From assembly GCF_002979865.1 (NCBI RefSeq), contig NZ_PCPZ01000004.1, positions 62,001 to 126,000 of the forward strand: a stretch of DNA of 64,000 nt. Direction: 5' to 3'. The notes under the pieces were generated by a model that saw only the letters and a program-made list of their open reading frames with translations, did not search any database and was not told the DNA's origin. Origin of the DNA: Arthrobacter sp. MYb214. Its GTDB lineage: Bacteria; Actinomycetota; Actinomycetes; Actinomycetales; Micrococcaceae. This document shows, piece after piece, positions 1 to 64,000 of this stretch. Position 1 is the stretch's first letter. Each line of letters opens with the position of its first letter. A program made the translations under genes and the position numbers.

Positions 1-453
1 GATGATTTCAAGCTCAGCAGGGATGCTCTCGCGTACGGCTGCCAGGGAGTGGTAGCGCGTTGCGGTGAAGGGGTTGGCTACCTGGTTGAAGACCGGGTGG
101 TTTTCGTGGCTCACCAGCGAGGTCTTGCCGTGCATTAGTTCTTCGGCGTGCGTGACCGTGCCGCCATAGGCTTCAGCGAGCGCCTGATGCCCAAGGCAGA
201 CACCGAGCATTGGCTTGCGCTGCTGCCCGCACCACTTGATCAGATCGATGCTGACACCCGCTCCTGCAGGCTCGCCCGGGCCCGGGGAGATCAGCACACC
301 GTCGTATTCCGCAGCCAACTTAGTTGCTTCCCCAACGCTCAAATCGTCGTTGCGGTATACGGTGGTTTCCGCGCCCAGCTCCTGCAGGTAACCCACGAGG
401 GTGTACACAAAGCTGTCGTAGTTATCGATCACGAGGATCCTGGTGCTGCTCAC
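1..453 (-). CDS. pabA: Anthranilate/aminodeoxychorismate synthase glutamine amidotransferase subunit (partial)
   Basis: N-terminal 151 residues of a class I glutamine amidotransferase; the rest lies beyond the window start. It begins at a GTG and opens with RILVIDNYDSFVYTL, typical of TrpG/PabA. The oxyanion strand SPGPGEP (about residues 56-62) and the nucleophile motif GVCLGHQ with Cys86 are visible. The family releases ammonia from glutamine for an aminase partner in folate or tryptophan synthesis. The GTG overlaps the stop of the small upstream gene by 4 bp, so the two are probably translationally coupled. Location beside crgA and the sortase matches the actinobacterial division/origin neighbourhood, where this gene is usually annotated pabA or trpG; which pathway it serves cannot be told from sequence alone. 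Confidence 0.9.
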   Translation of the reverse strand, partial: MSSTRILVIDNYDSFVYTLVGYLQELGAETTVYRNDDLSVGEATKLAAEYDGVLISPGPGEPAGAGVSIDLIKWCGQQRKPMLGVCLGHQALAEAYGGTVTHAEELMHGKTSLVSHENHPVFNQVANPFTATRYHSLAAVRESIPAELEII

Positions 454-620
454 GGGGTGCTCTGGCCAATCGTTGAATCGGTGAATGGGCTGATGTACTG
501 GTTCAGCCATGGGAAAACGTACATCATCAGTAATAGCACGATCGCGGCAATGAGAATCAATGCTTCAAAAATACGAAGCCACAAAGGGCCGGGCAGATTT
601 CTAAATATCCAGGCGTACAT
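450..620 (-). CDS. Small single-pass membrane protein, 56 aa
   Basis: ATG preceded by AGGAGAAG at good spacing; the protein starts MYAWIFRNLPGPLWLRI, followed by a hydrophobic segment at about residues 20-38 (EALILIAAIVLLLMMYVF) and a short polar tail. It sits between the sortase and pabA with a 4-bp stop/start overlap with pabA, so it belongs to the same leftward transcript. Function is unknown. The spacing, ribosome binding site and clean membrane segment argue that it is real despite its size. Confidence 0.75.
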   Translation of the reverse strand: MYAWIFRNLPGPLWLRIFEALILIAAIVLLLMMYVFPWLNQYISPFTDSTIGQSTP

Positions 621-628
621 CTCTTCTC

Positions 629-1402
629 CTAGCTCGTTGCGTCGATGACCATGTCACGGATTTCCTTCGGCGGACCTGCATCCAGTGGACGCCAATCGGT
701 GAGTTCCGAATACGCGATCATGCGTTGCTGGGTCGAGTACTTCGGATGGCAGGTGGTCATGGTCAAGATGGACTTCGTTGGTTCCACTCCCCACTGGTGC
801 GGGGTAGGCAACAGGACATCGCCATTGGATGGAGCCACAATCTCGGTGGCGTACCAGGTGTAGGTGTAATACCCCTGTGCAGTCTGCAGATAGATCTTGT
901 CGCCGTCTTGCAGCTTGTCAATATCCCAGAAGACCTGGCCATGGGTCTGGCGGTGGGCCGCTACGGCGAAGTTGCCCAGCTCCCCCGGTTGCTGCGTGGT
1001 CGGGTAATAGCCAATGCCGAGGTTATCGATCACGTGGTCTTCCACTCCGTAGGTCACCGGGTGGTGCGATCCGCTAGCGCCAAAGCGCGGGAAATACATG
1101 ATCCCGAAAGTTTCTCCGGGAGCCAATTCCGTGACCGGAGCCGGACCGTAGTCCTTCTCCTCTTCCTCCTCGTTGCCTTCCGGCACCACGACCTCGCCAA
1201 GTTCTTGCACGAGGTTTGCGGTGACTTCCTTCTGGGCCTGGGCCGAGTCGATATTCGTCCACCACAGTTCCCACACCACGTAGAGCATCAGCAAGATGCC
1301 AAGGGTGATCAGCAGTTCGCCAAAGAATCCGGCAATACGGTTTCCTGCCGACGGTCGTCGGTGCTGCATGCGACGTCCCTGCGCAGTGGCTGATCGGTTC
1401 AC
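629..1402 (-). CDS. Class E sortase
   Basis: Transpeptidase of about 257 aa that anchors surface proteins to peptidoglycan. A transmembrane helix lies near the N-terminus (ELLITLGILLMLYVVWELW) after a short Arg-rich cytoplasmic segment. The sortase fold follows, with catalytic His in VAAHRQTHG, Cys in the TLTC-type motif TMTTCHP, and the stabilising Arg in QQRMIAY. An acidic Glu-rich linker lies between helix and fold. The GTG at 1402 was chosen because AGGAG sits about 9 nt upstream; a longer frame to a TTG at 1447 lacks a good site. Class E sortases of actinobacteria usually act as housekeeping sortases on LAXTG-type signals (family knowledge). It lies upstream of the small membrane protein and pabA on the same strand. 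Confidence 0.9.
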   Translation of the reverse strand: MNRSATAQGRRMQHRRPSAGNRIAGFFGELLITLGILLMLYVVWELWWTNIDSAQAQKEVTANLVQELGEVVVPEGNEEEEEKDYGPAPVTELAPGETFGIMYFPRFGASGSHHPVTYGVEDHVIDNLGIGYYPTTQQPGELGNFAVAAHRQTHGQVFWDIDKLQDGDKIYLQTAQGYYTYTWYATEIVAPSNGDVLLPTPHQWGVEPTKSILTMTTCHPKYSTQQRMIAYSELTDWRPLDAGPPKEIRDMVIDATS

Positions 1403-1623
1403 GGCGGTCTGGCTCCTTAAGGGAAAGAAATGCGCGAAATAGGTCAACTAAGATGGGTCGATACTGGCCAAAACCCAGAGTTCCAGCGGGTAACGGCTAG
1501 TATGGAAGCTACGTAGGAATGCACTAAGCAGTTCTCAGCATTCTTGCACCCAAGCCTACCGGGAAGACCTGAAGGTCACCCACATTTACTACATTAAGCA
1601 GATGAAGCCGAGGGAGCATTCGA

Positions 1624-1881
1624 GTGCCGGAGTCAAAGCCACGACGCAAGAAGAATTCACAGCCGCAGGAGACGCGCCAGAGCGCCCATGCCATCGATAA
1701 GCCGATGCCGGGCTGGTACAAGCCAGTCATGTTCGGACTGATGCTTCTGGGCTTGCTGTGGATCATCGTTTATTACGTTTCGCAGACCCTGTACCCGATT
1801 CCGAATATCGGCGGTTGGAACATCGTTGTCGGCTTCGGTATTGCGATGGTCGGCTTTTTCATGACAACGGGCTGGAAATAG
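1624..1881 (+). CDS. crgA: Cell division protein CrgA
   Basis: 85-aa protein with a basic N-terminal tail (PRRKKNSQPQ) and two transmembrane helices (about residues 36-54 and 63-81) separated by a short loop with the PNIGGWNI motif typical of CrgA. CrgA is an actinobacterial septum protein that recruits peptidoglycan synthases and interacts with FtsZ/FtsI. GTG start. Divergent from the sortase gene and followed by a strong terminator. Its place next to pabA near the origin matches the order in mycobacteria and Streptomyces. Confidence 0.9.
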   Translation: MPESKPRRKKNSQPQETRQSAHAIDKPMPGWYKPVMFGLMLLGLLWIIVYYVSQTLYPIPNIGGWNIVVGFGIAMVGFFMTTGWK

Positions 1882-1887
1882 CCGTAT

Positions 1888-1915
1888 CGCCGGCCCCCTG
1901 CTGAGGGGGCCGGCG
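1888..1915. terminator. Strong hairpin between crgA and sugE
   Basis: Perfect 12-bp GC-rich stem (left arm 1888-1899, GCTG loop, right arm 1904-1915) between two convergent genes, followed on the plus strand by a short T-rich stretch. Probably terminates crgA, and may serve both directions. Confidence 0.8.
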
Positions 1916-1941
1916 AAGTTGTTTAATGGCGGCTTTTGATA

Positions 1942-2259
1942 TTAGTGGCTGACGGCTTTCAAGCCGATGATGCAACCAACCAATCCGAGAATGAAGACCA
2001 TCTTCAGTACGCTGAAGGCTTCCTGTCCGGTGGCCATCGAGTAAATGACGGCAAGCGAGGCTCCGATGCCTACCCAGATGGCATATGCAGTGCCGACGGG
2101 AATTTCCTTCATGGCGTAGGCCAGTCCACCCATGGACACAACCAGCGCCGCGAAGAAGACGATGGTCGGAACGAGTTTGGAGAACCCCTCGCTCATGCCA
2201 AGAGCGATGGCCCATACCGCTTCGAATAGTCCGGAAACGATCAAAATTACCCAATGCAT
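1942..2259 (-). CDS. sugE: SMR-family guanidinium exporter (SugE/Gdx)
   Basis: 105-aa small multidrug resistance family protein with four transmembrane helices. Glu13 in SGLFEAVWAIAL is the conserved membrane carboxylate that binds substrate and protons, and the surrounding motif is of the SugE/Gdx type rather than EmrE. Gdx members export guanidinium in exchange for protons. The ATG at 2259 follows directly after a guanidine-III riboswitch, which independently supports guanidinium as substrate. A longer frame reading upstream runs through the riboswitch and is not used. Convergent with crgA. Confidence 0.93.
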   Translation of the reverse strand: MHWVILIVSGLFEAVWAIALGMSEGFSKLVPTIVFFAALVVSMGGLAYAMKEIPVGTAYAIWVGIGASLAVIYSMATGQEAFSVLKMVFILGLVGCIIGLKAVSH

Positions 2260-2273
2260 GCCAGATACTTTCT

Positions 2274-2316
2274 GGCCGTCTTGTCGCGCTCCGGGTACGG
2301 CTCCCTCGTCCGGGTC
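2274..2316 (-). promoter_or_regulatory. Guanidine-III riboswitch (ykkC-III) upstream of sugE
   Basis: Read on the minus strand, the leader contains in order CCGGACGAGG, CCGTACCCGG and GACAAGACGG, the conserved blocks of the ykkC-III/guanidine-III pseudoknot class as I recall it. The first block can pair with the second, and CCGT of the second with ACGG of the third, giving the expected pseudoknot. It ends about 15 nt before the sugE ATG. A further short hairpin (CCAGA/TCTGG) abuts the start codon and may be the expression switch. Guanidinium binding is expected to raise exporter synthesis. Confidence 0.88.
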
Positions 2317-2341
2317 CAAGCAATGATTGCTGGTGACCACC

Positions 2342-3226
2342 TCAGGCTAGCAAATGCAGGCCTTGCTGTCTCGCGGCTGTGACCAAAATGCCACCTATCC
2401 TCGCGAGGATCTGCGAGTCCACAGCCCAGCGCTGAAAATACAGTGGCACATCGATAAACCATTGCTCGTTGAGTACCTGCAGCCCGCTGGCTTTCTGCAG
2501 CTGCGTTTCTGGAATCATCCCCCACCCCATCCCCGCTTCTATGGCCGCAACGAACTGCATGGAATCTGGAACATGGTGGACTTGGCCTTCCGGTCGCGCT
2601 TTAGCCCCGGCAACCCGCTGGAGCATCTCATGCTGCAAGGGATCCTCACGATCGAAGACCACCATCGGAGTGCGAATGAGCTCTTCCACGGCCCCAGTAG
2701 GTACATGGCGTTGGACCACCGAAGCTTGCGCGGCTGCGCGATAGCGCAGTGCACCCAGTTTGTCACTGATGCAACCCTGGATATTCTCCTCCGCATTGGT
2801 GACCACGGCGCTGACGCGACCGGTTCGAAGTAGCTCCAGTCCCCTGTTTTCATCGGTACGCACTATTTCACAGGAGAGGTCTTCGAACTTCGCGAGCTCG
2901 TAGAATACCGGACCGAACCAAGTGGAGAGCGAATCCGCGTTGACTCCAATGGCGATCGGGATCGGATTTTCGGAGGCTATCTCTTTGGAGAACTCTGCAC
3001 TGAGCAGCGTCATCTGTCGCGCATAGCGCAGAACTTTCAGTCCATGCTCGGTAGGCCTAACCGGGCGACTGCGGACGAGCAGGACTGCGCCCAGGCGGTT
3101 CTCCAAGGCCTTGATGCGCTGGCTGACGGCCGAAGCGGTCACTCCCAGATCAATCGAGGCATCATCGAAGCTTCCCGCATCAACTACCGTAAGCAGGGTT
3201 TCGAGGTGTTCCACATCCATGTTCAC
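2342..3226 (-). CDS. lysG: LysR-family regulator, LysG/ArgP type
   Basis: 294-aa LysR-type transcription factor. The N-terminal winged HTH (LETLLTVVDAGSFDDAS ... SAVSQRIKALENRLG) is followed by a periplasmic-binding-like effector domain. It is divergently placed to lysE with about 70 bp between, the same arrangement as lysG-lysE of Corynebacterium, where LysG activates lysE in response to Lys, Arg or His. Start is a GTG at 3226; an ATG at 3220 two codons in is equally possible as no clear ribosome binding site separates them. The riboswitch-sugE unit lies just downstream on the same strand. Confidence 0.88.
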   Translation of the reverse strand: MNMDVEHLETLLTVVDAGSFDDASIDLGVTASAVSQRIKALENRLGAVLLVRSRPVRPTEHGLKVLRYARQMTLLSAEFSKEIASENPIPIAIGVNADSLSTWFGPVFYELAKFEDLSCEIVRTDENRGLELLRTGRVSAVVTNAEENIQGCISDKLGALRYRAAAQASVVQRHVPTGAVEELIRTPMVVFDREDPLQHEMLQRVAGAKARPEGQVHHVPDSMQFVAAIEAGMGWGMIPETQLQKASGLQVLNEQWFIDVPLYFQRWAVDSQILARIGGILVTAARQQGLHLLA

Positions 3227-3296
3227 ATTAGGAACTCTAATCTAGAATCAGAAACTTAAGTTCGACGCAGATCAGCTAATCTCTTACAGTTTCTAC

Positions 3297-3914
3297 ATGC
3301 TCTCTGGATCCTTGTTCTTCGGCTTTACCACTGGCCTGTCCCTCATCGTCGCCATCGGTGCGCAAAATGCGTTTGTGCTGCGCCAGGGAATCAGGAAAGA
3401 GCATGTTTTCATCACCGCTTTGGTGTGCTCATTATCAGATGCGATCCTGATTGCCGCCGGAGCCAGCGGCATGGGAGCGCTTGTCGACCGAGCGCCCTGG
3501 ATATTGGTGATTGCGCGAATAGGCGGTTTCATCTTCCTGGCAAGCTACGCGATTTTCGCTTTCCGCCGAGCACTGAAGCCCGAGGCGCTGAAAGTCTCAG
3601 GGCTCCCCGGTGCAACAACAGCCGTCTCGATCATCGGAACGACGTTGGCCCTCACCTGGCTGAATCCACATGTCTATATCGACACGGTACTGCTTCTTGG
3701 TTCAATTGCTACTTCCCAAGCCGCAGGCGCACCCTATTTCGCCACTGGTGCGATCATTGCCAGCTTCACTTGGTTCTTCGCACTTGCCTACGCCGCACGT
3801 TTCCTTGCCCCGCTCTTTGCCAACCCCAAGGCGTGGCAGGTACTTGATGTACTTATCGGAATCGTCATGCTCATCTTTGCCAGCATGCTGATCCTGCCAG
3901 TTCTCACCAAGTAA
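3297..3914 (+). CDS. lysE: LysE-family basic amino acid exporter
   Basis: 205-aa inner-membrane protein with about six hydrophobic segments. The opening SLFFGFTTGLSLIVAIGAQNAFVLRQG carries the GAQNAFVLRQG signature of LysE. Exports L-lysine and L-arginine using the membrane potential, preventing toxic build-up during peptide use. The divergent lysG gene points to effector-dependent activation through the shared short intergenic region. Just after its stop begins a dense DnaA-box region, with no obvious terminator between. Confidence 0.92.
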   Translation: MLSGSLFFGFTTGLSLIVAIGAQNAFVLRQGIRKEHVFITALVCSLSDAILIAAGASGMGALVDRAPWILVIARIGGFIFLASYAIFAFRRALKPEALKVSGLPGATTAVSIIGTTLALTWLNPHVYIDTVLLLGSIATSQAAGAPYFATGAIIASFTWFFALAYAARFLAPLFANPKAWQVLDVLIGIVMLIFASMLILPVLTK

Positions 3915-3931
3915 TCCACAGGCAAACACGC

Positions 3932-4375
3932 TTATCCACAGTGACTGTGAACAACTTTTATAAACAGTTGTTCACAAAGTTATCCACAGCTGGGGAGAAC
4001 TTGGGTAGAGTTCACGATTTTTCGGATAAAGTACAGGTCAACGGGGATATTGGAAACTGAAATGACATGCTTGTAAGTTATTAACACTGTGGATTCCGGC
4101 TGTGGATAAGGCGTGATTCCGCTTATTGAACCGTGATTCTCATGATTCGTTTAAACTTTCGAACCCGAAGTTATTAACAGTCGGTGGATTCGTATATGCA
4201 CTATCTACAGGGGTTGTTAAAAAGTTATCCACAACTGGGGACAAGGTTGTGAGTATTGGGTACTCCAAGGCGAATATCCCTGATATCACGGGGTCTTGGG
4301 GCTGTTAATAACCACTAGGCCTCGAGAGTTACACGCTTGTAAGTTATTAACAGTGTGGATAAGCAGTGTGGATAA
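3932..4375. promoter_or_regulatory. Dense DnaA-box cluster outside oriC (datA-like or secondary origin element)
   Basis: Intergenic stretch between lysE and the rhomboid gene. Six perfect TTATCCACA boxes lie at 3932(+), 3980(+), 4101(-), 4225(+), 4354(-) and 4367(-), and two TTGTTCACA boxes at 3946(-) and 3968(+). A second motif, GTTATTAACA, occurs at 4077, 4170 and 4343 and inverted at 4303; the same motif sits in the dnaA-dnaN region at 18950. A near-identical module of about 24 bp starting at GCTTGTAAGTTATTAACA is present twice (around 4069 and 4335), each followed by boxes. No credible gene is visible here. The role (DnaA titration, origin part or relic) is inference. Confidence 0.8.
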
Positions 4376-4394
4376 CTGCATTGCTTCTTTCGAA

Positions 4395-5252
4395 CTATCC
4401 CAAGGGCCACTTCACTGCTTCCGTGGAGAGGTAAAGGGCTGCCAGCAACGCAATCGACAAGGCCGTGAGTAAAAGTATCTGGTTACGCGCACGCTGTGGA
4501 TTACTTCGCGGGATCAGCACAATGCAGCAGGCTGCGAGGATACCCAATATCGCTCCGCCCAGATGCCCCTGCCACGAAATACTGGGAATAACGAAGCCGA
4601 GAACGACATTCAGCGCCAGGATAATTCCCATGGAGCGAAGTGCCTGCTTGTTGGAACGGAACACTACGAAAGTTGCGAGGAACAAGCCTGCCAGTGCGCC
4701 CGAAGCGCCGAGCGTGGCGCTGATCGGGTTGCTCAGCAGGAGAACGCCTAGTGAACCGCCAAAAGCGCTGAGCAGGTATAGCCAGGTGAAGCGCAGCCGT
4801 CCCATCCTTGGTTCGAGCATGGTGCCGAAGATGTAGACGCCGTACATGTTCATGGCAAGGTGCAAGAAGGAGCTCGTGGAGTGGGCAAAGGCGCTGGTGA
4901 TCAGGCGCCATGGCTCATAGGCGGCCAGAGCCGGCGCAAGTACAAGCTGATTGGTGAATCCAGGGATGATCCACTGCAGCAGATACACCAGCACGTTCAG
5001 GCCGATGAAAGTGTAGGTGATAACAGGAGCACCGGATCGAGCCCGGCCACCGAATTGGGTCTTCTGCCGCGGCAGGTTCTTATTGGCTTGCGCGACGCAG
5101 TCTACGCATTGCACACCTACAGGCGCAGAGACCTGGCACTGCGGGCAGACCGGACGTCCGCACCGGTGGCATGAAACATAGGACACCGTCTGCGAGTGTC
5201 GATAGCACGTCGGAGTTGCTTGGCCCTCTGGGAAAACCTGTCCAAAGGACAT
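4395..5252 (-). CDS. Rhomboid-family intramembrane serine protease with N-terminal zinc-finger-like motif
   Basis: 285 aa. Residues about 15-55 carry paired Cys/His (CYRHSQ, CHRCGRPVCPQC, CVDC) resembling a small zinc-binding domain in the cytosol. The rest is a multi-helix membrane domain with catalytic Ser in GASGALAGL and His in QGHLGGAILG. Rhomboids cleave transmembrane substrates within the lipid bilayer. ATG start at 5252. It is downstream of the cyclophilin gene on the same strand, an order found near the origin in many actinobacteria. Substrate is unknown. Confidence 0.9.
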   Translation of the reverse strand: MSFGQVFPEGQATPTCYRHSQTVSYVSCHRCGRPVCPQCQVSAPVGVQCVDCVAQANKNLPRQKTQFGGRARSGAPVITYTFIGLNVLVYLLQWIIPGFTNQLVLAPALAAYEPWRLITSAFAHSTSSFLHLAMNMYGVYIFGTMLEPRMGRLRFTWLYLLSAFGGSLGVLLLSNPISATLGASGALAGLFLATFVVFRSNKQALRSMGIILALNVVLGFVIPSISWQGHLGGAILGILAACCIVLIPRSNPQRARNQILLLTALSIALLAALYLSTEAVKWPLG

Positions 5253-5351
5253 CAGTACCTGCCTTGAGTTGGGGGAGAAGGATTAAATACTCGAGGCCCC
5301 GACAATGCCGCTAGGGAATCGTCAGAGCCTCGGGTTGGTGCGCCTGTGTTG

Positions 5352-5897
5352 TTACAGGGTCTCGATGTCGACCGAGTTGATAACGACGTCTTCCAGTGGC
5401 TTGTCACGGCCATCGGTAGCAACGGCGTTCAGCGCGTCAACGATCTTGCGCGAGTCAGCGTCAAGGACTTCACCGAAGATGGTGTGCTTGCCCTGCAGCC
5501 AGGTGGTAGGAACGGTGGTGATGAAGAACTGCGAACCGTTGGTTCCACGGCCCATGCGGATGCCCGCGTTGGCCATGGCCAGCTTGTAAGGCTCGTTGAA
5601 GTTCAGTTCTGGGTGGATCTCATCATCGAACTGGTAGCCTGGGCCGCCGAAGCCCTGGCCCAGTGGGTCGCCACCCTGAATCATGAAATCAGAAATGATG
5701 CGGTGGAAGATGGTTCCGCTGTACAGCGGGGTGTTGGTCTTCTTGTCACCGGATTCTGGGTGTACCCACTCCTGCTCACCGGTCGAGAGGCCAACGAAGT
5801 TCTTTACGGTCTTTGGTGCGTGGTTGCCGAAGAGATCGACAACGATATCGCCCAAAGTAGTGTGAATCGTGGCTTTATGAGTTGCGTTTGCGGTCAT
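5352..5897 (-). CDS. ppiA: Cyclophilin-type peptidyl-prolyl cis-trans isomerase
   Basis: 181 aa, cytoplasmic (no signal peptide). Shows cyclophilin motifs: KTVKNFVGL, FHRIISDFMIQGGDP, GRGTNGSQFFIT and GKHTIFGEV. Catalyses proline isomerisation during folding. Length is normal for bacterial cyclophilin A. ATG at 5897. The rhomboid gene follows about 100 bp downstream, after an imperfect GC-rich inverted repeat that could be a terminator. Confidence 0.93.
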   Translation of the reverse strand: MTANATHKATIHTTLGDIVVDLFGNHAPKTVKNFVGLSTGEQEWVHPESGDKKTNTPLYSGTIFHRIISDFMIQGGDPLGQGFGGPGYQFDDEIHPELNFNEPYKLAMANAGIRMGRGTNGSQFFITTVPTTWLQGKHTIFGEVLDADSRKIVDALNAVATDGRDKPLEDVVINSVDIETL

Positions 5898-6068
5898 GCC
5901 TTCATTCTTCCATGATCTATGCTCGACCCGCTAAATACTGACGTACGCGTTGAGAGAAAATTTGGACCATTCTTAGGTTGCTTGTCCGATACTGCTGGCC
6001 ACTGGGCATAGAACTGCCTAGTCTTGAACTGTCGGTTAGCGTGAATTTTTTCGGATCGGGAGCAATGC

Positions 6069-6275
6069 ATGAGCAAGAAGAGCAAAGCAGGAAAAGTACT
6101 AGCCGTTGGCTTGATTGCGGGACTTGTCGCAGTGCTGGTAGCTGTGTGGAAGGCCTCGAAACCAATTGAGGATCCATGGGAAAACGAACCACTTCCTGCA
6201 CAACCGCACGAGCCTGTTGAATCGCGTGAAGCCAGCGTGGAAGAAATCCGCGAAATCCTCGAAGATGACAAATAA
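6069..6275 (+). CDS. Small membrane protein with acidic tail, 68 aa
   Basis: ATG with GGGAGC upstream. A basic start (MSKKSKAGK) is followed by one transmembrane helix (VLAVGLIAGLVAVLVAVWKA) and an acidic, Glu/Pro-rich tail, giving N-in topology. Homologues of unknown function are common near the cyclophilin gene in Micrococcaceae. Divergent from ppiA and convergent with the EamA transporter. No function can be assigned. Confidence 0.75.
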   Translation: MSKKSKAGKVLAVGLIAGLVAVLVAVWKASKPIEDPWENEPLPAQPHEPVESREASVEEIREILEDDK

Positions 6276-6281
6276 AGCCGT

Positions 6282-7151
6282 CTAGGCTGCTTTTGGTTGG
6301 GCTTGCCCTCGAATCACGAGGGCAAGCCCAACAAGTATCACGGCCAACCCGGCATAGGTAGCGATAGGAACTACCTGCCCCAAGAACATTGCCGCTAGGA
6401 TTGCCGCGCCAGGAATCTCGAGCAGAATCAGCGTCGAGACCGTGAGCGGACCGAGCACGCTGAGCAAATGATTCATGGCGGTATGGCCAAAGATCTGCGC
6501 GCAAAGCGTCAGCAGAATGATCGCCATCCATCCTCGGGCGTCGAAACCCCAAATCGGCGTTCCAGTCAGGAAACACAGGATTAGCAGCACTGCGGCGGTA
6601 ATGGCATAGCAGCTCGAGGCATACGTTGTAGTTCCCAAGGTCCTGCGAGCCACGGATCCGGCCAGCGTGTACACAGCGGCCAAGACGCCACCGGCTAGTG
6701 CCAAGAGGTCGCCAATGATGGCATCACGTCCCAGCCCCATGTCGAATCCCGTGATGATGATTGCACCAAGCAGCGCAATGCCCATGCCAAGGAAAACCTG
6801 CGTTCGATATTTGGTTCCGCGAAGAACCTGGTAAATCGCGATCCAGACACCTTGGATGCACACCAGTGCCGTTCCAGCAGCCACGCTGGTTAGTCGCATC
6901 GAATACATGAAGCACACGAAATGCAGTGCGAGAGCTACACCTGCTACCCCGGTGAAGAACCATTCTCGCCCGGTCATCTGCAGATAAGCTTTGGAGTTCT
7001 TTCGCAGTGCCGGTGCGCTGAGCGCGGCCGCCGCAGCTCCATTGCGCCAAAAGGCCATGGAGAGAACCGGGACACCAGGGAAGGCGGCAATAATGGGGCC
7101 AGATGCCGAAATCCCGAGAATTCCGACCAAGGCAAGCAAGATGGTCACCAA
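6282..7151 (-). CDS. EamA/DMT-superfamily transporter
   Basis: 289-aa protein of about ten transmembrane helices in two EamA repeats (about residues 1-130 and 145-280), typical of metabolite exporters of the DMT superfamily. Substrate cannot be told from sequence. The frame starts at 7151. Upstream to the BASS transporter is a short region with no other gene. The last codons lie in a perfect 15-bp inverted repeat (6297-6331). Confidence 0.85.
   Translation of the reverse strand: MVTILLALVGILGISASGPIIAAFPGVPVLSMAFWRNGAAAAALSAPALRKNSKAYLQMTGREWFFTGVAGVALALHFVCFMYSMRLTSVAAGTALVCIQGVWIAIYQVLRGTKYRTQVFLGMGIALLGAIIITGFDMGLGRDAIIGDLLALAGGVLAAVYTLAGSVARRTLGTTTYASSCYAITAAVLLILCFLTGTPIWGFDARGWMAIILLTLCAQIFGHTAMNHLLSVLGPLTVSTLILLEIPGAAILAAMFLGQVVPIATYAGLAVILVGLALVIRGQAQPKAA
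6297..6331. terminator. Perfect 15-bp hairpin at the end of the EamA gene
   Basis: Left arm 6297-6311, loop of 5, right arm 6317-6331, fully complementary and GC-rich. It overlaps the last coding codons of the leftward transporter and follows the stop of the rightward 68-aa gene. No T-run follows, so termination is possible but not proven; it may reduce read-through between the convergent genes. Confidence 0.4.
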
Positions 7152-7277
7152 CCAAGGTTACAGTTTCCCAGCGCATGGGCTTCATTCGAACTTGGAACGT
7201 GCCGGATCCGGCGAATACTTGGACAGATCAAGATATTCTTATGATGGAATACTTTTATCCGTGCCCGCACTCTCGAG

Positions 7278-8249
7278 CTATTTAGCGTCTTTTCTCCGCC
7301 AATAAGCTGCGATCAATGCGCCGGACAAGTTATGCCAAACAGAGAATACGGCACCTGGCAGAGCGGCTTCAGGCGAGAAGTATTGCTTCGCTAGCCCACC
7401 GGCGAGGCCTGAATTCTGCATGCCGACTTCGATGGCGATTGTTCGCCGGGAAGCTTCGGGAACGCGCAACAGGACACCCATGGCATACCCCAAAGCCAGG
7501 CCCAGGGCATTATGCAAAATGACCGCAACCAGGACCAGCAGGCCAGCAGTCAAAATCGTCTGTGCACTGCCCGCGACGATGACCGTCACCACGAAGGTGA
7601 TGGCTAGTACCGACAGCCATGGCAGCACACCACCGATCTTCGCCACGAACTGGTTGAACAGCATGCGCAGGACGATGCCTAGGACCACAGGGATCAGTAC
7701 GATCTTGATGACGCTGACGGCCATGGATCCAGCATCGACCGGCATGTACTGGCCAGCCAGCCACAAGGCCAGCGCCGGGGTCAGCAGCGGTGCGAGCAAG
7801 GTCGACACGGACGTCATGGCAACGGACAGGGCGACATTGCCTCGAGCCAGGTAGGAAACCACATTCGATGCCGTGCCTCCTGGTGCGCAGCCAACCAGGA
7901 TCAGGCCGGCGGCCAAGGCAGGTTCAAGCTGCAGCAGCGTGGCGACCAGCCAGCCCATGGATGGCATCAGGATGAACTGCGCTGCGACACCGCCGAGCAC
8001 CGGCAACGGGTTCTTGAACACCAGGGCGAAGTCTGGCAAGGTCAGCGTCAGCCCCATGCAGAACATGATCACCATCAGGAGGGGATTTATCCATCCGGAA
8101 AACCCCACGAACGCTTGGGGAACGAACATTCCGCACAGTCCGCCCAGCAAAATCAGCACAGGGAAGAGCAGTACCGCGATGCGGGAGTCTTTTTCGTTCT
8201 TGTTGGCATTCGCCGCCGCGGCGGAAGGGCTGGACTGTTCATAGGGCAC
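7278..8249 (-). CDS. Bile acid:sodium symporter family (BASS) transporter
   Basis: 323 aa with a polar, Ala-rich N-terminal extension (about 25 residues) then about nine transmembrane helices. Family motifs include LMVIMFCMGLTL near helix 2 and LVGCAPGGTASNVVSYLARGN, the crossover sodium-site region. Such bacterial proteins usually move organic anions such as keto acids or pantoate with sodium rather than bile acids. Divergent from the GT4 gene. Substrate unresolved. Confidence 0.88.
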   Translation of the reverse strand: MPYEQSSPSAAAANANKNEKDSRIAVLLFPVLILLGGLCGMFVPQAFVGFSGWINPLLMVIMFCMGLTLTLPDFALVFKNPLPVLGGVAAQFILMPSMGWLVATLLQLEPALAAGLILVGCAPGGTASNVVSYLARGNVALSVAMTSVSTLLAPLLTPALALWLAGQYMPVDAGSMAVSVIKIVLIPVVLGIVLRMLFNQFVAKIGGVLPWLSVLAITFVVTVIVAGSAQTILTAGLLVLVAVILHNALGLALGYAMGVLLRVPEASRRTIAIEVGMQNSGLAGGLAKQYFSPEAALPGAVFSVWHNLSGALIAAYWRRKDAK

Positions 8250-8358
8250 CTAGGTATTTTGCCACTAAAGAGTTGCGGCCACAACGAGACAACTGAAGTT
8301 AATCCACTACCCTTGTCATATTCACTTGCGTGTAATTGACGAAAAGCATGCTGAAGAT

Positions 8359-9501
8359 GTGAAGGTAGCAATCGTCGCTGAATCGTTCCTTCCCCATTTC
8401 AATGGGGTCACCAACTCAATCCTCAAGACGCTGGATCACCTCAGGCAGACTGGCCAGGAGGCCGTGGTCATTACCCCTGCAGGCTCGCTGGCAGGGGAGC
8501 TGTCGGGCCATGGCGTGCCAAAGCTCTATCAGGGCTTCAAGATCCTCACAGTTCCGTCGATGCCTTTGGCAAGCTATCCCGAGGTTCGGGTCGCTGCCAC
8601 CAGTGTGGCGCGCCTGCGCAAGATGCTGGCTCGAGAGCGCGTCGACGTAGTTCATCTGGCTAGCCCGTTCATCCTTGGATGGCAGGCTCTGCGCGCTGCA
8701 CAGGAACTCGAATTGCCCACCGTGGCGCTGTATCAGACCGAGGTTCCCAGCTACGCGGCACGCTACAAAATGCCGTGGCTGACGCAGAGGCTCTGGGAGC
8801 ACGTCAGAGCGATCCACACGGGTGCGGACCTCACTCTGGTTCCAAGCACGTTTTCCTACCACCAGCTCGAATCTCTGGGCGTTCCGCGGCTTGCCATTTC
8901 AGGCAGGGGAGTAGATACAGCGCAGTTCACGCCAAGACGGCGAAGCGAGCAGTTCAGGCAGGCGGTTGCCCCGAATGACGAGGTAGTCATTGGCTACGTC
9001 GGCCGGCTGGCAGCAGAGAAGCAGGTCGCGGACCTGCAGGCCCTGGCGAGTCTTGAGAATACTCGGCTGGTGATCGTCGGTTCCGGCCCACTCGAGGACG
9101 AACTGCGCAGCCTTTTGCCCAACGCCCACTTCACCGGTTTCCTTTCCGGGGAACGCTTGGCCGAGGTCATGGCTTCGATGGACATCTTTGTGCATCCTGG
9201 CGCCTCAGAGACCTTTTGCCAGACTATTCAGGAAGCCATGGCCTGTGGTGTGCCTGTCGTGGCCGTAGGCCGTGGGGGACCGCTGGATCTGGTGGATTCC
9301 TCGCGCACGGGCTGGCTCTATCAGCCAGGAAACCTTAGTGAGCTGCGCAGTCGGGTCAGCGACTTGGCCTATGACGATGCGAAACGGCTGGCTTTTGCCA
9401 GCGCTGCGCTTAGCAGTGTCCAGGATCGGTCCTGGCACAGCATTGGCGAGCAGCTTATTGGACACTATGAGCATGTCCGGATGGCCCGGATCCGGCACTA
9501 G
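8359..9501 (+). CDS. GT4-family glycosyltransferase (alpha-mannosyltransferase-like)
   Basis: About 380 aa, GT-B fold. The N-terminal acceptor domain starts VKVAIVAESFLPHFNGVTNSI, and the C-terminal nucleotide-sugar domain shows GYVGRLAAEKQ, VIVGSGPLEDEL, HPGASETFCQTIQEAMACG and the EX7E-type region. The N-terminal FNGVTNSI pattern matches actinobacterial GDP-mannose-dependent mannosyltransferases of the MgtA/PimB group, acting in glycolipid or lipoglycan synthesis at the membrane. GTG at 8359 chosen because the family begins at this strand; an upstream in-frame TTG at 8326 would add 11 residues. Ends before a bidirectional terminator. Confidence 0.85.
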   Translation: MKVAIVAESFLPHFNGVTNSILKTLDHLRQTGQEAVVITPAGSLAGELSGHGVPKLYQGFKILTVPSMPLASYPEVRVAATSVARLRKMLARERVDVVHLASPFILGWQALRAAQELELPTVALYQTEVPSYAARYKMPWLTQRLWEHVRAIHTGADLTLVPSTFSYHQLESLGVPRLAISGRGVDTAQFTPRRRSEQFRQAVAPNDEVVIGYVGRLAAEKQVADLQALASLENTRLVIVGSGPLEDELRSLLPNAHFTGFLSGERLAEVMASMDIFVHPGASETFCQTIQEAMACGVPVVAVGRGGPLDLVDSSRTGWLYQPGNLSELRSRVSDLAYDDAKRLAFASAALSSVQDRSWHSIGEQLIGHYEHVRMARIRH

Positions 9502-9527
9502 CGAAATAGAATTTTCTTCTGGATACG

Positions 9528-9561
9528 CAAAAGGCGGAAAGTTTTCACTTTCCGCCTTTTG
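9528..9561. terminator. Bidirectional terminator between GT4 gene and tRNA-Ala
   Basis: Perfect 15-bp stem (9528-9542 / 9547-9561) with TTTC loop. The arms end in A- and T-runs, so it works as an intrinsic terminator in both directions: for the GT4 gene and for the leftward tRNA-Ala. A shorter copy is repeated behind the second tRNA-Ala. Confidence 0.85.
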
Positions 9562-9568
9562 GCAAATG

Positions 9569-9641
<73 letters not shown>

Positions 9642-9702
9642 GTATTCAATTTTGAAGTTTCCACTCCAAGATCAATCCAACCGGATCAATCAAAAAGAAT
9701 TA

Positions 9703-9724
9703 GCGGAAAGTTTTCACTTTCCGC
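9703..9724 (-). terminator. Terminator behind tRNA-Ala copy 2
   Basis: Nine-bp stem GCGGAAAGT with GAAA loop on the minus strand, followed by TAATTCTTTTTG. Same core as the hairpin behind copy 1, showing that the tRNA and its terminator were duplicated together. Confidence 0.75.
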
Positions 9725-9736
9725 CACTTTCTTTTG

Positions 9737-9809
<73 letters not shown>

Positions 9810-9816
9810 AAAAGCT

Positions 9817-9936
9817 TTAGGAAACTTTATCGGCTACCTGATGCCAGGTTTCCTTCGTTTCCGACGAAGCCTTCGCTTTCTTGACCAAGACTACTGCAGC
9901 AGCCGCGATCGATGCGAGAACCAGGAACTTTTTCAT
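9817..9936 (-). CDS. DLW-39 family protein (39 aa)
   Basis: Encodes exactly 39 residues: a hydrophobic N-terminal helix (MKKFLVLASIAAAAVVLVKK) and a short polar tail ending ETWHQVADKVS. Length, helix and the W-containing tail match the actinobacterial DLW-39 family, which lies between tRNA genes near gyrA in Micrococcales. Preceded by GAGGGAG as ribosome binding site. The usual D-L-W triad reads E-T-W here. Function is unknown; a small membrane peptide. Confidence 0.85.
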   Translation of the reverse strand: MKKFLVLASIAAAAVVLVKKAKASSETKETWHQVADKVS

Positions 9937-9967
9937 TACTCCCTCTTTCTCTCCAGCAAGGTTTCCG

Positions 9968-10041
9968 TGGGCGTACCAAGACTTGAACTTGGGACCTCTT
10001 CGTTATCAGCGAAGCGCTCTAACCGCCTGAGCTATACGCCC
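9968..10041 (-). tRNA. tRNA-Ile(GAT)
   Basis: 74-nt cloverleaf on the minus strand starting GGGCGTATAGCTCAGGCGG, anticodon GAT in GCTGATAAC, T-loop GTTCAAGTC, discriminator A. Conserved gyrA-tRNA-Ile-tRNA-Ala order of actinobacterial origins. Confidence 0.97.
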
Positions 10042-10107
10042 TTGCTTTTGTTTTTGTTCCCTTCGGAACGAAATAAAACTTTACCGGTGTTCTCCCAAAG
10101 ATACAAA

Positions 10108-10151
10108 TCGAGCCCGGGTGTCATGCATCACAGCATGAATCCCGGGCTCGA
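10108..10151. terminator. Hairpin downstream of the DUF3566 gene
   Basis: Perfect 11-bp stem (10108-10118 / 10141-10151), with a further palindromic segment (catgc/gcatg) in the loop, separating the gyrA operon end from tRNA-Ile. No long T-run, so strength is uncertain. Confidence 0.65.
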
Positions 10152-10163
10152 CTTGGGGTGTTC

Positions 10164-10768
10164 CTAGTCGTCGGTGAGGGTCACTCCGGCTCCGCCGACC
10201 AGTGAAGCAGCAATGTTGTACAGCACCGCGCCAAGCATGGAGACCACGGAAATTACCACTACGTTCACCACTGCGATGATCGTCGCGTAGGAAGCCACCT
10301 GGCCCAGCGACATGGTGTCGCGCAGGTCGAAGTTGCCGTCGGCGCCAATGGCCTCGCGCATCAGCTGGTTGAACGCATCAAAGGTTCCGGTCAGATCCAA
10401 GACAGCCCAGATGCCCACGGCGGCAACCACGGTGATCACACCGAAAGCTACCGAGAGCAGGAAGGCCAGCTTCAGAACCGAGAAGGGCTCCACCTTGGAA
10501 ACCAGCAGGCGGGCCTTGCGGACCTTCGCCTTGGGCGCTGGACGAACCAGGCGATCCTGGCCATTGGCCGGACGCTGCTGGCTGGTTGGGCGCTGCGGCG
10601 CTCCTGTCGGGCGCTGGCCCGCTGGACGTGCCTGGCCTGCTGCTGGTCGTGCGCCGGCGCTAGCCGGACGGGCGCCAGTACCGGTCGGAGCTGGACGCTT
10701 TACCTGGGTAGGTCGCGGCGCTGCGCTCTTCGGGGCACCGCCGCTGGGGCGTGGCGTCGAGGGCGTGC

Positions 10769-10772
<4 letters not shown>
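10164..10772 (-). CDS. DUF3566 transmembrane protein
   Basis: 202 aa. The first about 95 residues are low-complexity, rich in Pro, Ala, Arg and Gly ([10 protein letters not shown]-like runs) and likely disordered. The C-terminal DUF3566 domain has two transmembrane helices (about residues 107-132 and 165-190). It overlaps the gyrA stop by 4 bp (ATGA), so it is translationally coupled to gyrase. DUF3566 proteins follow gyrA in nearly all actinobacteria; their role is not established. Confidence 0.9.
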
Positions 10773-13396
<2,624 letters not shown>

Positions 13397-13454
13397 TTTC
13401 TTCCCTTACAAGTCAAAAAAGTCTTCGGTGGATATCTGTGGTGGCGGCGGCCGG

Positions 13455-15518
<2,064 letters not shown>

Positions 15519-15801
15519 GGGTGCTACGAACTCCTCGGATTTGGCGCGCGATTGCCCGCTGCAATGGATTCAGCGCGTCAGGCAATCATGGTCTGGAGGG
15601 ACACCGCCGCCGGGCAAGCCCGCAGCGGAGTCATTTCACTACCTCTAATTCTACCGCGTAGACCAAAATAAACGGTGACTTTGAGGCCTAAATCGCCCAC
15701 CAAAAGCTGCTAATTGACGTTCTGAGGCAGTTGGGGCGATCAAGTGTGGGGGGATCCACCCTCCGGGTCCGTGAGTGCGCCATATGCCGTGCCAGCAATT
15801 T

Positions 15802-16359
15802 CTACCCGTATGTGTCGCGTGGACCCCGGCCGGCCACCGAACGCATGCCATGGCGCCAGGAGGGAGCATTAGGCCCGAGCACCTTGATCACGGTGACGAT
15901 CCCGGGACCCAACTCGGCATCGAATTTCTTCAGAATATCGTGGCTGAGCAGGCGCATTTGCGCAGCTCTCGCTGTTGTATCGCAGCGCATCACCACCACC
16001 GTGTCTTCAAAGGATTCCGGCTTGCAGTGCTTCGCGTTCTCCACGCCAATGATGTCGGGCCAGCGGCCGAGTACCGATCCGACCGCGACCTGGGTGTTCC
16101 AGCCGCGGGACTTGGACAAGCGGGAGACTACTTCGCCGATGGCGCGCGGATCGCGGATCGCCCCCTCGGCGGATTCCGGCTTTTCAGCGGCGAATCCGCG
16201 GCGGGCGGCTTTTCGCTTGCGCACTTTGTCCATGCGCGCCGCATCTATGCGCTTCTCGCCACGTTCTTCGGCGAGCTTCCGCATGCGGTTGAGCAGTGCT
16301 TTGGCCGCATCGATCTCTGGATCGAAGCGGTGTTCATCCCGTTCTGATGGCTCATGCAT
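15802..16359 (-). CDS. dciA: DciA-like (DUF721) helicase-loader domain protein
   Basis: 185 aa from the ATG at 16359. The N-terminal half is charged and helical (KLAEERGEKRIDAARMDK), the C-terminal about 90 residues form the DUF721 fold (VVMRCDTTARAAQMRLLSHDILKKF). DUF721/DciA proteins load the replicative helicase where DnaC/DnaI are absent; actinobacterial members lie between recF and gyrB as here. The start overlaps the recF stop by 8 bp, indicating coupling. Confidence 0.88.
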   Translation of the reverse strand: MHEPSERDEHRFDPEIDAAKALLNRMRKLAEERGEKRIDAARMDKVRKRKAARRGFAAEKPESAEGAIRDPRAIGEVVSRLSKSRGWNTQVAVGSVLGRWPDIIGVENAKHCKPESFEDTVVVMRCDTTARAAQMRLLSHDILKKFDAELGPGIVTVIKVLGPNAPSWRHGMRSVAGRGPRDTYG

Positions 16360-17515
16360 CGACAACCTGGCCAGGGGAGACCTGGAAGAAATGTCCCTTC
16401 AGTGCTTCTGGAACATCTTCGACAACGGCGGCGGTCACCAGAACCTGCTCGGCTCCGGCAACGATATGCGCCAAACGATCACGACGGGTGGTGTCCAGTT
16501 CGGCAAAGACATCATCAAGGATCAGGATGGGTCCGGAACCTGGGCGCGGATCGTCATCGCCGAAAACACGGTAGGCGGCAAGGCGCAGGGCCAGGGCAAA
16601 GGACCAGGTTTCCCCGTGCGAGGCATAGCCCTTGGCAGGGGTCGGTCCCAGGATCAGGGTCAGATCGTCCCGGTGCGGTCCAAAGAGCGAAATTCCGCGG
16701 TCGACTTCCCGACTGCGATTAACTTCAATGGCGTTCAGCAGCAGTTCCTGGATTTCTTCTTGGTCCAAGGATTCAAGGTCCTCTGCCGGAAGGCTGTTTT
16801 CATCGAGTTCGCCCTCGAGCGAGGACCGGTAGACGGCGCGCGCTTCCTTCGCGCCATCGGCCAAATCCGCGTAGGCGGCCTGCATGTACGGGCGAATCAA
16901 GGCCAGGACGTCAAGGCGTCCGCGGATCAATCGAGCGCCCGTCAAGGCCAACTGCAGATCCCAGGCCTTGAGGGTGTTTTCCTGCGAGGTGCTCAGCTTG
17001 GACTTGCCGCGGATGGATTTGAGCAGGGCATTGCGTTGCTTCACGATGCGGTCGTAGTCGTTCTTGGTGCCGGCTTCTACCGGGCGCAGGGCTACCAGGA
17101 GCTCGTCCAAGAACTTGCGGCGGTTGGACGGGTCGCCCTTGATCAGCGCCATGTCCTCCGGGGCGAAGAGCACGGTGCGCACCATGCCCAGGATCTCCCG
17201 AGCGCGAACCGGGTTGGCCCGGTTGATGCGGGCACGATTGATCTTGCCACTGGTGATTTCGACCTCGATCACTGTGGTTTGCGGGCCGAGATGCACGGTG
17301 CCGCGGATCAGCGCGCGCTCAGAACCGAAATGCAGCAAAGGGGCGTCATTGCTCACGCGATGCGAAGAGAGATTGGCCAAATAGCCAACGGACTCAACGA
17401 TATTGGTTTTGCCGACGCCGTTGGGGCCGATCAGAACGTTGATCCCAGGGGCCAGGTGCACGTCGGCCTGCGCATACGAGCGGAAGCCCGTGAGTGAAAG
17501 CTGCGAGATATACAC
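16352..17515 (-). CDS. recF: DNA replication and repair protein RecF
   Basis: 387-aa SMC-like ATPase that loads RecA at gaps with RecO/RecR. Walker A GPNGVGKTNI lies about residue 30-40, the ABC signature region near SHGETWSFALALRLA, and Walker B in ILILDDVFAELD. GTG at 17515 selected: AGGA lies 6-7 nt upstream and the protein then begins VYISQLSLTGFRSY, the family start; an in-frame ATG at 17557 lies in the dnaN-recF hairpin. Follows dnaN by about 60 bp. Confidence 0.95.
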   Translation of the reverse strand: MYISQLSLTGFRSYAQADVHLAPGINVLIGPNGVGKTNIVESVGYLANLSSHRVSNDAPLLHFGSERALIRGTVHLGPQTTVIEVEITSGKINRARINRANPVRAREILGMVRTVLFAPEDMALIKGDPSNRRKFLDELLVALRPVEAGTKNDYDRIVKQRNALLKSIRGKSKLSTSQENTLKAWDLQLALTGARLIRGRLDVLALIRPYMQAAYADLADGAKEARAVYRSSLEGELDENSLPAEDLESLDQEEIQELLLNAIEVNRSREVDRGISLFGPHRDDLTLILGPTPAKGYASHGETWSFALALRLAAYRVFGDDDPRPGSGPILILDDVFAELDTTRRDRLAHIVAGAEQVLVTAAVVEDVPEALKGHFFQVSPGQVVDA

Positions 17516-17536
17516 CGAGGTCCTGACAGAAAGAAG

Positions 17537-17564
17537 GTGGTGGATGGCTAAAGCCATCCACCAC
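17537..17564 (-). terminator. Perfect hairpin between dnaN and recF
   Basis: 12-bp perfect stem (17537-17548 / 17553-17564), loop TTTA on the minus strand, followed by TTCTTTCTG. Lies 9 nt after the dnaN stop and just before the recF ribosome binding site. Likely a partial terminator or mRNA processing/stability element setting dnaN above recF expression. Confidence 0.6.
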
Positions 17565-17573
17565 GAAATTGGC

Positions 17574-18701
17574 TTAGTTCGAGTTGGGCAACCGAACCGG
17601 CATCACGAGGTAGCGATACTGGTCCTGGTCATCCTCATCCAGCTTCTTCTGGCCGGTCAGCATGGCCGGCTTGGGCGCACTGGTGAAGGAGAAGCGCACG
17701 AAATCGGTATTGAAGGAGTTCAGGCCTTCGGACAAGAAGGTCGGGTTGAAGGCAACGACGATGTCTTCGCCGCGAAGAGACGCAACAATAGCTTCTTCAG
17801 CCTGCGCGTCTTCGCCGGTGCCAGCATCCAAGGTCAGCTGGCCATCGGTAAAAGCCATGCGAACTGGGGTATTGCGTTCGGCAACCACCGATACACGACG
17901 AACAGCTTCCATCAGCTCGCTGGTGCGAACGGTGGCATGGATTGGGGTGTCGCTTGGGAACAGCGAGCGGATCTTCGGGTATTCGCCATTGATCAGCAGC
18001 GAAGTGGTCCGGCGGTTGGAGCTTTCGAAGCCAACCATTTCTCCGTTCTCGCTCATTGCAAGCTTCAGCTCGCCAGAGCTCGAGAGAGTCTTGGCAACTT
18101 CGTTGAGGGTCTTGGCTTTGATCAGGAAGGAGGTCGAGATTTCTGCCTGGTTCGGAGTCCAATTGAGTTCACGCAGAGCCAGACGGTAGCGGTCCGTGGC
18201 CAAGAATGTGATCAGGTCATTTTCAATTTCAACCTTGATGCCGGTGAGAACTGGCAAGGTGTCGTCCTTGGACGCCGCAACGATAACCTGCGATACAGCT
18301 TCGGAGAATGCTTGGCCATCGATAGTGCCGGCGATAGCTGGAAGTTCAGGCAGGGTTGGGTATTCATCAACTGGCATGGTGGCCAGGTGGAATCGTGAAC
18401 GGCCACAGGTCAGCGAGATCTTCGAGCCTTCGGTCTCCAAGGTGACCGTCGAGTTAGGCAGCGATCGGGTGATCTCAGCCAAGAGCTTGCCGGAAACCAA
18501 GATCGAACCCTGCTCAGAAATGTCCGCGGGAATCTCAATATGCGAGGAAATCTCATAGTCGAATCCCTCGAGCCGAACCAGGCCTTCATGGGTGGTGATG
18601 AGAATGCCAGCCAAAACAGGTGATGGTGGTCGCTGTGCCAGGGACCGGGCAGTCCAGGATACGGCGTCTGCCAATACATCCTTTTCAACGCTGAACTTCA
18701 C
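17574..18701 (-). CDS. dnaN: DNA polymerase III beta sliding clamp
   Basis: 375-aa ring-forming clamp with three repeated domains; begins MKFSVEKDVLADAVSWTAR and ends YLVMPVRLPNSN, the family C-terminus that shapes the binding cleft. Holds polymerase III on DNA and recruits repair enzymes. Downstream of dnaA across the oriC spacer, in standard order dnaA-dnaN-recF. Confidence 0.97.
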   Translation of the reverse strand: MKFSVEKDVLADAVSWTARSLAQRPPSPVLAGILITTHEGLVRLEGFDYEISSHIEIPADISEQGSILVSGKLLAEITRSLPNSTVTLETEGSKISLTCGRSRFHLATMPVDEYPTLPELPAIAGTIDGQAFSEAVSQVIVAASKDDTLPVLTGIKVEIENDLITFLATDRYRLALRELNWTPNQAEISTSFLIKAKTLNEVAKTLSSSGELKLAMSENGEMVGFESSNRRTTSLLINGEYPKIRSLFPSDTPIHATVRTSELMEAVRRVSVVAERNTPVRMAFTDGQLTLDAGTGEDAQAEEAIVASLRGEDIVVAFNPTFLSEGLNSFNTDFVRFSFTSAPKPAMLTGQKKLDEDDQDQYRYLVMPVRLPNSN

Positions 18702-18779
18702 GAAAAATCCGCCTTTCGGAACCCATAAGTCTTAAGTCAGGCCAAGAAGGTTGTTCCCTCGCCAAGTTCTTAAGCATAG

Positions 18780-19166
18780 AGCAGGTAATTGCACGTTTTA
18801 TCCATCTAATCTTGCCACGCCCTGATAGCGCAACGTCTGCTCAATGAACGAAGTGTGGACGATGCAACAAAAAATTGTTCTGCACAGGATTTGGCTCGAG
18901 GGTGTGGAGTGGACTCGTTATTTGGATGATTAAGAGTTTAAAGGAGAAGTGTTAATAACCCTTGTGGATACTGTGGATAAGGCCTGTAACCCCAGACCCG
19001 CCCACGATTGTGCATGTGAACAATCTGTGGTTGAACATGAGACTCAGTTCCATCATCCTGTTGATACTCAGTTCCATGATTTTTAACGTCCACATGGTTT
19101 GCGCACTTATCCGCAGGTCGTCACCAAATCATCCACAGTCTTATCCACACCTGTGATTTCTCGCTG
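18780..19166. other. oriC: oriC segment in the dnaA-dnaN spacer
   Basis: The dnaA-dnaN spacer (18702-19166) has no gene and holds DnaA boxes: perfect TTATCCACA at 18972(-) and 19141(+), TTGTTCACA at 19015(-), and near matches around 18963(-), 19107 (TTATCCGCA), 19130 (TCATCCACA) and 18799. A TGTTAATAAC motif lies at 18950 next to boxes. An AT-rich stretch around 18916-18960 could be the unwinding element. Two copies of ACTCAGTTCCAT(C/G)AT occur near 19043 and 19067. Position between dnaA and dnaN is the usual actinobacterial oriC. Confidence 0.85.
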
Positions 19167-20603
19167 CTAGTGCTCCCGCTGGCTCTGCTTAATCCGGTTG
19201 GTTAGCTCGGTGACCTGATTAAAGATCGCTCGGCGCTCGGCCATGAGCTCACGGATCTTACGATCCGCGTGAATCACGGTGGTGTGGTCGCGGCCGCCAA
19301 GTTCTGCACCAATCTTCGGCAGCGACATGTCGGTAAGCTCACGCAGCAAGTACATGGCGATCTGGCGCGCGGTGACCAAAGTACGAGTTCGCGACTTGCT
19401 GTTCAGCTCATCAATACTCAGTCCGAAGTACTCTGCGGTCTGCTTGATGATGGTCGACGGCGTGATTTCCTGGGCCCCGTCTTCGCTGATCAAGTCCTTG
19501 AGCACGGTTTCGGCCAATGCAAGGTCCACGGGCTGGTTATTCAGCGACGCGAAAGCGGTGACACGGATCAAAGCACCTTCGAGTTCCCGGATATTCGTGG
19601 AAATACGCGAAGCAATGTACTCCATGACATCACTTGGAGCTGAAAGATTTTCAGCGTCGGCCTTCTTACGCAAAATCGCAATACGCGTCTCCAGCTCTGG
19701 TGGCTGAATATCGGTCAGCAGGCCCCACTCGAAGCGCGAACGCATGCGGTCTTCGAATCCCTGCAGCTGCTTGGGAGGCAGATCAGAGGTGATGACAACC
19801 TGCTTGTTGTGGTTGTGCAGCGCATTGAAGGTATGGAAGAACTCTTCCTGGGTAGCGTCCTTGTTGGCCAAGAACTGAATGTCGTCAATGAGCAGAATGT
19901 CGACATTGCGGTAAGTCTGCTTGAAACTTGCGCCCTCGTCGTCGCGGATCGAGTTGATGAAATCATTGGTGAACTCTTCGGAGTTCACGTAGCGCACGCG
20001 GATGCCCTTGTAGAGATGGCGTGCGTAGTGGCCAATGGCATGCAGCAAGTGAGTCTTGCCCAGACCTGAATCACCATAGATGAACAGCGGGTTGTAGGCC
20101 TTGGCCGGCGCTTCGGCAACAGCAACGGCTGCGGCGTGGGCAAAGCGGTTCGATGAGCCGATCACGAAGGTGTCGAAAATGTACTTCGGGTTCAGCCGGC
20201 CGAACTCCTGCGAATTCGATGGGGGAGTTGGCTGCGGTGCTGGCTGGGGGCGCGGACCAGGAGTCTCAACGACTGCTGGAGCTGACGGCGCGGCGGCTTT
20301 GGCTTCAGGCTCATCTTCTTCGAGCTCATCCGAGAGCGAGAGATCAACGCTGACGGCGCAACGGATCTCGTCCTGGAAGACTTCTCGCAGTGCTTCATCC
20401 AGCGGCTCGCGCAGCTGAGTCTGCAGAATATCGCGGGTGAGGTCATTGGGTACCGCAACTAAGAGCGTCGTACCGATTAGTCCCTGAGGTTTAGCCAGCG
20501 ATACGAAGGCACGGTAACGCGCCTTGACGCGATCATCATCCTCGATCTTCCGGATGACTTGGCGCCAAGAGCTACCAATGCTATTGGTTTCGTCGCTGCT
20601 CAC
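19167..20603 (-). CDS. dnaA: Chromosomal replication initiator DnaA
   Basis: 478-aa AAA+ initiator. Domain I (residues about 1-90) is followed by a Pro/Ala/Glu-rich linker, then domain III with Walker [14 protein letters not shown] and Walker [11 protein letters not shown], and domain IV with the DNA-binding signature [18 protein letters not shown] at 20603 preferred: GGGG 8-9 nt upstream and the start [13 protein letters not shown] fits the family; a TTG at 20633 would add 10 residues. Both flanks carry DnaA boxes, so autoregulation is likely. Confidence 0.96.
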
Positions 20604-20720
20604 TAAGGGCGCCCCGCTTCCGTTTAAATGCAATCTTGGTCACAAGAATCCTGTTTCCAGGCTTCTGAAACGTCGTTTTCTGGACCACGTCTGCATTGAT
20701 TCTATCCATCATCCACACAG

Positions 20721-20888
20721 TTATGCACAGCTCCGTGCAAAAACCGGGTGTTATTACTGTGGAAAACGGGTTTTCCCTTGAAATCAAGCGTTTTTCGCTG
20801 CGAGATGACTAGCTGTTTTGCGGAAAACTGTGAATTTTCTTTCGTTATGCACAGCCTTAATCCACAAGTCTGGGGTAGATTATTCACA
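20721..20888. promoter_or_regulatory. DnaA-box region upstream of dnaA
   Basis: The 516-bp dnaA-rpmH spacer (20604-21119) contains no gene. DnaA-box-like sites: TTATGCACA at 20721(+) and 20845(+), TTTTCCACA at 20758(-), TAATCCACA at 20858(+), TTATTCACA at 20880(+). They are weaker variants than those at 3.9-4.4 kb. An inverted repeat GCGCATAG/CTATGCGC (20945-20980) followed by TCTTTTT lies nearer rpmH. The spacer should hold the divergent dnaA and rpmH promoters and probably a second half of the bipartite origin. Confidence 0.65.
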
Positions 20889-21119
20889 GGCCGACTCTCG
20901 AAGTAGGGAGCATGGGCAGAACTCGTGCGCCAATTTGACCTTGCGCGCATAGTTTTCTATTGTTATTCAGTCCTATGCGCATCTTTTTGCGACTTGCTCA
21001 TTTTTGGAAGAGCCCGCGAAAAAAGCGCATTTTATAAAAAGCACGAGCGTCATCCTGTTGTTATCCAGCTAGCTAGTAACGGGTAGTACGCATCATCTAA
21101 AACGTTTTGGAGTGTCACC

Positions 21120-21257
21120 GTGAGCAAGCGGACTTTTCAGCCTAACAACCGTCGTCGTTCGAAGAAGCATGGCTTCCGCCTTCGTATGCGTACCCGTGCA
21201 GGTCGTGCCATCCTTTCGGCACGTCGCGGCAAGGGTCGCACCGAGCTGTCCGCATAA
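21120..21257 (+). CDS. rpmH: 50S ribosomal protein L34
   Basis: 45 residues from [21 protein letters not shown] and on to GRTELSA, matching L34 over its whole length. First gene of the rightward arm, followed by rnpA as in nearly all bacteria. Too short for usual ORF cut-offs but unambiguous. Confidence 0.97.
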
Positions 21258-21321
21258 ATTTGCGAAACAGCTCTTGGCAGCATGACTTCAACGAGCTCAG
21301 CTAAAGAGCAACCCGAAGCCG

Positions 21322-21675
21322 ATGTTGCCTAAGAATCAGCGACTGCGCCTAGCGCAAGACCTTACAGCCACTGTACGTTCCGGCGTCCGAAGCGGACGCC
21401 GGAACGTCGTGCTATATGCACGGCACCGAGAAACCGAAGAGTTCCTTGGTGACAGGTTTGGATTCATTGTTTCCAAGGCTGTAGGTATTGCCGTTAAAAG
21501 GAATCTCACCAAACGACGAATGCGGGAAATCGCCCACGAGCTGCGGCGCGTGGACGGCGACGTCGATTTCGTCTTCCGTGCACTTCCTGGCGCCGCCGAA
21601 CTCTCTTGGGAAGAACTCAACTCCCAGGTCAATTCAGCCTTCTCCGCTGTTTTGCGCAAGATTGAGGCGCGCTGA
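21322..21675 (+). CDS. rnpA: Ribonuclease P protein component
   Basis: 117-aa basic protein that assists the P RNA in maturing tRNA 5' ends. The RNR motif is seen as [11 protein letters not shown] (about residues 57-67). Starts [14 protein letters not shown]. Its TGA overlaps the ATG of yidD. The nearby rpmH and the overlaps downstream show one operon through yidC. Confidence 0.96.
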
Positions 21676-22052
21676 TGCGTAAGGACTTAGCTCCGCGTAC
21701 CGGTTTGCTGTGGTTCATCATCGATATCCCACGCAACATCGTTATCGGGCTGCTCAAGACTTACCGAAAACTCATCTCGCCACTATATGGCGATGTATGC
21801 CGATACTTTCCTAGCTGTTCTGCCTATGGGCTCGAAGCAGTGACTCAGCACGGCGTTGTCAAAGGCGCCGGATTGACCACTTGGCGGATTCTCCGATGCA
21901 ATCCGTGGTCCCACGGAGGCGTCGACCACGTTCCTGAGGGACCGAGGATTTGGCCAGAAGGCAAACTGCCGAGGATCATAGTTCTGAATCATCCTGTGAT
22001 TCCCGACGATGAAGACGCCGCGGAAAGCGGCCGCAAGGAGCTCGACCACTGA
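21675..22052 (+). CDS. yidD: Membrane protein insertion efficiency factor YidD
   Basis: 125 aa. An amphipathic N-terminus precedes the YidD core [20 protein letters not shown] and [13 protein letters not shown] with the conserved cysteines. Aids YidC-dependent insertion. The C-terminal tail of about 40 residues is longer than in E. coli, as in actinobacteria. Overlaps rnpA and yidC by 1-4 bp on each side. Confidence 0.95.
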
Positions 22053-23026
22053 TGAACAACTTCCTAGACACGATACTGACTCCGTTTACGTACGTAGTCT
22101 CGTGGGTTCTGTGGGCATTCCACGAACTGTTCACCGCGATTGGAATGAACGGGGATTCGGGTGTTACCTGGACCTTGTCGATCATCTTCCTCGTGCTGCT
22201 GATCCGTACTTTGCTGATCCCAGTGTTCGTCAAGCAGATCAAGTCCCAGCGCGCGATGCAGGCACTGCAGCCTGATCTGCGCAAGCTGCAGGCCAAGTAC
22301 AAGGGCAAGACCGACCAGATGTCGCGCCAGGCTATGGTTCAGGAGCAGCAGGCGCTGTTCAAGAAGCATAAGACCAACCCGCTGTCTTCCTGCTTGCCCC
22401 TGCTCGTGCAGATGCCTTTCTTCTTCGCGCTGTTCCGCGTTCTGAACGAAGCCTCCCGCGCCAGCGATGATGGACGTTCGATCGGCGCTCTGTCCGCTGA
22501 GCACATCCGCAGCTTCGACAATTCCTCGATCCTGGGCGCTCCGCTGTCCGAGACCTTCTTGGGCACCATCAATTCCGGTGCCATCAACTGGGCAGTGATC
22601 ATCGTTGCGGTGGTCATGATCCTTGCAATGACCGCATCGCAGTTCTTCACCCAGCGACAGCTGATGACCAAGAACATGAGCAAGGAGGCCCTCGAGGGCC
22701 CGTTCATGCAGCAGCAGAAGATGATGCTGTACATCCTGCCCCTGGTCTTCGGTATCGGTGGTATCAACTTCCCAATCGGTGTGCTGATTTACTGGACCGC
22801 TTCGAACCTGTGGACCCTGGGCCAGCAGTTCTGGGTTATCCGAAACAACCCGACCCCTGGTTCGGAAGCAGAGCGCGAACTTAACGCTCGCCGCGCCGCC
22901 AAGGGCCTGCCTCCAGTAGGCGTGAAGAAGGAAGACGCTGATGCCGCTGCCGCCGCCGCGGCAGAGCAGCAGGCCAAGGGCCAGCGTGAACAGCCGCAGC
23001 GCAAGAACCGTCGAAAGAAGAAGTAG
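22052..23026 (+). CDS. yidC: Membrane protein insertase YidC
   Basis: 324-aa YidC/Oxa1 insertase with five membrane segments; no large periplasmic domain, as in Gram-positives. The hydrophilic groove Arg is in LIRTLLIPVFVKQIKSQRAM, and the coiled-coil loop in MSRQAMVQEQQALFKKH. The C-terminal tail is Ala/Lys/Arg-rich (ending RKNRRKKK), typical for ribosome binding. Confidence 0.96.
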   Translation: MNNFLDTILTPFTYVVSWVLWAFHELFTAIGMNGDSGVTWTLSIIFLVLLIRTLLIPVFVKQIKSQRAMQALQPDLRKLQAKYKGKTDQMSRQAMVQEQQALFKKHKTNPLSSCLPLLVQMPFFFALFRVLNEASRASDDGRSIGALSAEHIRSFDNSSILGAPLSETFLGTINSGAINWAVIIVAVVMILAMTASQFFTQRQLMTKNMSKEALEGPFMQQQKMMLYILPLVFGIGGINFPIGVLIYWTASNLWTLGQQFWVIRNNPTPGSEAERELNARRAAKGLPPVGVKKEDADAAAAAAAEQQAKGQREQPQRKNRRKKK

Positions 23027-23028
23027 CC

Positions 23029-23556
23029 ATGACTGCAACTGAGAACATCGACGCACCAGAACTGGAAAACCAGATCGAAGACGACCAGGAAGTTCTGGAC
23101 GAGGGCGACGTCGCCGCCGACTACCTCGAAGAGCTTCTGGACATTGCAGATCTGGACGGCGATATCGACATCGAGATCCGCGGTGGCCGCACCTACATCT
23201 CGATCCTTGCCGAGGACGCAGACGCCTCGTTGGAGAGCCTCGTAGGCAAGGATGGAGAAGTCCTCGATGCCCTCCAGGAACTCACCCGGCTGGCAGTGCT
23301 CACTGCTACCGGTGAACGTTCGCGCTTGATCCTGGATATTGCCGACTACCGCGCAGAGCGCGCAGAACTGCTCCGCAAGATCGCTGAAGATGCTATTGCG
23401 TCGGTACGCGAAACCGGCGAGAAGACCCACTTGGATCCAATGAGCGCCTACGAGCGCAAGCTCGTGCACGACGTGATCGCCGATGCAGGACTGCACTCGG
23501 AATCCGAGGGTGAATCGACCCGACGCCATATCGTTATTTCGGTACTGGACAGCTAA
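23029..23556 (+). CDS. jag: Jag/KhpB-type KH-R3H RNA-binding protein
   Basis: 175 aa. An acidic start (about 40 residues) is followed by a KH domain (DIDIEIRGGRTYISIL ... LVGKDGEVLDALQELTRLAV) and an R3H domain (MSAYERKLVHDVIAD). Lacks the Jag-N domain seen in Firmicutes. RNA-binding protein linked to cell-wall growth in Gram-positives. Two bp after the yidC stop, so co-transcribed. Confidence 0.93.
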   Translation: MTATENIDAPELENQIEDDQEVLDEGDVAADYLEELLDIADLDGDIDIEIRGGRTYISILAEDADASLESLVGKDGEVLDALQELTRLAVLTATGERSRLILDIADYRAERAELLRKIAEDAIASVRETGEKTHLDPMSAYERKLVHDVIADAGLHSESEGESTRRHIVISVLDS

Positions 23557-23602
23557 GAACCATCACGCGAGAGCGTGCTGATCGACCTAAGGACCAACGA
23601 CC

Positions 23603-24244
23603 ATGACTGAGGACCTCAGCCTTACTGCAGAAGAGACCCTGGCTGCCGAGAAGATCTTCGGTGACCGCCTGGATCTTGCCAAGCGCTATGTGGAGCATCT
23701 GGCGACCTCGGGCATTGAGCGCGGGCTTCTTGGCCCACGGGAAGTACCCCGTCTGTGGTCCCGTCACGTGCTCAACTGCGCCGTGATCGAAGAGGTCATG
23801 GAGAAGGACGCCGAGGTAGCCGACGTAGGCTCCGGTGCTGGCCTTCCAGGGCTCTGCTTGGCAATTGCCCGCGCGGACCTCAAATTGACGCTTATTGAGC
23901 CTCTGGAGCGCCGCTGCATCTGGCTCTCCGAGGTTATCGATGATCTGGGTCTGGACAACGTCACCGTGATGCGTGGCCGTGCAGAGCAGATGGTCGACGT
24001 CGTCAACGCACGCTATGTCACGGCCCGTGCCGTATCTGCTCTGACCAACTTGGCTGGACTGACTATTCCATTGCTACACGGACAGGGCGAGCTCATCGCC
24101 ATCAAGGGCCGCTCCGCTGTCGAAGAGATCGCTAAGGCTACCAAGGCGATCCGCAAGCTTGGCGGCAGGGAAACCGAAGTGCTCACTGTGGGCGAAAGCA
24201 TCCTTGCAGAGCCAACCACGGTGGTTCGCATCAAGGTTGGCTAA
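23603..24244 (+). CDS. rsmG: 16S rRNA (guanine527-N7)-methyltransferase
   Basis: 213-aa SAM-dependent methyltransferase. Motif I reads VADVGSGAGLPGLCLAIA, with RSRH-like LWSRHVLNC before it. Methylates G527 of 16S rRNA; loss gives low-level streptomycin resistance in several bacteria. Followed by a long hairpin before parA. Confidence 0.95.
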   Translation: MTEDLSLTAEETLAAEKIFGDRLDLAKRYVEHLATSGIERGLLGPREVPRLWSRHVLNCAVIEEVMEKDAEVADVGSGAGLPGLCLAIARADLKLTLIEPLERRCIWLSEVIDDLGLDNVTVMRGRAEQMVDVVNARYVTARAVSALTNLAGLTIPLLHGQGELIAIKGRSAVEEIAKATKAIRKLGGRETEVLTVGESILAEPTTVVRIKVG

Positions 24245-24278
24245 GGTTGACGCGATAGTCTGTTAAATAGTTATAGAA

Positions 24279-24326
24279 GCGAAATGGCTTTCATCCTCAT
24301 AGTTTTCGAGGATGAAGCCATTTCGC
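24279..24326 (+). terminator. Long hairpin after rsmG
   Basis: Stem of about 19 bp with one bulged T (24279-24298 / 24308-24326) and a T-rich loop. Ends the rpmH-rsmG operon before the parS/parA leader. Lacks a long T-run on the plus strand. Confidence 0.7.
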
Positions 24327-24348
24327 AATCTGCATGACTTGTTTTGAA

Positions 24349-24364
24349 TGTTTCACGTGAAACA
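24349..24364. promoter_or_regulatory. parS: parS site 1 (parA leader)
   Basis: Perfect 16-bp palindrome TGTTTCACGTGAAACA, the bacterial parS consensus bound by ParB. Located between the rsmG hairpin and the parA ribosome binding site, so it can both nucleate segregation complexes and place ParB at the parAB promoter. Confidence 0.95.
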
Positions 24365-24421
24365 TTATCGGTGCACGCCATGAGCATTAGGTGCATCAAT
24401 TCACGAGGAGGAGTTTTACCT

Positions 24422-25345
24422 TTGTCTAAGACTAAGGATTCATCGGATAGCGCGTTTGATTTCAACGACTCGTCCTCGCCTTTGGCTACTCAGATAGCTA
24501 GTGAACATCGTCGTCGCGAAGCTTTGGAGGCCCGCAAGGTGCCAATGCCTGAGAAGACCCGCTATTTCACCATTTCCAACCAGAAGGGTGGCGTAGGCAA
24601 GACGACGACCACGGTCAACCTTGCCGCCGCCCTGGCCAAGGGCGGGCTAAACGTCCTGGTCATTGATATCGACCCGCAGGGCAACGCTTCTACCGCGCTG
24701 GGCATTGAACACCACGCTGAAGTAGACAGCATTTATGACGTGTTAATCAATGATCTTCCATTGGCTGACGTAGTAGCCACATGCCCAGACTTGCCAACCC
24801 TGCAGGTCGCTCCTGCAACCATTCACCTGGCAGGCGCTGAAATCGAGTTGGTTTCATTAGTAGCCCGCGAACAGCGCCTGCAGCGCGCCCTGGATGACTA
24901 CGCGCGTACCCGCCAGCGCAAGGGGCTGCCTCGCCTGGACTACGTCTTCATCGACTGCCCGCCAAGCCTAGGCCTGCTGACCGTTAACGCCTTCGTTGCC
25001 GCTCGTGAAGTTCTCATCCCAATCCAGTGCGAGTACTATGCGCTCGAGGGCCTGAGTCAGCTACTGAAGAACATTGAAATGATCCAGAAGCATTTGAACT
25101 CCAAGCTGACGGTTTCGACGATACTGCTGACCATGTACGACGGTCGCACGAATTTGGCCGCGCAGGTCGCCAACGAAGTCCGTGAGCACTTCCCAGAGCA
25201 GGTGCTCAAGGCCGTCATCCCTCGTTCGGTACGAATCTCTGAAGCGCCGAGCTACCAGCAGACCGTCATTACTTATGATCCAAATTCGACTGGTGCATTG
25301 TCGTACTCCGAAGCAGCCGTAGAGATGGCTGAACGAGGCGCGTAA
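24422..25345 (+). CDS. parA: Chromosome-partitioning ATPase ParA
   Basis: 307 aa from a TTG. The deviant Walker A KGGVGKTTTT and the switch VFIDCPPSLGLLTVNAF define ParA/Soj. Works with ParB-parS to move origins. The TTG at 24422 was chosen because GGAGG lies 9-10 nt upstream; an in-frame ATG at 24380 (MSIRCINS) has no such site, and a frame reaching 24344 would translate parS. About 65 residues precede the ATPase core, a long N-terminal extension typical of actinobacterial ParA. Confidence 0.94.
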   Translation: MSKTKDSSDSAFDFNDSSSPLATQIASEHRRREALEARKVPMPEKTRYFTISNQKGGVGKTTTTVNLAAALAKGGLNVLVIDIDPQGNASTALGIEHHAEVDSIYDVLINDLPLADVVATCPDLPTLQVAPATIHLAGAEIELVSLVAREQRLQRALDDYARTRQRKGLPRLDYVFIDCPPSLGLLTVNAFVAAREVLIPIQCEYYALEGLSQLLKNIEMIQKHLNSKLTVSTILLTMYDGRTNLAAQVANEVREHFPEQVLKAVIPRSVRISEAPSYQQTVITYDPNSTGALSYSEAAVEMAERGA

Positions 25346-25543
25346 GACCTTATAAATACGTTTCACGCTGGAAAAGATCATCCCCTTAGATTTTCGTTTG
25401 TTTTTCCAGATCTATCTGATGCGGATGCGAGATTCGTACGGTGAGAGCCACGGCTGACGCACTGTGCGCATCCCCGGTTCAAAGCCAAAAAACAGTAGAC
25501 TAGTCTCGGGCTGAAATTTCGGATGAAAGGGCGTGCGAAGAAC

Positions 25544-26737
25544 ATGGCAGATAAGAAGCGGGGATTGGGCAGGGGACTGGGTGCCCTTATTTCCAGCTCA
25601 CCGGCGACGGCGGCTCCTGAAGAAAACCAGAATGTTTCACGTGAAACAGCTCCTGTAGAACCGGCCGCGGAACCGTCGAAGTCGCGCGCCACACGTCCTG
25701 TCGATATGTTCTTCGAACCGGGACGCAAGTCCTCGGCACCTAAGGCGCCAACCACTCCCGCAAAGCCGGCAAAGCGCGCTCGCGCAACTATGCCTGGCTT
25801 GAATACAACTCTTGGGGGAAAGAATACCTCTGCACCTCAGGAAGACGCACCAGCTGAGAAACCAGCAACTAAGAAGACCGAGCCGCAACCTGTAAAATCA
25901 GACTCTCCCGATCTTGTCGAAGTTCCTGGCGCACAGTTCGCTGAACTCGACGTCCAGCTGATTCACCCAAATCGCAAGCAGCCGCGTACCAACTTCGATC
26001 AGGAGCACATGGATGAACTCATCCATTCGATCCGCGAAATTGGATTGCTTCAACCTATCGTGGTCCGCCCTTCCCGCGAGAAAGATGACGCTCCGTATGA
26101 GCTGGTCATGGGTGAACGCCGTTGGCGCGCGACACAGGCGGCTGGCCTAGCGACTATCCCGGCCATTATCCGCGACACGCATGACACCGATCTGTTGCGC
26201 GACGCCTTGCTCGAGAACCTGCATCGGTCACAACTGAATCCACTGGAAGAGGCCGCTGCTTATCAGCAGCTTCTAGAAGAGTTCAATTGCACCCAGGAAG
26301 TGCTTTCAGAACGAATCGGACGATCCCGTTCGCAGATTTCCAATACGATTCGCTTGATGAAACTACCTCCACTCGTTCAGCGTCGTGTTGCGGCTGGCGT
26401 TCTTTCTGCCGGTCATGCGCGCGCGTTGCTAGGACTGTCGAACAACGAAGTCATCGAGCAGCTGGCTCAGCGAATCATCAATGAGGGCTTGTCCGTGCGC
26501 GCGACCGAAGAAGCAGTGGCACTGAGTGACGACAAGCCACGAAAGCCAGCAAAGAAGGCGCGAGAGACCCAGCGCAATGAACGCCTGGACTTCCTGGCAA
26601 CTTCGCTCGCGGACCGCTTGGACACTAACGTCAAGATTCAGCTTGGCAGCCGCAAGGGCAAAGTCAGCATCGAGTTCGCTTCGGTGGATGATCTGAACCG
26701 CATCATGCAGGTTATTGATCCGACTATGAACTCGTAA
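25544..26737 (+). CDS. parB: Chromosome-partitioning protein ParB
   Basis: 397-aa CTP-dependent clamp. It begins with the ParA-contact peptide KKRGLGRGLGALI, followed by a disordered Ala/Pro/Lys-rich linker of about 110 residues. The N-terminal CTPase domain is seen in MGERRWRATQAAG and LLENLHRSQLNPLEEA, the HTH near ERIGRSRSQISNTIRLM, and the dimerisation domain at the C-terminus. A parS site lies inside the linker-coding region, where it is read as VSRET. ATG at 25544; an in-frame ATG at 25523 is less likely. Ends at a parS-containing hairpin. Confidence 0.96.
   Translation: MADKKRGLGRGLGALISSSPATAAPEENQNVSRETAPVEPAAEPSKSRATRPVDMFFEPGRKSSAPKAPTTPAKPAKRARATMPGLNTTLGGKNTSAPQEDAPAEKPATKKTEPQPVKSDSPDLVEVPGAQFAELDVQLIHPNRKQPRTNFDQEHMDELIHSIREIGLLQPIVVRPSREKDDAPYELVMGERRWRATQAAGLATIPAIIRDTHDTDLLRDALLENLHRSQLNPLEEAAAYQQLLEEFNCTQEVLSERIGRSRSQISNTIRLMKLPPLVQRRVAAGVLSAGHARALLGLSNNEVIEQLAQRIINEGLSVRATEEAVALSDDKPRKPAKKARETQRNERLDFLATSLADRLDTNVKIQLGSRKGKVSIEFASVDDLNRIMQVIDPTMNS
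25633..25648. promoter_or_regulatory. parS: parS site 2 (inside parB)
   Basis: Perfect TGTTTCACGTGAAACA within the 5' part of parB, translated as part of NVSRETA. Coding constraint is relaxed in the disordered linker. Confidence 0.93.
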
Positions 26738-26748
26738 TTTCATGAACT

Positions 26749-26776
26749 GGCGCATGTTTCACGTGAAACATGCGCC
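26749..26776 (+). terminator. parS: parS site 3 embedded in the parB terminator
   Basis: A 28-bp perfect palindrome (26749-26776) whose core 26755-26770 is an exact parS. The palindrome is directly followed by TTTCTTG, so the same sequence can fold as an intrinsic terminator for parB and serve as a ParB-binding site in duplex DNA. Confidence 0.85.
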
Positions 26777-26796
26777 TTTCTTGTATCTAGAGCCTG

Positions 26797-26812
26797 TGTT
26801 TCACGTGGAACA
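26797..26812. promoter_or_regulatory. parS: parS site 4 (one mismatch)
   Basis: TGTTTCACGTGGAACA, one base off the consensus, 42 bp centre-to-centre after the parB terminator parS. Likely weaker ParB binding. Confidence 0.75.
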
Positions 26813-27887
26813 AATACTCCATGCGAGGTTACTGCCAACCAAGTATGAGGGCGGCACATGGAGATGAGTCGTTGGTGGGTAGGAAACCGCTGCTGTCCAT
26901 AAACGGATACTTAGGTGTGCCCGCATAGCTTTCGCATCAAATGGATCATGAACCACAGCAAGCATAAAACTGATTGTTGGCATCCGTCGTTGGCTTATCA
27001 AAGAGGGAACGTACACGCCGATGGCATGAGCACGAAGTAGCCACGACGCTGTCCAGAAATGTAGAAAAAGCAGGACACACCGTACCAGGTTCGGGATTGG
27101 CACCGCATCGCTGAGCCGAGCCCATCACCTCGCTTCGTAACCATTCTCCGATGCCTGCTCCTGAGGATCAGCGAGCCATTCAGTTTAGGTCACCGAAATG
27201 CCTCCACTTAATGAATTCTACGGAGAACGGGAAGAGGATAGAACGCATGATTCGAGCCGCCTGGCTGCGGGAACTACCCCAGCGGATACGGATTTGGGCA
27301 GCCAGTATTCTGCTTGGTAGGACATCCGGGGCGATAGGTGCCGCATTTGGTGCACAGTATTCCGGCTACCTTCCAGTGCGAAGGAGAACACAAGGTGCGA
27401 TCAGTAGAGACACTGATGGTTTTCGCGGTCTATCCCTGCCTGGCTCTACTCCATCTAATGCGCAGTGGCATGTGTCAGCCATGCTTCTTAGATTGTTCGA
27501 GGACTGATGTGCAAGGGAGCCAGGATGCTGTCCGCAACTGAGCACAACTCCGAAAACATTGGACCGAGAAGCTGTATCGGGCGATTCCAAGGGTACGTTT
27601 CATCGTTCTTGCTTAGGGCAGATAGGCAACGGCGTTGAGCAAGGACTGCATACAGCATGTTCTGGAACAGCAAGATCAGATAGTCAGGCATACCGTGATG
27701 ACTCTCTGAGCAGCAAGGTGGGCGTGTAGCGACGCCACGAGAGCGGGGAGTCGGGTAGGGGAGAGGAAGGCTCGCACGAAGGCCGTGAAGGGCCAAGGAA
27801 GGCCGCTATGGACTTATGGCAGGACCAACCGGGGGCAAGTTCGGAGGGGTGCCAACGCTAACTGAATGCTAACCATTGAACGACTTT
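26813..27887. other. Gene-free decayed stretch after parB
   Basis: About 1.1 kb with only short, mutually overlapping frames, no supported ribosome binding sites and no recognised protein similarity. Base composition is visibly less GC-rich than the flanks and third-position GC bias is absent. In relatives this position next to parB and trxA usually holds a cell-wall amidase gene (cwlM-like); no trace of it was recognised. Probably relic DNA. Confidence 0.6.
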
Positions 27888-28956
27888 TGAATATTCACCC
27901 CACCTGATCCATTCAACAGACATTCTGAGGGTAGGATCAATGTGGAACAGTACGCAGAGATCCGTCGACTGCATTGAGCAGAAGGCGTGCCAATAACGGC
28001 GATCTCGCGGCGACTTGGCATCCCACGTAACACCGTATGCTCAGCATTGGCAGTCACCGAGTCTGCAAATGACCTGTAGACGAAGCGTGGTTCCATCGCT
28101 GACGCTTTCGAACCAGAAACCCGCAGGCTGGTCTGCGAGTATCCGCGCATGCCGGCGACGGCCATCGACGAACGAATCGAATGAACGAATTCCATCTCCA
28201 CGTTGAAGAACCGGGTCGCACTGATATGTCCGGAATACACGAACGTGGGCCCTGCGGACCGGTTGGTCCACGAATCAGGGCAAGCCGCGCAAGTGGATCT
28301 GTGGTTCCCCAAGCTACGGACACCTGTCGGATCCGACCAGGCTCTGATGCTGCCGGAGCTGATGATGAGGCTGTCGCATTTGAGGGTGTTCAAAGCGCTG
28401 ATGATTCCTAGTTGGCAATGCCCGGATCTGAGCGTTGGGATGTGGAGCTAGAACGACGATGATGACGCGGTCCTCAAGAGCAGAATCTGGGACCGTGAAT
28501 CCGCGATTCGGAAGCAAAAGGAAAGACACGGAAGCCAATTCAGTGCTTGCCGAGCCGCTGGCTAGCAGGACCATTCTGGCTCCACCGAGAGATTCTGAGT
28601 TCAAAGAGCAAACCGAATGCAACCAGTTGCTTGAATCCTCTTTCCTTCAGAATCTCAGCAAACAGCTCGACGGGTGTCTACCGAAAGCCAATGTACACCG
28701 TTCAGCCCGATCCAGGTCCGGAGCATCGACCGGTCGCCGTAGGCTCTAGGCACAATGATCATCTCGCCTTCGATGCCATCAGTACCGGGCTCAGCCATCG
28801 GGCACGATGGAGAAGGACCTATAGCATGAGTCTGGGCCGCAATAATTATTTGGTGCATCCTTCAGACATTGGCCGGATTGTTGATTCCACGGTGACCATG
28901 GATAGAGGGTCTGCGGCCAGTTGGTGGTGGCTGATCCTCCGCGGTGCTGGACAAGC

Positions 28957-29450
28957 TGAATATTGGACTTTTCGAGAGCCGCCAATATTGCGGTTCTGAG
29001 CCACCCAGTATTCTGTCCGCGCGCGCCGGTGGTTGCGTCTTGCTGCTGGATGAGTGGCTTTTGGATCCTCCAGCCGGCGGGTTGCTGAGAATCATCTTCG
29101 AGCTCATAGGGTGGCGGTATGACGCTGCATCCACCATTTTCTGTACGCAGTACAAGCAATCGGATTGGCGTGCCCGGCTGGACGCTGGTGCGTTGGCCGA
29201 CGCGATCATGGATCATGTCGTGCACGATACGATTTGGGTTGAGACCGGTGGGCTCAACATGTGTGAGGTGTACTCTCGGCCGGAGCATTAGCCACGGGGC
29301 GTTGATTCGATGGAATCCTCGTTCAGGACTGCCTGCCGGACTGATGATCCGGCAGGTGGCTCTAAGGGAGACTATTGGGTGGATCTGAACCACAATAACG
29401 ACTGGCCCAGAAGCGCAATATTGGGTGGCTCTCAAACCACCGAATATTCA
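28957..29450 (+). mobile_element. Miniature IS21-like element nested in istA
   Basis: 494-bp insertion. Termini are inverted: both begin TGAATATT and, with one indel, share GAGAGCC-(A)-CCCAATATTGCG-TTCTG over about 36-45 bp. Each end carries a second, tandem copy of the GAGCCACCCA(A/G)TATT module, as in IS21 multiple terminal repeats. The direct repeat CAAGC flanks it (28952-28956 and 29451-29455), and removing element plus one repeat joins VVAD... to KHQMITDPAHV of the host istA. Inside is only the 3' part of an istB gene, so it is an internal-deletion derivative. Confidence 0.88.
29010..29291 (+). pseudogene. istB: 3' fragment of istB inside the miniature element
   Basis: An open frame gives LLLDEWLLDPPAG, then RYDAASTIFCTQYKQSDW, ADAIMDHVVHDTIWVETGG and NMCE: the C-terminal half of an IS21 IstB ATPase helper (Walker B through sensor region). 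The Walker A half and all of istA are missing. It has no stop codons, unlike the host istA relic, so this insertion is younger. The frame reads through from the left terminal repeat. Confidence 0.85.
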
Positions 29451-29629
29451 CAAGCACCAGATGATTACCGATCCGGCACATGTGCAGATTACTGCGTTGT
29501 GCGTTGAGCAAGATCCGACGCACAACCGTTATTTGGCCACGACCACGGCCGCGTGGTCGCGTCACGCTAGGTATCGGCCGGCAATAGAATCCCTTGCCTA
29601 GACATCCACGACTTTCATGATGACCAGTA

Positions 29630-30209
29630 ATGCGTACTTCGGAAGAAACGATTGAGCAGTTGGCGAGAGCCATGAAAATGCCATCAATCTGTCGGACGTG
29701 CAAGTAGCATGTTGATCCAGCACATGATGAGGGATGGACTCGTGAAGCCTGCCGGGCCAGGACGGCGATCATCCCGACAGCTATGCTCGTGACCTGTAGA
29801 GGACCGCCATGGGCGGTGAATACTAACTCGCGTATTGCGCTGGGTGTCAAAGCCTGCCGGCAGTGGTATCCAATGCTCTTCGATGAACAGCTCTGGCTGC
29901 GCGTAAAGGTTGGTGGCGGCGCATCACGGAGGGAAATCGACTCATGAGTTGCCGCGTCTTATGCAATACAAACTGTTGATCATCGTCAAGGTGGATTACG
30001 TTCCATTCGGTGCTGCGGCCGTTGATGCAGCTGATCGTTATTAACAGAAGTCGGTGCTAACCAGGTCCAATCCGCCGATTGTCCGCTGGGGTGAGGCCAA
30101 TGGTGCCGAGGTTGATGCCTCGGCGAATACTGATTGCTCGGTTCACCCTGAGGAGAGGCTGTCTTCGCCTAACCATCCATATCGGGCGAAGAACCGTCCG
30201 GTTTGCTGA
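29630..30209 (+). pseudogene. istB: Decayed istB of the host IS21 element
   Basis: Fragments read SEETIEQLA.RAMKMPSI at the start, then YKLLIIVKVDYVPFGA (degenerate Walker B of the D-EVGYIPF type), NPPIVRWGEANG and a C-terminal YRAKNRPV. Order and content fit IstB of the type ending NKPFGRWGEVFGD..., but the Walker A part is lost and stops intervene. About 580 bp remain of about 750. It belongs with the istA relic and is a different IstB subtype from the nested fragment. Confidence 0.78.
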
Positions 30210-30616
30210 CCAATGCCGAGCTGGCGTAGGGAGAATTGGACGGTACAGGTCCGATTCCGTTTGACGATAAGAAGGCGATCTTCAGTTGGCGTTGCGGGCA
30301 TGACCGGAACTTCTTATGTCGAATGCGCCATGCCGTGCGATGGGGGAGTGGTACTAGCCCTTCCCGAAGCCATTACGCGCACCTTGAGCCAGGGCACGCT
30401 GATGAGAATCAACGACTCCATTAAGATTCCTGACGCAGGTGTGGGATTAACATTGGTGCGCACCCTTGCCGAACCGACATCCAGATCTCTAGAAATCCGA
30501 GTTCGAGCTGTCATGAAATCGTGTCACCGTCTCTCGAATTTCTTGAATCGGCGACTGCGACTGGTGGGGGGGGCGGAACCGCAACATGGACACTGAAAGC
30601 AGCTGCCTTGAAGCAA
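30210..30616. other. Relic DNA between istB and the parS array
   Basis: No intact gene. A short plus-strand frame around 30345-30440 reads ALPEAITRTLSQGTLM, reminiscent of the ALPE..RRS(I/L)TWDQG-EM region of IS30-family transposases; too short to be sure. The right terminus of the IS21 relic should lie here but was not recognised. Confidence 0.35.
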
Positions 30617-30758
30617 CGTTTCACGTGAAACATGATCCAGACCGCCCTTCGAACCTGCTGACGTCTGCGAAGCGAAACGTGTTTCACGTGAAACACTAAC
30701 TAGGCCGCCCTTTGATTGTCCTGAATTCAACGATGCGCTTGGTGTTTCACGTGAAACA
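30617..30758. repeat. parS: Three-unit 63-bp tandem array, each unit led by parS
   Basis: parS cores start at 30617 (CGTTTCACGTGAAACA, first base off), 30680 and 30743 (both perfect), exactly 63 bp apart. The 47-bp spacers are also related: units share a core like CCAGACCGCCCTT-GA after parS. On the minus strand the array is open in one frame, giving VSRET followed by a partly conserved SKGGL segment every 21 residues. 63 bp is six turns of B-DNA, so the sites face the same side. Confidence 0.88.
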
Positions 30759-33011
30759 ACCAGAACGACCTGAAAGCACATGCAGGTTTGACGTTGCACA
30801 GAATGGAGCGGCCACGCACGACCTGGGCACCCCGCCCCCGAGATGAATAGCTAATGATGCTATACCCACTACCCGCAGGCTGACAGCCTCTGCTGAGATG
30901 AGGCATAAGAAGCTTGCTGAATACATGCGTAGGCCTGTACGAGCGCCGGAGAGGACCTGTCTGGCCGGTGCCTACGTGAGAGGACAGTGATCAGCCTGCG
31001 GCTTGCGGCGCGGACATGAGGAAGTTCGTTCCAGCGCCAAAAACCCGGCGAGCACGCACGGCGTGCAGGAAAGTAATAGCGTCGCGAGATGCCGAGGGAT
31101 AACTTGACCCTTGGTCCCATACGCGCGGAAGGTGAAGCCTGGATACGATCGTCCAACCACTTCAACGCCAGCAGCTGACAGGAGGAAATGACGCCAAGGC
31201 CCTAGGGAGGGGTCGAGGCAACAGATGGCCAGAAAGCCTTAGGAGTGCTTATGAGGCCGCAGAAGCGCGTCCTAGGCGGATGTATGGGTCTCCGGGAGCC
31301 CTGTCGGGCATGAGCGGCCCGGCAGCGCTCCAGATCCCGCTCATGAGCAAGGTGAGCGAAGGGAAATCCAGAAGGATCACAACCTTCAATCCAAGAGAGT
31401 AGGAGGATTAGCGGTGAAATAGGTTCACTAGAGTCTCCGCAAACCCGGCTCAACCCGCTCCTGCTTTTGTCCCGGTTCGAAGGAACTATTCACTAGAAAA
31501 AAGCCCCAAGGTAACTAGCGCGGGAATTCGGACCAAGCTGTCCATGCACCAGCCGCGCAATAGGTAGGCATGATGCCGTGGAGTGCGAAGCCCCAGGTGC
31601 CGAAGCCCGTAGTAGCGATCAACCTAAATTTCTCAGGGTTGGAGAACTGGGCGAAGACCTCCATTAATTGAAAGGCAAGAGAACCTGAAGGAGGGAAGCG
31701 TGTGAATGAAAGAACTTATATGTGGGGTTAGTACTGGCCCTCGGGGAAACCGACTTCCCGAAAGATAGGTAGCGCGCTGTTCAGAGTTAGTTGATTGCAC
31801 TAGGACCTAGTGCAGAATCGCAATGACCTGATCAGAGAGAAACCCCTCCGATCACTAGCAGATTGGAGATTCAGGCCTTCTCTTCGCGAGTCGACAGTAG
31901 GGCAACGAGCATGAGTCTAAGGCCTTTGTCCCTGATGCAGGTTCTACCGGCAAGCTTCGCCCCGATGGGTATGAACAGCTATTCAGCGATGATGTGGCTC
32001 GTTCGCTCCACGGCAATCGACCTCAGATTCATTCAATCTTCGACAGGTCGCACCTCATCATTACCCAGCGGCCCATGTGACAGTTGCGCAGTGGGTGATG
32101 ACGTATCGGCACGAAACATGGTTTGGGCCGCAGCAACTGACTTACGACAACAACTCACAAGCCGAAAGATTCTGTTCTGCTTACTGCGTGCCAGTTTAGC
32201 CAGAGAACGTCCTCAGGAACTCGTTGCTGAACCGTTCGGACTTTGGAAGAGATAGCGTCATGGATTCTGACGATTGACGGCGAAACAGTAGGCTCAGTGA
32301 GCAACCAGTGGATACGCGGAAGGGGAGAGCTCCGCTAATTCCCTGGAACTCCGTTAGCCCTGGCAGTTCTCACTGCGCGTTGAACCCTCCCCAATAATCA
32401 AGACCAAGAGATGCTGTTCCAGCTAAAGACGCCCATGAAAACTGAGTGTCGCGGCGACACGGGGATGCGGCAGTCGGCATGGCCTGGATTATCCATGGAC
32501 AGAATTTGACGCAATTTCGACCGGAAGCGGATAGTCCCATGAGTAATTGGTTTTGGCTTTCTCTCAGAAAGCACATCCGCTCAGCTAGCATGTACGGCGT
32601 ATCCGGATGCGTTTCCGCGGCCCTTCACAGTACAGTCTGGAATTGTGGGCCGAAGTTGAAGGGCTAGAAATACGGAGATTGCGGATCGCTGAATTTTGCA
32701 TAGGACATCAAGATTCAGAATTCGGGAACCTGTCTAGGTGGCCAGAGAAACGATCAAATGCGAACCCGAACTTGCCGGGTCCATTGCTGAGCATGAAATG
32801 CGCATCTTGGCTGACGGGTGCCAAAGAACGGTGCAAAGCGTCATAGAACAGAGCCAGAATCATAAAAACAAATATTTTGGCTTGGATATTCGCAACAGCA
32901 TGTCAAAAGGGCCTTCAGATGAAGAACCGGCTCAACCTGAGCTGGGGTAAGGGTCGGAAACGGCCAGAAAACGAAAGCAAGTGAACTTCTCGCGGCGCCA
33001 CGGTTAAATAA
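30759..33011. other. Gene-free stretch between the parS array and trxA
   Basis: About 2.25 kb with no supported gene. Frames are under 135 codons, lack good ribosome binding sites and match no family I recognise. The part near 31560-31760 (GAAGCCCGTAGTAGCGATCA, then a purine-rich stretch) superficially recalls the leader of group II intron reverse transcriptase genes, but no domain V or RT motif was found. The 32.6-32.95 kb part has an open plus-strand frame of 70 codons (MARETIKCEPELAGS...) of unknown meaning. Likely decayed mobile DNA. Confidence 0.55.
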
Positions 33012-33047
33012 GAAGTGGGGACCAACCTTGCGGTTGATCCCCACTTC
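33012..33047 (-). terminator. Terminator after trxA
   Basis: 16-bp stem with one G-T type mismatch (33012-33027 / 33032-33047) and GCAA tetraloop on the minus strand, followed by TTATTTAA. Ends the trxB-trxA transcript and marks the right border of the relic region. Confidence 0.85.
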
Positions 33048-33062
33048 AATCATGTTCTTGGC

Positions 33063-33386
33063 TTACAGGTATTCTGCGAAGTCCTTTTCGATGACAGCCT
33101 TCGGCTTGGCACCGATGGAAGTAGCGACATGCTCGCCGCCCTTGAAGACGTATACGGCTGGGATGCTGGTGATGCCGTACTTCGCGGCAATGCCCTGGTT
33201 CTCATCGACGTTGACCTTCACGACGTCGACCTTCGCAGCGTGCTCTTCTGCGATCTGATCCAGGATTGGACCGAGCTGGCGGCAAGGGCCGCACCATTCA
33301 GCCCAGAAATCGACGATCACTGGCTTGTCGGCATCCAGGACATCGGCCTGGAAGGTTGCTTCAGTTACTGCTTTTGCGTTGCTCAT
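33063..33386 (-). CDS. trxA: Thioredoxin
   Basis: 107 aa, active site WCGPC with Cys32 and Cys35, and cis-proline in TSIPAVYVFKGG. Reduces protein disulfides using electrons from TrxB. ATG at 33386 with GGGG(T)TGTCTC upstream. Immediately follows trxB (28 bp), a standard actinobacterial pair. Confidence 0.97.
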   Translation of the reverse strand: MSNAKAVTEATFQADVLDADKPVIVDFWAEWCGPCRQLGPILDQIAEEHAAKVDVVKVNVDENQGIAAKYGITSIPAVYVFKGGEHVATSIGAKPKAVIEKDFAEYL

Positions 33387-33414
33387 GAGAGACAACCCCT
33401 TTCTGAGAAAACTA

Positions 33415-34380
33415 TTAGGCGGTAGCGAGGGTTTCGGAAACGTTGGCCAGGTAGTGCTCCACGTCCTGGGCCGCGGCGCAGCCCGAGCCGGCCGCGGTAA
33501 TGGCCTGGCGGTAGGTGGAATCGATGACGTCGCCGGCGGCGAAGACACCTGGCAGCGAGGTCTTGGATGTGCGGCCTTCAACGGCGATGGTGCCCTCGGA
33601 AGTCAGCTGCAGCTGGTCCTTGACCAGATCCACGCGTGGGTCGTTGCCGATGGCCACGAAGATACCGGTGACATCCACGGTGGATTCTTCGCCGCTGGTG
33701 CGGTTCTTCACGACCAAGCCTTCGACCTTATCGGCACCGTTGATGCCGATGACTTCGGAGTCCCAGATGAATTCGATCTTCTCGTGGGCCAGGGCGCGGT
33801 CGGCCATGATCTTCGAAGCGCGCAGCTCGTTGCGGCGGTGCACGACGATGACCTTGGAGGCGAACTTGGTCAGGAACAGTGCTTCTTCCATGGCGGAGTC
33901 GCCACCGCCGATCACGGCGATTCTCTGGTCGCGGAAGAAGAACCCGTCGCAAGTGGCGCACCAGGAGACGCCATGGCCAGAGAGGCGCTTTTCGTCCTGC
34001 AGGCCCAGCTCGCGGTAGGCGGAGCCGGTGGAGACGATGACAGCACGAGCACGGTAGATGGTGCCGTCAGCCAGGGACAGCGTCTTGATTTCGCCTTCGA
34101 GGTTCATTTCGGTGACGTCATCGAAGAGGATCTCGGCGCCGAAGCGTTCGGCTTGCTTCTGCATGTTGTCCATCAGGTCTGGGCCCATGATGCCCTCGGG
34201 GAAGCCGGGGAAGTTCTCCACGTCGGTGGTGTTCATCAGTTCGCCGCCGGCAGTGACTGAGCCGGCGATGACTAGTGGGTTCAGATTCGCACGGGCGGTG
34301 TAAACCGCGGCGGTGTAACCGGCCGGACCGGAGCCGACAATGATGACGTCGCGGATTTCGTCGTTCTGTGCTGAAGTCAC
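33415..34380 (-). CDS. trxB: Thioredoxin-disulfide reductase
   Basis: 321 aa from GTG 34380 (GAAAGGG upstream). FAD motif IVGSGPAGYTAA, redox pair CATC (Cys141, Cys144), NADPH motif GGGDSAMEEALFL and C-terminal AAGDVIDSTYRQA. Passes NADPH electrons to thioredoxin. A longer in-frame reading to 34530 runs through the hairpin at 34411 and is rejected. Confidence 0.97.
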   Translation of the reverse strand: MTSAQNDEIRDVIIVGSGPAGYTAAVYTARANLNPLVIAGSVTAGGELMNTTDVENFPGFPEGIMGPDLMDNMQKQAERFGAEILFDDVTEMNLEGEIKTLSLADGTIYRARAVIVSTGSAYRELGLQDEKRLSGHGVSWCATCDGFFFRDQRIAVIGGGDSAMEEALFLTKFASKVIVVHRRNELRASKIMADRALAHEKIEFIWDSEVIGINGADKVEGLVVKNRTSGEESTVDVTGIFVAIGNDPRVDLVKDQLQLTSEGTIAVEGRTSKTSLPGVFAAGDVIDSTYRQAITAAGSGCAAAQDVEHYLANVSETLATA

Positions 34381-34410
34381 GGGGGTAGAACCCTTTCGTT
34401 CTAATAATGC

Positions 34411-34447
34411 GAGGTGGATAGCAAGGTCTAACCTCACTATCCACCTC
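34411..34447 (-). terminator. Hairpin between the pseudokinase-like gene and trxB
   Basis: Perfect 11-bp stem (34411-34421 / 34437-34447) with an extra inner AGGT/ACCT stem. No T-run follows, so it may attenuate rather than end transcription into trxB. Confidence 0.5.
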
Positions 34448-34480
34448 AACGCATTGCTTTCGTAAAAAATTCCGCTTCTA

Positions 34481-36067
34481 TTACTTGGCGGAGAATTCAC
34501 CGATCTGGAGACCGAATGGACGTGAATCATTGCCGCCGGATGCCTTGCGAGGCAGGTCGGTGATGTCCAGGAACACGTGGGTTCCTTCCATGTAGTCCTT
34601 GTCGTCGTCCTTGGCAGTTACCGATACCGAAGGACCGGAGAATGAACCCTTGGCTACCGACTTGGCATCGCCCAGGTCTTCGGATTCGCCGACGAGGATT
34701 TCGTAGTTGCCGCCGGTGCCGTTCAGGCCCTCGAGATTGACCTCGGAGATCTTGGACTTCTCGTCCAGTTCCAGGATGAAGACCATGTTGGAAGCGAAGC
34801 CGCCGAAATCAGCGGTGGTGTACGAGTACGTTGAGTAGGTGCTCGAGGCGTTGCCGTCGATCATCTGGCCCAGCTTGCCATCGGTTTCGGAGTTCAGCTG
34901 CTGATTGCCGGGAACCAGGCGGGATACGTCGTCGATCTTCGGAGCAGGCAAGGCGTCCTCGGTTGAGTCCTTTTCTTTCTCGGTCTCGGATGGCTTTTCC
35001 GGGGACTCCACGGCAGTTGGCTGCTCGCCATCGGCGGTGGTGTTCTTGTCCCCACCAAGGAAGTTGAAAGCGAACACGACTGCAACAATCAGCACGATGA
35101 GCAAGACGGCGCCAACCAGCAGGCGAGTTCCCTTGGAACCGCCTTCTTCCTCTTCCTCTTCGCCGACCTGGGGGTCCTGGGCAGGAGCATTCTTGGCAGC
35201 TGCGGGGAAGGTCGAGGCTTTCGGGGCAGCGGCAGCGGCGGCACCCGCAGCGGCGCCTGCGCCGGCTACGGCTCCAGCTGCTGCAGCCTTCTTCTTTGCC
35301 GGCTTCTCATCTTCCTCGGCAGGCTTCTGGGTAGGCTTGGCCGGCGTCTTGCCCTTGGACTGCGCAGCGGCAGCCAGGGCCGCAGTTGCGGTGACATTAG
35401 GCTCGTCTTCGTCTTCCAGGCGGGACACCTTCGGCTTGTCTTCGGCCGCTGGCTTTTCAGCTGGCGCAACCGGGGTAGCCATGGTGGCGGGAACCTGCTC
35501 ATTAGGCGCAGTCTGGTCGAACTGTTCTTCTTCAGGCTGTTCCTGGTTCTTCTTGCCGAACCGGTTCTTCAGTCCTGCGAAGCCACCAGCCAAGGCGGAA
35601 CCGATCTTGCCCTGCTGCTCTGGTTCGTCTTCGTACTGCAGCTGGTCGTAGTACTCGTTGTCGTCTTCGTAGGTCTCAGGGACGGCCTGGCGGGACTCGC
35701 CGAAGATCTCGGTGCCCAGGGTGTCGGTGAAGAACGGCTCAACATATGGAGCGTCGTCGGTTTCCAATACCAGGTCCAGCAGGTCCGAGGAACGCGCGGT
35801 GTTGGCGACGAGGTAGGTCTGGTTGGCATCGGTGATGCCCAGATCCAGCACCTGAACGTTCGAAGCGCGCTCGCCCATGGCGATTTCGCGTGCGCTCGTT
35901 GCCAGCTGCGATGAATTCTCCACGGAAGCCACCATGATGCTGACCGAGCGGTTCAGTACCTGGTCTACGCCACCGAGTACCAAGTCTCCTTCAGCTGATG
36001 AAAGGACACTCTCGGTTACTTGGTAGCGACCGCTGAGGACAGAGCCGACATCGATTGGCTGCGACAC
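34481..36067 (-). CDS. Membrane pseudokinase-like protein with C-terminal discoidin-like domain (MurJ partner)
   Basis: 528 aa from GTG 36067 (GGAG 6 nt upstream). Residues 1-100 resemble the N-lobe of a Ser/Thr kinase (SGRYQVTES.LSSAEGDLVLGGVDQVLNRSVSIMV), but the glycine loop is eroded and the VAVK lysine is missing. A long acidic and Ala/Lys/Pro-rich linker follows, then one transmembrane helix (LLVGAVLLIVLIVAVVFAFNF, about residue 320) and an external beta-rich domain (YSTYSYTTADFGGF ... FGLQIGEFSAK). In mycobacteria the same two modules are fused to MurJ/MviN; here they form a separate gene 126 bp after murJ. Confidence 0.78.
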   Translation of the reverse strand: MSQPIDVGSVLSGRYQVTESVLSSAEGDLVLGGVDQVLNRSVSIMVASVENSSQLATSAREIAMGERASNVQVLDLGITDANQTYLVANTARSSDLLDLVLETDDAPYVEPFFTDTLGTEIFGESRQAVPETYEDDNEYYDQLQYEDEPEQQGKIGSALAGGFAGLKNRFGKKNQEQPEEEQFDQTAPNEQVPATMATPVAPAEKPAAEDKPKVSRLEDEDEPNVTATAALAAAAQSKGKTPAKPTQKPAEEDEKPAKKKAAAAGAVAGAGAAAGAAAAAAPKASTFPAAAKNAPAQDPQVGEEEEEEGGSKGTRLLVGAVLLIVLIVAVVFAFNFLGGDKNTTADGEQPTAVESPEKPSETEKEKDSTEDALPAPKIDDVSRLVPGNQQLNSETDGKLGQMIDGNASSTYSTYSYTTADFGGFASNMVFILELDEKSKISEVNLEGLNGTGGNYEILVGESEDLGDAKSVAKGSFSGPSVSVTAKDDDKDYMEGTHVFLDITDLPRKASGGNDSRPFGLQIGEFSAK

Positions 36068-36193
36068 GTGCATCTCCAAGGGATTGATTTTGGTTCGGTG
36101 GCGGTCCACGGACCACCACCTGCCATGTTACCGGTCAGATCAAGCTATTTGGTGCCTATTTGCCCAGAATCACTAGCAAGTTTCAGCGGACCA

Positions 36194-37951
36194 TCAGCGA
36201 TTGAGTCCCGGGATTCTGCGAAGGATCGGACCCAGGAACGACTGGAGCTCCGGGACCTTGGTTTTGTACAGCAAGCCAATGAAGACGATGCCCATCACCA
36301 GCGCGACAATAGCCACCGAAACCAGGGCGCTGAATACGGAGTCGTAGGCGAATCCGAAGTTGAATCCACCCAGCAACCAGAGCGCGATGCATCCAATGAT
36401 GGAGGAGAGCGTAGCCATCCAACCGACTCGAATGTAGGTGTCGATGACAGAGGAAACACCGTAGTTGCCGTAGCGGCGCTTGATCAGATAGTGGGTGCCG
36501 ATGCAGGTCAGCACGTTGGTCAAGCCGTAGATGAAGGCAATGGCGGCGGCGATATGCAGCGGATCGACCACGGCTGCAGCGGCGAACGCCAAGATCAATC
36601 CGAGCCCGGCGGTGGCCGACTGGATCAGCATCGGGGTGCGGGTATCCTCCTCTGCGTAGAAGACACGCAGCATGAAGAACTGCAAGGACTTGAACGGCAG
36701 CCCAAGCGCGGTGAGCACCAGCAGCTGCCCGAGAGCGCCCGCGGCCTGCGCAGCATTCTCGGAGTTGCCGGCAAAGAGCCTGCCTAGCGGTCCGGCCAGC
36801 ACGATGAAGACCAGCGTGCAGAACACGATAGGGATTGCGGTGGAGCGCATGCCCTGATTGAGCAGCTTGCCAACATCCTTGCGGCGGTTCTCGGTGAAAG
36901 CCCGAGCGAAGTCGTTGAACAGCACGGTGGCGACGGTCAGCGCGAACAGGGAGTGCGGCAGCACGGTGATCAACTGCGAGGTGTTCAACGCGTACTCGCC
37001 GGCTACCGAGGCGGCCTGTTCGGGAGGCAGCTGCGCTCGAGCCGCGGTAGCTCCGGACACGATCTTGGAGTACACCAGCGAGGAGAGATTGCCGATCACC
37101 ATGGCCGCCAGGGTCCAGATCGCCAGCTTGCCCACGTGGCGCAGTCCCATGCCGCGCCATTGGAAGTCCAGTGTCAGTTTCAGCCCGGTCTTCTTCAGTG
37201 GCCAGAACAGCGCCACCGACTGCAATACGATACCCAAGGTGGCACCGCCAGCCAGCCACATGGTCTTGACGCCGCTCCAATCCTGCATCGGGTCGCCCGA
37301 AGAGTAGGCGCCGAAAGTCAGGATGAAAGCGCCAATGACGATCAGCTGGATGATGTTGTTGACCGCAGGAGCCCACATGAATGCGGCAAAGCGGCCATTC
37401 GCGTTCAGCACCTGGCCCAGCACTGCGTAGAGCCCATAGAAGAAGATCTGCGGCAGCGACCAGTAGGCAAAGGCCGTTCCCAACGCGATCATGGGCTCGG
37501 TCCAGTTATTGGTGAGCACTGTGATCAATGGCCTGGCGCAGAGCGTGAGGATCAGAGTCAGGATACCCATGCCCACGACGGTCAGCGTCACCAATTTCGA
37601 CGTGTACGCGGCGCCGCGGTCCTTCGCCTTGGAGGCCTTGATCAGCTGCGGGATCAGCACGACGTTGAAAATGCCGCCGGCCAGCAGCATGTAGATGATA
37701 GTCGGGATGATATTGGCTTTTTCAAAGATGTCAGCCACCGAGGTGACCGAACCAATGGCCATCGCCAGCAAGGCCGTGCGCACGAAGCCCAGCAAGCGGG
37801 AGACCATCGTGCCGGAGGCCATCAGGGCATAGATCCTGGAGCGCGAGCCAACAGGCTGAGCTGCCTGCTGCGGGGGAGGTCCGGCGACTACGTCCATGGC
37901 TCCGGTGTGTAGCTGATCGGAGCCCGCAGATGGATTAGGAACCTGAGACAT
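36194..37951 (-). CDS. murJ: Lipid II flippase MurJ
   Basis: 585 aa with about 14 transmembrane helices (MOP superfamily), preceded by about 40 polar residues. MurJ core motifs MVSRLLGFVRTALLAMAIG, KANIIPTIIYMLLAGGIFNVVLIPQL and RVFYAEEDTRTPM are clear. Flips lipid II to the outer leaflet for peptidoglycan synthesis. ATG at 37951, overlapping the Nudix stop by 17 bp. Ends right after the last helices with a short tail; it has no fused pseudokinase. Confidence 0.93.
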   Translation of the reverse strand: MSQVPNPSAGSDQLHTGAMDVVAGPPPQQAAQPVGSRSRIYALMASGTMVSRLLGFVRTALLAMAIGSVTSVADIFEKANIIPTIIYMLLAGGIFNVVLIPQLIKASKAKDRGAAYTSKLVTLTVVGMGILTLILTLCARPLITVLTNNWTEPMIALGTAFAYWSLPQIFFYGLYAVLGQVLNANGRFAAFMWAPAVNNIIQLIVIGAFILTFGAYSSGDPMQDWSGVKTMWLAGGATLGIVLQSVALFWPLKKTGLKLTLDFQWRGMGLRHVGKLAIWTLAAMVIGNLSSLVYSKIVSGATAARAQLPPEQAASVAGEYALNTSQLITVLPHSLFALTVATVLFNDFARAFTENRRKDVGKLLNQGMRSTAIPIVFCTLVFIVLAGPLGRLFAGNSENAAQAAGALGQLLVLTALGLPFKSLQFFMLRVFYAEEDTRTPMLIQSATAGLGLILAFAAAAVVDPLHIAAAIAFIYGLTNVLTCIGTHYLIKRRYGNYGVSSVIDTYIRVGWMATLSSIIGCIALWLLGGFNFGFAYDSVFSALVSVAIVALVMGIVFIGLLYKTKVPELQSFLGPILRRIPGLNR

Positions 37952-38474
37952 GCTTTGTAAGGACCTCGCGTGCCAGATCAGCGATCCGGCGCTCATTAGG
38001 GAAGGACAGGCGCTTGCCCAGGGAACCGATGGGGACCCAGGCAACATCGACGGCTTCATGATCGGGATCATTCTCGATCGTCAGATGCCCGCCGGTAGCT
38101 TCCAGCAGGAAATGGTGCACGGTCTTGTGCACACGGTAATTCGTCACGGTGAACCAGTAGTCGACCGAACCCAGCGGGGCGAGGATGCGTCCGGCAATGC
38201 CGGTCTCTTCCTCGATTTCGCGGATAGCCGCTTCCTCATTGGTTTCCACGCCCTCCGGGTGGCCCTTGGGCAGGCACCATTCCAGCCGTCCGCCACGGTT
38301 GTACCGGGCAATGATGGCCACTGGGAAGGTGGGGTCGTTGAAGTCGATCACGATGCCGCCGGAAGAGACTTCTTCCACGGTCGGCAGGCTCGTGTGACCG
38401 CCAGTTGCCTGCGCGCGAGCCATTGACGCAGTCAATGGGGTGCGCTTTGGGGCAGACGGGATCGGTCGGTTCAT
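37935..38474 (-). CDS. Nudix hydrolase
   Basis: 179 aa. Nudix box G-x5-E-x7-REIEEETGI starting at GHPEGVETNEEAA. The first about 35 residues are polar. Belongs to the group placed beside murJ and the CCA-adding enzyme in actinobacteria (Rv3908-like); substrate likely a nucleoside diphosphate derivative but unproven. Divergent from cca with 124 bp between. Confidence 0.9.
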   Translation of the reverse strand: MNRPIPSAPKRTPLTASMARAQATGGHTSLPTVEEVSSGGIVIDFNDPTFPVAIIARYNRGGRLEWCLPKGHPEGVETNEEAAIREIEEETGIAGRILAPLGSVDYWFTVTNYRVHKTVHHFLLEATGGHLTIENDPDHEAVDVAWVPIGSLGKRLSFPNERRIADLAREVLTKHVSGS

Positions 38475-38598
38475 GGAACCACTCTATCGAGAAAGTACCG
38501 TTCGCCGCCTGATCGACGTGGACAAGTAAGTTATCTCGCAGGCAAATCCGTCGGAATTTCAAGCATTCTTCCGGGATTTCTGGCACGCTTAAGTAACT

Positions 38599-40050
38599 AT
38601 GCATGCACTTCCCTCGCCTGACGCACTGCGTCAAATCCTGCCCTCGGTTATTTTCGACTTGGCCGACCGTTTTGTTCGGGCGGGCCATGAATTGTCGCTG
38701 GTAGGTGGGCCGGTTCGGGATCTGTACTTGGGACGCGTATCCCCGGACCTCGATTTCACCACCAGCGCTCGCCCGGAAGAAACCATCAAGGTGATTTCCG
38801 GCTGGGCCGATAACGTTTGGGATGTGGGACGCGAGTTTGGAACTATTGCCTTCAAGAAGGGCGAACACACGCTAGAGGTCACGACCTACCGCGCTGATGC
38901 CTATGACAAGGAGTCGCGCAAGCCGATCGTTGCCTTCGGTGATAACCTGCACGACGATCTCTTCCGTCGGGACTTCACCATGAACTCGATGGCTCTGCGC
39001 TTGCCGCAGCTCGAGCTGGTGGATCCTTTCGACGGCGTAAGCTCGCTGGAAGACGGGTCCATCCGCACCCCTGGTGCACCTGATATCTCCTTCTCTGACG
39101 ATCCGCTGCGCATGATGCGTGCTGCCCGTTTTGCTTCGCAGCTGAAGATCGAAGTCAGTCCAGAGGTGCGCGAAGCCATGAGCGGAATGACCGATCGGAT
39201 CGACATCATTTCCTCCGAGCGGGTTCGCGATGAACTGGTCAAGCTGATCAACGGTGCAGACCCGCGCGCGGGAATCGACCTTCTGGTGGAAACTGGCCTG
39301 GCCGATAAGGTGCTGCCCGAAGTCTCGGCACTGCGTCTGGAAATTGACGAGCACCACCGGCACAAGGATGTCTACCAGCATTCGCTGACCGTGCTGGAAC
39401 AAGCCATGGCGTTGGAAACCGACGAAGAGGGACCTGTTCCCGGCCCGAACTTCGTGTTGCGCTTCGCGGCGCTGATGCACGATATCGGAAAGCCGGCGAC
39501 CCGCAAATTTGAACCAAGCGGCGCGGTATCCTTCCGCCACCATGACATGGTGGGTTCGAAGCTCGTCAAGGCGCGTATGCGCGCCCTGCGTTTCGACAAG
39601 GACACCACCAAGTCCGTAGCCCGACTGGTCGAGTTGCACATGCGCTTCTATGGCTACGGCGAGGCCGGCTGGACCGACTCGGCGGTGCGCCGTTACGTCA
39701 CCGATGCTGGAGACCTGCTCGAGCACCTGCACCGCCTGACCCGTTCGGATGTCACCACCCGCAATCGCAAGAAGGCCGACCGCCTAGCTTTTGCCTACGA
39801 CGACCTCGAGGCGCGCATCGCGCAGATCGCCGAGCAAGAAGAGCTCCAGTCAATCCGCCCGGATCTTGACGGCGAGCAGATCATGCACCTGTTGGGAATC
39901 AAGCCGAGCAAGGTCGTTGGCCGCGCATACAAGTTCCTCTTGGAACTGCGTTTGGACGAAGGCCCGCTGGGCGCGGAAGTCGCCACTGAGCGCTTGCGCG
40001 CCTGGTGGAAAGAACAGCCTGAAGCCCAGGAATCGGCTACCGAGGGGTAA
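38599..40050 (+). CDS. cca: CCA tRNA nucleotidyltransferase (poly(A) polymerase family)
   Basis: 483 aa, class II nucleotidyltransferase. Head motif LVGGPVRDLYLG with catalytic pair DLDFTT, then RRDFTMNSMAL and the D-RMMRAARFASQL region. An HD domain follows with LMHDIGKPATRKF, typical of the actinobacterial form. Adds or repairs 3' CCA, which matters here because the tRNAs in this window do not encode CCA. Named pcnA in mycobacteria. Confidence 0.95.
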   Translation: MHALPSPDALRQILPSVIFDLADRFVRAGHELSLVGGPVRDLYLGRVSPDLDFTTSARPEETIKVISGWADNVWDVGREFGTIAFKKGEHTLEVTTYRADAYDKESRKPIVAFGDNLHDDLFRRDFTMNSMALRLPQLELVDPFDGVSSLEDGSIRTPGAPDISFSDDPLRMMRAARFASQLKIEVSPEVREAMSGMTDRIDIISSERVRDELVKLINGADPRAGIDLLVETGLADKVLPEVSALRLEIDEHHRHKDVYQHSLTVLEQAMALETDEEGPVPGPNFVLRFAALMHDIGKPATRKFEPSGAVSFRHHDMVGSKLVKARMRALRFDKDTTKSVARLVELHMRFYGYGEAGWTDSAVRRYVTDAGDLLEHLHRLTRSDVTTRNRKKADRLAFAYDDLEARIAQIAEQEELQSIRPDLDGEQIMHLLGIKPSKVVGRAYKFLLELRLDEGPLGAEVATERLRAWWKEQPEAQESATEG

Positions 40051-40288
40051 CCTCTGACCTGAACACCAAGGGAAAAGCACCTGAAATCCGCATGGATTCG
40101 GGTGCTTTTGCCGTCCCCGGGAAAGTGCTTAAAGTTTCTGCGCAAATTTGTAGCGCATCGGGGATAATCCATGTATGCTGAATACTGTGATTGGGAAGTC
40201 TCAATGAGACTTGCGGATCGAGAAAACTTTTCAAAGAGGCCCCATGGCATCCATGGCCGGCCGAGAGCAGATTTTAGGAGGTGGCGAA

Positions 40289-40405
40289 ATGATTAATACC
40301 AATTGGTACACAGAGACTCATCGCGGAGCGCGATTTATTGGCGGCTCTCCCATGTCTCGTCTGTGCAAGCTCATTTCCCCAACCTCCGGACAAGCGGATT
40401 CCTAA
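40289..40405 (+). CDS. Possible leader peptide or small protein, 38 aa
   Basis: ATG 6 nt after a perfect AGGAGG. Reads MINTNWYTETHRGARF and on to PTSGQADS, stop TAA. It has no hydrophobic helix and no known match. A terminator-like hairpin with T6 follows 20 nt later, so the ORF plus hairpin look like a leader/attenuator, or a very short mRNA. Confidence 0.5.
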   Translation: MINTNWYTETHRGARFIGGSPMSRLCKLISPTSGQADS

Positions 40406-40424
40406 CTCACGGTAAATCCCGCAT

Positions 40425-40477
40425 AAGTTCCTGAGGTTGCAGGTCAGTAATCGACTCTCACCCTTAGGAACTTTTTT
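40425..40477 (+). terminator. Intrinsic terminator after the 38-aa ORF
   Basis: 12-bp stem with one mismatch (40425-40436 / 40462-40473) ending in TTTTTT. The 25-nt loop is long. Confidence 0.6.
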
Positions 40478-40633
40478 CATGCCTAGTCCACTGTTCTCCT
40501 CATCCGCTCAACGGGCAGTTCGCACCTCGGAATTAATCTTCGCAGGACCAGAAAGCCTGAAAGCTCGCGCCATTTCAACTACGCGCCAAGATCTTCCCTC
40601 CCCTTCTACTTTGACCGAAGGGAGGGACAGCAA

Positions 40634-40756
40634 ATGAAAAAGCGTCAAGACAAGCGCAAGTTCACCAACCTTGATAGCACCGAGTTCAACCGCCGCATGC
40701 GTCAGCGTGAGCTGAAGAACCACGTGCCACCAGAAATGTACCTTCGAATTCGCTAA
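40634..40756 (+). CDS. Small basic protein, 40 aa
   Basis: ATG 7-8 nt after GGAGGGA. Sequence begins MKKRQDKRKFTNLDSTEF and ends PPEMYLRIR; 13 of 40 residues are Lys or Arg. Looks like a small nucleic-acid or ribosome-associated protein, with no family recognised. Followed by two strong hairpins. The good ribosome binding site and full-length open frame support it, but only weakly. Confidence 0.5.
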   Translation: MKKRQDKRKFTNLDSTEFNRRMRQRELKNHVPPEMYLRIR

Positions 40757-40834
40757 GGCCGGCAACGCCATTACCGTTGCCCGCTAACAAGAATCCGAGG
40801 TACCCATGATGAACTCGCAAGGCATCGCCAAGAG

Positions 40835-40860
40835 GCCCGCCGGCCTGCAAGCCGGCGGGC
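40835..40860 (+). terminator. GC-rich terminator
   Basis: Perfect 10-bp stem GCCCGCCGGC / GCCGGCGGGC with 6-nt loop, followed by TTCTCC. Ends the small-ORF transcript. Confidence 0.75.
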
Positions 40861-40891
40861 TTCTCCGCATCCAGAGCACTGTCGAATACAG

Positions 40892-40923
40892 CAATGGCCA
40901 GGACCGAACGGTCCTGGCCATTG
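40892..40923. terminator. Terminator between the small ORFs and ino1
   Basis: Perfect 14-bp stem (40892-40905 / 40910-40923), loop GAAC, followed by CCTTT. Suits the leftward ino1 gene, whose stop lies 22 bp away, and could act both ways. Confidence 0.75.
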
Positions 40924-40944
40924 CCTTTCCGCTAACGCGGAGGG

Positions 40945-42030
40945 CTAGCGCTCGATGTCGCCGCGAATGAAGGCTTCCACCTTGTTGCGCGCGGTCTCAT
41001 CGTCGTACTGCTCTGGTGGCGACTTCATGAAGTAGCTCGAAGCCGACAGGATCGGACCGCCGATGCCGCGGTCCAGGGCGATCTTCGCTGCGCGTACGGC
41101 ATCGATGATCACGCCGGCCGAGTTTGGCGAGTCCCAAACTTCCAGTTTGTATTCCAGGTTGACCGGAGCATCGCCGAAGTTGCGGCCCTCGAGGCGGACG
41201 AAAGCCCACTTGCGGTCATCAAGCCATGCAACGTAGTCGCTTGGGCCGATGTGCACGTCGTCTTCGCCCAAGGCGGCGGAGGTGTTCGAGGTGACTGCCT
41301 GGGTCTTGGAGATCTTCTTGGACTCCAGGCGATCGCGCTCGAGCATGTTCTTGAAGTCCATGTTGCCGCCAACGTTCAGCTGGTAGGTGCGGTCCAGGAC
41401 AACGCCGCGGTCTTCGAACAACTTGGCCATCACGCGGTGGGTTATGGTTGCGCCGATCTGGCTCTTGATGTCGTCGCCAACGATTGGCACACCGGCGTCA
41501 GTGAACTTCTGCGCCCACTCTGGGGTGCCGGCGATGAATACTGGCAGGGCATTGACGAATGCAACGCCTGCGTCGATGGCGCACTGCGCGTAGAACTTGG
41601 CGGCCTGCTCGGAACCAACTGGCAGGTAGCAAACCAGGACATCGACTTCGTTGTCCTTCAGGGACTGGACGATGTCAACTGGCTCGGCTGCAGACTCTTC
41701 GATGGTCTCGCGGTAGTACTTGCCCAGGCCATCCAAGGTGTGGCCGCGCTGAACGGTCACTCCGGTGGTTGGAACGTCGGCAATCTTGATGGTGTTGTTC
41801 TCGCTGGCCAAGATGGCTTCCGAGAGGTCGAGCCCGACCTTCTTGGCGTCGACATCGAAGGCGGCAACGAACTGAACGTCGCCCACGTGGTACTGGCCGA
41901 ACTGCACATGCATGAGACCTGGAACCGTGGAATCAGCATCGGCGTTTCGGTAGTACTCAACACCTTGGATAAGGGAAGTGGCGCAGTTGCCTACGCCTAC
42001 GATGGCAACGCGAATCGGGTTCGCCGACAC
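40945..42030 (-). CDS. ino1: Myo-inositol-1-phosphate synthase
   Basis: 361 aa, actinobacterial Ino1. NAD motif [17 protein letters not shown] at the start, then [17 protein letters not shown] and [15 protein letters not shown], the conserved active-site segments. Converts glucose-6-phosphate to inositol-1-phosphate for phosphatidylinositol, lipoglycans and mycothiol. ATG at 42030. The 297-bp gap upstream to the glycosyltransferase cluster shows no gene. Confidence 0.95.
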
Positions 42031-42327
42031 ATGAACTCCTTATTGAAATGTATAAAACCTTTGGGCAATAGGGCGCGCAAAAGCGCATTGCGCAAATTGA
42101 CCCACAATGATCTTAAGTCTTAATGGAGTGCAAACATTCCCAATCGTGCCCGGTATCACCGAATAACTATCGGGGCGGCCTCTCTGGGCTAGCGAAACCG
42201 AGGTGATTACTGCACTGTCTCAGCGCAGCTGCACCAATAGCAGGTAAAGCACCTAAGGATTGGATACTACTGACAATGACGATCAATTCAGGCATTAAAG
42301 TGACTTCATGGGCTAAGACCTAGTTGG

Positions 42328-43560
42328 TCATGACCATGAGTTGGCGCCATTTTTGCGTGCTAGCCCGAACTGGTGCCGCAACTTCACCAAAACCCTGACT
42401 AGCGGTGCAGGCAACGTTGTTCTGAGGCGGTGGCGCAATGGCTGGCGGCGAATATGCGCCAGCATTTCCGGATCAGTGTGCAGCTTTCCAGCTCGAGCTC
42501 GCTGCGCGAGAATCTCTAGGGACTGAACGAAACTGTGGTCCACCCTGTGGAAGTAGTTTTCCCGCAACCAGGCTTTGGTAGGTTCACCGAAGCTCAAGCC
42601 GGCGACGTCATCCAAGGTGCCGATGACGCCGGAGGCAACAAAGACCGTATTGATCATCTGCGCGCTGACGCCGAAGTCGGAAAGGACCAGCGTTGGCAAC
42701 CCGCGATCAATGGATTCCAAGGCAGCAGTCGAAGACACTGTTACCAAGGCGCTGCCATCGGCCAATGCTTCACTCATCGATCCGGTATCGAAGCGAAGCC
42801 GCGACTCGGGCCCGATCCGCCGTTCGGACTGCAACTTCTCGAACAGCGAATCGTACGGGAACGCCTCGAGATGCGTTTGGGGCTCACCGGCCTTGGCGCG
42901 GAGCTTGACGATCACCTCAAGTTCGGGATTCATCTTGCTAGCCTGCTCGAGAGCCAGCAGGATCGACTCGCGTTCGCTCTCTTGGGCAGGTACCTTCGCT
43001 TGCGGCGCGAACACCAAGCGTTCGACCACCTGCTTTTGCGCTGGCGGGAATCCTGCCGAGTGCAAGAACGGGAGCTTGCTGACCATGATGGTCGGCTGGT
43101 GCCCTACCTGGCCTTCGATCATGAATGAGAAATCACGGGCTTCGGCATGCGAATGGCAAATGAACGCATCGCCGGCTCGACGATAGTTCCACCCCTTCTG
43201 CGTGGCGGGGAATGCCACGCCAGGCAGGGCGGAAATCAGTGCGGTGCACCGGCCATCAGTCGGCTCGGTGCGAAGCATGCGAGAGTAGATCTCGGCAACT
43301 ACCGGCCCGGTGGCCGAAGCGAAAACAATGTCTTCATCTACGGTGTCGGCTTCTAATTGGGATACGGAAATCACCTGCAGGATATCCGGATCCAGATCCG
43401 TGCCTTCAAAGGCGGCTGCGATCTGGTCGGCGGTCGGCATCACCGGGGTCCGCGCCAAATACACCTTGCGATCCCATGCGGGACCTAGGCGGTTCAGGAA
43501 GCTCGTTGCCAGCTTCAGATAGGAATCCGAGTCGGCGATGGCAAGTATTGATGGCTTCAT
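42328..43560 (-). CDS. Putative glycosyltransferase of the DUF6716 type
   Basis: 410 aa from ATG 43560. Begins KPSILAIADSDSYLKLATSFL; later parts show HSHAEARDF, FAPQAKVPAQ and a late SSTAALESIDRGLPTLVLSDFG, a GT-B donor-site-like segment common to capsule glycosyltransferases. No signal peptide. Last of the six-gene leftward cluster with neuB/neuA, so likely transfers or polymerises the nonulosonate or a neighbouring sugar. Family naming from memory; activity is inference. A longer frame to 43629 overlaps the upstream gene and lacks a better start. Confidence 0.7.
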   Translation of the reverse strand: MKPSILAIADSDSYLKLATSFLNRLGPAWDRKVYLARTPVMPTADQIAAAFEGTDLDPDILQVISVSQLEADTVDEDIVFASATGPVVAEIYSRMLRTEPTDGRCTALISALPGVAFPATQKGWNYRRAGDAFICHSHAEARDFSFMIEGQVGHQPTIMVSKLPFLHSAGFPPAQKQVVERLVFAPQAKVPAQESERESILLALEQASKMNPELEVIVKLRAKAGEPQTHLEAFPYDSLFEKLQSERRIGPESRLRFDTGSMSEALADGSALVTVSSTAALESIDRGLPTLVLSDFGVSAQMINTVFVASGVIGTLDDVAGLSFGEPTKAWLRENYFHRVDHSFVQSLEILAQRARAGKLHTDPEMLAHIRRQPLRHRLRTTLPAPLVRVLVKLRHQFGLARKNGANSWS

Positions 43561-43568
43561 CGGCTGAT

Positions 43569-44594
43569 TCACACCTTCAATGAACTGGATAGGTGCTCGC
43601 GCAACTCGGATGGGGTACCAGGGGTCCACCAGCTGTCAATCACGGCTTGCGGATAGAGGCAGCGGGCATCAGGACCCAGCAGCAGGCGCAGGGATGGAAT
43701 CACCGTGGAAGGCAAGGCGCGGATCTCCTGGCCTGGTCGCAGGACACGCAAACGCATTTCAATGGGAACGGTGTGCTCCTTGAGCACCACCTGATCAATC
43801 CTCGAGATCTTCTCCAGCAATTCGGGAGTTTCACGGCGATGCGGGAAGTACGCAACCGGGCCTTCGGAAGCGATCTGCTCAATCCAGCGCAGATACGGCT
43901 GCTCAAAAATCAGCTCATCAGCCACCATCGCCGAACCGATCAGCAAGGTAGGTTCGGTGAACTGCTCGGCTACCGGCTGGGTAGCGAGCCATTCAAACTT
44001 GTGCTGCGCGAATTTGATCCCCAGATCAGCCATCTTCTGACGGGATGCCGGGTCGACATACAGCGCTGAAACGATCAGCAGGCGATCTTCACGGGCCAGC
44101 TGGCGCAAGCGATGCCAAGTCGCCAACCCCATGGCCACGCGTGCTGCGGAATTCCTGGTCCGGGCGCGCACCAACGGGGTGGGCTCATCGGAAATGAGCT
44201 GCTTGATCAGGGCCAGCGTAGCCATGCCGTCATCGATGATCACGATTTCCTTGGCCCGTACGCCTGCCAGCAGCGTGCGCTGGATCTTGCCCGAGTAGGC
44301 GTCGCCGGTGACATACCGATCGGCAGGGCCCTTGGGCTGCGGAGGCTTACGCGCGGCCGGTTCAAAATGAACCCCTGCAGGGGCATGGTTCAGCATTGCC
44401 TGCGTCGTGGCTTCCAGGGGCATTCCCTGACGGGGGATGATCCGGATGTCCGTGCCCAGCAGCCCCGCTGCATGCGTTTCTACCGCCGAAAGCAGCTGCA
44501 GTGGCGACTCCACCCAAACGTGCGCGGTGCCGAAACGCGGGCGTGGCACCTCGTGGGTGTCATGTTGAGTCAGTTTCATCATGGTGAGGGTCAT
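43569..44594 (-). CDS. Putative glycosyltransferase (sialyltransferase-like)
   Basis: 341 aa. After HVWVESPLQLLSAVE, an opening shared with bacterial sialyltransferase-like GT-B proteins, come IVIIDDGMATLAL (acidic catalytic-site-like), YFPHRRETPELL and a C-terminal SLRLLLGPDARCLYP. These resemble the D/E-D-G and HP/HR motifs of GT52/polysialyltransferase groups. ATG (44594) overlaps the previous stop by 4 bp. In the neu cluster, hence probably acting with CMP-activated sugar; not proven. Confidence 0.65.
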   Translation of the reverse strand: MTLTMMKLTQHDTHEVPRPRFGTAHVWVESPLQLLSAVETHAAGLLGTDIRIIPRQGMPLEATTQAMLNHAPAGVHFEPAARKPPQPKGPADRYVTGDAYSGKIQRTLLAGVRAKEIVIIDDGMATLALIKQLISDEPTPLVRARTRNSAARVAMGLATWHRLRQLAREDRLLIVSALYVDPASRQKMADLGIKFAQHKFEWLATQPVAEQFTEPTLLIGSAMVADELIFEQPYLRWIEQIASEGPVAYFPHRRETPELLEKISRIDQVVLKEHTVPIEMRLRVLRPGQEIRALPSTVIPSLRLLLGPDARCLYPQAVIDSWWTPGTPSELREHLSSSLKV

Positions 44595-45934
44595 TTTGCC
44601 AGTCGGCTCAGGGATTTGGAAAGCGTGTCCAGCTGCTTGGAACCATTGCGCAGCACACGGCGCGAGGCCCCGCGGACTCTGGAAGGCAGCGAGCGGCGCG
44701 AGCTGATGTGCGCCCAGCGTGGAGGCAGCTCCAGCCTGGTGATGCGCCGGCGCTTGAAATGAGCCGAGAACTCCGGGTAGTGCGCGGACAAGAAGGACTC
44801 GGCCTGCTCGCGCAGGTGAGGCAGCTGCGCGGCCTGCATGCAGTAGGCCACGGCAGCCAGCAGTTCGGTGAGGCGGTCGCCGCCGCCATCGTGCGCCGGA
44901 ACCGCCACGTCCTGGACGAACAAGGCATGAATGATGGACAACGGGATGCGGTTGGAATTCTCGTATGGAGCCAGCGCCTGGAGCAGTCTGCCGGTGCCCA
45001 CTGCGTAGACCTCGGTATCCAGGATGTACTTGGCGGTGGCCAAGCCTGTGGAGAAGCAGGAGATCACCACGGCTGGACGTACCGCCGCGATGACGGTTTC
45101 CGCCAGATGATCGGTGCCGACCAACCGGAAATCCAGCCCCATGTCCCTGGCGGCTGCAGACAAGCGTGCCGCTGAGGTGGCGCTGGCCGATGGGTGCGCC
45201 TTGAACAGGACGGTGGAAATTTCCCGGCGGGCCACCTCGTTGAGCATTTCCAGATGCAGCTCGAATTCTTCCTCGGCATCCATCAGGCCCAAGGAACCCA
45301 GGTACTGGCCGAGGATCAGCGCACTGCCGGTTGGCAGATCGAATTCTGCCCCCTGGGCCAGTTCGCCGAAGATTGCAGCCAGGCCGCCGGTGGCCAAGAC
45401 CTCGCGCCGCGGCTCGAGCTCTGCGAGCAGGTGAGGCTGCAGTCCTGGAACCAAGTCCACATGGATGGTGCCCATGACGCGCTGGCGAAGCGGCATTGGC
45501 AATCGATTACGGGTTGGGCCATAGGACATCAAGCCGTCGGAGTGGATCCACAGCTGGGCATCAAAGAAAATACGCGCCAGCGCACGCGCCGGATTGACCT
45601 GGATGGATTCCAGAACCAAGGTCAAGGGTTCATTGCCCAGATCCCAAGCGCTGCGCAGGAGGCGTTCGAAAATATGCAGCTCGTCCTCACGCGGGTTGAA
45701 CTGTGCCGGGCGACGCGGGGAGGTCAGCGCAGCGAAATCCACCACGCGGTCAAAGCGGGCGGCAAGCTGCTCGAAGCCCGGGACTTCATCCAACGCAGTA
45801 GTCAGTTCCGGAACCTGCGAGCCGTTAGCCAAGACGAGAATTCGTTCATCTGCCTCGGGGAGCAGTCCTGCATCGGCCATCGCGGCCAGAGAAGCAAGCT
45901 GGAAATAGCTGCTGGCTTCAATCAGTGCGATCAC
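44591..45934 (-). CDS. Polysialyltransferase-family-like protein
   Basis: 447 aa, no membrane helix. Segments LWIHSDGLMSYGPTRNRLP, ILGQYLGSLGLMDAEEEF, VLFKAHPSAS and ISCFSTGLATAKY follow the order of the alpha-2,8-polysialyltransferase-like family (E/D-G, K-HP, SS/T motifs). The C-terminal about 60 residues are basic (RRITRLELPPRW). Overlaps neighbours by 4 bp on both sides. CMP-sugar use fits the neighbouring neuA. Assignment is by motif pattern only. Confidence 0.7.
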   Translation of the reverse strand: MIALIEASSYFQLASLAAMADAGLLPEADERILVLANGSQVPELTTALDEVPGFEQLAARFDRVVDFAALTSPRRPAQFNPREDELHIFERLLRSAWDLGNEPLTLVLESIQVNPARALARIFFDAQLWIHSDGLMSYGPTRNRLPMPLRQRVMGTIHVDLVPGLQPHLLAELEPRREVLATGGLAAIFGELAQGAEFDLPTGSALILGQYLGSLGLMDAEEEFELHLEMLNEVARREISTVLFKAHPSASATSAARLSAAARDMGLDFRLVGTDHLAETVIAAVRPAVVISCFSTGLATAKYILDTEVYAVGTGRLLQALAPYENSNRIPLSIIHALFVQDVAVPAHDGGGDRLTELLAAVAYCMQAAQLPHLREQAESFLSAHYPEFSAHFKRRRITRLELPPRWAHISSRRSLPSRVRGASRRVLRNGSKQLDTLSKSLSRLAK

Positions 45935-46926
45935 TTGGCGGCCCCGATCTGACCTGGCTGGAGGAAGGAGAGAATATGGCGGCGGCGGGCAACGTCCATC
46001 TCGAGGGCAACCTGGCGGGCCATCGGCGCATCAATAGTGGTGAATACCTGGCGCAGTTTCTGCTTCATTTCCAAGCGGACTTCCGGCGGGTAGTTCTTCG
46101 CGCGCTTCTCGTGGTGGCACACGATGGCGAAGAACTGCCGCATCGCCTTGGGCAGGTGGCGATCCGCGTCCGGGTGCAAGCGCACCTCGGTGAGGATCTG
46201 CGAGTAGGCCGGAATGAAGCCGAGCTGACGGTGGTCGAAGACCTGGGTCAGCGAGCCGGGCAGGCCGCGGCGGTAGAACACCCCGGGGGAGGAAACGACG
46301 GAATAGCGCTCGGTGTTCAGATGCAGCTTCCATAGCCAGAGGCGGTCTTCGGCGCTGTGCAACTGCGCGTCGAAGTACATCAGTTCGCGGGCGCGCATCA
46401 GGTCGGTGCGGTACATGCCCGCCCACACGAAGGCGTAGTCCACCATGGACGGCGAATCGATAGGTTCAATGTCATCGGCCGGGTTCAGCGGCATGCCGCG
46501 CAACGCCTGCGGGGCGCGGTGGATGACGCGATTGGTGCCGGTGACACGCACATGATCGCAACGCACGAAATCCACGTGCAGTTCGGTCAATGATTCCGCC
46601 AGGGCTTCCAAATGCTCGGGGGAGTACCAGTCGTCGGGGTCGAGGAAGGTGAAGTATTCGCCGGTGACCTGTTCCAACCCGGCATTGCGGGCGGCAGAAA
46701 CTCCGGCATTCTCAGGCAGCGAGATCAGGTTCAGGCCAGGCAATTGGTCTTGGTAGCTGCGAACCAGGGCAGCAGTCTGGTCATCGGAAGCGTCATCAAC
46801 CACGAGCACTTCCAGCTCCCAGCGTCCCAGCTTCTGCCGGACCAGCGATGACAAGGCATCGCAAATATATGCTTCTTGGTTATAGGCGGGGATAACCACG
46901 GAAATGCGCCCGGGGATCAAACTCAT
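45931..46926 (-). CDS. GT2-family glycosyltransferase
   Basis: 331 aa, GT-A fold. ISVVIPAYNQEAYICDAL at the start, LEVLVVDDASDDQT, then FLDPDDWYSPEHL with the DxD-like DPDD. A C-terminal part with basic patches follows. Likely adds a hexose or amino sugar in the surface glycan made by this cluster. ATG 46926 starts the conserved core; an in-frame ATG at 46992 lies within the terminator hairpin. Confidence 0.88.
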   Translation of the reverse strand: MSLIPGRISVVIPAYNQEAYICDALSSLVRQKLGRWELEVLVVDDASDDQTAALVRSYQDQLPGLNLISLPENAGVSAARNAGLEQVTGEYFTFLDPDDWYSPEHLEALAESLTELHVDFVRCDHVRVTGTNRVIHRAPQALRGMPLNPADDIEPIDSPSMVDYAFVWAGMYRTDLMRARELMYFDAQLHSAEDRLWLWKLHLNTERYSVVSSPGVFYRRGLPGSLTQVFDHRQLGFIPAYSQILTEVRLHPDADRHLPKAMRQFFAIVCHHEKRAKNYPPEVRLEMKQKLRQVFTTIDAPMARQVALEMDVARRRHILSFLQPGQIGAAK

Positions 46927-46964
46927 CTGTGCTTCAAGGCCTTCCTCATGCAGACAAAAATAAA

Positions 46965-46998
46965 CGGCGGTTGGACCCGTCGGTGAGTCCAACCGCCG
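46965..46998 (-). terminator. Terminator between neuB and the GT2 gene
   Basis: Perfect 12-bp stem (46965-46976 / 46987-46998) followed on the minus strand by TTTATTTTTG. It lies inside the cluster, so neuA-neuB are probably expressed above the downstream transferases, or these have their own promoter. Confidence 0.8.
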
Positions 46999-47013
46999 GA
47001 TACGTTGGCGTGC

Positions 47014-47907
47014 TTAGGCGTCGACGCGGCGCAGGCGCGAGAGCGGTGCCAGCTCGCCTGGGAAGACCTTCTTCACGCCGTCACCCATGGCCTGCTCCAG
47101 GATGCGGATGTCGCGGATCAGCGACTCGAAGCCCTTTGGCTCCAGCGACGAGGCCTGGTCCGAACCCCACATGGTGCGGTCCAAGGTGATGTGGCGCTCG
47201 ACGGTCACTGCGCCCAGGGCAACAGCAGCCAGCGAGATCTGCAGGCCGCGCTCGTGGCCCGAGTAGCCCACTGGGACCTGGTAGCGGTCGCGCAGGGTCT
47301 CGATCATGCGCAGGTTGGCCTCTTCAGGAGGCAGCGGGTAGGTGGAGGTAGCGTGCATCATGACCAGGTTCGAGGTACCCAGGGTCTCGACGGCCTTGTC
47401 GATCTGCTCGATGGTGGACATGCCGGTGGACAGGATGATCGGCTTGCCGGTCTGCGCCAGGGCCTTGAGCAGCTCGATGTCGGTGACCGATGCGGAGGCG
47501 ACCTTGTGGGTGACTGCACCCTGCTCTTCCATGAATTCGACCGATGGAACATCCCATGGCGAGGCGAAGGCGTGCAGGCCCTTGGAAGCTGCGTAGGAGA
47601 TGAGCTCCTTGTACTGCGCCTGGTCGAACTCGACGCGGTAGCGGTAGTCCAGGTAGGTCATGTCGCCCCATGGGGTGGAGCGGATCTTGTCGCGCATGTC
47701 CATCGGGGTGGAGATGTCCGGGGTGCGCTTCTGGAACTTCACTGCGTTGGCACCGGCTTCAGCAGAGATATCGATCAGCTGCTTGGCGATCTCGATGTCG
47801 CCGTTGTGGTTGATGCCGATCTCGCCGATGACGTAGACCTGCTGGCCTGCGCCAACCTGGACGTCGCCGATAGCAACAGGCTTGATGTCAGTAGTCATGG
47901 AAGTCAT
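47014..47907 (-). CDS. neuB: NeuB-type nonulosonic acid synthase without SAF domain
   Basis: 297 aa, the TIM barrel of the NeuB family: VIGEIGINHNGD, GANAVKFQKR, FASPWDVPSVEF, STGMSTIEQID, LMHATSTYP-type MMHATSTYPLP, and GYSGHERG. Condenses PEP with an aldose such as ManNAc(-6-P) or mannose-6-P. It stops right after GELAPLSRLRRVDA, so the C-terminal antifreeze-like SAF domain (about 60 residues) is missing. ATG at 47907 with AAAGG upstream; neuA ends 13 bp before it. Confidence 0.92.
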   Translation of the reverse strand: MTSMTTDIKPVAIGDVQVGAGQQVYVIGEIGINHNGDIEIAKQLIDISAEAGANAVKFQKRTPDISTPMDMRDKIRSTPWGDMTYLDYRYRVEFDQAQYKELISYAASKGLHAFASPWDVPSVEFMEEQGAVTHKVASASVTDIELLKALAQTGKPIILSTGMSTIEQIDKAVETLGTSNLVMMHATSTYPLPPEEANLRMIETLRDRYQVPVGYSGHERGLQISLAAVALGAVTVERHITLDRTMWGSDQASSLEPKGFESLIRDIRILEQAMGDGVKKVFPGELAPLSRLRRVDA

Positions 47908-47919
47908 GGGTATTGCCTT

Positions 47920-49104
47920 TCAGTGGGTGAAACTTGGAGAACTCTTGGTAGCGGTGCGTGCGGCGAGAACCAGTTCGGCTAGTTCCCGTACCGCTCCGTG
48001 CCCGCCCTTGCGGGTCAGTTTGTACCGTGCTGCCCGGTGCACATCTTCCTGGGCATCGGCCACGGTGATCGGCCAGCCGACCAATGCCATCGCGCCCAGA
48101 TCGTTGATGTCGTTGCCCACGTAGGCAACACGAGCCGGATTGATGGATTCGTCAGCCAGCCAGCGGGCCAGGTATTCGGCCTTGTTGTCGATTCCGTGGG
48201 CCACTTCGACGTTCAGCTTGGCGGCGCGGGCGGCGACAACAGGGTTGATTTCCTTGGAGAGAATAAGGAACTTCACTCCGGCAGCCCGCAACCGGGCCAC
48301 TCCCATTCCATCGGAGCGGGAGACGCGCACGGTTTCGGTTCCGTGCTCATCGACATACGCGGTGTCCGGGGTATGCACCCCGTCGAAATCCGTGATGACC
48401 GCGTCGACTTCGATCGGTTCCCGGGTGGCCGGAACGGCCAGCCCAGCGAGCAGCAGGTCTGCCTCGGTATCGATGTCGATGCCGTGCTCTGCTGGAACTT
48501 CGTGAACCCGGACCTTTCCGAAGAAACGGTGCCCTGCCTCGCGGAATCCCCGGGTATCCATCACGTAGAAGGCCCCGGTTTCGCGGAAGCGCGGTTCGCG
48601 ATCCTGGCGACGCGGACGGTGCAGCTTGTCGTGGCCTACGGCGACCGCTTCGCCCTGCGGATCCAGGCCCCAATGGAAACCGTGGTCCGCTACAGCTGCG
48701 AAGCTGACGTCGGCGCGTTTCGAAGAAACCGCCGCAATGGCTGCGTCCAGATCCTCCGGATCGATGAACGGGCTGGTGCACTGGATGAACACGGTGATCT
48801 CTGGCTGAGATTCCGCATTCGCTAGCGCGTGGAGCAGAACTGACTCGCTGCTGGCCGTGTCGCCGGCGATATCTGCCGGTCGATCGATGACTCGCGCCCC
48901 GTAGCGAAGCGCTTCGGCCTTGATCTGCTCATGGTCGGTACTGACCACGACGTCGCTGACTGCCGCCGCGGATCTGGCTGATTCGATTGCGCGGCCCAGC
49001 AGCGATTTGCCGCCGATCTCACGCAGGTTCTTAAGCCGGATGCCCTTGGATCCTCCCCTGGCGGGGATGATCGCCATGGCATTTGGCTGGTTGGTTTTGC
49101 TCAC
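47920..49104 (-). CDS. neuA: CMP-nonulosonate synthetase fused to KdsC-like phosphatase
   Basis: 394 aa, two domains. Residues about 8-225: cytidylyltransferase with IIPARGGSKGIRLKNLREI, VVSTDHEQI, IQCTSPFIDPEDLD, and GIDIDTEADL. Residues about 233-380: HAD phosphatase of the KdsC type with DFDGVHTPD, SKEINPVVAARA and GNDINDLGAM. The first domain activates the sugar with CTP; the second probably removes phosphate from the 9-phosphate precursor. First gene of the cluster. A 240-bp gap upstream leads to the divergent GT87 gene. Confidence 0.93.
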   Translation of the reverse strand: MSKTNQPNAMAIIPARGGSKGIRLKNLREIGGKSLLGRAIESARSAAAVSDVVVSTDHEQIKAEALRYGARVIDRPADIAGDTASSESVLLHALANAESQPEITVFIQCTSPFIDPEDLDAAIAAVSSKRADVSFAAVADHGFHWGLDPQGEAVAVGHDKLHRPRRQDREPRFRETGAFYVMDTRGFREAGHRFFGKVRVHEVPAEHGIDIDTEADLLLAGLAVPATREPIEVDAVITDFDGVHTPDTAYVDEHGTETVRVSRSDGMGVARLRAAGVKFLILSKEINPVVAARAAKLNVEVAHGIDNKAEYLARWLADESINPARVAYVGNDINDLGAMALVGWPITVADAQEDVHRAARYKLTRKGGHGAVRELAELVLAARTATKSSPSFTH

Positions 49105-49344
49105 GAGTAAGACGCTATGGGCACAAGTTAACTAAGAGGGGGCATCCGGGTTAACGCACGGTGAAGTGCCGGTGTAATCACCTGTTTGTTTGCTGAATGC
49201 GAGGTCAGCAAGCGTTTTACGTACCAGTAGGCGAATCCGGAAGAGGGATTTCGAGCCCTCGGAACCGCATAAAAGATCAAAGCGACTAATGAAACATGAG
49301 TGTGCAAGGCGGAGCTTAGGCACAGAACATTTAGGCTGGAGGGT

Positions 49345-50808
49345 ATGCACGAGCCAAACCAGTCACAGCCCACGCGTGGCCCCCTGCGGATTACCGTGCC
49401 ATCACGCGCTGACGGGTTCCTTCGACAGTTCACCGCAATGATCGGTGGCCGCCTGGGACGACACAGCGATCCAGGCCGAGTCGATCCAGGATTCTTCAGC
49501 GTGGAACGAGTCATTATCCTGATGACCACCGTGGGCGCCTTGCTGATGCTCCTTGCCAAGAACCCCTGCCGGGTCAACGGGTGGACTGGCAACAACCCGT
49601 ACGCCTATGCGTGCTACAGCGACTGGGTTCCGCTGTTCTCCGCCCGCGGCTTCGCCGAGAACCCCTGGGCGCCATTCAGCGCGACCGCCCAGTTCGAGTA
49701 CCCGGTACTGATGAGCACGGTGGCCTCGGCCGTTGCCTCGATCATCCCCACGGGGATCGAAAACCGTTCGCTGCTGTACTTCGACATCAACCTGCTGCTC
49801 GTTGCGATCCTGTGGATGGTCACCGTGATCGCCACCCTGCGGATGACCGGGCGCCGCCCGTGGGATGCCGCAATGGTGGCTATTGCCCCGGGCATCATCC
49901 TGGCCGGCAGCATCAACTGGGACATGTGGGCTGTGGCCTTGCTGGCCCTGGGCATGCTGGCATTCGCACGAAAGCACACCGTCCTTGCCGGGGTGCTGAT
50001 CGGCTTAGGTGCCGCGATGAAGATCTATCCGTTCTTCATCCTCGGCGCGGTGCTGATATTGGCCATTCGCACCGGCAGGCTCAAGACCTTCTGGGTGACT
50101 GGCGGAACCGCCGCGGCGACATGGGCACTGGTGAACCTTCCCTATGCGCTGGCGTTCCCCGACTCGTTCATGCACTTCTTCAACTTCTCTTCTGAACGCG
50201 GGGCAGGCTTCTCCAGCTTCTGGCACGCATGGAATGTCATCGCCGATAACAGGGGAGGGGTCCCGCTCTTTGAAGCCGAACAGATTTCCCGTTACGGCCT
50301 GGTCCTCTTCTTCCTGTGCTGCGTGGGCGTCGCAGTGCTGGGCTTGACTGCTAAACGCACCCCGCGCCTGGCCTCCATGGCCTTCTTGATCATTGCTTCC
50401 TTTGTCATGGTCAATAAGGTGTATTCACCACAGTTCATCGTCTGGCTGATTCCGCTGTTCGCCCTCGCCTTGCCGCGCTGGCGCGAATTCGTTGTCTGGA
50501 TGCTCGTGGAAATCGCGCACTTCTACGCTGTTTGGTTCTACCTTGATTCCCTCTCTGCGGAAGAAGCGCAGAAGGCCTTCCCTGAGACCGGTTATGCGGT
50601 GCTGGTGCTGGCGCATATGGTGATGCTGGGATACCTGATGTTCTTGGTGGCACGTTCAATTCTTGATCCACGCCACGACCCGATTCGTGCCGTGGGCCAG
50701 GATGATCCTTTGGCCGGCCCATTCGCCGGACTGGAGGACCGCTGGACCCTGCGCGGGCTGCTGCCTCAATCCAAGAAAACGAATGAAGTGGCGGGAAATA
50801 AATCATGA
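49345..50808 (+). CDS. GT87-type polyprenyl-phosphate-dependent glycosyltransferase
   Basis: About 487 aa, about ten transmembrane helices. Periplasmic motif NNPYAYACYSDWVPLF and the later IGLGAAMKIYPFFILGAVL are typical of DUF2029/GT87 mannosyltransferases, which use polyprenol-phosphate mannose outside the membrane to build lipoglycans. ATG 49345 chosen (GGAGG just upstream); the frame extends to 49300. Divergent from neuA. The next gene overlaps by 4 bp. Confidence 0.85.
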   Translation: MHEPNQSQPTRGPLRITVPSRADGFLRQFTAMIGGRLGRHSDPGRVDPGFFSVERVIILMTTVGALLMLLAKNPCRVNGWTGNNPYAYACYSDWVPLFSARGFAENPWAPFSATAQFEYPVLMSTVASAVASIIPTGIENRSLLYFDINLLLVAILWMVTVIATLRMTGRRPWDAAMVAIAPGIILAGSINWDMWAVALLALGMLAFARKHTVLAGVLIGLGAAMKIYPFFILGAVLILAIRTGRLKTFWVTGGTAAATWALVNLPYALAFPDSFMHFFNFSSERGAGFSSFWHAWNVIADNRGGVPLFEAEQISRYGLVLFFLCCVGVAVLGLTAKRTPRLASMAFLIIASFVMVNKVYSPQFIVWLIPLFALALPRWREFVVWMLVEIAHFYAVWFYLDSLSAEEAQKAFPETGYAVLVLAHMVMLGYLMFLVARSILDPRHDPIRAVGQDDPLAGPFAGLEDRWTLRGLLPQSKKTNEVAGNKS

Positions 50809-52238
50809 GCGATGTTGCCGTTGTCGGTGCGGGACCCAATGGGCTAGCAGCCGCAGCAGTTGCTGCCCGTGCTGGATTAAGCGTCACGGTATATGAAGCC
50901 AACGACACCATCGGCGGGGCCGCCAGAACGCAGCCGCTGAATGGTTCTGCAGCGAAATTCGATTTGGGCAGCGCAGTGCATCCGATGGCCATGCAATCCC
51001 AAGCCATGCATGAACTGGGCGTCCACGACAAGGTGGAGTTCATCGTCCCCGAGCTGTCCTTCGCCCATGTGCTGGATCGCCGGACTGCCTACGCGTACAA
51101 GGATCTGGAACGCACCGGGCAGGAACTTGGAGGCGCGGACGGCGAGATGTACACCCGGCTCCTGGGCCCGCTGGTCAAGCAGATTGACGGGGTCAGCCAG
51201 ACACTGCTCAATCCTCTGCTGAGGGTTCCCTCGAACCCCGCAGCGTTGGCGACCTTTGCCGTGAGCACGGTGGCGGGCATGGCCGTCAAGGAACTCTTTT
51301 CTGGAAAGTTTGAACGCGCCGCCGCGCTCTACGCAGGCTGTTCCGCCCACGTTGCGGGAGGCTCTCGCGGACCGGCCAATGCCGGGGCAGGACTGTTCCT
51401 TGCAGCAACAGCGCACGGCAAGGGATGGGCCATCCCGCGTGGAGGTTCCCAAGCCATCAGCGACGCCTTGGCCGAAGAAGCGATGGCTCATGGAGCAAAA
51501 ATCCTTACCGGCACCCGCGTCAACCATGTTGATGAGCTTTCTGCGCAGAGCATCCTCTTCGATACCTCCGCCGAAAACGCTGCCAAGCTTTCAACAGGAC
51601 ACCTGCCTGAACGGCTCTCGCACGCGTTGAGCAGCATCCGGCGCTCGCCGGGAAGCTGCCTGGTGCACTACGTCCTTTCGGCACCGGTTCCATGGCGCGA
51701 CGAGACTCTGGGCAAGGCCGGCACCGTGCACCTGGGCGGCACCGCGGCGCAGGTCGGGAAGGCCGAACGCGCCGCAGTGCGCGGGGGAGCGGCGAAGCCG
51801 TTCATGATTGTTGCCCAGCCCTCGCAATTTGATGATTCGCGGGCACCGCAGGGCCAGCACGTCATCTGGGCCTACTGCCACGTGCCACTGGATTCTCCGG
51901 TAGACATGAGCCGGGAACTGAAGGAAATGATTGAACAGGCAGCCCCTGGTTTCAGCGAGACAATCATTGAATCCCATGTTGTCACCGCCCAGGACTTGGA
52001 AGTGCAGAACTCGGCACTGGTCGGTGGCGATCTTTCCGGGGGAACCATGGACCTGCTGGGCAGCATCAAGCGGCCTCGGATCTCGGCCGACCCGTGGTAC
52101 CTGCAGTCCAAAGGACTGTACTTGGTATCCTCGGCTGCGCCTCCGGGGCCGTCGGTGCATGGCATGGGCGGATTCCTCGGAGCGCAATCGATGCTCAAAC
52201 GGGAATACGGAATCGCAAACTGGAAATCGGTGAACTGA
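50805..52238 (+). CDS. FAD-dependent oxidoreductase (phytoene-desaturase-like)
   Basis: 477 aa. Rossmann motif VGAGPNGLAAAAVAARAG and YEANDTIGGAARTQPL for FAD. The C-terminal segment PPGPSVHGMGGF closes the FAD site. Belongs to the amine oxidase/carotenoid desaturase-like superfamily; substrate unknown. ATGA overlap with the GT87 gene suggests a shared transcript and possible role in lipid or polyprenyl metabolism. Confidence 0.85.
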   Translation: MSDVAVVGAGPNGLAAAAVAARAGLSVTVYEANDTIGGAARTQPLNGSAAKFDLGSAVHPMAMQSQAMHELGVHDKVEFIVPELSFAHVLDRRTAYAYKDLERTGQELGGADGEMYTRLLGPLVKQIDGVSQTLLNPLLRVPSNPAALATFAVSTVAGMAVKELFSGKFERAAALYAGCSAHVAGGSRGPANAGAGLFLAATAHGKGWAIPRGGSQAISDALAEEAMAHGAKILTGTRVNHVDELSAQSILFDTSAENAAKLSTGHLPERLSHALSSIRRSPGSCLVHYVLSAPVPWRDETLGKAGTVHLGGTAAQVGKAERAAVRGGAAKPFMIVAQPSQFDDSRAPQGQHVIWAYCHVPLDSPVDMSRELKEMIEQAAPGFSETIIESHVVTAQDLEVQNSALVGGDLSGGTMDLLGSIKRPRISADPWYLQSKGLYLVSSAAPPGPSVHGMGGFLGAQSMLKREYGIANWKSVN

Positions 52239-52244
52239 GAGGCA

Positions 52245-53270
52245 ATGGAATCAGTGCTCGCGCAGCTCGTTGGCTGGGTCTTCCTGGCAGCACTCTGGTG
52301 GCTGTTTATCCGGCAATACCGCAAGGACCCACGCCGCTTGGGTCTGGCTGCACTTCTCTTGCCGCTGGTGTTCTTCACCATTTCGGCGGTCGTCGACCTG
52401 TTGACCAGTGTGATCCCCGGGTTTGGGTTCCTCTTCTCCATAGTGCTGGTGCTGACCCCGCTGATGGTCGTTGTCTTCGGTGCCGCGCTGATCTACAACG
52501 GGATCCTGATGTGCCGGCGCGAAGGAGCCAAACCTGCGAATCTGCTGTCATTGGCAGCCGGGCTATCCGTCTTTGTCCTGCCAGTCATTGCGGTGCTGCT
52601 GATTCGCATCGAATCCTGGTGGACCTATTCGCTGGCTTTCGTCCTGTTCATGGCCTCCGTCTTCACGGCGAGCTTGTTCGCCATGCTGTTGCTGTACGCA
52701 TGGGTGCACGCCAGATACCCATCCAAGGGCGAAGCCGCCGCCGTGGTGGTCCTTGGTGCCCGCACAATCAACGGCAAGGTCACCCCGTTGCTGCGTGGCC
52801 GCTTGGACAAGGGCATAGACCTGCATCAACTGCAGGCATCTGCTCGCCCCTTCATGGTTCCGACCGGGGGACAGGGCCATGATGAGGAAGAACCAGAGGG
52901 CGTAAGCATGGCCCGCTACCTGCGTGAGCAGGGCATTGCCGATGAACAGATTCTGGTTGAAGACCGGGCCAGGGACACCCTTGAGAACCTGGAGTTCTCC
53001 GACGCCTTGGTCCGTGCCCAGCGTCCGGATGGCCAGCTGTGGTTGGTCACCAGCGACTATCATGCGCTGCGTGCAGCAATGGCGTCACGCAAGCTCGGCT
53101 TGGATGCCCGTGCCTTCGGCGGGAAAACGGCGGCCTACTACCGTCCGAGTGCCTTCCTCAGGGAATGCGTTGCGATCGTGCGGGATCAAAAGAAGCTGAT
53201 GGTTTTGCTGGCCCTGCCCTTCGCATTAGCCGTCGCAGGGATGATGTTCGTGCTCACGACGACCTTCTAA
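52245..53270 (+). CDS. YdcF/SanA-family membrane protein (DUF218)
   Basis: 341 aa. The first about 160 residues hold five transmembrane helices. The DUF218 domain follows with VVVLGARTINGKVTP, PTGGQGHDEEEPEG, EDRARDTLENLEFS and LVTSDYHALRA, the typical conserved blocks of ElyC/YdcF. A final helix ends the protein. Family members influence envelope carrier metabolism. Followed by a strong terminator, closing the 49.3-53.3 kb transcript. Confidence 0.88.
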   Translation: MESVLAQLVGWVFLAALWWLFIRQYRKDPRRLGLAALLLPLVFFTISAVVDLLTSVIPGFGFLFSIVLVLTPLMVVVFGAALIYNGILMCRREGAKPANLLSLAAGLSVFVLPVIAVLLIRIESWWTYSLAFVLFMASVFTASLFAMLLLYAWVHARYPSKGEAAAVVVLGARTINGKVTPLLRGRLDKGIDLHQLQASARPFMVPTGGQGHDEEEPEGVSMARYLREQGIADEQILVEDRARDTLENLEFSDALVRAQRPDGQLWLVTSDYHALRAAMASRKLGLDARAFGGKTAAYYRPSAFLRECVAIVRDQKKLMVLLALPFALAVAGMMFVLTTTF

Positions 53271-53283
53271 CTTCCTTGGCACC

Positions 53284-53317
53284 CTGGGACCATGCACCAT
53301 CTGGTGCATGGGCCCAG
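53284..53317 (+). terminator. Terminator after the YdcF gene
   Basis: Long stem CTGGG-CCATGCACCA / TGGTGCATGG-CCCAG with one mismatched pair, followed by TTTTC. Confidence 0.85.
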
Positions 53318-53408
53318 TTTTCGCTTCCCTGCCATCACCCTTTTGGTTGAGCCATAAATCAGCACTGGGGGCGGTGAGAGCTGGGCTCGAATTCCCTAGG
53401 CTGGAAAT

Positions 53409-54335
53409 ATGATCCAGGCAGAGCAGTTGACGAAGAAATACGGTGGAAAAACCGTGGTCGATAATGCGTCGTTCACGGTCCAAGAAGGCATGGTGACTGG
53501 GTTCCTCGGCCCGAATGGTGCCGGCAAGTCCACCACCATGCGCATGATCGTGGGATTGGCCAAACCTACCAGCGGTGAAGTGCTGGTCAACGGGCACGAT
53601 TTCAAAAAATCACGTCACCCGCTGACCGAAGTCGGCACCCTGCTGGAAGCTAAGTCGGTGCACAAATCCCTGACTCCGCTGGCGCATTTGCGTGCCATGG
53701 CGGCTACCGCGGGGATCCCGAAGTCCCGAGTGCACGAAGTGCTCGATCTGACTGGCTTGTCTAGCGTGCAGCGCAAGAAGGTCGGCGGCTTTTCGCTGGG
53801 CATGGGGCAGCGGCTGGGCATTGCCACGGCCCTGCTTGGAGATCCGCAGGTGCTGATCCTCGATGAGCCGGTCAACGGCCTGGATCCCGAAGGCGTGGCT
53901 TGGGTCCGCAATCTGGCCCGCCAGCAGGCGGCCGATGGCAAAACCGTTTTCATCTCCTCCCACCTGATGAGTGAAATGGCCCAGACGGCGGATCACCTGA
54001 TCGTGATTGGCCGTGGCCGCATCATGGCCGATGCGCCGATCACTGAATTCATCGACAACGGTCTTGACCAGACCATTGTGCGTTCAGCCGACATTGAGAT
54101 CTTGATGAATGCGTTGAACGGCGAAGGTATTCAGCTACGCCGGATTGATGAGCATGGCCTGGAAGTTACCGGCCCCGATTCAGAAACCATTGGCCGCCGT
54201 GCCTTGGAATACGGGGTGGTGCTCAGCGAATTGCGTCCGCTGCAACGCACCTTGGAAGACGCCTACATGGAATTGACCCGCGATGCCGTCGAATACCACT
54301 CGAACACAGTTGCCGAGACTGGCGGCGGGAAGTAA
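53409..54335 (+). CDS. ABC transporter ATP-binding protein
   Basis: 308 aa. Walker A GPNGAGKSTTMR, signature FSLGMGQRLGIA, Walker B VLILDEPVNGLDPEG, and switch His in FISSHLMSE. Family of ABC-2 exporters for peptides such as bacitracin/lantibiotics or lipids. Four bp before the permease gene. The two-component system downstream suggests an inducible stress or antibiotic-response unit. Confidence 0.92.
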   Translation: MIQAEQLTKKYGGKTVVDNASFTVQEGMVTGFLGPNGAGKSTTMRMIVGLAKPTSGEVLVNGHDFKKSRHPLTEVGTLLEAKSVHKSLTPLAHLRAMAATAGIPKSRVHEVLDLTGLSSVQRKKVGGFSLGMGQRLGIATALLGDPQVLILDEPVNGLDPEGVAWVRNLARQQAADGKTVFISSHLMSEMAQTADHLIVIGRGRIMADAPITEFIDNGLDQTIVRSADIEILMNALNGEGIQLRRIDEHGLEVTGPDSETIGRRALEYGVVLSELRPLQRTLEDAYMELTRDAVEYHSNTVAETGGGK

Positions 54336-54339
54336 GGAC

Positions 54340-55182
54340 ATGTCTAACCATCTAGCAACCGCACCGCATGGCAAGGTCACCCTCTTCGGCGTGCTGCGCA
54401 GTGAGTCCATCCGTTTCTTCTCCCTGAACTCCACCCGCATCCTGGTTCTCTTGGCCATCGTGTTCTATGTGGGCATTGCAGCCGTGGCCACGTGGGGCAT
54501 TGGTTCGCTCAGTGCCAGCATGGGCGACACGGATCAGATGCCGGGCATGGAAGGCCTATCGGCCCCGGGATTCGCCGCTGAGCTCATCGGCTCGGGTCTG
54601 GTCTTCAGCCAGCTGATTCTTGGCGTGCTTGGTGTCCTGCTCTTCAGCGGTGAATTCACCACCGGCTCAGCGGTAAGCACGTTCCTGGCCAGCCCGCGGC
54701 GACTGCGTGTCCTGGCCGCCAAGGGCATCTTGATCATCCTGCTCACTGCCGTCGTCCAGATCATCAGCTCGCTCTTGGCCTTCGCGATCAGCAAGCCGAT
54801 TGCCGAGAACTACCAGATGAATCTGGAATTCAGCAGCGATGCCTTCCAACGGGTGCTCTGGTACGGGACGCTGGCGGTGACCATGGCGGCGTTGATCGGT
54901 TTGGCGTTGGGGATGCTGCTGCGCAACTCGGCCGGAGGCATCACCAGCCTCGCTGCCCTGTTCTTCGTGCTGCCGATCATCCTTTCCATCCTGACCACCT
55001 TGACCGACTGGGCGCAGGATATCGCGAAGTTCACCCCTGACCAGCTGGGCATGGGGTTGGCGACGCCCGCAAGTGTTGTCACCGACTTGGAGACCTGGCA
55101 GCAACTGCTGGGCGTGGCGGGTTGGATCGTGCTTCCACTGGTGTTGGGTGCAATCCTGCTGACCAAGCGGGACATCAAGTAG
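54340..55182 (+). CDS. ABC-2 type permease
   Basis: 280 aa, six transmembrane helices: one near residue 40, a long external loop rich in Gly/Met (SMGDTDQMPGMEG), then five more. GEFTTGSAVSTFLASPRR is the ABC-2 coupling region. Partner of the preceding ATPase. Substrate unknown. ATG 54340 chosen by GGGAAG upstream and lack of overlap into the ATPase. Confidence 0.9.
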   Translation: MSNHLATAPHGKVTLFGVLRSESIRFFSLNSTRILVLLAIVFYVGIAAVATWGIGSLSASMGDTDQMPGMEGLSAPGFAAELIGSGLVFSQLILGVLGVLLFSGEFTTGSAVSTFLASPRRLRVLAAKGILIILLTAVVQIISSLLAFAISKPIAENYQMNLEFSSDAFQRVLWYGTLAVTMAALIGLALGMLLRNSAGGITSLAALFFVLPIILSILTTLTDWAQDIAKFTPDQLGMGLATPASVVTDLETWQQLLGVAGWIVLPLVLGAILLTKRDIK

Positions 55183-55216
55183 CACAGGGATTGATCGAGA
55201 AAACTAGACTGGAAAC

Positions 55217-56512
55217 ATGAGCCAACCGACGCTGCAGGAAACTGTGGTTTCCTTCGATGAACTGGCCGCCAAGCGCATGGGCCGGATACGCCGTTATTTG
55301 CGTACCCACCCGCGTTTGGTGGTCATCGGTGCGGTAGTCATCTATCTGCTGCTCACACTGCCCGGTGTCCTAGTCATGGCAGCGATGCCAGAAGCCAACG
55401 CCACCGGCCTGCTGGTCGTCACCCTCGCCGTCAGCGCTGCCTTGTTGTACCGGCGCCGGGCGCCGATGACGGTGATCATCCTGGTGTTCATTTTCGAATG
55501 CCTGGCCCTGGTGATTGCTGGTCCGCAAGGTGGACTGGGCGGGGTAGGCATGATTATCGCCCTGTACACGGTCGCCACCAGCTATTCGGCCAAACGCACC
55601 ATCCCGCTGGCCATCTTGGCCGGCAGCTTCCAGACGGTCCTGATGGTGCTGATGGGCTTCCCCGACATGGCCGGAATGGAATTCGACCCGCAAGATGGAA
55701 TCGACGAAACCATCTTCACGCGCGTCATCATCGCCGTCTCGGGCAGCTTCGTCATCGGTTTCTACATTGCCGCAGCCGCGGTGGGCATGAATGTGCGCAA
55801 CGCGCGCATCCACGAAGCTGAACTGAATCACTGGGCCTCGCAGGTCTCCGGACTGGCCCAGGTGCAAGAGCGCAACCGCATCGCCCGCGAAATGCACGAC
55901 GTTGTCGCCCATTCGCTTTCGGTGATGATTGCCTTGTCAGAGGGGGCACGAGTGGTGGCCAAGCGCGATCAGGTCCGTGCCGACGAAGTGCTCAATGAGC
56001 TCTCTGGAACCGGTCGCGCCGCCCTGGCGGATATGCGCCGCATGCTGGGTGTGCTTCGCCAAGAAGAATCCGGAGAGCTGGCCCCGCAGCCTACCGGCGG
56101 GAACGTGGAGCAATTGCTCGAAGGATTCCGTACCGCAGGTCTGCCGGTCTCATTTACCCATACGGGCGATCCGTTGCCGGAGGACACCACCTTCCAGCTG
56201 ACCGTCTTCCGTATCATTCAAGAGTCCCTGACTAATTCCTTGCGCTATGCCCGTAACGTAAGTGATGTGCAGGTTCGCCTGGAACGGCGCCGCGAAGAAC
56301 TGCGCATGGAAATCATGGACAACGGAGATGCAACGAGAGTTCCGAGTATCGGCAGCGGACGCGGGCTGCGCGGCATGCGCGAACGAGCCGCGCTTTTTGG
56401 CGGAACGGTTGATGCCGGGCCGGTAGCCAGTGGCGGATGGATTGTGAAAGCAGTCCTCAAGCTGCCCGAATGCAGCTTGCAGAACGAAAACCAGAAGGCA
56501 GTGAAGGAATAA
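55217..56512 (+). CDS. Sensor histidine kinase (NarL-partner type)
   Basis: 431 aa. About five membrane helices (residues 35-195), then HisKA_3 dimerisation with His227 in RIAREMHDVVAHS, and the ATPase region with GSGRGLRGMRERAALFGG. Phosphorylates the response regulator that starts 2 bp after its stop. Short external loops hint at intramembrane sensing of cell-envelope stress, as in LiaS-like kinases, though that is inference. Located 34 bp after the permease. Confidence 0.93.
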   Translation: MSQPTLQETVVSFDELAAKRMGRIRRYLRTHPRLVVIGAVVIYLLLTLPGVLVMAAMPEANATGLLVVTLAVSAALLYRRRAPMTVIILVFIFECLALVIAGPQGGLGGVGMIIALYTVATSYSAKRTIPLAILAGSFQTVLMVLMGFPDMAGMEFDPQDGIDETIFTRVIIAVSGSFVIGFYIAAAAVGMNVRNARIHEAELNHWASQVSGLAQVQERNRIAREMHDVVAHSLSVMIALSEGARVVAKRDQVRADEVLNELSGTGRAALADMRRMLGVLRQEESGELAPQPTGGNVEQLLEGFRTAGLPVSFTHTGDPLPEDTTFQLTVFRIIQESLTNSLRYARNVSDVQVRLERRREELRMEIMDNGDATRVPSIGSGRGLRGMRERAALFGGTVDAGPVASGGWIVKAVLKLPECSLQNENQKAVKE

Positions 56513-56514
56513 GC

Positions 56515-57213
56515 GTGGAAGACAAAATCAAGGTACTGCTGGTCGATGACCAGCCCCTCTTACGCATGGGATTCCGCCTCATCCTCGAAGGTGAAGACGA
56601 CATCGTCATCGCCGGCGAAGCTGTCGATGGACTCGATGCCCTTGCCCAGACGGCCGCACTGAAACCCGATGTGGTCCTGATGGATGTGCGCATGCCCAAG
56701 ATGGACGGCTTGGAAGCGACCGAACGCATCGCCAAGGACCATCCGGAAACCAAGATCATCATCCTGACGACCTTTGACCTGGACGAGTACGCCTTCTCAG
56801 GGCTGCAGGCAGGAGCCAGCGCGTTCCTGCTCAAGGACGTGGCCCCGGAAGAACTGGTCCAAGCGGTGCGCCTGGTAGCTTCCGGCGACGCTGTGGTGGC
56901 ACCCCGGGTGACTGCCCGCCTGCTGGAAACCTATGTGCGCAACGCTGGCGCCGGGAACCGGAACCAGCCGGCCGAAACTCCGCATGACCCGCTGCTCGAT
57001 GATCTTACCCCGCGTGAGCAGGAAGTGCTGCGTGCGCTTTCCGAGGGACTATCCAACGCCGAGATTGCACACCGTTTCTTCCTTTCCGAAGCAACGGTGA
57101 AAACCCACGTGCGGCGCATCCTGACCAAATTGCATCTGCGCGACCGTGTTCAAGCGGTGGTGTACGCCTACGAGACTGGGCTGGTCATTCCATCCCAAGG
57201 CCTGGACTACTAG
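56515..57213 (+). CDS. NarL/LuxR-type response regulator
   Basis: 232 aa from GTG 56515 (AAGGA upstream). Receiver domain with phospho-acceptor Asp57 in VVLMDVRMPKMDG and Asp11/Asp12. LuxR HTH LTPREQEVLRALSEGLSNAEIA and VKTHVRRILTKL at the C-terminus. Presumably regulates the upstream ABC genes. Ends before a terminator. Confidence 0.95.
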   Translation: MEDKIKVLLVDDQPLLRMGFRLILEGEDDIVIAGEAVDGLDALAQTAALKPDVVLMDVRMPKMDGLEATERIAKDHPETKIIILTTFDLDEYAFSGLQAGASAFLLKDVAPEELVQAVRLVASGDAVVAPRVTARLLETYVRNAGAGNRNQPAETPHDPLLDDLTPREQEVLRALSEGLSNAEIAHRFFLSEATVKTHVRRILTKLHLRDRVQAVVYAYETGLVIPSQGLDY

Positions 57214-57232
57214 GCATCGCTGAGGCAGCAAA

Positions 57233-57276
57233 ATGGCCGCCGGGTGAAACCCCATGGGGTTCCGCCCGGCGGCCAT
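57233..57276. terminator. Terminator between the response regulator and LapA-like gene
   Basis: Perfect 12-bp GC-rich stem (57233-57244 / 57265-57276) with an inner ACCCC/GGGGT palindrome, between convergent genes. Confidence 0.75.
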
Positions 57277-57284
57277 GGAGCTTT

Positions 57285-57671
57285 CTAGCGCTTATTGGCC
57301 TTGCGCTGCTTCTTCGCCGTAGAGCGCAGCTGTATCACGCGGGCCACCCCGGCGATCGCGACCACTAGGGCGCCACCAATAGCGGCAAAGAACAATGCCA
57401 GCCCGAGGTTGACCTGTCCCTGATACGCGAAGTAGTTCAGGGTCACCTGCTCCTGGTTCTGGGCAATGAAGATGATCAGCAGGATCAGCACGAGCAAGCC
57501 GAAGATCGTAGCGGTCCAGATACGACCCAACTTGGTCGCTGGGAGCTTATCTGCACCGGCAGGTTTGGCCCGTTGGACCTTGGAATCCATCGGTACGGTG
57601 GTCTCCACTTCGACCTCGCGTGATTCTGCTGGAATGTTCTCTTGCTCTGGTGTTCGATCAGCCGTAGCCAT
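57285..57671 (-). CDS. LapA-domain (DUF1049) membrane protein
   Basis: 128 aa from ATG 57671. Acidic N-terminal about 50 residues, then two transmembrane helices (about 53-73 and 88-110) with the LapA pattern FIAQNQEQVTLNYFAYQGQVNLGLALFFAA, and a basic tail (AKKQRKANKR). In proteobacteria LapA joins lipopolysaccharide assembly; in Gram-positives the role is unknown. Convergent with the regulator. Confidence 0.85.
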   Translation of the reverse strand: MATADRTPEQENIPAESREVEVETTVPMDSKVQRAKPAGADKLPATKLGRIWTATIFGLLVLILLIIFIAQNQEQVTLNYFAYQGQVNLGLALFFAAIGGALVVAIAGVARVIQLRSTAKKQRKANKR

Positions 57672-57911
57672 GATGAACTCGCTTTCCTTGTCTCCGGGAC
57701 TGCTTTCAGCTTCGTCGAGAGCGAGGTGCCAAGTCAAGACCCGGATAGGGGTGTCTGCCAGGTTGCCAGGGCGGAGGCAGGCCCAGCAGGACATCAGCAA
57801 ATGTGGTTCAGGCTACTAAGCTGGGAGGCAACTCGACTTTTCAGGCGGGAACCAAAACCTGAAGAACCGTCTGACAAACATCTCTTGACAGAAAGAAGTG
57901 AGTAACCAGCC

Positions 57912-59192
57912 ATGGCACAAGCCGCAGCAATGGCCCACATTGCAGATCTGGCCGAATACGTCGCAACCTCGCCATCGAGCTACCACGCCGCGGCCTCGGC
58001 CGCGCAGCGCTTGGACGCAGTTGGATTCACCGGTCTGGACGAAAAGCAGGCTTGGAACCTGGTCCCGGGTTCCTACTACGTGGTCCGCGACGGTGCGATC
58101 ATCGCTTGGGTGCAGCCAGAAGCTGCCACTGCGACCAGCGGATTCCATATCCTCGGCGCCCACACCGACTCGCCGGGCTTCAAGCTCAAGCCGAAGCCAA
58201 CCACCGGTTCCAACGGCTGGTGGCAGGCAGGGGTCGAAGTCTACGGCGGACCGCTGCTGAACTCCTGGCTGGACCGCGAACTGGTGCTCGCCGGCCGATT
58301 GGTACTCAAGGACGGTTCCGAGCACCTGGCGAAGACCGAACCAATCCTGCGCATCCCGCAACTAGCGATCCATCTGGACCGCCAGGTCAATGAGGGCCTG
58401 ACCCTGGACAAGCAGACCCACACCAATCCAATCTTTGGCGCCGGCGATCTGGCGGATGCCGACATCCTGGCGATCCTGGCGAAGTCTGCAGGTGTCGACC
58501 CGGCCCAGGTAGCCGGCTACGACATCCTGACCGCGCCCGCGCAGCGCGGCGAGGTCTTTGGCGAGGGCAAGAACTTCTTCGCCAGCGCCCGGCTGGATAA
58601 CCTCACTTCGGTGCACGCAGGCCTGATTGCGCTGACGGGCCATTCCCGCAAGCCAGCAGGCAACCGCATTGCCATGCTTGCTGCCTTCGACCACGAAGAA
58701 CTGGGTTCCTCCTCGCGCTCGGGCGCTTGCGGCCCATTCCTGGAAGAGCTGATCAACCGCATCCAGGCATCCATGGATGCCTCAGTTGAAGACACCGCTC
58801 GCGCCCTGTCGAATTCTGTATGCCTGTCTGCCGATGCTGGCCACGCGGTTCACCCGAACTACCCAGAGCGCCACGACCCAGCCAACCGTCCGCAGCTGAA
58901 TGCCGGCCCGCTGCTGAAGATCAATGCGAACCAGCGTTATGCCACCGATGCGGTGGGTGCTGCCGCATTCGCCAACTGGTGCGAGTCGGCGGGAGTTCCC
59001 TACCAGGAGTTCGTGTCCAATAACCGCGTACCGTGCGGATCCACCATTGGACCATTGACCGCGACCCGACTGGGGATTCGCACCCTGGATGTGGGAGTCG
59101 CGCTGCTGTCCATGCACTCGGCCCGCGAGATGTGCGGCGTTGACGACCCTTGGTATCTGTCCAAGGTCTCTCGCGAGTTCTTCGGAGCCTAG
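57912..59192 (+). CDS. M18-family aminopeptidase
   Basis: 426 aa zinc peptidase. Metal ligands and active site: LGAHTDSPGFKLKPKP, FDHEELGSSSRSGA, SADAGHAVHPNYPE and LLSMHSAREMCGVDD. Removes N-terminal residues, usually acidic, from peptides in the cytosol. GAAAGAAGTGAG upstream of the ATG. Followed by a terminator. Confidence 0.95.
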   Translation: MAQAAAMAHIADLAEYVATSPSSYHAAASAAQRLDAVGFTGLDEKQAWNLVPGSYYVVRDGAIIAWVQPEAATATSGFHILGAHTDSPGFKLKPKPTTGSNGWWQAGVEVYGGPLLNSWLDRELVLAGRLVLKDGSEHLAKTEPILRIPQLAIHLDRQVNEGLTLDKQTHTNPIFGAGDLADADILAILAKSAGVDPAQVAGYDILTAPAQRGEVFGEGKNFFASARLDNLTSVHAGLIALTGHSRKPAGNRIAMLAAFDHEELGSSSRSGACGPFLEELINRIQASMDASVEDTARALSNSVCLSADAGHAVHPNYPERHDPANRPQLNAGPLLKINANQRYATDAVGAAAFANWCESAGVPYQEFVSNNRVPCGSTIGPLTATRLGIRTLDVGVALLSMHSAREMCGVDDPWYLSKVSREFFGA

Positions 59193-59204
59193 CAAGTCCA
59201 ACCT

Positions 59205-59232
59205 GAAAAGCCGGCCTGCGGGCTGGCTTTTC
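59205..59232 (+). terminator. Terminator after the M18 aminopeptidase
   Basis: Stem AAAAGCCGGCC / GGCTGGCTTTT with one mismatch, TGCG loop and T4. Confidence 0.85.
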
Positions 59233-59286
59233 GCCTCCCCGGGGGATCTTCGCCCGATACGGTTTACTGGTGGCATAATCGGCACC

Positions 59287-59838
59287 ATGACGATCCTCAA
59301 CCAGAACACGTTGATCTTCCAGCAGACGAAGAGCATCTCGAAGAACGACTTCGCGATCCTTGATTCGTCCGGGATGCAGATTGCCCACGTGGATACCGGC
59401 GGAAGCGCGCTGGGCCGCATGTTCGTCGGGGCTCGCGAACTGACCGTCTTTGACGGACCAGGCAATCCGGTTGTCATGGTCAAGGACACGATGACCATGG
59501 GCCGCGATCGTTTTGAAATCCTTGATGGCAACGCTGCCCCGCTGGCCAGCCTGGTCAAGAGGATCACTTTCTTCAAAACCAGGGTCTCCATCTCGATGCT
59601 GGGCGAAGAGCTCGAGTTACTGGGTAGCATCTGGGACTTCGACTTCCGGATCACCGGTCCCGGCGGAGTTCTGGGAACCGTGACCCGGGAATGGTCCGGG
59701 ATGGGCAACGCATTGCTGGGCAAGTCGACCTACGCCCTGCGCTTGGCGGAAAACCTCAACGCACAGCAACGCCAGGCAGTGATCGGCTCGGTGCTGGCAC
59801 TGGATTTGATCCGTGAGAAGCAACAGCGCAAATCATAA
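59287..59838 (+). CDS. LURP-one/scramblase-like protein
   Basis: 183 aa, beta-rich, with the tubby-like pattern of the LURP-one family: TLIFQQTKSISKNDFAILD, DRFEILDGNAAPLA, SISMLGEELELLGSIWDFDFRI. No membrane segment. Bacterial members have no established function. A small gene standing alone. Confidence 0.75.
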   Translation: MTILNQNTLIFQQTKSISKNDFAILDSSGMQIAHVDTGGSALGRMFVGARELTVFDGPGNPVVMVKDTMTMGRDRFEILDGNAAPLASLVKRITFFKTRVSISMLGEELELLGSIWDFDFRITGPGGVLGTVTREWSGMGNALLGKSTYALRLAENLNAQQRQAVIGSVLALDLIREKQQRKS

Positions 59839-59978
59839 TGGAGCTGAGATAGTCGCGGCCAGGAATACTTCTTCATGGCAGGCCAGCGTAGGTTCAGGAA
59901 TGCTGTCGCGTTGCAGTCGGGTAACTGTCACGTCGATGTCGTGGTGCTTTCGGGGCGCCATTGGCTAGCGTAAGTGGC

Positions 59979-60470
59979 ATGAATGAATCACGGATTGCAG
60001 AGCTTCGCCGCGCCAGGGGCTGGACGCAAGAACGTCTAGCCGCAGAAAGCGGCATCACTGTCAGAACGGTCCAACGGCTCGAAGCCGGAAATGATGCGAG
60101 CTTGGAGACTATCTCACTGGTCGCCAAGGCCTTGGAGGTGCCGGTTGGAGACCTGTTCAAAAGCGTCCAGACTCCGAAGTTCTCCGAGGCCGTGGATGGG
60201 CTTGAAGCGCGGGCCCAAGCAGATCAAGATCGTCGGGATTCGGCAACCAAGGGGATCCTGGCCGTGTTCCGCGGGCTGGGCATCCTGGTCACTTTCGGCA
60301 CGGTCATCTTGGCTACCACCGGCAACTTTGGGTGGTACATCTGGTTGCTGATCCCGGTGTACTGGGGCGTCGGGCAGCTGCTGCTTGAGGCTGCTTTCCG
60401 TCTGAGCCTGGATGCCAAACTCGACGCCAAATACCCGCTGTCCACGGCAAATCGGAAACTGCTGGGCTAG
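59979..60470 (+). CDS. XRE-family regulator with membrane domain
   Basis: 163 aa from ATG 59979. The HTH occupies residues 1-62 (RIAELRRARGWTQERLAAESGITVRTVQRLEAG). A charged linker (QADQDRRDSATKG) is followed by two transmembrane helices (about 96-112 and 118-138). Membrane-anchored XRE proteins of this 2TM type may sense envelope signals; target genes are unknown. Confidence 0.85.
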   Translation: MNESRIAELRRARGWTQERLAAESGITVRTVQRLEAGNDASLETISLVAKALEVPVGDLFKSVQTPKFSEAVDGLEARAQADQDRRDSATKGILAVFRGLGILVTFGTVILATTGNFGWYIWLLIPVYWGVGQLLLEAAFRLSLDAKLDAKYPLSTANRKLLG

Positions 60471-60586
60471 GTCCATGCTGCGAAGCGCAAACCCAGGCAC
60501 CGCCCATGAGGTTCCCACGGGTCGTTAGACCGACTGTTGCCCATTGATAACCTGCTGTTTACCCCCTGCTGGTCTGATCAAAGACT

Positions 60587-62677
60587 ATGAGTTCGAATTC
60601 CCTGCAGGTCAAGAATTTCCGCCCGGAGATCCAAGCGCTCCGCGCCTTGGCGGTTCTGCTGGTCGTCGCCTATCATCTTGAGCCATCCGCAGTTCCAGGC
60701 GGTTATATCGGGGTTGACATCTTCTTCGTCATCTCGGGCTTCCTGATTACCTCGCACCTGCTGCGTGAAGCCGAACGCACCGGCCGGGTCAGCCTCGCAG
60801 CCTTCTTTGCCGGCCGAGCGCGAAGAATCCTCCCGGCTGCCATGCTGGTGATCCTGGTAGTTGTCGTGGCAAGCCTGCTGATCTTTCCCAAAACCCAGTG
60901 GGGTGCCTTGGGCACCCAGGCCATCGCCTCTGCCTTCTCGGTGCAGAACTGGGTTCTCGCCGCCGACTCCGTCGACTACCTCGCTTCGGATCAAGCACCC
61001 GGGCCGTTGCAGCACTTCTGGTCCTTGGGCGTGGAGGAGCAGTTCTACCTTTTCTGGCCGTTGCTGGTTTTGGCCGTGTGCCTGTTGGCCAAACCGAATG
61101 CGGACGCTAGCAGTGGCGATGGATTTGCCCCGCGGCGCCGCATGCTCTGGATCATTTTCTCAGCCACCGCACTTTTGTCGCTGGGATACTCGGCCTATGC
61201 CGGTTACTCAGGTAATAGCGCCGGATACTTCATCACCACCACCCGCATTTGGGAACTGGCCGTCGGCGGACTGCTGGCCTTGGCAGTCCAGGCGCACGCC
61301 AACGGCGCCTTGAAGCTTCCACCGTGGGCAACCAGCTGGCAGTTCAGAAACCTTGCCGTACTCGTGGCTTTGGCGGCGATCTGCTTCGCGGCATTCAGCT
61401 ACAACGCCACAACAGTCTTCCCGGGGATTGCGGCGGCCCTCCCGGTTCTTGGCTGCGCCGTGGTGATTGCCGCGGGCAGTACGCGAGGACCTGGTTCCCT
61501 GCACCCGCTGGTGAACTGGGCTCCCGTTCAATGGGTCGGCCTCGCCTCGTATTCGCTGTATCTGTGGCACTGGCCACTGATCGTATTCTTCATCGAACTG
61601 GCCGGGGGCAACCCGGACCCATTGCAGTCGCTGGCCTTGCTGGCCGGGTCCCTGCTCTTGGCTTGGGCCAGCTTGAAGTGGGTCGAAACTCCCATGCGCC
61701 ACTTCCGCCCCATAGCCGGTTCTCCTGCCCGCTCCTTGATTGCAGGGGCGGCGATGGTCGGGCTGGCCGCGTCCATCGCGCTATTGCCAGGTGCCATGCA
61801 GCAGCATCTTGTGGGCCAGGAGCAGCGTGAGCTGGGCGCGATGATGCAAAACCCGCCAGCTGGTTTTGGCGCGGCCTCCGTGGGCCAGGGCGCACCTGCG
61901 TACCTTTCCGGCCATCGCCAGGTCGTCCCGCTTCCTGCGACGGCCGCCGAGGACCAGCCCGAACTGGGAGATTGTGTCCAAGAACCGAAATCCACCCAGA
62001 TCAAGGAATGCGAATTTGGCAGCGAGGACGCCAGCTACACCGTGGCCCTGGTGGGTGATTCCCATGCAGCCCACTGGTTCGAGGCCGTCAGCCGATACGC
62101 CCAAAGCAAGGGCTGGAAAGTGGTGACCTATCTCAAGAATTCCTGCCCGTTCTCCGAGGCCCAGCGCAAGGCGGATCGGGATGGCAGCATCAACTGCGAA
62201 GAAGCCATCGATCAGACCATGGAAGCTCTGGCTGCGCGCGATGACATCAACGCGGTGATCACCTCGAATTGGGGAGGGGCCACCTTTACCACTGACGCGG
62301 CACAGGGGCTGGCTTCGACGTGGTCCGCCCTTGAAGACGCGGGCCTGCCGGTCTACGCCATTGTGGACACCCCGCGGCCGCCACAGGATTCCTATGCGCG
62401 CGACTGCGTGGAAGAAAACGTGCAGGACCCGGATAAGTGCGCCTTCCCGGAAAAGGGAGCCTATGAAGTGGGCGATGCCACCAAGCAGGCCGCCGAACTG
62501 GAGCCGCGCGTCGAAGTGCTCGACTTCAGCGATTACTTCTGCATGGATGGAACCTGCCCGGCAGTGGTGGGGAATGTCTTGGTCTACCGGGACAAGCACC
62601 ACATCAGCGATACCTACATGCGCACCTTGGCCCCGATCTTTGGCGAAAGGATCGAGGCTGCCTTGGATTCCGAGTAG
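60587..62677 (+). CDS. OafA-type acyltransferase with SGNH domain
   Basis: 696 aa. The AT3 membrane domain (residues about 1-390, ten or more helices) has ALRALAVLLVVAYHLEPSAVPGGYIGVDIFFVISGFLI with the catalytic His in YHL. The C-terminal external SGNH hydrolase-like domain has VALVGDSHAAHWFEA and D-KHHIS near the end. O-acetylates surface glycans or peptidoglycan. No operon partner; could modify the nonulosonate glycan, but this is speculation. Confidence 0.9.
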   Translation: MSSNSLQVKNFRPEIQALRALAVLLVVAYHLEPSAVPGGYIGVDIFFVISGFLITSHLLREAERTGRVSLAAFFAGRARRILPAAMLVILVVVVASLLIFPKTQWGALGTQAIASAFSVQNWVLAADSVDYLASDQAPGPLQHFWSLGVEEQFYLFWPLLVLAVCLLAKPNADASSGDGFAPRRRMLWIIFSATALLSLGYSAYAGYSGNSAGYFITTTRIWELAVGGLLALAVQAHANGALKLPPWATSWQFRNLAVLVALAAICFAAFSYNATTVFPGIAAALPVLGCAVVIAAGSTRGPGSLHPLVNWAPVQWVGLASYSLYLWHWPLIVFFIELAGGNPDPLQSLALLAGSLLLAWASLKWVETPMRHFRPIAGSPARSLIAGAAMVGLAASIALLPGAMQQHLVGQEQRELGAMMQNPPAGFGAASVGQGAPAYLSGHRQVVPLPATAAEDQPELGDCVQEPKSTQIKECEFGSEDASYTVALVGDSHAAHWFEAVSRYAQSKGWKVVTYLKNSCPFSEAQRKADRDGSINCEEAIDQTMEALAARDDINAVITSNWGGATFTTDAAQGLASTWSALEDAGLPVYAIVDTPRPPQDSYARDCVEENVQDPDKCAFPEKGAYEVGDATKQAAELEPRVEVLDFSDYFCMDGTCPAVVGNVLVYRDKHHISDTYMRTLAPIFGERIEAALDSE

Positions 62678-62794
62678 CCCAGCATGATTTAGGACACCAA
62701 GGCTTATGCAAGTTCGGGTCTCTCGGGTAGGATTGGAAGGTCTGTGCCACTGCATGCCCGAAAGTTGGGCGTCTGGTGCACAGATAACGCAAGA

Positions 62795-62839
62795 ACCTCC
62801 TGTTGCGGAAATACCGCGACCGTTTAGCCCAAAGGAGGT
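62795..62839 (+). promoter_or_regulatory. rpsF leader that can hide the ribosome binding site
   Basis: ACCTCCT (62795-62801) is exactly complementary to AGGAGGT (62833-62839), the rpsF ribosome binding site. Between them is a small GCGG/CCGC hairpin. This fits the S6:S18 autoregulatory leader described upstream of rpsF, in which a protein complex binds a stem with a CCG bulge. The match to that motif is partial; the pairing is certain. Confidence 0.65.
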
Positions 62840-62847
62840 GGGTTCAC

Positions 62848-63144
62848 ATGCGTGCTTATGAACTTATGGTCCTCATTGATCCAGAGGTCGATGACCGCAC
62901 CGTAGAGCCAACCATCGAGAAGTACCTCGAGGTTGTCCGCTCCAACGGTGGCACTATCGAAAAGGTTGATGTCTGGGGTCGTCGCAAGATGTCCTACGAG
63001 ATCAAGAAGAAGGCAGAAGCCACTTACGTAGTGGTGAACTACACCGCAGAGCCAGCAGCTTCCGCTGAGCTTGAGCGCCAGCTCAAGATCAACGAACTGA
63101 TCCTGCGCCACAAGGTCACCCGTCCGGAAGAGGCACGCGTTTAA
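62848..63144 (+). CDS. rpsF: 30S ribosomal protein S6
   Basis: 98 aa from ATG 62848, with AAAGGAGGT upstream. RAYELMVLIDPEVDDRTV and WGRRKMSYEIKKKAEATYV are typical. Binds S18 on the 30S platform. First gene of rpsF-ssb-rpsR(-rplI). Confidence 0.98.
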   Translation: MRAYELMVLIDPEVDDRTVEPTIEKYLEVVRSNGGTIEKVDVWGRRKMSYEIKKKAEATYVVVNYTAEPAASAELERQLKINELILRHKVTRPEEARV

Positions 63145-63199
63145 TTACGCGCAACCTTCCGTCGTAGGAATTAACGTTCAATCTTTTTAAGGAGAGTCA

Positions 63200-63769
63200 A
63201 TGGCAGGCGAGACTGTTATTACCGTTATCGGAAACCTGACTGCCGATCCGGAGCTGCGTTTTACGCCGTCCGGTTCAGCCGTAGCGAACTTTACGATCGC
63301 TTCGACTCCTCGCACCTTTGACCGCCAGTCCAATGAGTGGAAGGACGGGGAAGCCCTGTTCTTGCGCGCATCGGTGTGGCGCGAAGCTGCAGAGAACGTT
63401 GCTGAAACGCTGACCAAGGGCATGCGTGTCATCGCCCAGGGTCGCCTGCGTTCACGTTCTTACGACACCAAGGAAGGCGAACGTCGCACCGTCATGGAGC
63501 TTGAAGTCGATGAAATCGGCCCATCGCTCCGTTTCGCGTCCGCCAAGGTCACCCGTACCCAGCGCTCCGGCGGTGGCAACGGTGGCTTCGGCAACGGTGG
63601 TGGAGGTTTCTCCAACGCACCGCAGCAAAGTGCACCAGCTCAGGCGCCGCGTCAGCAGCAGCCTCAGCAGGGTGGCGGATGGAATGCTCCAGCCGCAGAC
63701 CCATGGAGCACCGGCGGAAACAACGGTGGCGGCTGGGGCAACCCGGGCGCAGACGAACCGCCTTTCTAA
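63200..63769 (+). CDS. ssb: Single-stranded DNA-binding protein
   Basis: 189 aa. OB fold in residues 1-110 ([36 protein letters not shown]), then a Gly/Gln/Pro-rich disordered tail and the partner-binding tip DEPPF. Binds single-stranded DNA in replication and repair. AAGGAG upstream. Confidence 0.97.
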
Positions 63770-63830
63770 ACAATATTTATTCACCATCCCGCAGATCACT
63801 CTGCGGGCTCCAAAGCTAAGGAGCTCCACG

Positions 63831-64000
63831 ATGGCTAAGGCTGAAATCCGTAAGCCCAAACCAAAGTCCAACCCATTGAAGGCCGCTGACATCACTGTCA
63901 TCGACTACAAGGACACCGCACTGCTGCGCAAGTTCATCTCCGACCGCGGTAAGATCCGCGCTCGTCGTGTAACTGGCGTTTCCGTTCAGGAACAGCGCAA
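63831..64000 (+). CDS. rpsR: 30S ribosomal protein S18 (partial)
   Basis: First 56 codons: [20 protein letters not shown], then [22 protein letters not shown]. Cut by the window end. The N-terminus lacks the Cys residues of the zinc-binding S18 form. AAGGAG lies upstream. A 6-bp hairpin (CCGCAG/CTGCGG) sits in the ssb-rpsR gap. Confidence 0.95.

Follow-up and report, generated by a model that had tools for sequence, protein, structure and literature searches.

The three parS palindromes at 30617-30758 are, as judged from their sequence, of the ordinary parS kind and make up the distal parS cluster of the Glutamicibacter chromosomal ParABS system, where ParB is predicted to bind. The cluster lies in a gene desert between the convergent genes parB and trxA, and another parS, at 26755, looks like the core of a putative intrinsic terminator of parB. 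This setting of desert and parS-terminator is more interesting than the array itself. We assign a probability of roughly 0.8 to the whole account, in which a distal parS cluster lies in a transcription-poor desert, its triplet arose by duplication, and its helical phase is not selected. The account starts from observations on the sites, their conservation, the drift of the desert, the IS relics, and the covariation of the hairpin.

parS sites and the distal cluster

The window, i.e., the whole analysed stretch of 64,000 nucleotides, belongs to a genome of 3.72 Mb whose family we take to be Micrococcaceae. Relatives by ParB are G. nicotianae (92% identical), G. uratoxydans, G. ardleyensis, G. 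soli, G. protophormiae, and some entries named "Arthrobacter sp." The gene order is dnaA (minus strand), parA and parB (plus), an interval of 6.3 kb, trxA and trxB (minus), and murJ (minus); we assigned these names by recognition and those of ParA and ParB also by orthologues. The open reading frame (ORF) of parA (24344-25345, plus), with an orthologue in 17/17 congeners, contains a parS within its 5' end (24349-24364). A second parS (25633-25648) lies in the ORF of parB (25523-26737, plus), whose orthologues in 17/17 congeners are 74-92% identical. After parB, a perfect 28-bp palindrome (26749-26776, plus) surrounds the parS at 26755-26770 and is followed by a T-rich tract. Another parB-proximal parS with one mismatch (26797-26812) starts 42 bp after the one at 26755. 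The desert (26816-33011) is bounded on its right by a terminator hairpin of trxA (33012-33047, minus) with a 16-pair stem and a T-rich tail, which faces the desert and is readable by eye at the same place in the 17 congeners. The trxA ORF with a long 5' extension (33063-33581, minus) is convergent with parB.

Array site 1 (30617-30632) reads CGTTTCACGTGAAACA and has one mismatch; site 2 (30680-30695) and site 3 (30743-30758) both read TGTTTCACGTGAAACA. The sites match the 16-bp palindrome of the TGTTTCACGTGAAACA type, presumably the chromosomal parS consensus, and thus belong to the chromosomal ParABS centromere sequences. Their start-to-start distances are exactly 63 and 63 bp, and the tandem centromere-like cluster that the first-pass annotation had described was borne out by the three sites. 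The array is near parAB (24344-26737) and dnaA (19167-20633), in the origin region. As parB ends at 26737, the array is 3.9 kb from it, in agreement with the 4 kb given earlier. Seven good parS sites, each with 0 or 1 mismatch, were found in the window (24349, 25633, 26755, 26797, 30617, 30680, and 30743; 3/7 in the array, which the first-pass annotation had put forward as a candidate main ParB loading zone), versus 0.16 expected from shuffles at up to 3 mismatches. The same threshold gave 16 parS-like places genome-wide. Nine of them are outside the window, one with a single mismatch (C15:19554), two with 2, and six with 3 mismatches; a backwards control pattern gave 3 places in the whole genome. 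The 12-mer core TTTCACGTGAAA has 6 exact copies in the genome, 6/6 inside the window and 3/6 in the array.

The annotation had called the spacers partly conserved. This is true of spacers 1 and 2, which are identical at 28/47 positions, more than in any of about 200,000 pairs drawn at random from the desert; it does not extend to the stretch 3' of site 3, which matches the two spacers at 9 and 10 of 47 positions. The two 63-bp units (30617-30742) look like a tandem duplication. Both array flanks resemble those of a doublet in L023, the closest relative fetched (ParB 92%), and the flanks of the cluster in L024 showed no significant likeness to those of the window. By these comparisons, a tandem duplication of one 63-bp unit within this lineage probably produced the triplet, with loss in the relatives as the alternative; one such duplication is the simplest history of the array.

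The first-pass annotation had proposed alignment with relatives as a check on the 63-bp spacing, which it read as six B-DNA turns. A distal parS cluster is indeed kept, with spacings of 51-81 bp, in 15/18 Glutamicibacter genomes including that of the window, but the 63-bp spacing is not. Of the 17 congeners, 12 have a distal cluster of two sites and two (L032 and L034) one of four sites. L037 has two distal sites 251 bp apart, L038 has one distal site, and L039 has no pair; the genus can therefore do without a tight cluster. Two genomes of genus g44, from the same family, have three sites at distances of 84 and 80 bp and two sites at a distance of 77 bp, respectively.

That a spacing of 63 bp places three ParB clamps on one face of the DNA, with the phase under selection, could draw on the 63/63 spacing of the window, on 63 bp in L023, L024, and L027 (4/18 genomes with the window), and on 64 bp in L025, L030, and L031. 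The cluster spacings nevertheless range widely, with 51, 55, 66, 67, 68, and 80 bp among the further distal values. A Rayleigh test at 10.5 bp, run on 23 spacings between distal sites (51-84 bp; 20 in Glutamicibacter and 3 in genus g44, without the 251-bp pair of L037), gave R 0.19 and p 0.44; 12 spacings, one per clade, gave p 0.55. The 13 proximal pairs (39-54 bp) gave a phase with p 0.03, but these rows are related species. The conserved whole-turn spacing of a helically phased operator array was thus not found for the distal clusters. Helical phase as a conserved property was rejected on these grounds, and the exact phase of the array would not be the selected property. We regard selection on phase as quite unlikely.

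The annotation had also noted a minus-strand frame with VSRET every 21 residues. This frame exists within an ORF of 91 aa that spans the array (30524-30799). The suggested origin from a repeated coding segment was rejected, because VSRET is parS read in one frame, the frame is not shared in relatives, and the ORF matched no Pfam family at cut-off. VSRET also appears in the reading frames of ParA and ParB. An open frame shared across two distal sites is absent in 9/10 relatives tested, although L023 has both distal sites in one open frame of 42 codons. No conserved homologue of the array ORF has been found so far. That the array is a coding leftover is hardly credible on this evidence; the frame reads as a by-product of parS.

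The interval between parB and trxA

The distance from the ParB match to the TrxA match, taken as the length of the interval, is 3.5-8.2 kb in 18/18 Glutamicibacter genomes. Among the other family genomes in which trxA was found, 10/28 have a gap under 1 kb between parB and trxA. The interval measures 2.4-8.0 kb in L065, L067, L070, and L077, which represent further genera, and 6-10 parS with at most 2 mismatches are scattered downstream of parB in these genomes. The distance from cluster to trxA is 1,357-2,308 bp in 15/17 and that from parB to cluster 1,427-5,845 bp. The apparent constancy of the former was given no weight, because the coefficients of variation are alike (0.36 versus 0.38, two outliers included).

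The desert drifts fast. By blastn, most species pairs share under 10% of it. In four sister pairs, its K2P distances were 0.12, 0.39, 0.38, and 0.52 versus four-fold K2P distances of 0.09, 0.32, 0.22, and 0.15; the desert values come from the better-aligned blocks alone and understate the divergence. The last value, for L026/L029 (0.52 versus 0.15), covers 1,262 of 5,062 aligned columns, and misalignment or recombination may contribute to it. A hypermutable, indel-free desert was rejected, as the divergence is equal to or above that of four-fold sites and one indel occurs per 24-34 substitutions.

The good parS sites stay intact on this background. We counted changed positions in parS with at most one mismatch, leaving out 2-mismatch sites, and found 0/80, 0/64, and 1/80 in three sister pairs whose deserts diverge by 30%, 30%, and 11%, respectively. 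The corresponding P values for retention are about 3e-12 (0/80), 4e-10 (0/64), and 2e-3 (1/80). The value for the low-divergence pair L030/L031 (P 0.002) is weak, and the flanks of its distal doublet differ by only 5%. In the fourth sister pair, 3/3 desert parS with at most one mismatch are 16/16 identical. Sites with 2 mismatches do change between sisters (one in L032/L034 and the second sites in L026/L029). Between the window and L023, which are too diverged to align well, site 1 is misaligned (5/16), and sites 2 and 3 match at 15/16 and 16/16. Since good parS remain intact in a desert whose divergence equals or exceeds that of four-fold sites, we conclude that the parS sites are selected, as the annotation had suggested. 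The locus thus shows strong selection on 16-bp words within otherwise drifting DNA.

The description of the surroundings as gene-free needs qualification: the desert has no recognisable intact gene, but decayed IS21 pieces surround the array, consistent with the decayed mobile genes noted earlier. An istA piece (27927-28376, plus) matched IS21 transposase genes on two plasmids by blastn at 64-66% and contains an HTH_23 match below cut-off (27972-28043). Two istB pieces at 29037-29252 (plus; PF01695, E 6e-07) and 29904-30197 (plus; PF01695, E 6.6e-06) were the only matches above cut-off in a six-frame Pfam scan of the desert. The desert resembles the IS21 family in its istA and istB pieces and differs from it in that they are decayed in the window, whereas L024 keeps an open istA-like frame of 520 codons in its desert. 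The pieces at 27927-30197 probably stem from two decayed IS21 copies, and the interval may be an IS21 insertion hotspot at the centromere. The longest desert ORF (214 aa, 28791-29435, minus; 10 base shuffles: mean 152, largest 184) is antisense to an istB relic and matched no Pfam family. A structured RNA at 28940-29480 (z about -5 on both strands) was rejected, as this block is IS21 istB with inverted repeats. No known RNA family was found in the desert above threshold; one match at the trxA end had E 0.06 and lay below the gathering score.

IS21 also occurs in the relatives. With the L024 proteins as tblastn queries, pieces were found in 9/18 deserts, and L034 and L036 have short matches to the IS21 block of the window. 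The IS21 copy of the window as a DNA query, which is biased towards the desert copy and yielded several matches that are short end repeats, matched 11/18 genomes, 8 of them with matches within the desert and 6 with matches elsewhere; in the genome of the window itself, it was found nowhere else than in the desert. The desert of L033 contains a transposase-like ORF of 257 aa, presumably of the ISAs1 family. The desert tolerates insertions and perhaps even favours them.

These insertions raise the possibility that the desert is an IS21 graveyard, in which parS is incidental and ParB loading anywhere near the origin suffices. The frequency of IS21 in the deserts and the two istB relics of the window fit such an origin, and repeated IS21 insertion alone could account for the desert length. 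However, the nine deserts in which tblastn found no IS21 piece still measure 3.5-7.1 kb, and good parS are retained against the drifting background. We consider the graveyard possible but doubtful and prefer a desert with a selected distal parS cluster. A lost amidase gene as the source of the desert was also tried and rejected, as it left no trace (best tblastn E 0.14).

The palindrome after parB

The 26749-26776 palindrome folds as RNA with -23.2 kcal/mol (z -4.1), and a terminator scan calls it terminator-like. This call alone means little, because the whole stretch gave 8 matches versus 5.5 in shuffles. Array site 2 was marked by the scan as well (7 pairs, minus strand, 30696-30679), but pairing at the array sites extends past the 16-mer by only 0 or 1 pair, and we therefore do not read them as terminators.

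Pairing around parS depends on the position of the site. In Glutamicibacter, 17/31 parS within 150 nt after parB have at least 6/8 flanking positions paired, one per genome except L033, versus 0/55 sites further on and 2/36 upstream. For 31 further family members from 30 genera, the counts were 16/26 after parB versus 5/85 further on and 0/85 upstream. For covariation, we chose 34 sites by position alone, namely the first parS within 60 nt after the end of the parB match, from 17/18 Glutamicibacter and 17/31 other genomes of the family, so that the rows are related. In this set, 155 cells changed on both sides versus 55 in shuffles, and the covariation score of the hairpin arms was 0.594 versus 0.169; neither value was reached in any of 500 shuffles, and sliding the partner abolishes the signal. 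Counting the pairs in which both sides changed at all did not discriminate (13 versus 11.8 in shuffles, 77/500). The parB strand has 5.76 T per 12 nt after the stem (33 sites) versus 4.00 on the other side and 2.84 in the background, and the tract is weak in several relatives. Thus, both marks of an intrinsic terminator, a hairpin kept by compensatory change and a T-rich tract after the stem, were found at 26749-26776. Free energies of -29.8 versus -8.5 for 33 sites picked for pairing serve as illustration only.

The palindrome might instead be an extended ParB site or form a cruciform in the DNA, as palindromic DNA as such would allow and the weak T tract of some relatives might suggest. Yet the arms vary in sequence and remain paired, and the T tract favours the parB strand. 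Moreover, L033 (G008) keeps a 16-pair hairpin after parB (-29.1 kcal/mol) in which parS is replaced by another palindromic core. We therefore hold a longer site or cruciform to be unlikely.

Similar composites occur at other gene ends. In L076 and L086, a parS lies within the hairpin at the trxA end, and the trxA strand carries the T tract; in L068, one lies within a hairpin at the end of a neighbouring minus-strand ORF, which we labelled amidase-like by recognition of its sequence. In L071, parB and trxA are 89 bp apart with one parS hairpin between them. Two distant parS that pair in this way, one in L066 (which lacks a T run) and one in L061, add no support. Among the best 30 loci per search, which represent about half or less of the sampled genomes, the composite was found in 5/29 loci of the order sample (two of this family, one of which is the genome G069 already counted, and three of family f8) and in 0/27 further loci of the phylum sample, all of which lack a parS with up to 2 mismatches in the 120 nt that follow parB. 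A literature search, with most subscription journals out of its reach, found no published account of a parS inside a terminator.

Proposed function and known systems

ParB, a CTP-binding protein, forms a clamp at parS, slides along the DNA, and recruits ParA and SMC; roadblocks can stop its sliding in vitro. From the architecture of the locus, we infer a function along these lines. ParB-CTP clamps would load at the three array sites and slide outwards, as established in other bacteria, and clustering may raise the local loading rate and be of advantage. The array would do so within the 6.3-kb interval, which both parB and trxA face with terminator-like hairpins, the one on the parB side apparently built round parS. 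As these convergent hairpins face the interval, it is probably a transcription-poor zone for ParB loading and sliding. Promoter-like matches in 26.5-33.2 kb (2 versus 3.9 in shuffles) lend weak support to a promoter-poor desert. The sequence of the interval would be free to drift and to gather IS21 insertions, while the parS words, and a cluster as such, would be kept; the desert itself may be drifting DNA that is tolerated or kept as a spacer.

Many members of the family, and three genomes sampled from another family of the order, may put one DNA word to two uses: as double-stranded parS for ParB loading and as the loop-proximal RNA stem of the parB terminator (in single genomes, at the end of trxA or of an amidase-like gene). 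Together with the desert between convergent terminators, this would make a transcriptionally insulated centromere with a distal cluster, in which transcription stops where clamps load. We give this idea an even chance. A natural locus with loading sites in a terminator-bounded desert, and with a further loading site inside a putative terminator, bears on how ParB clamps spread along transcribed DNA and offers a direct test of centromere shielding from transcription. Two reports bear on this idea: in Caulobacter, modelling indicates that ParB spreading is largely unaffected by transcription (PMC10387095), and ParB is reported to be able to bypass roadblocks (PMC9242446). Both weaken the case that an insulated zone is needed.

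Two known systems are comparable in the portions of their reports available to us. Corynebacterium glutamicum, likewise with an actinobacterial chromosome, has ten parS near the origin (parS1-10), nine of them intergenic, with two pairs less than 100 bp apart; its sites are spread over 35 kb, and the portion available mentions no gene desert or parS-terminator (PMC7083940). Myxococcus xanthus has a dense cluster of 22 parS in about 3 kb, about 4 kb from parA, but its sites are upstream of parA and the lineage is unrelated (PMC3899335).

Elsewhere in the window, an Rfam scan reported no rRNA. We observed two tRNA-Ala(TGC) genes and a tRNA-Ile gene side by side (9568-10041, minus) and a Guanidine-III riboswitch (2271-2336, minus).
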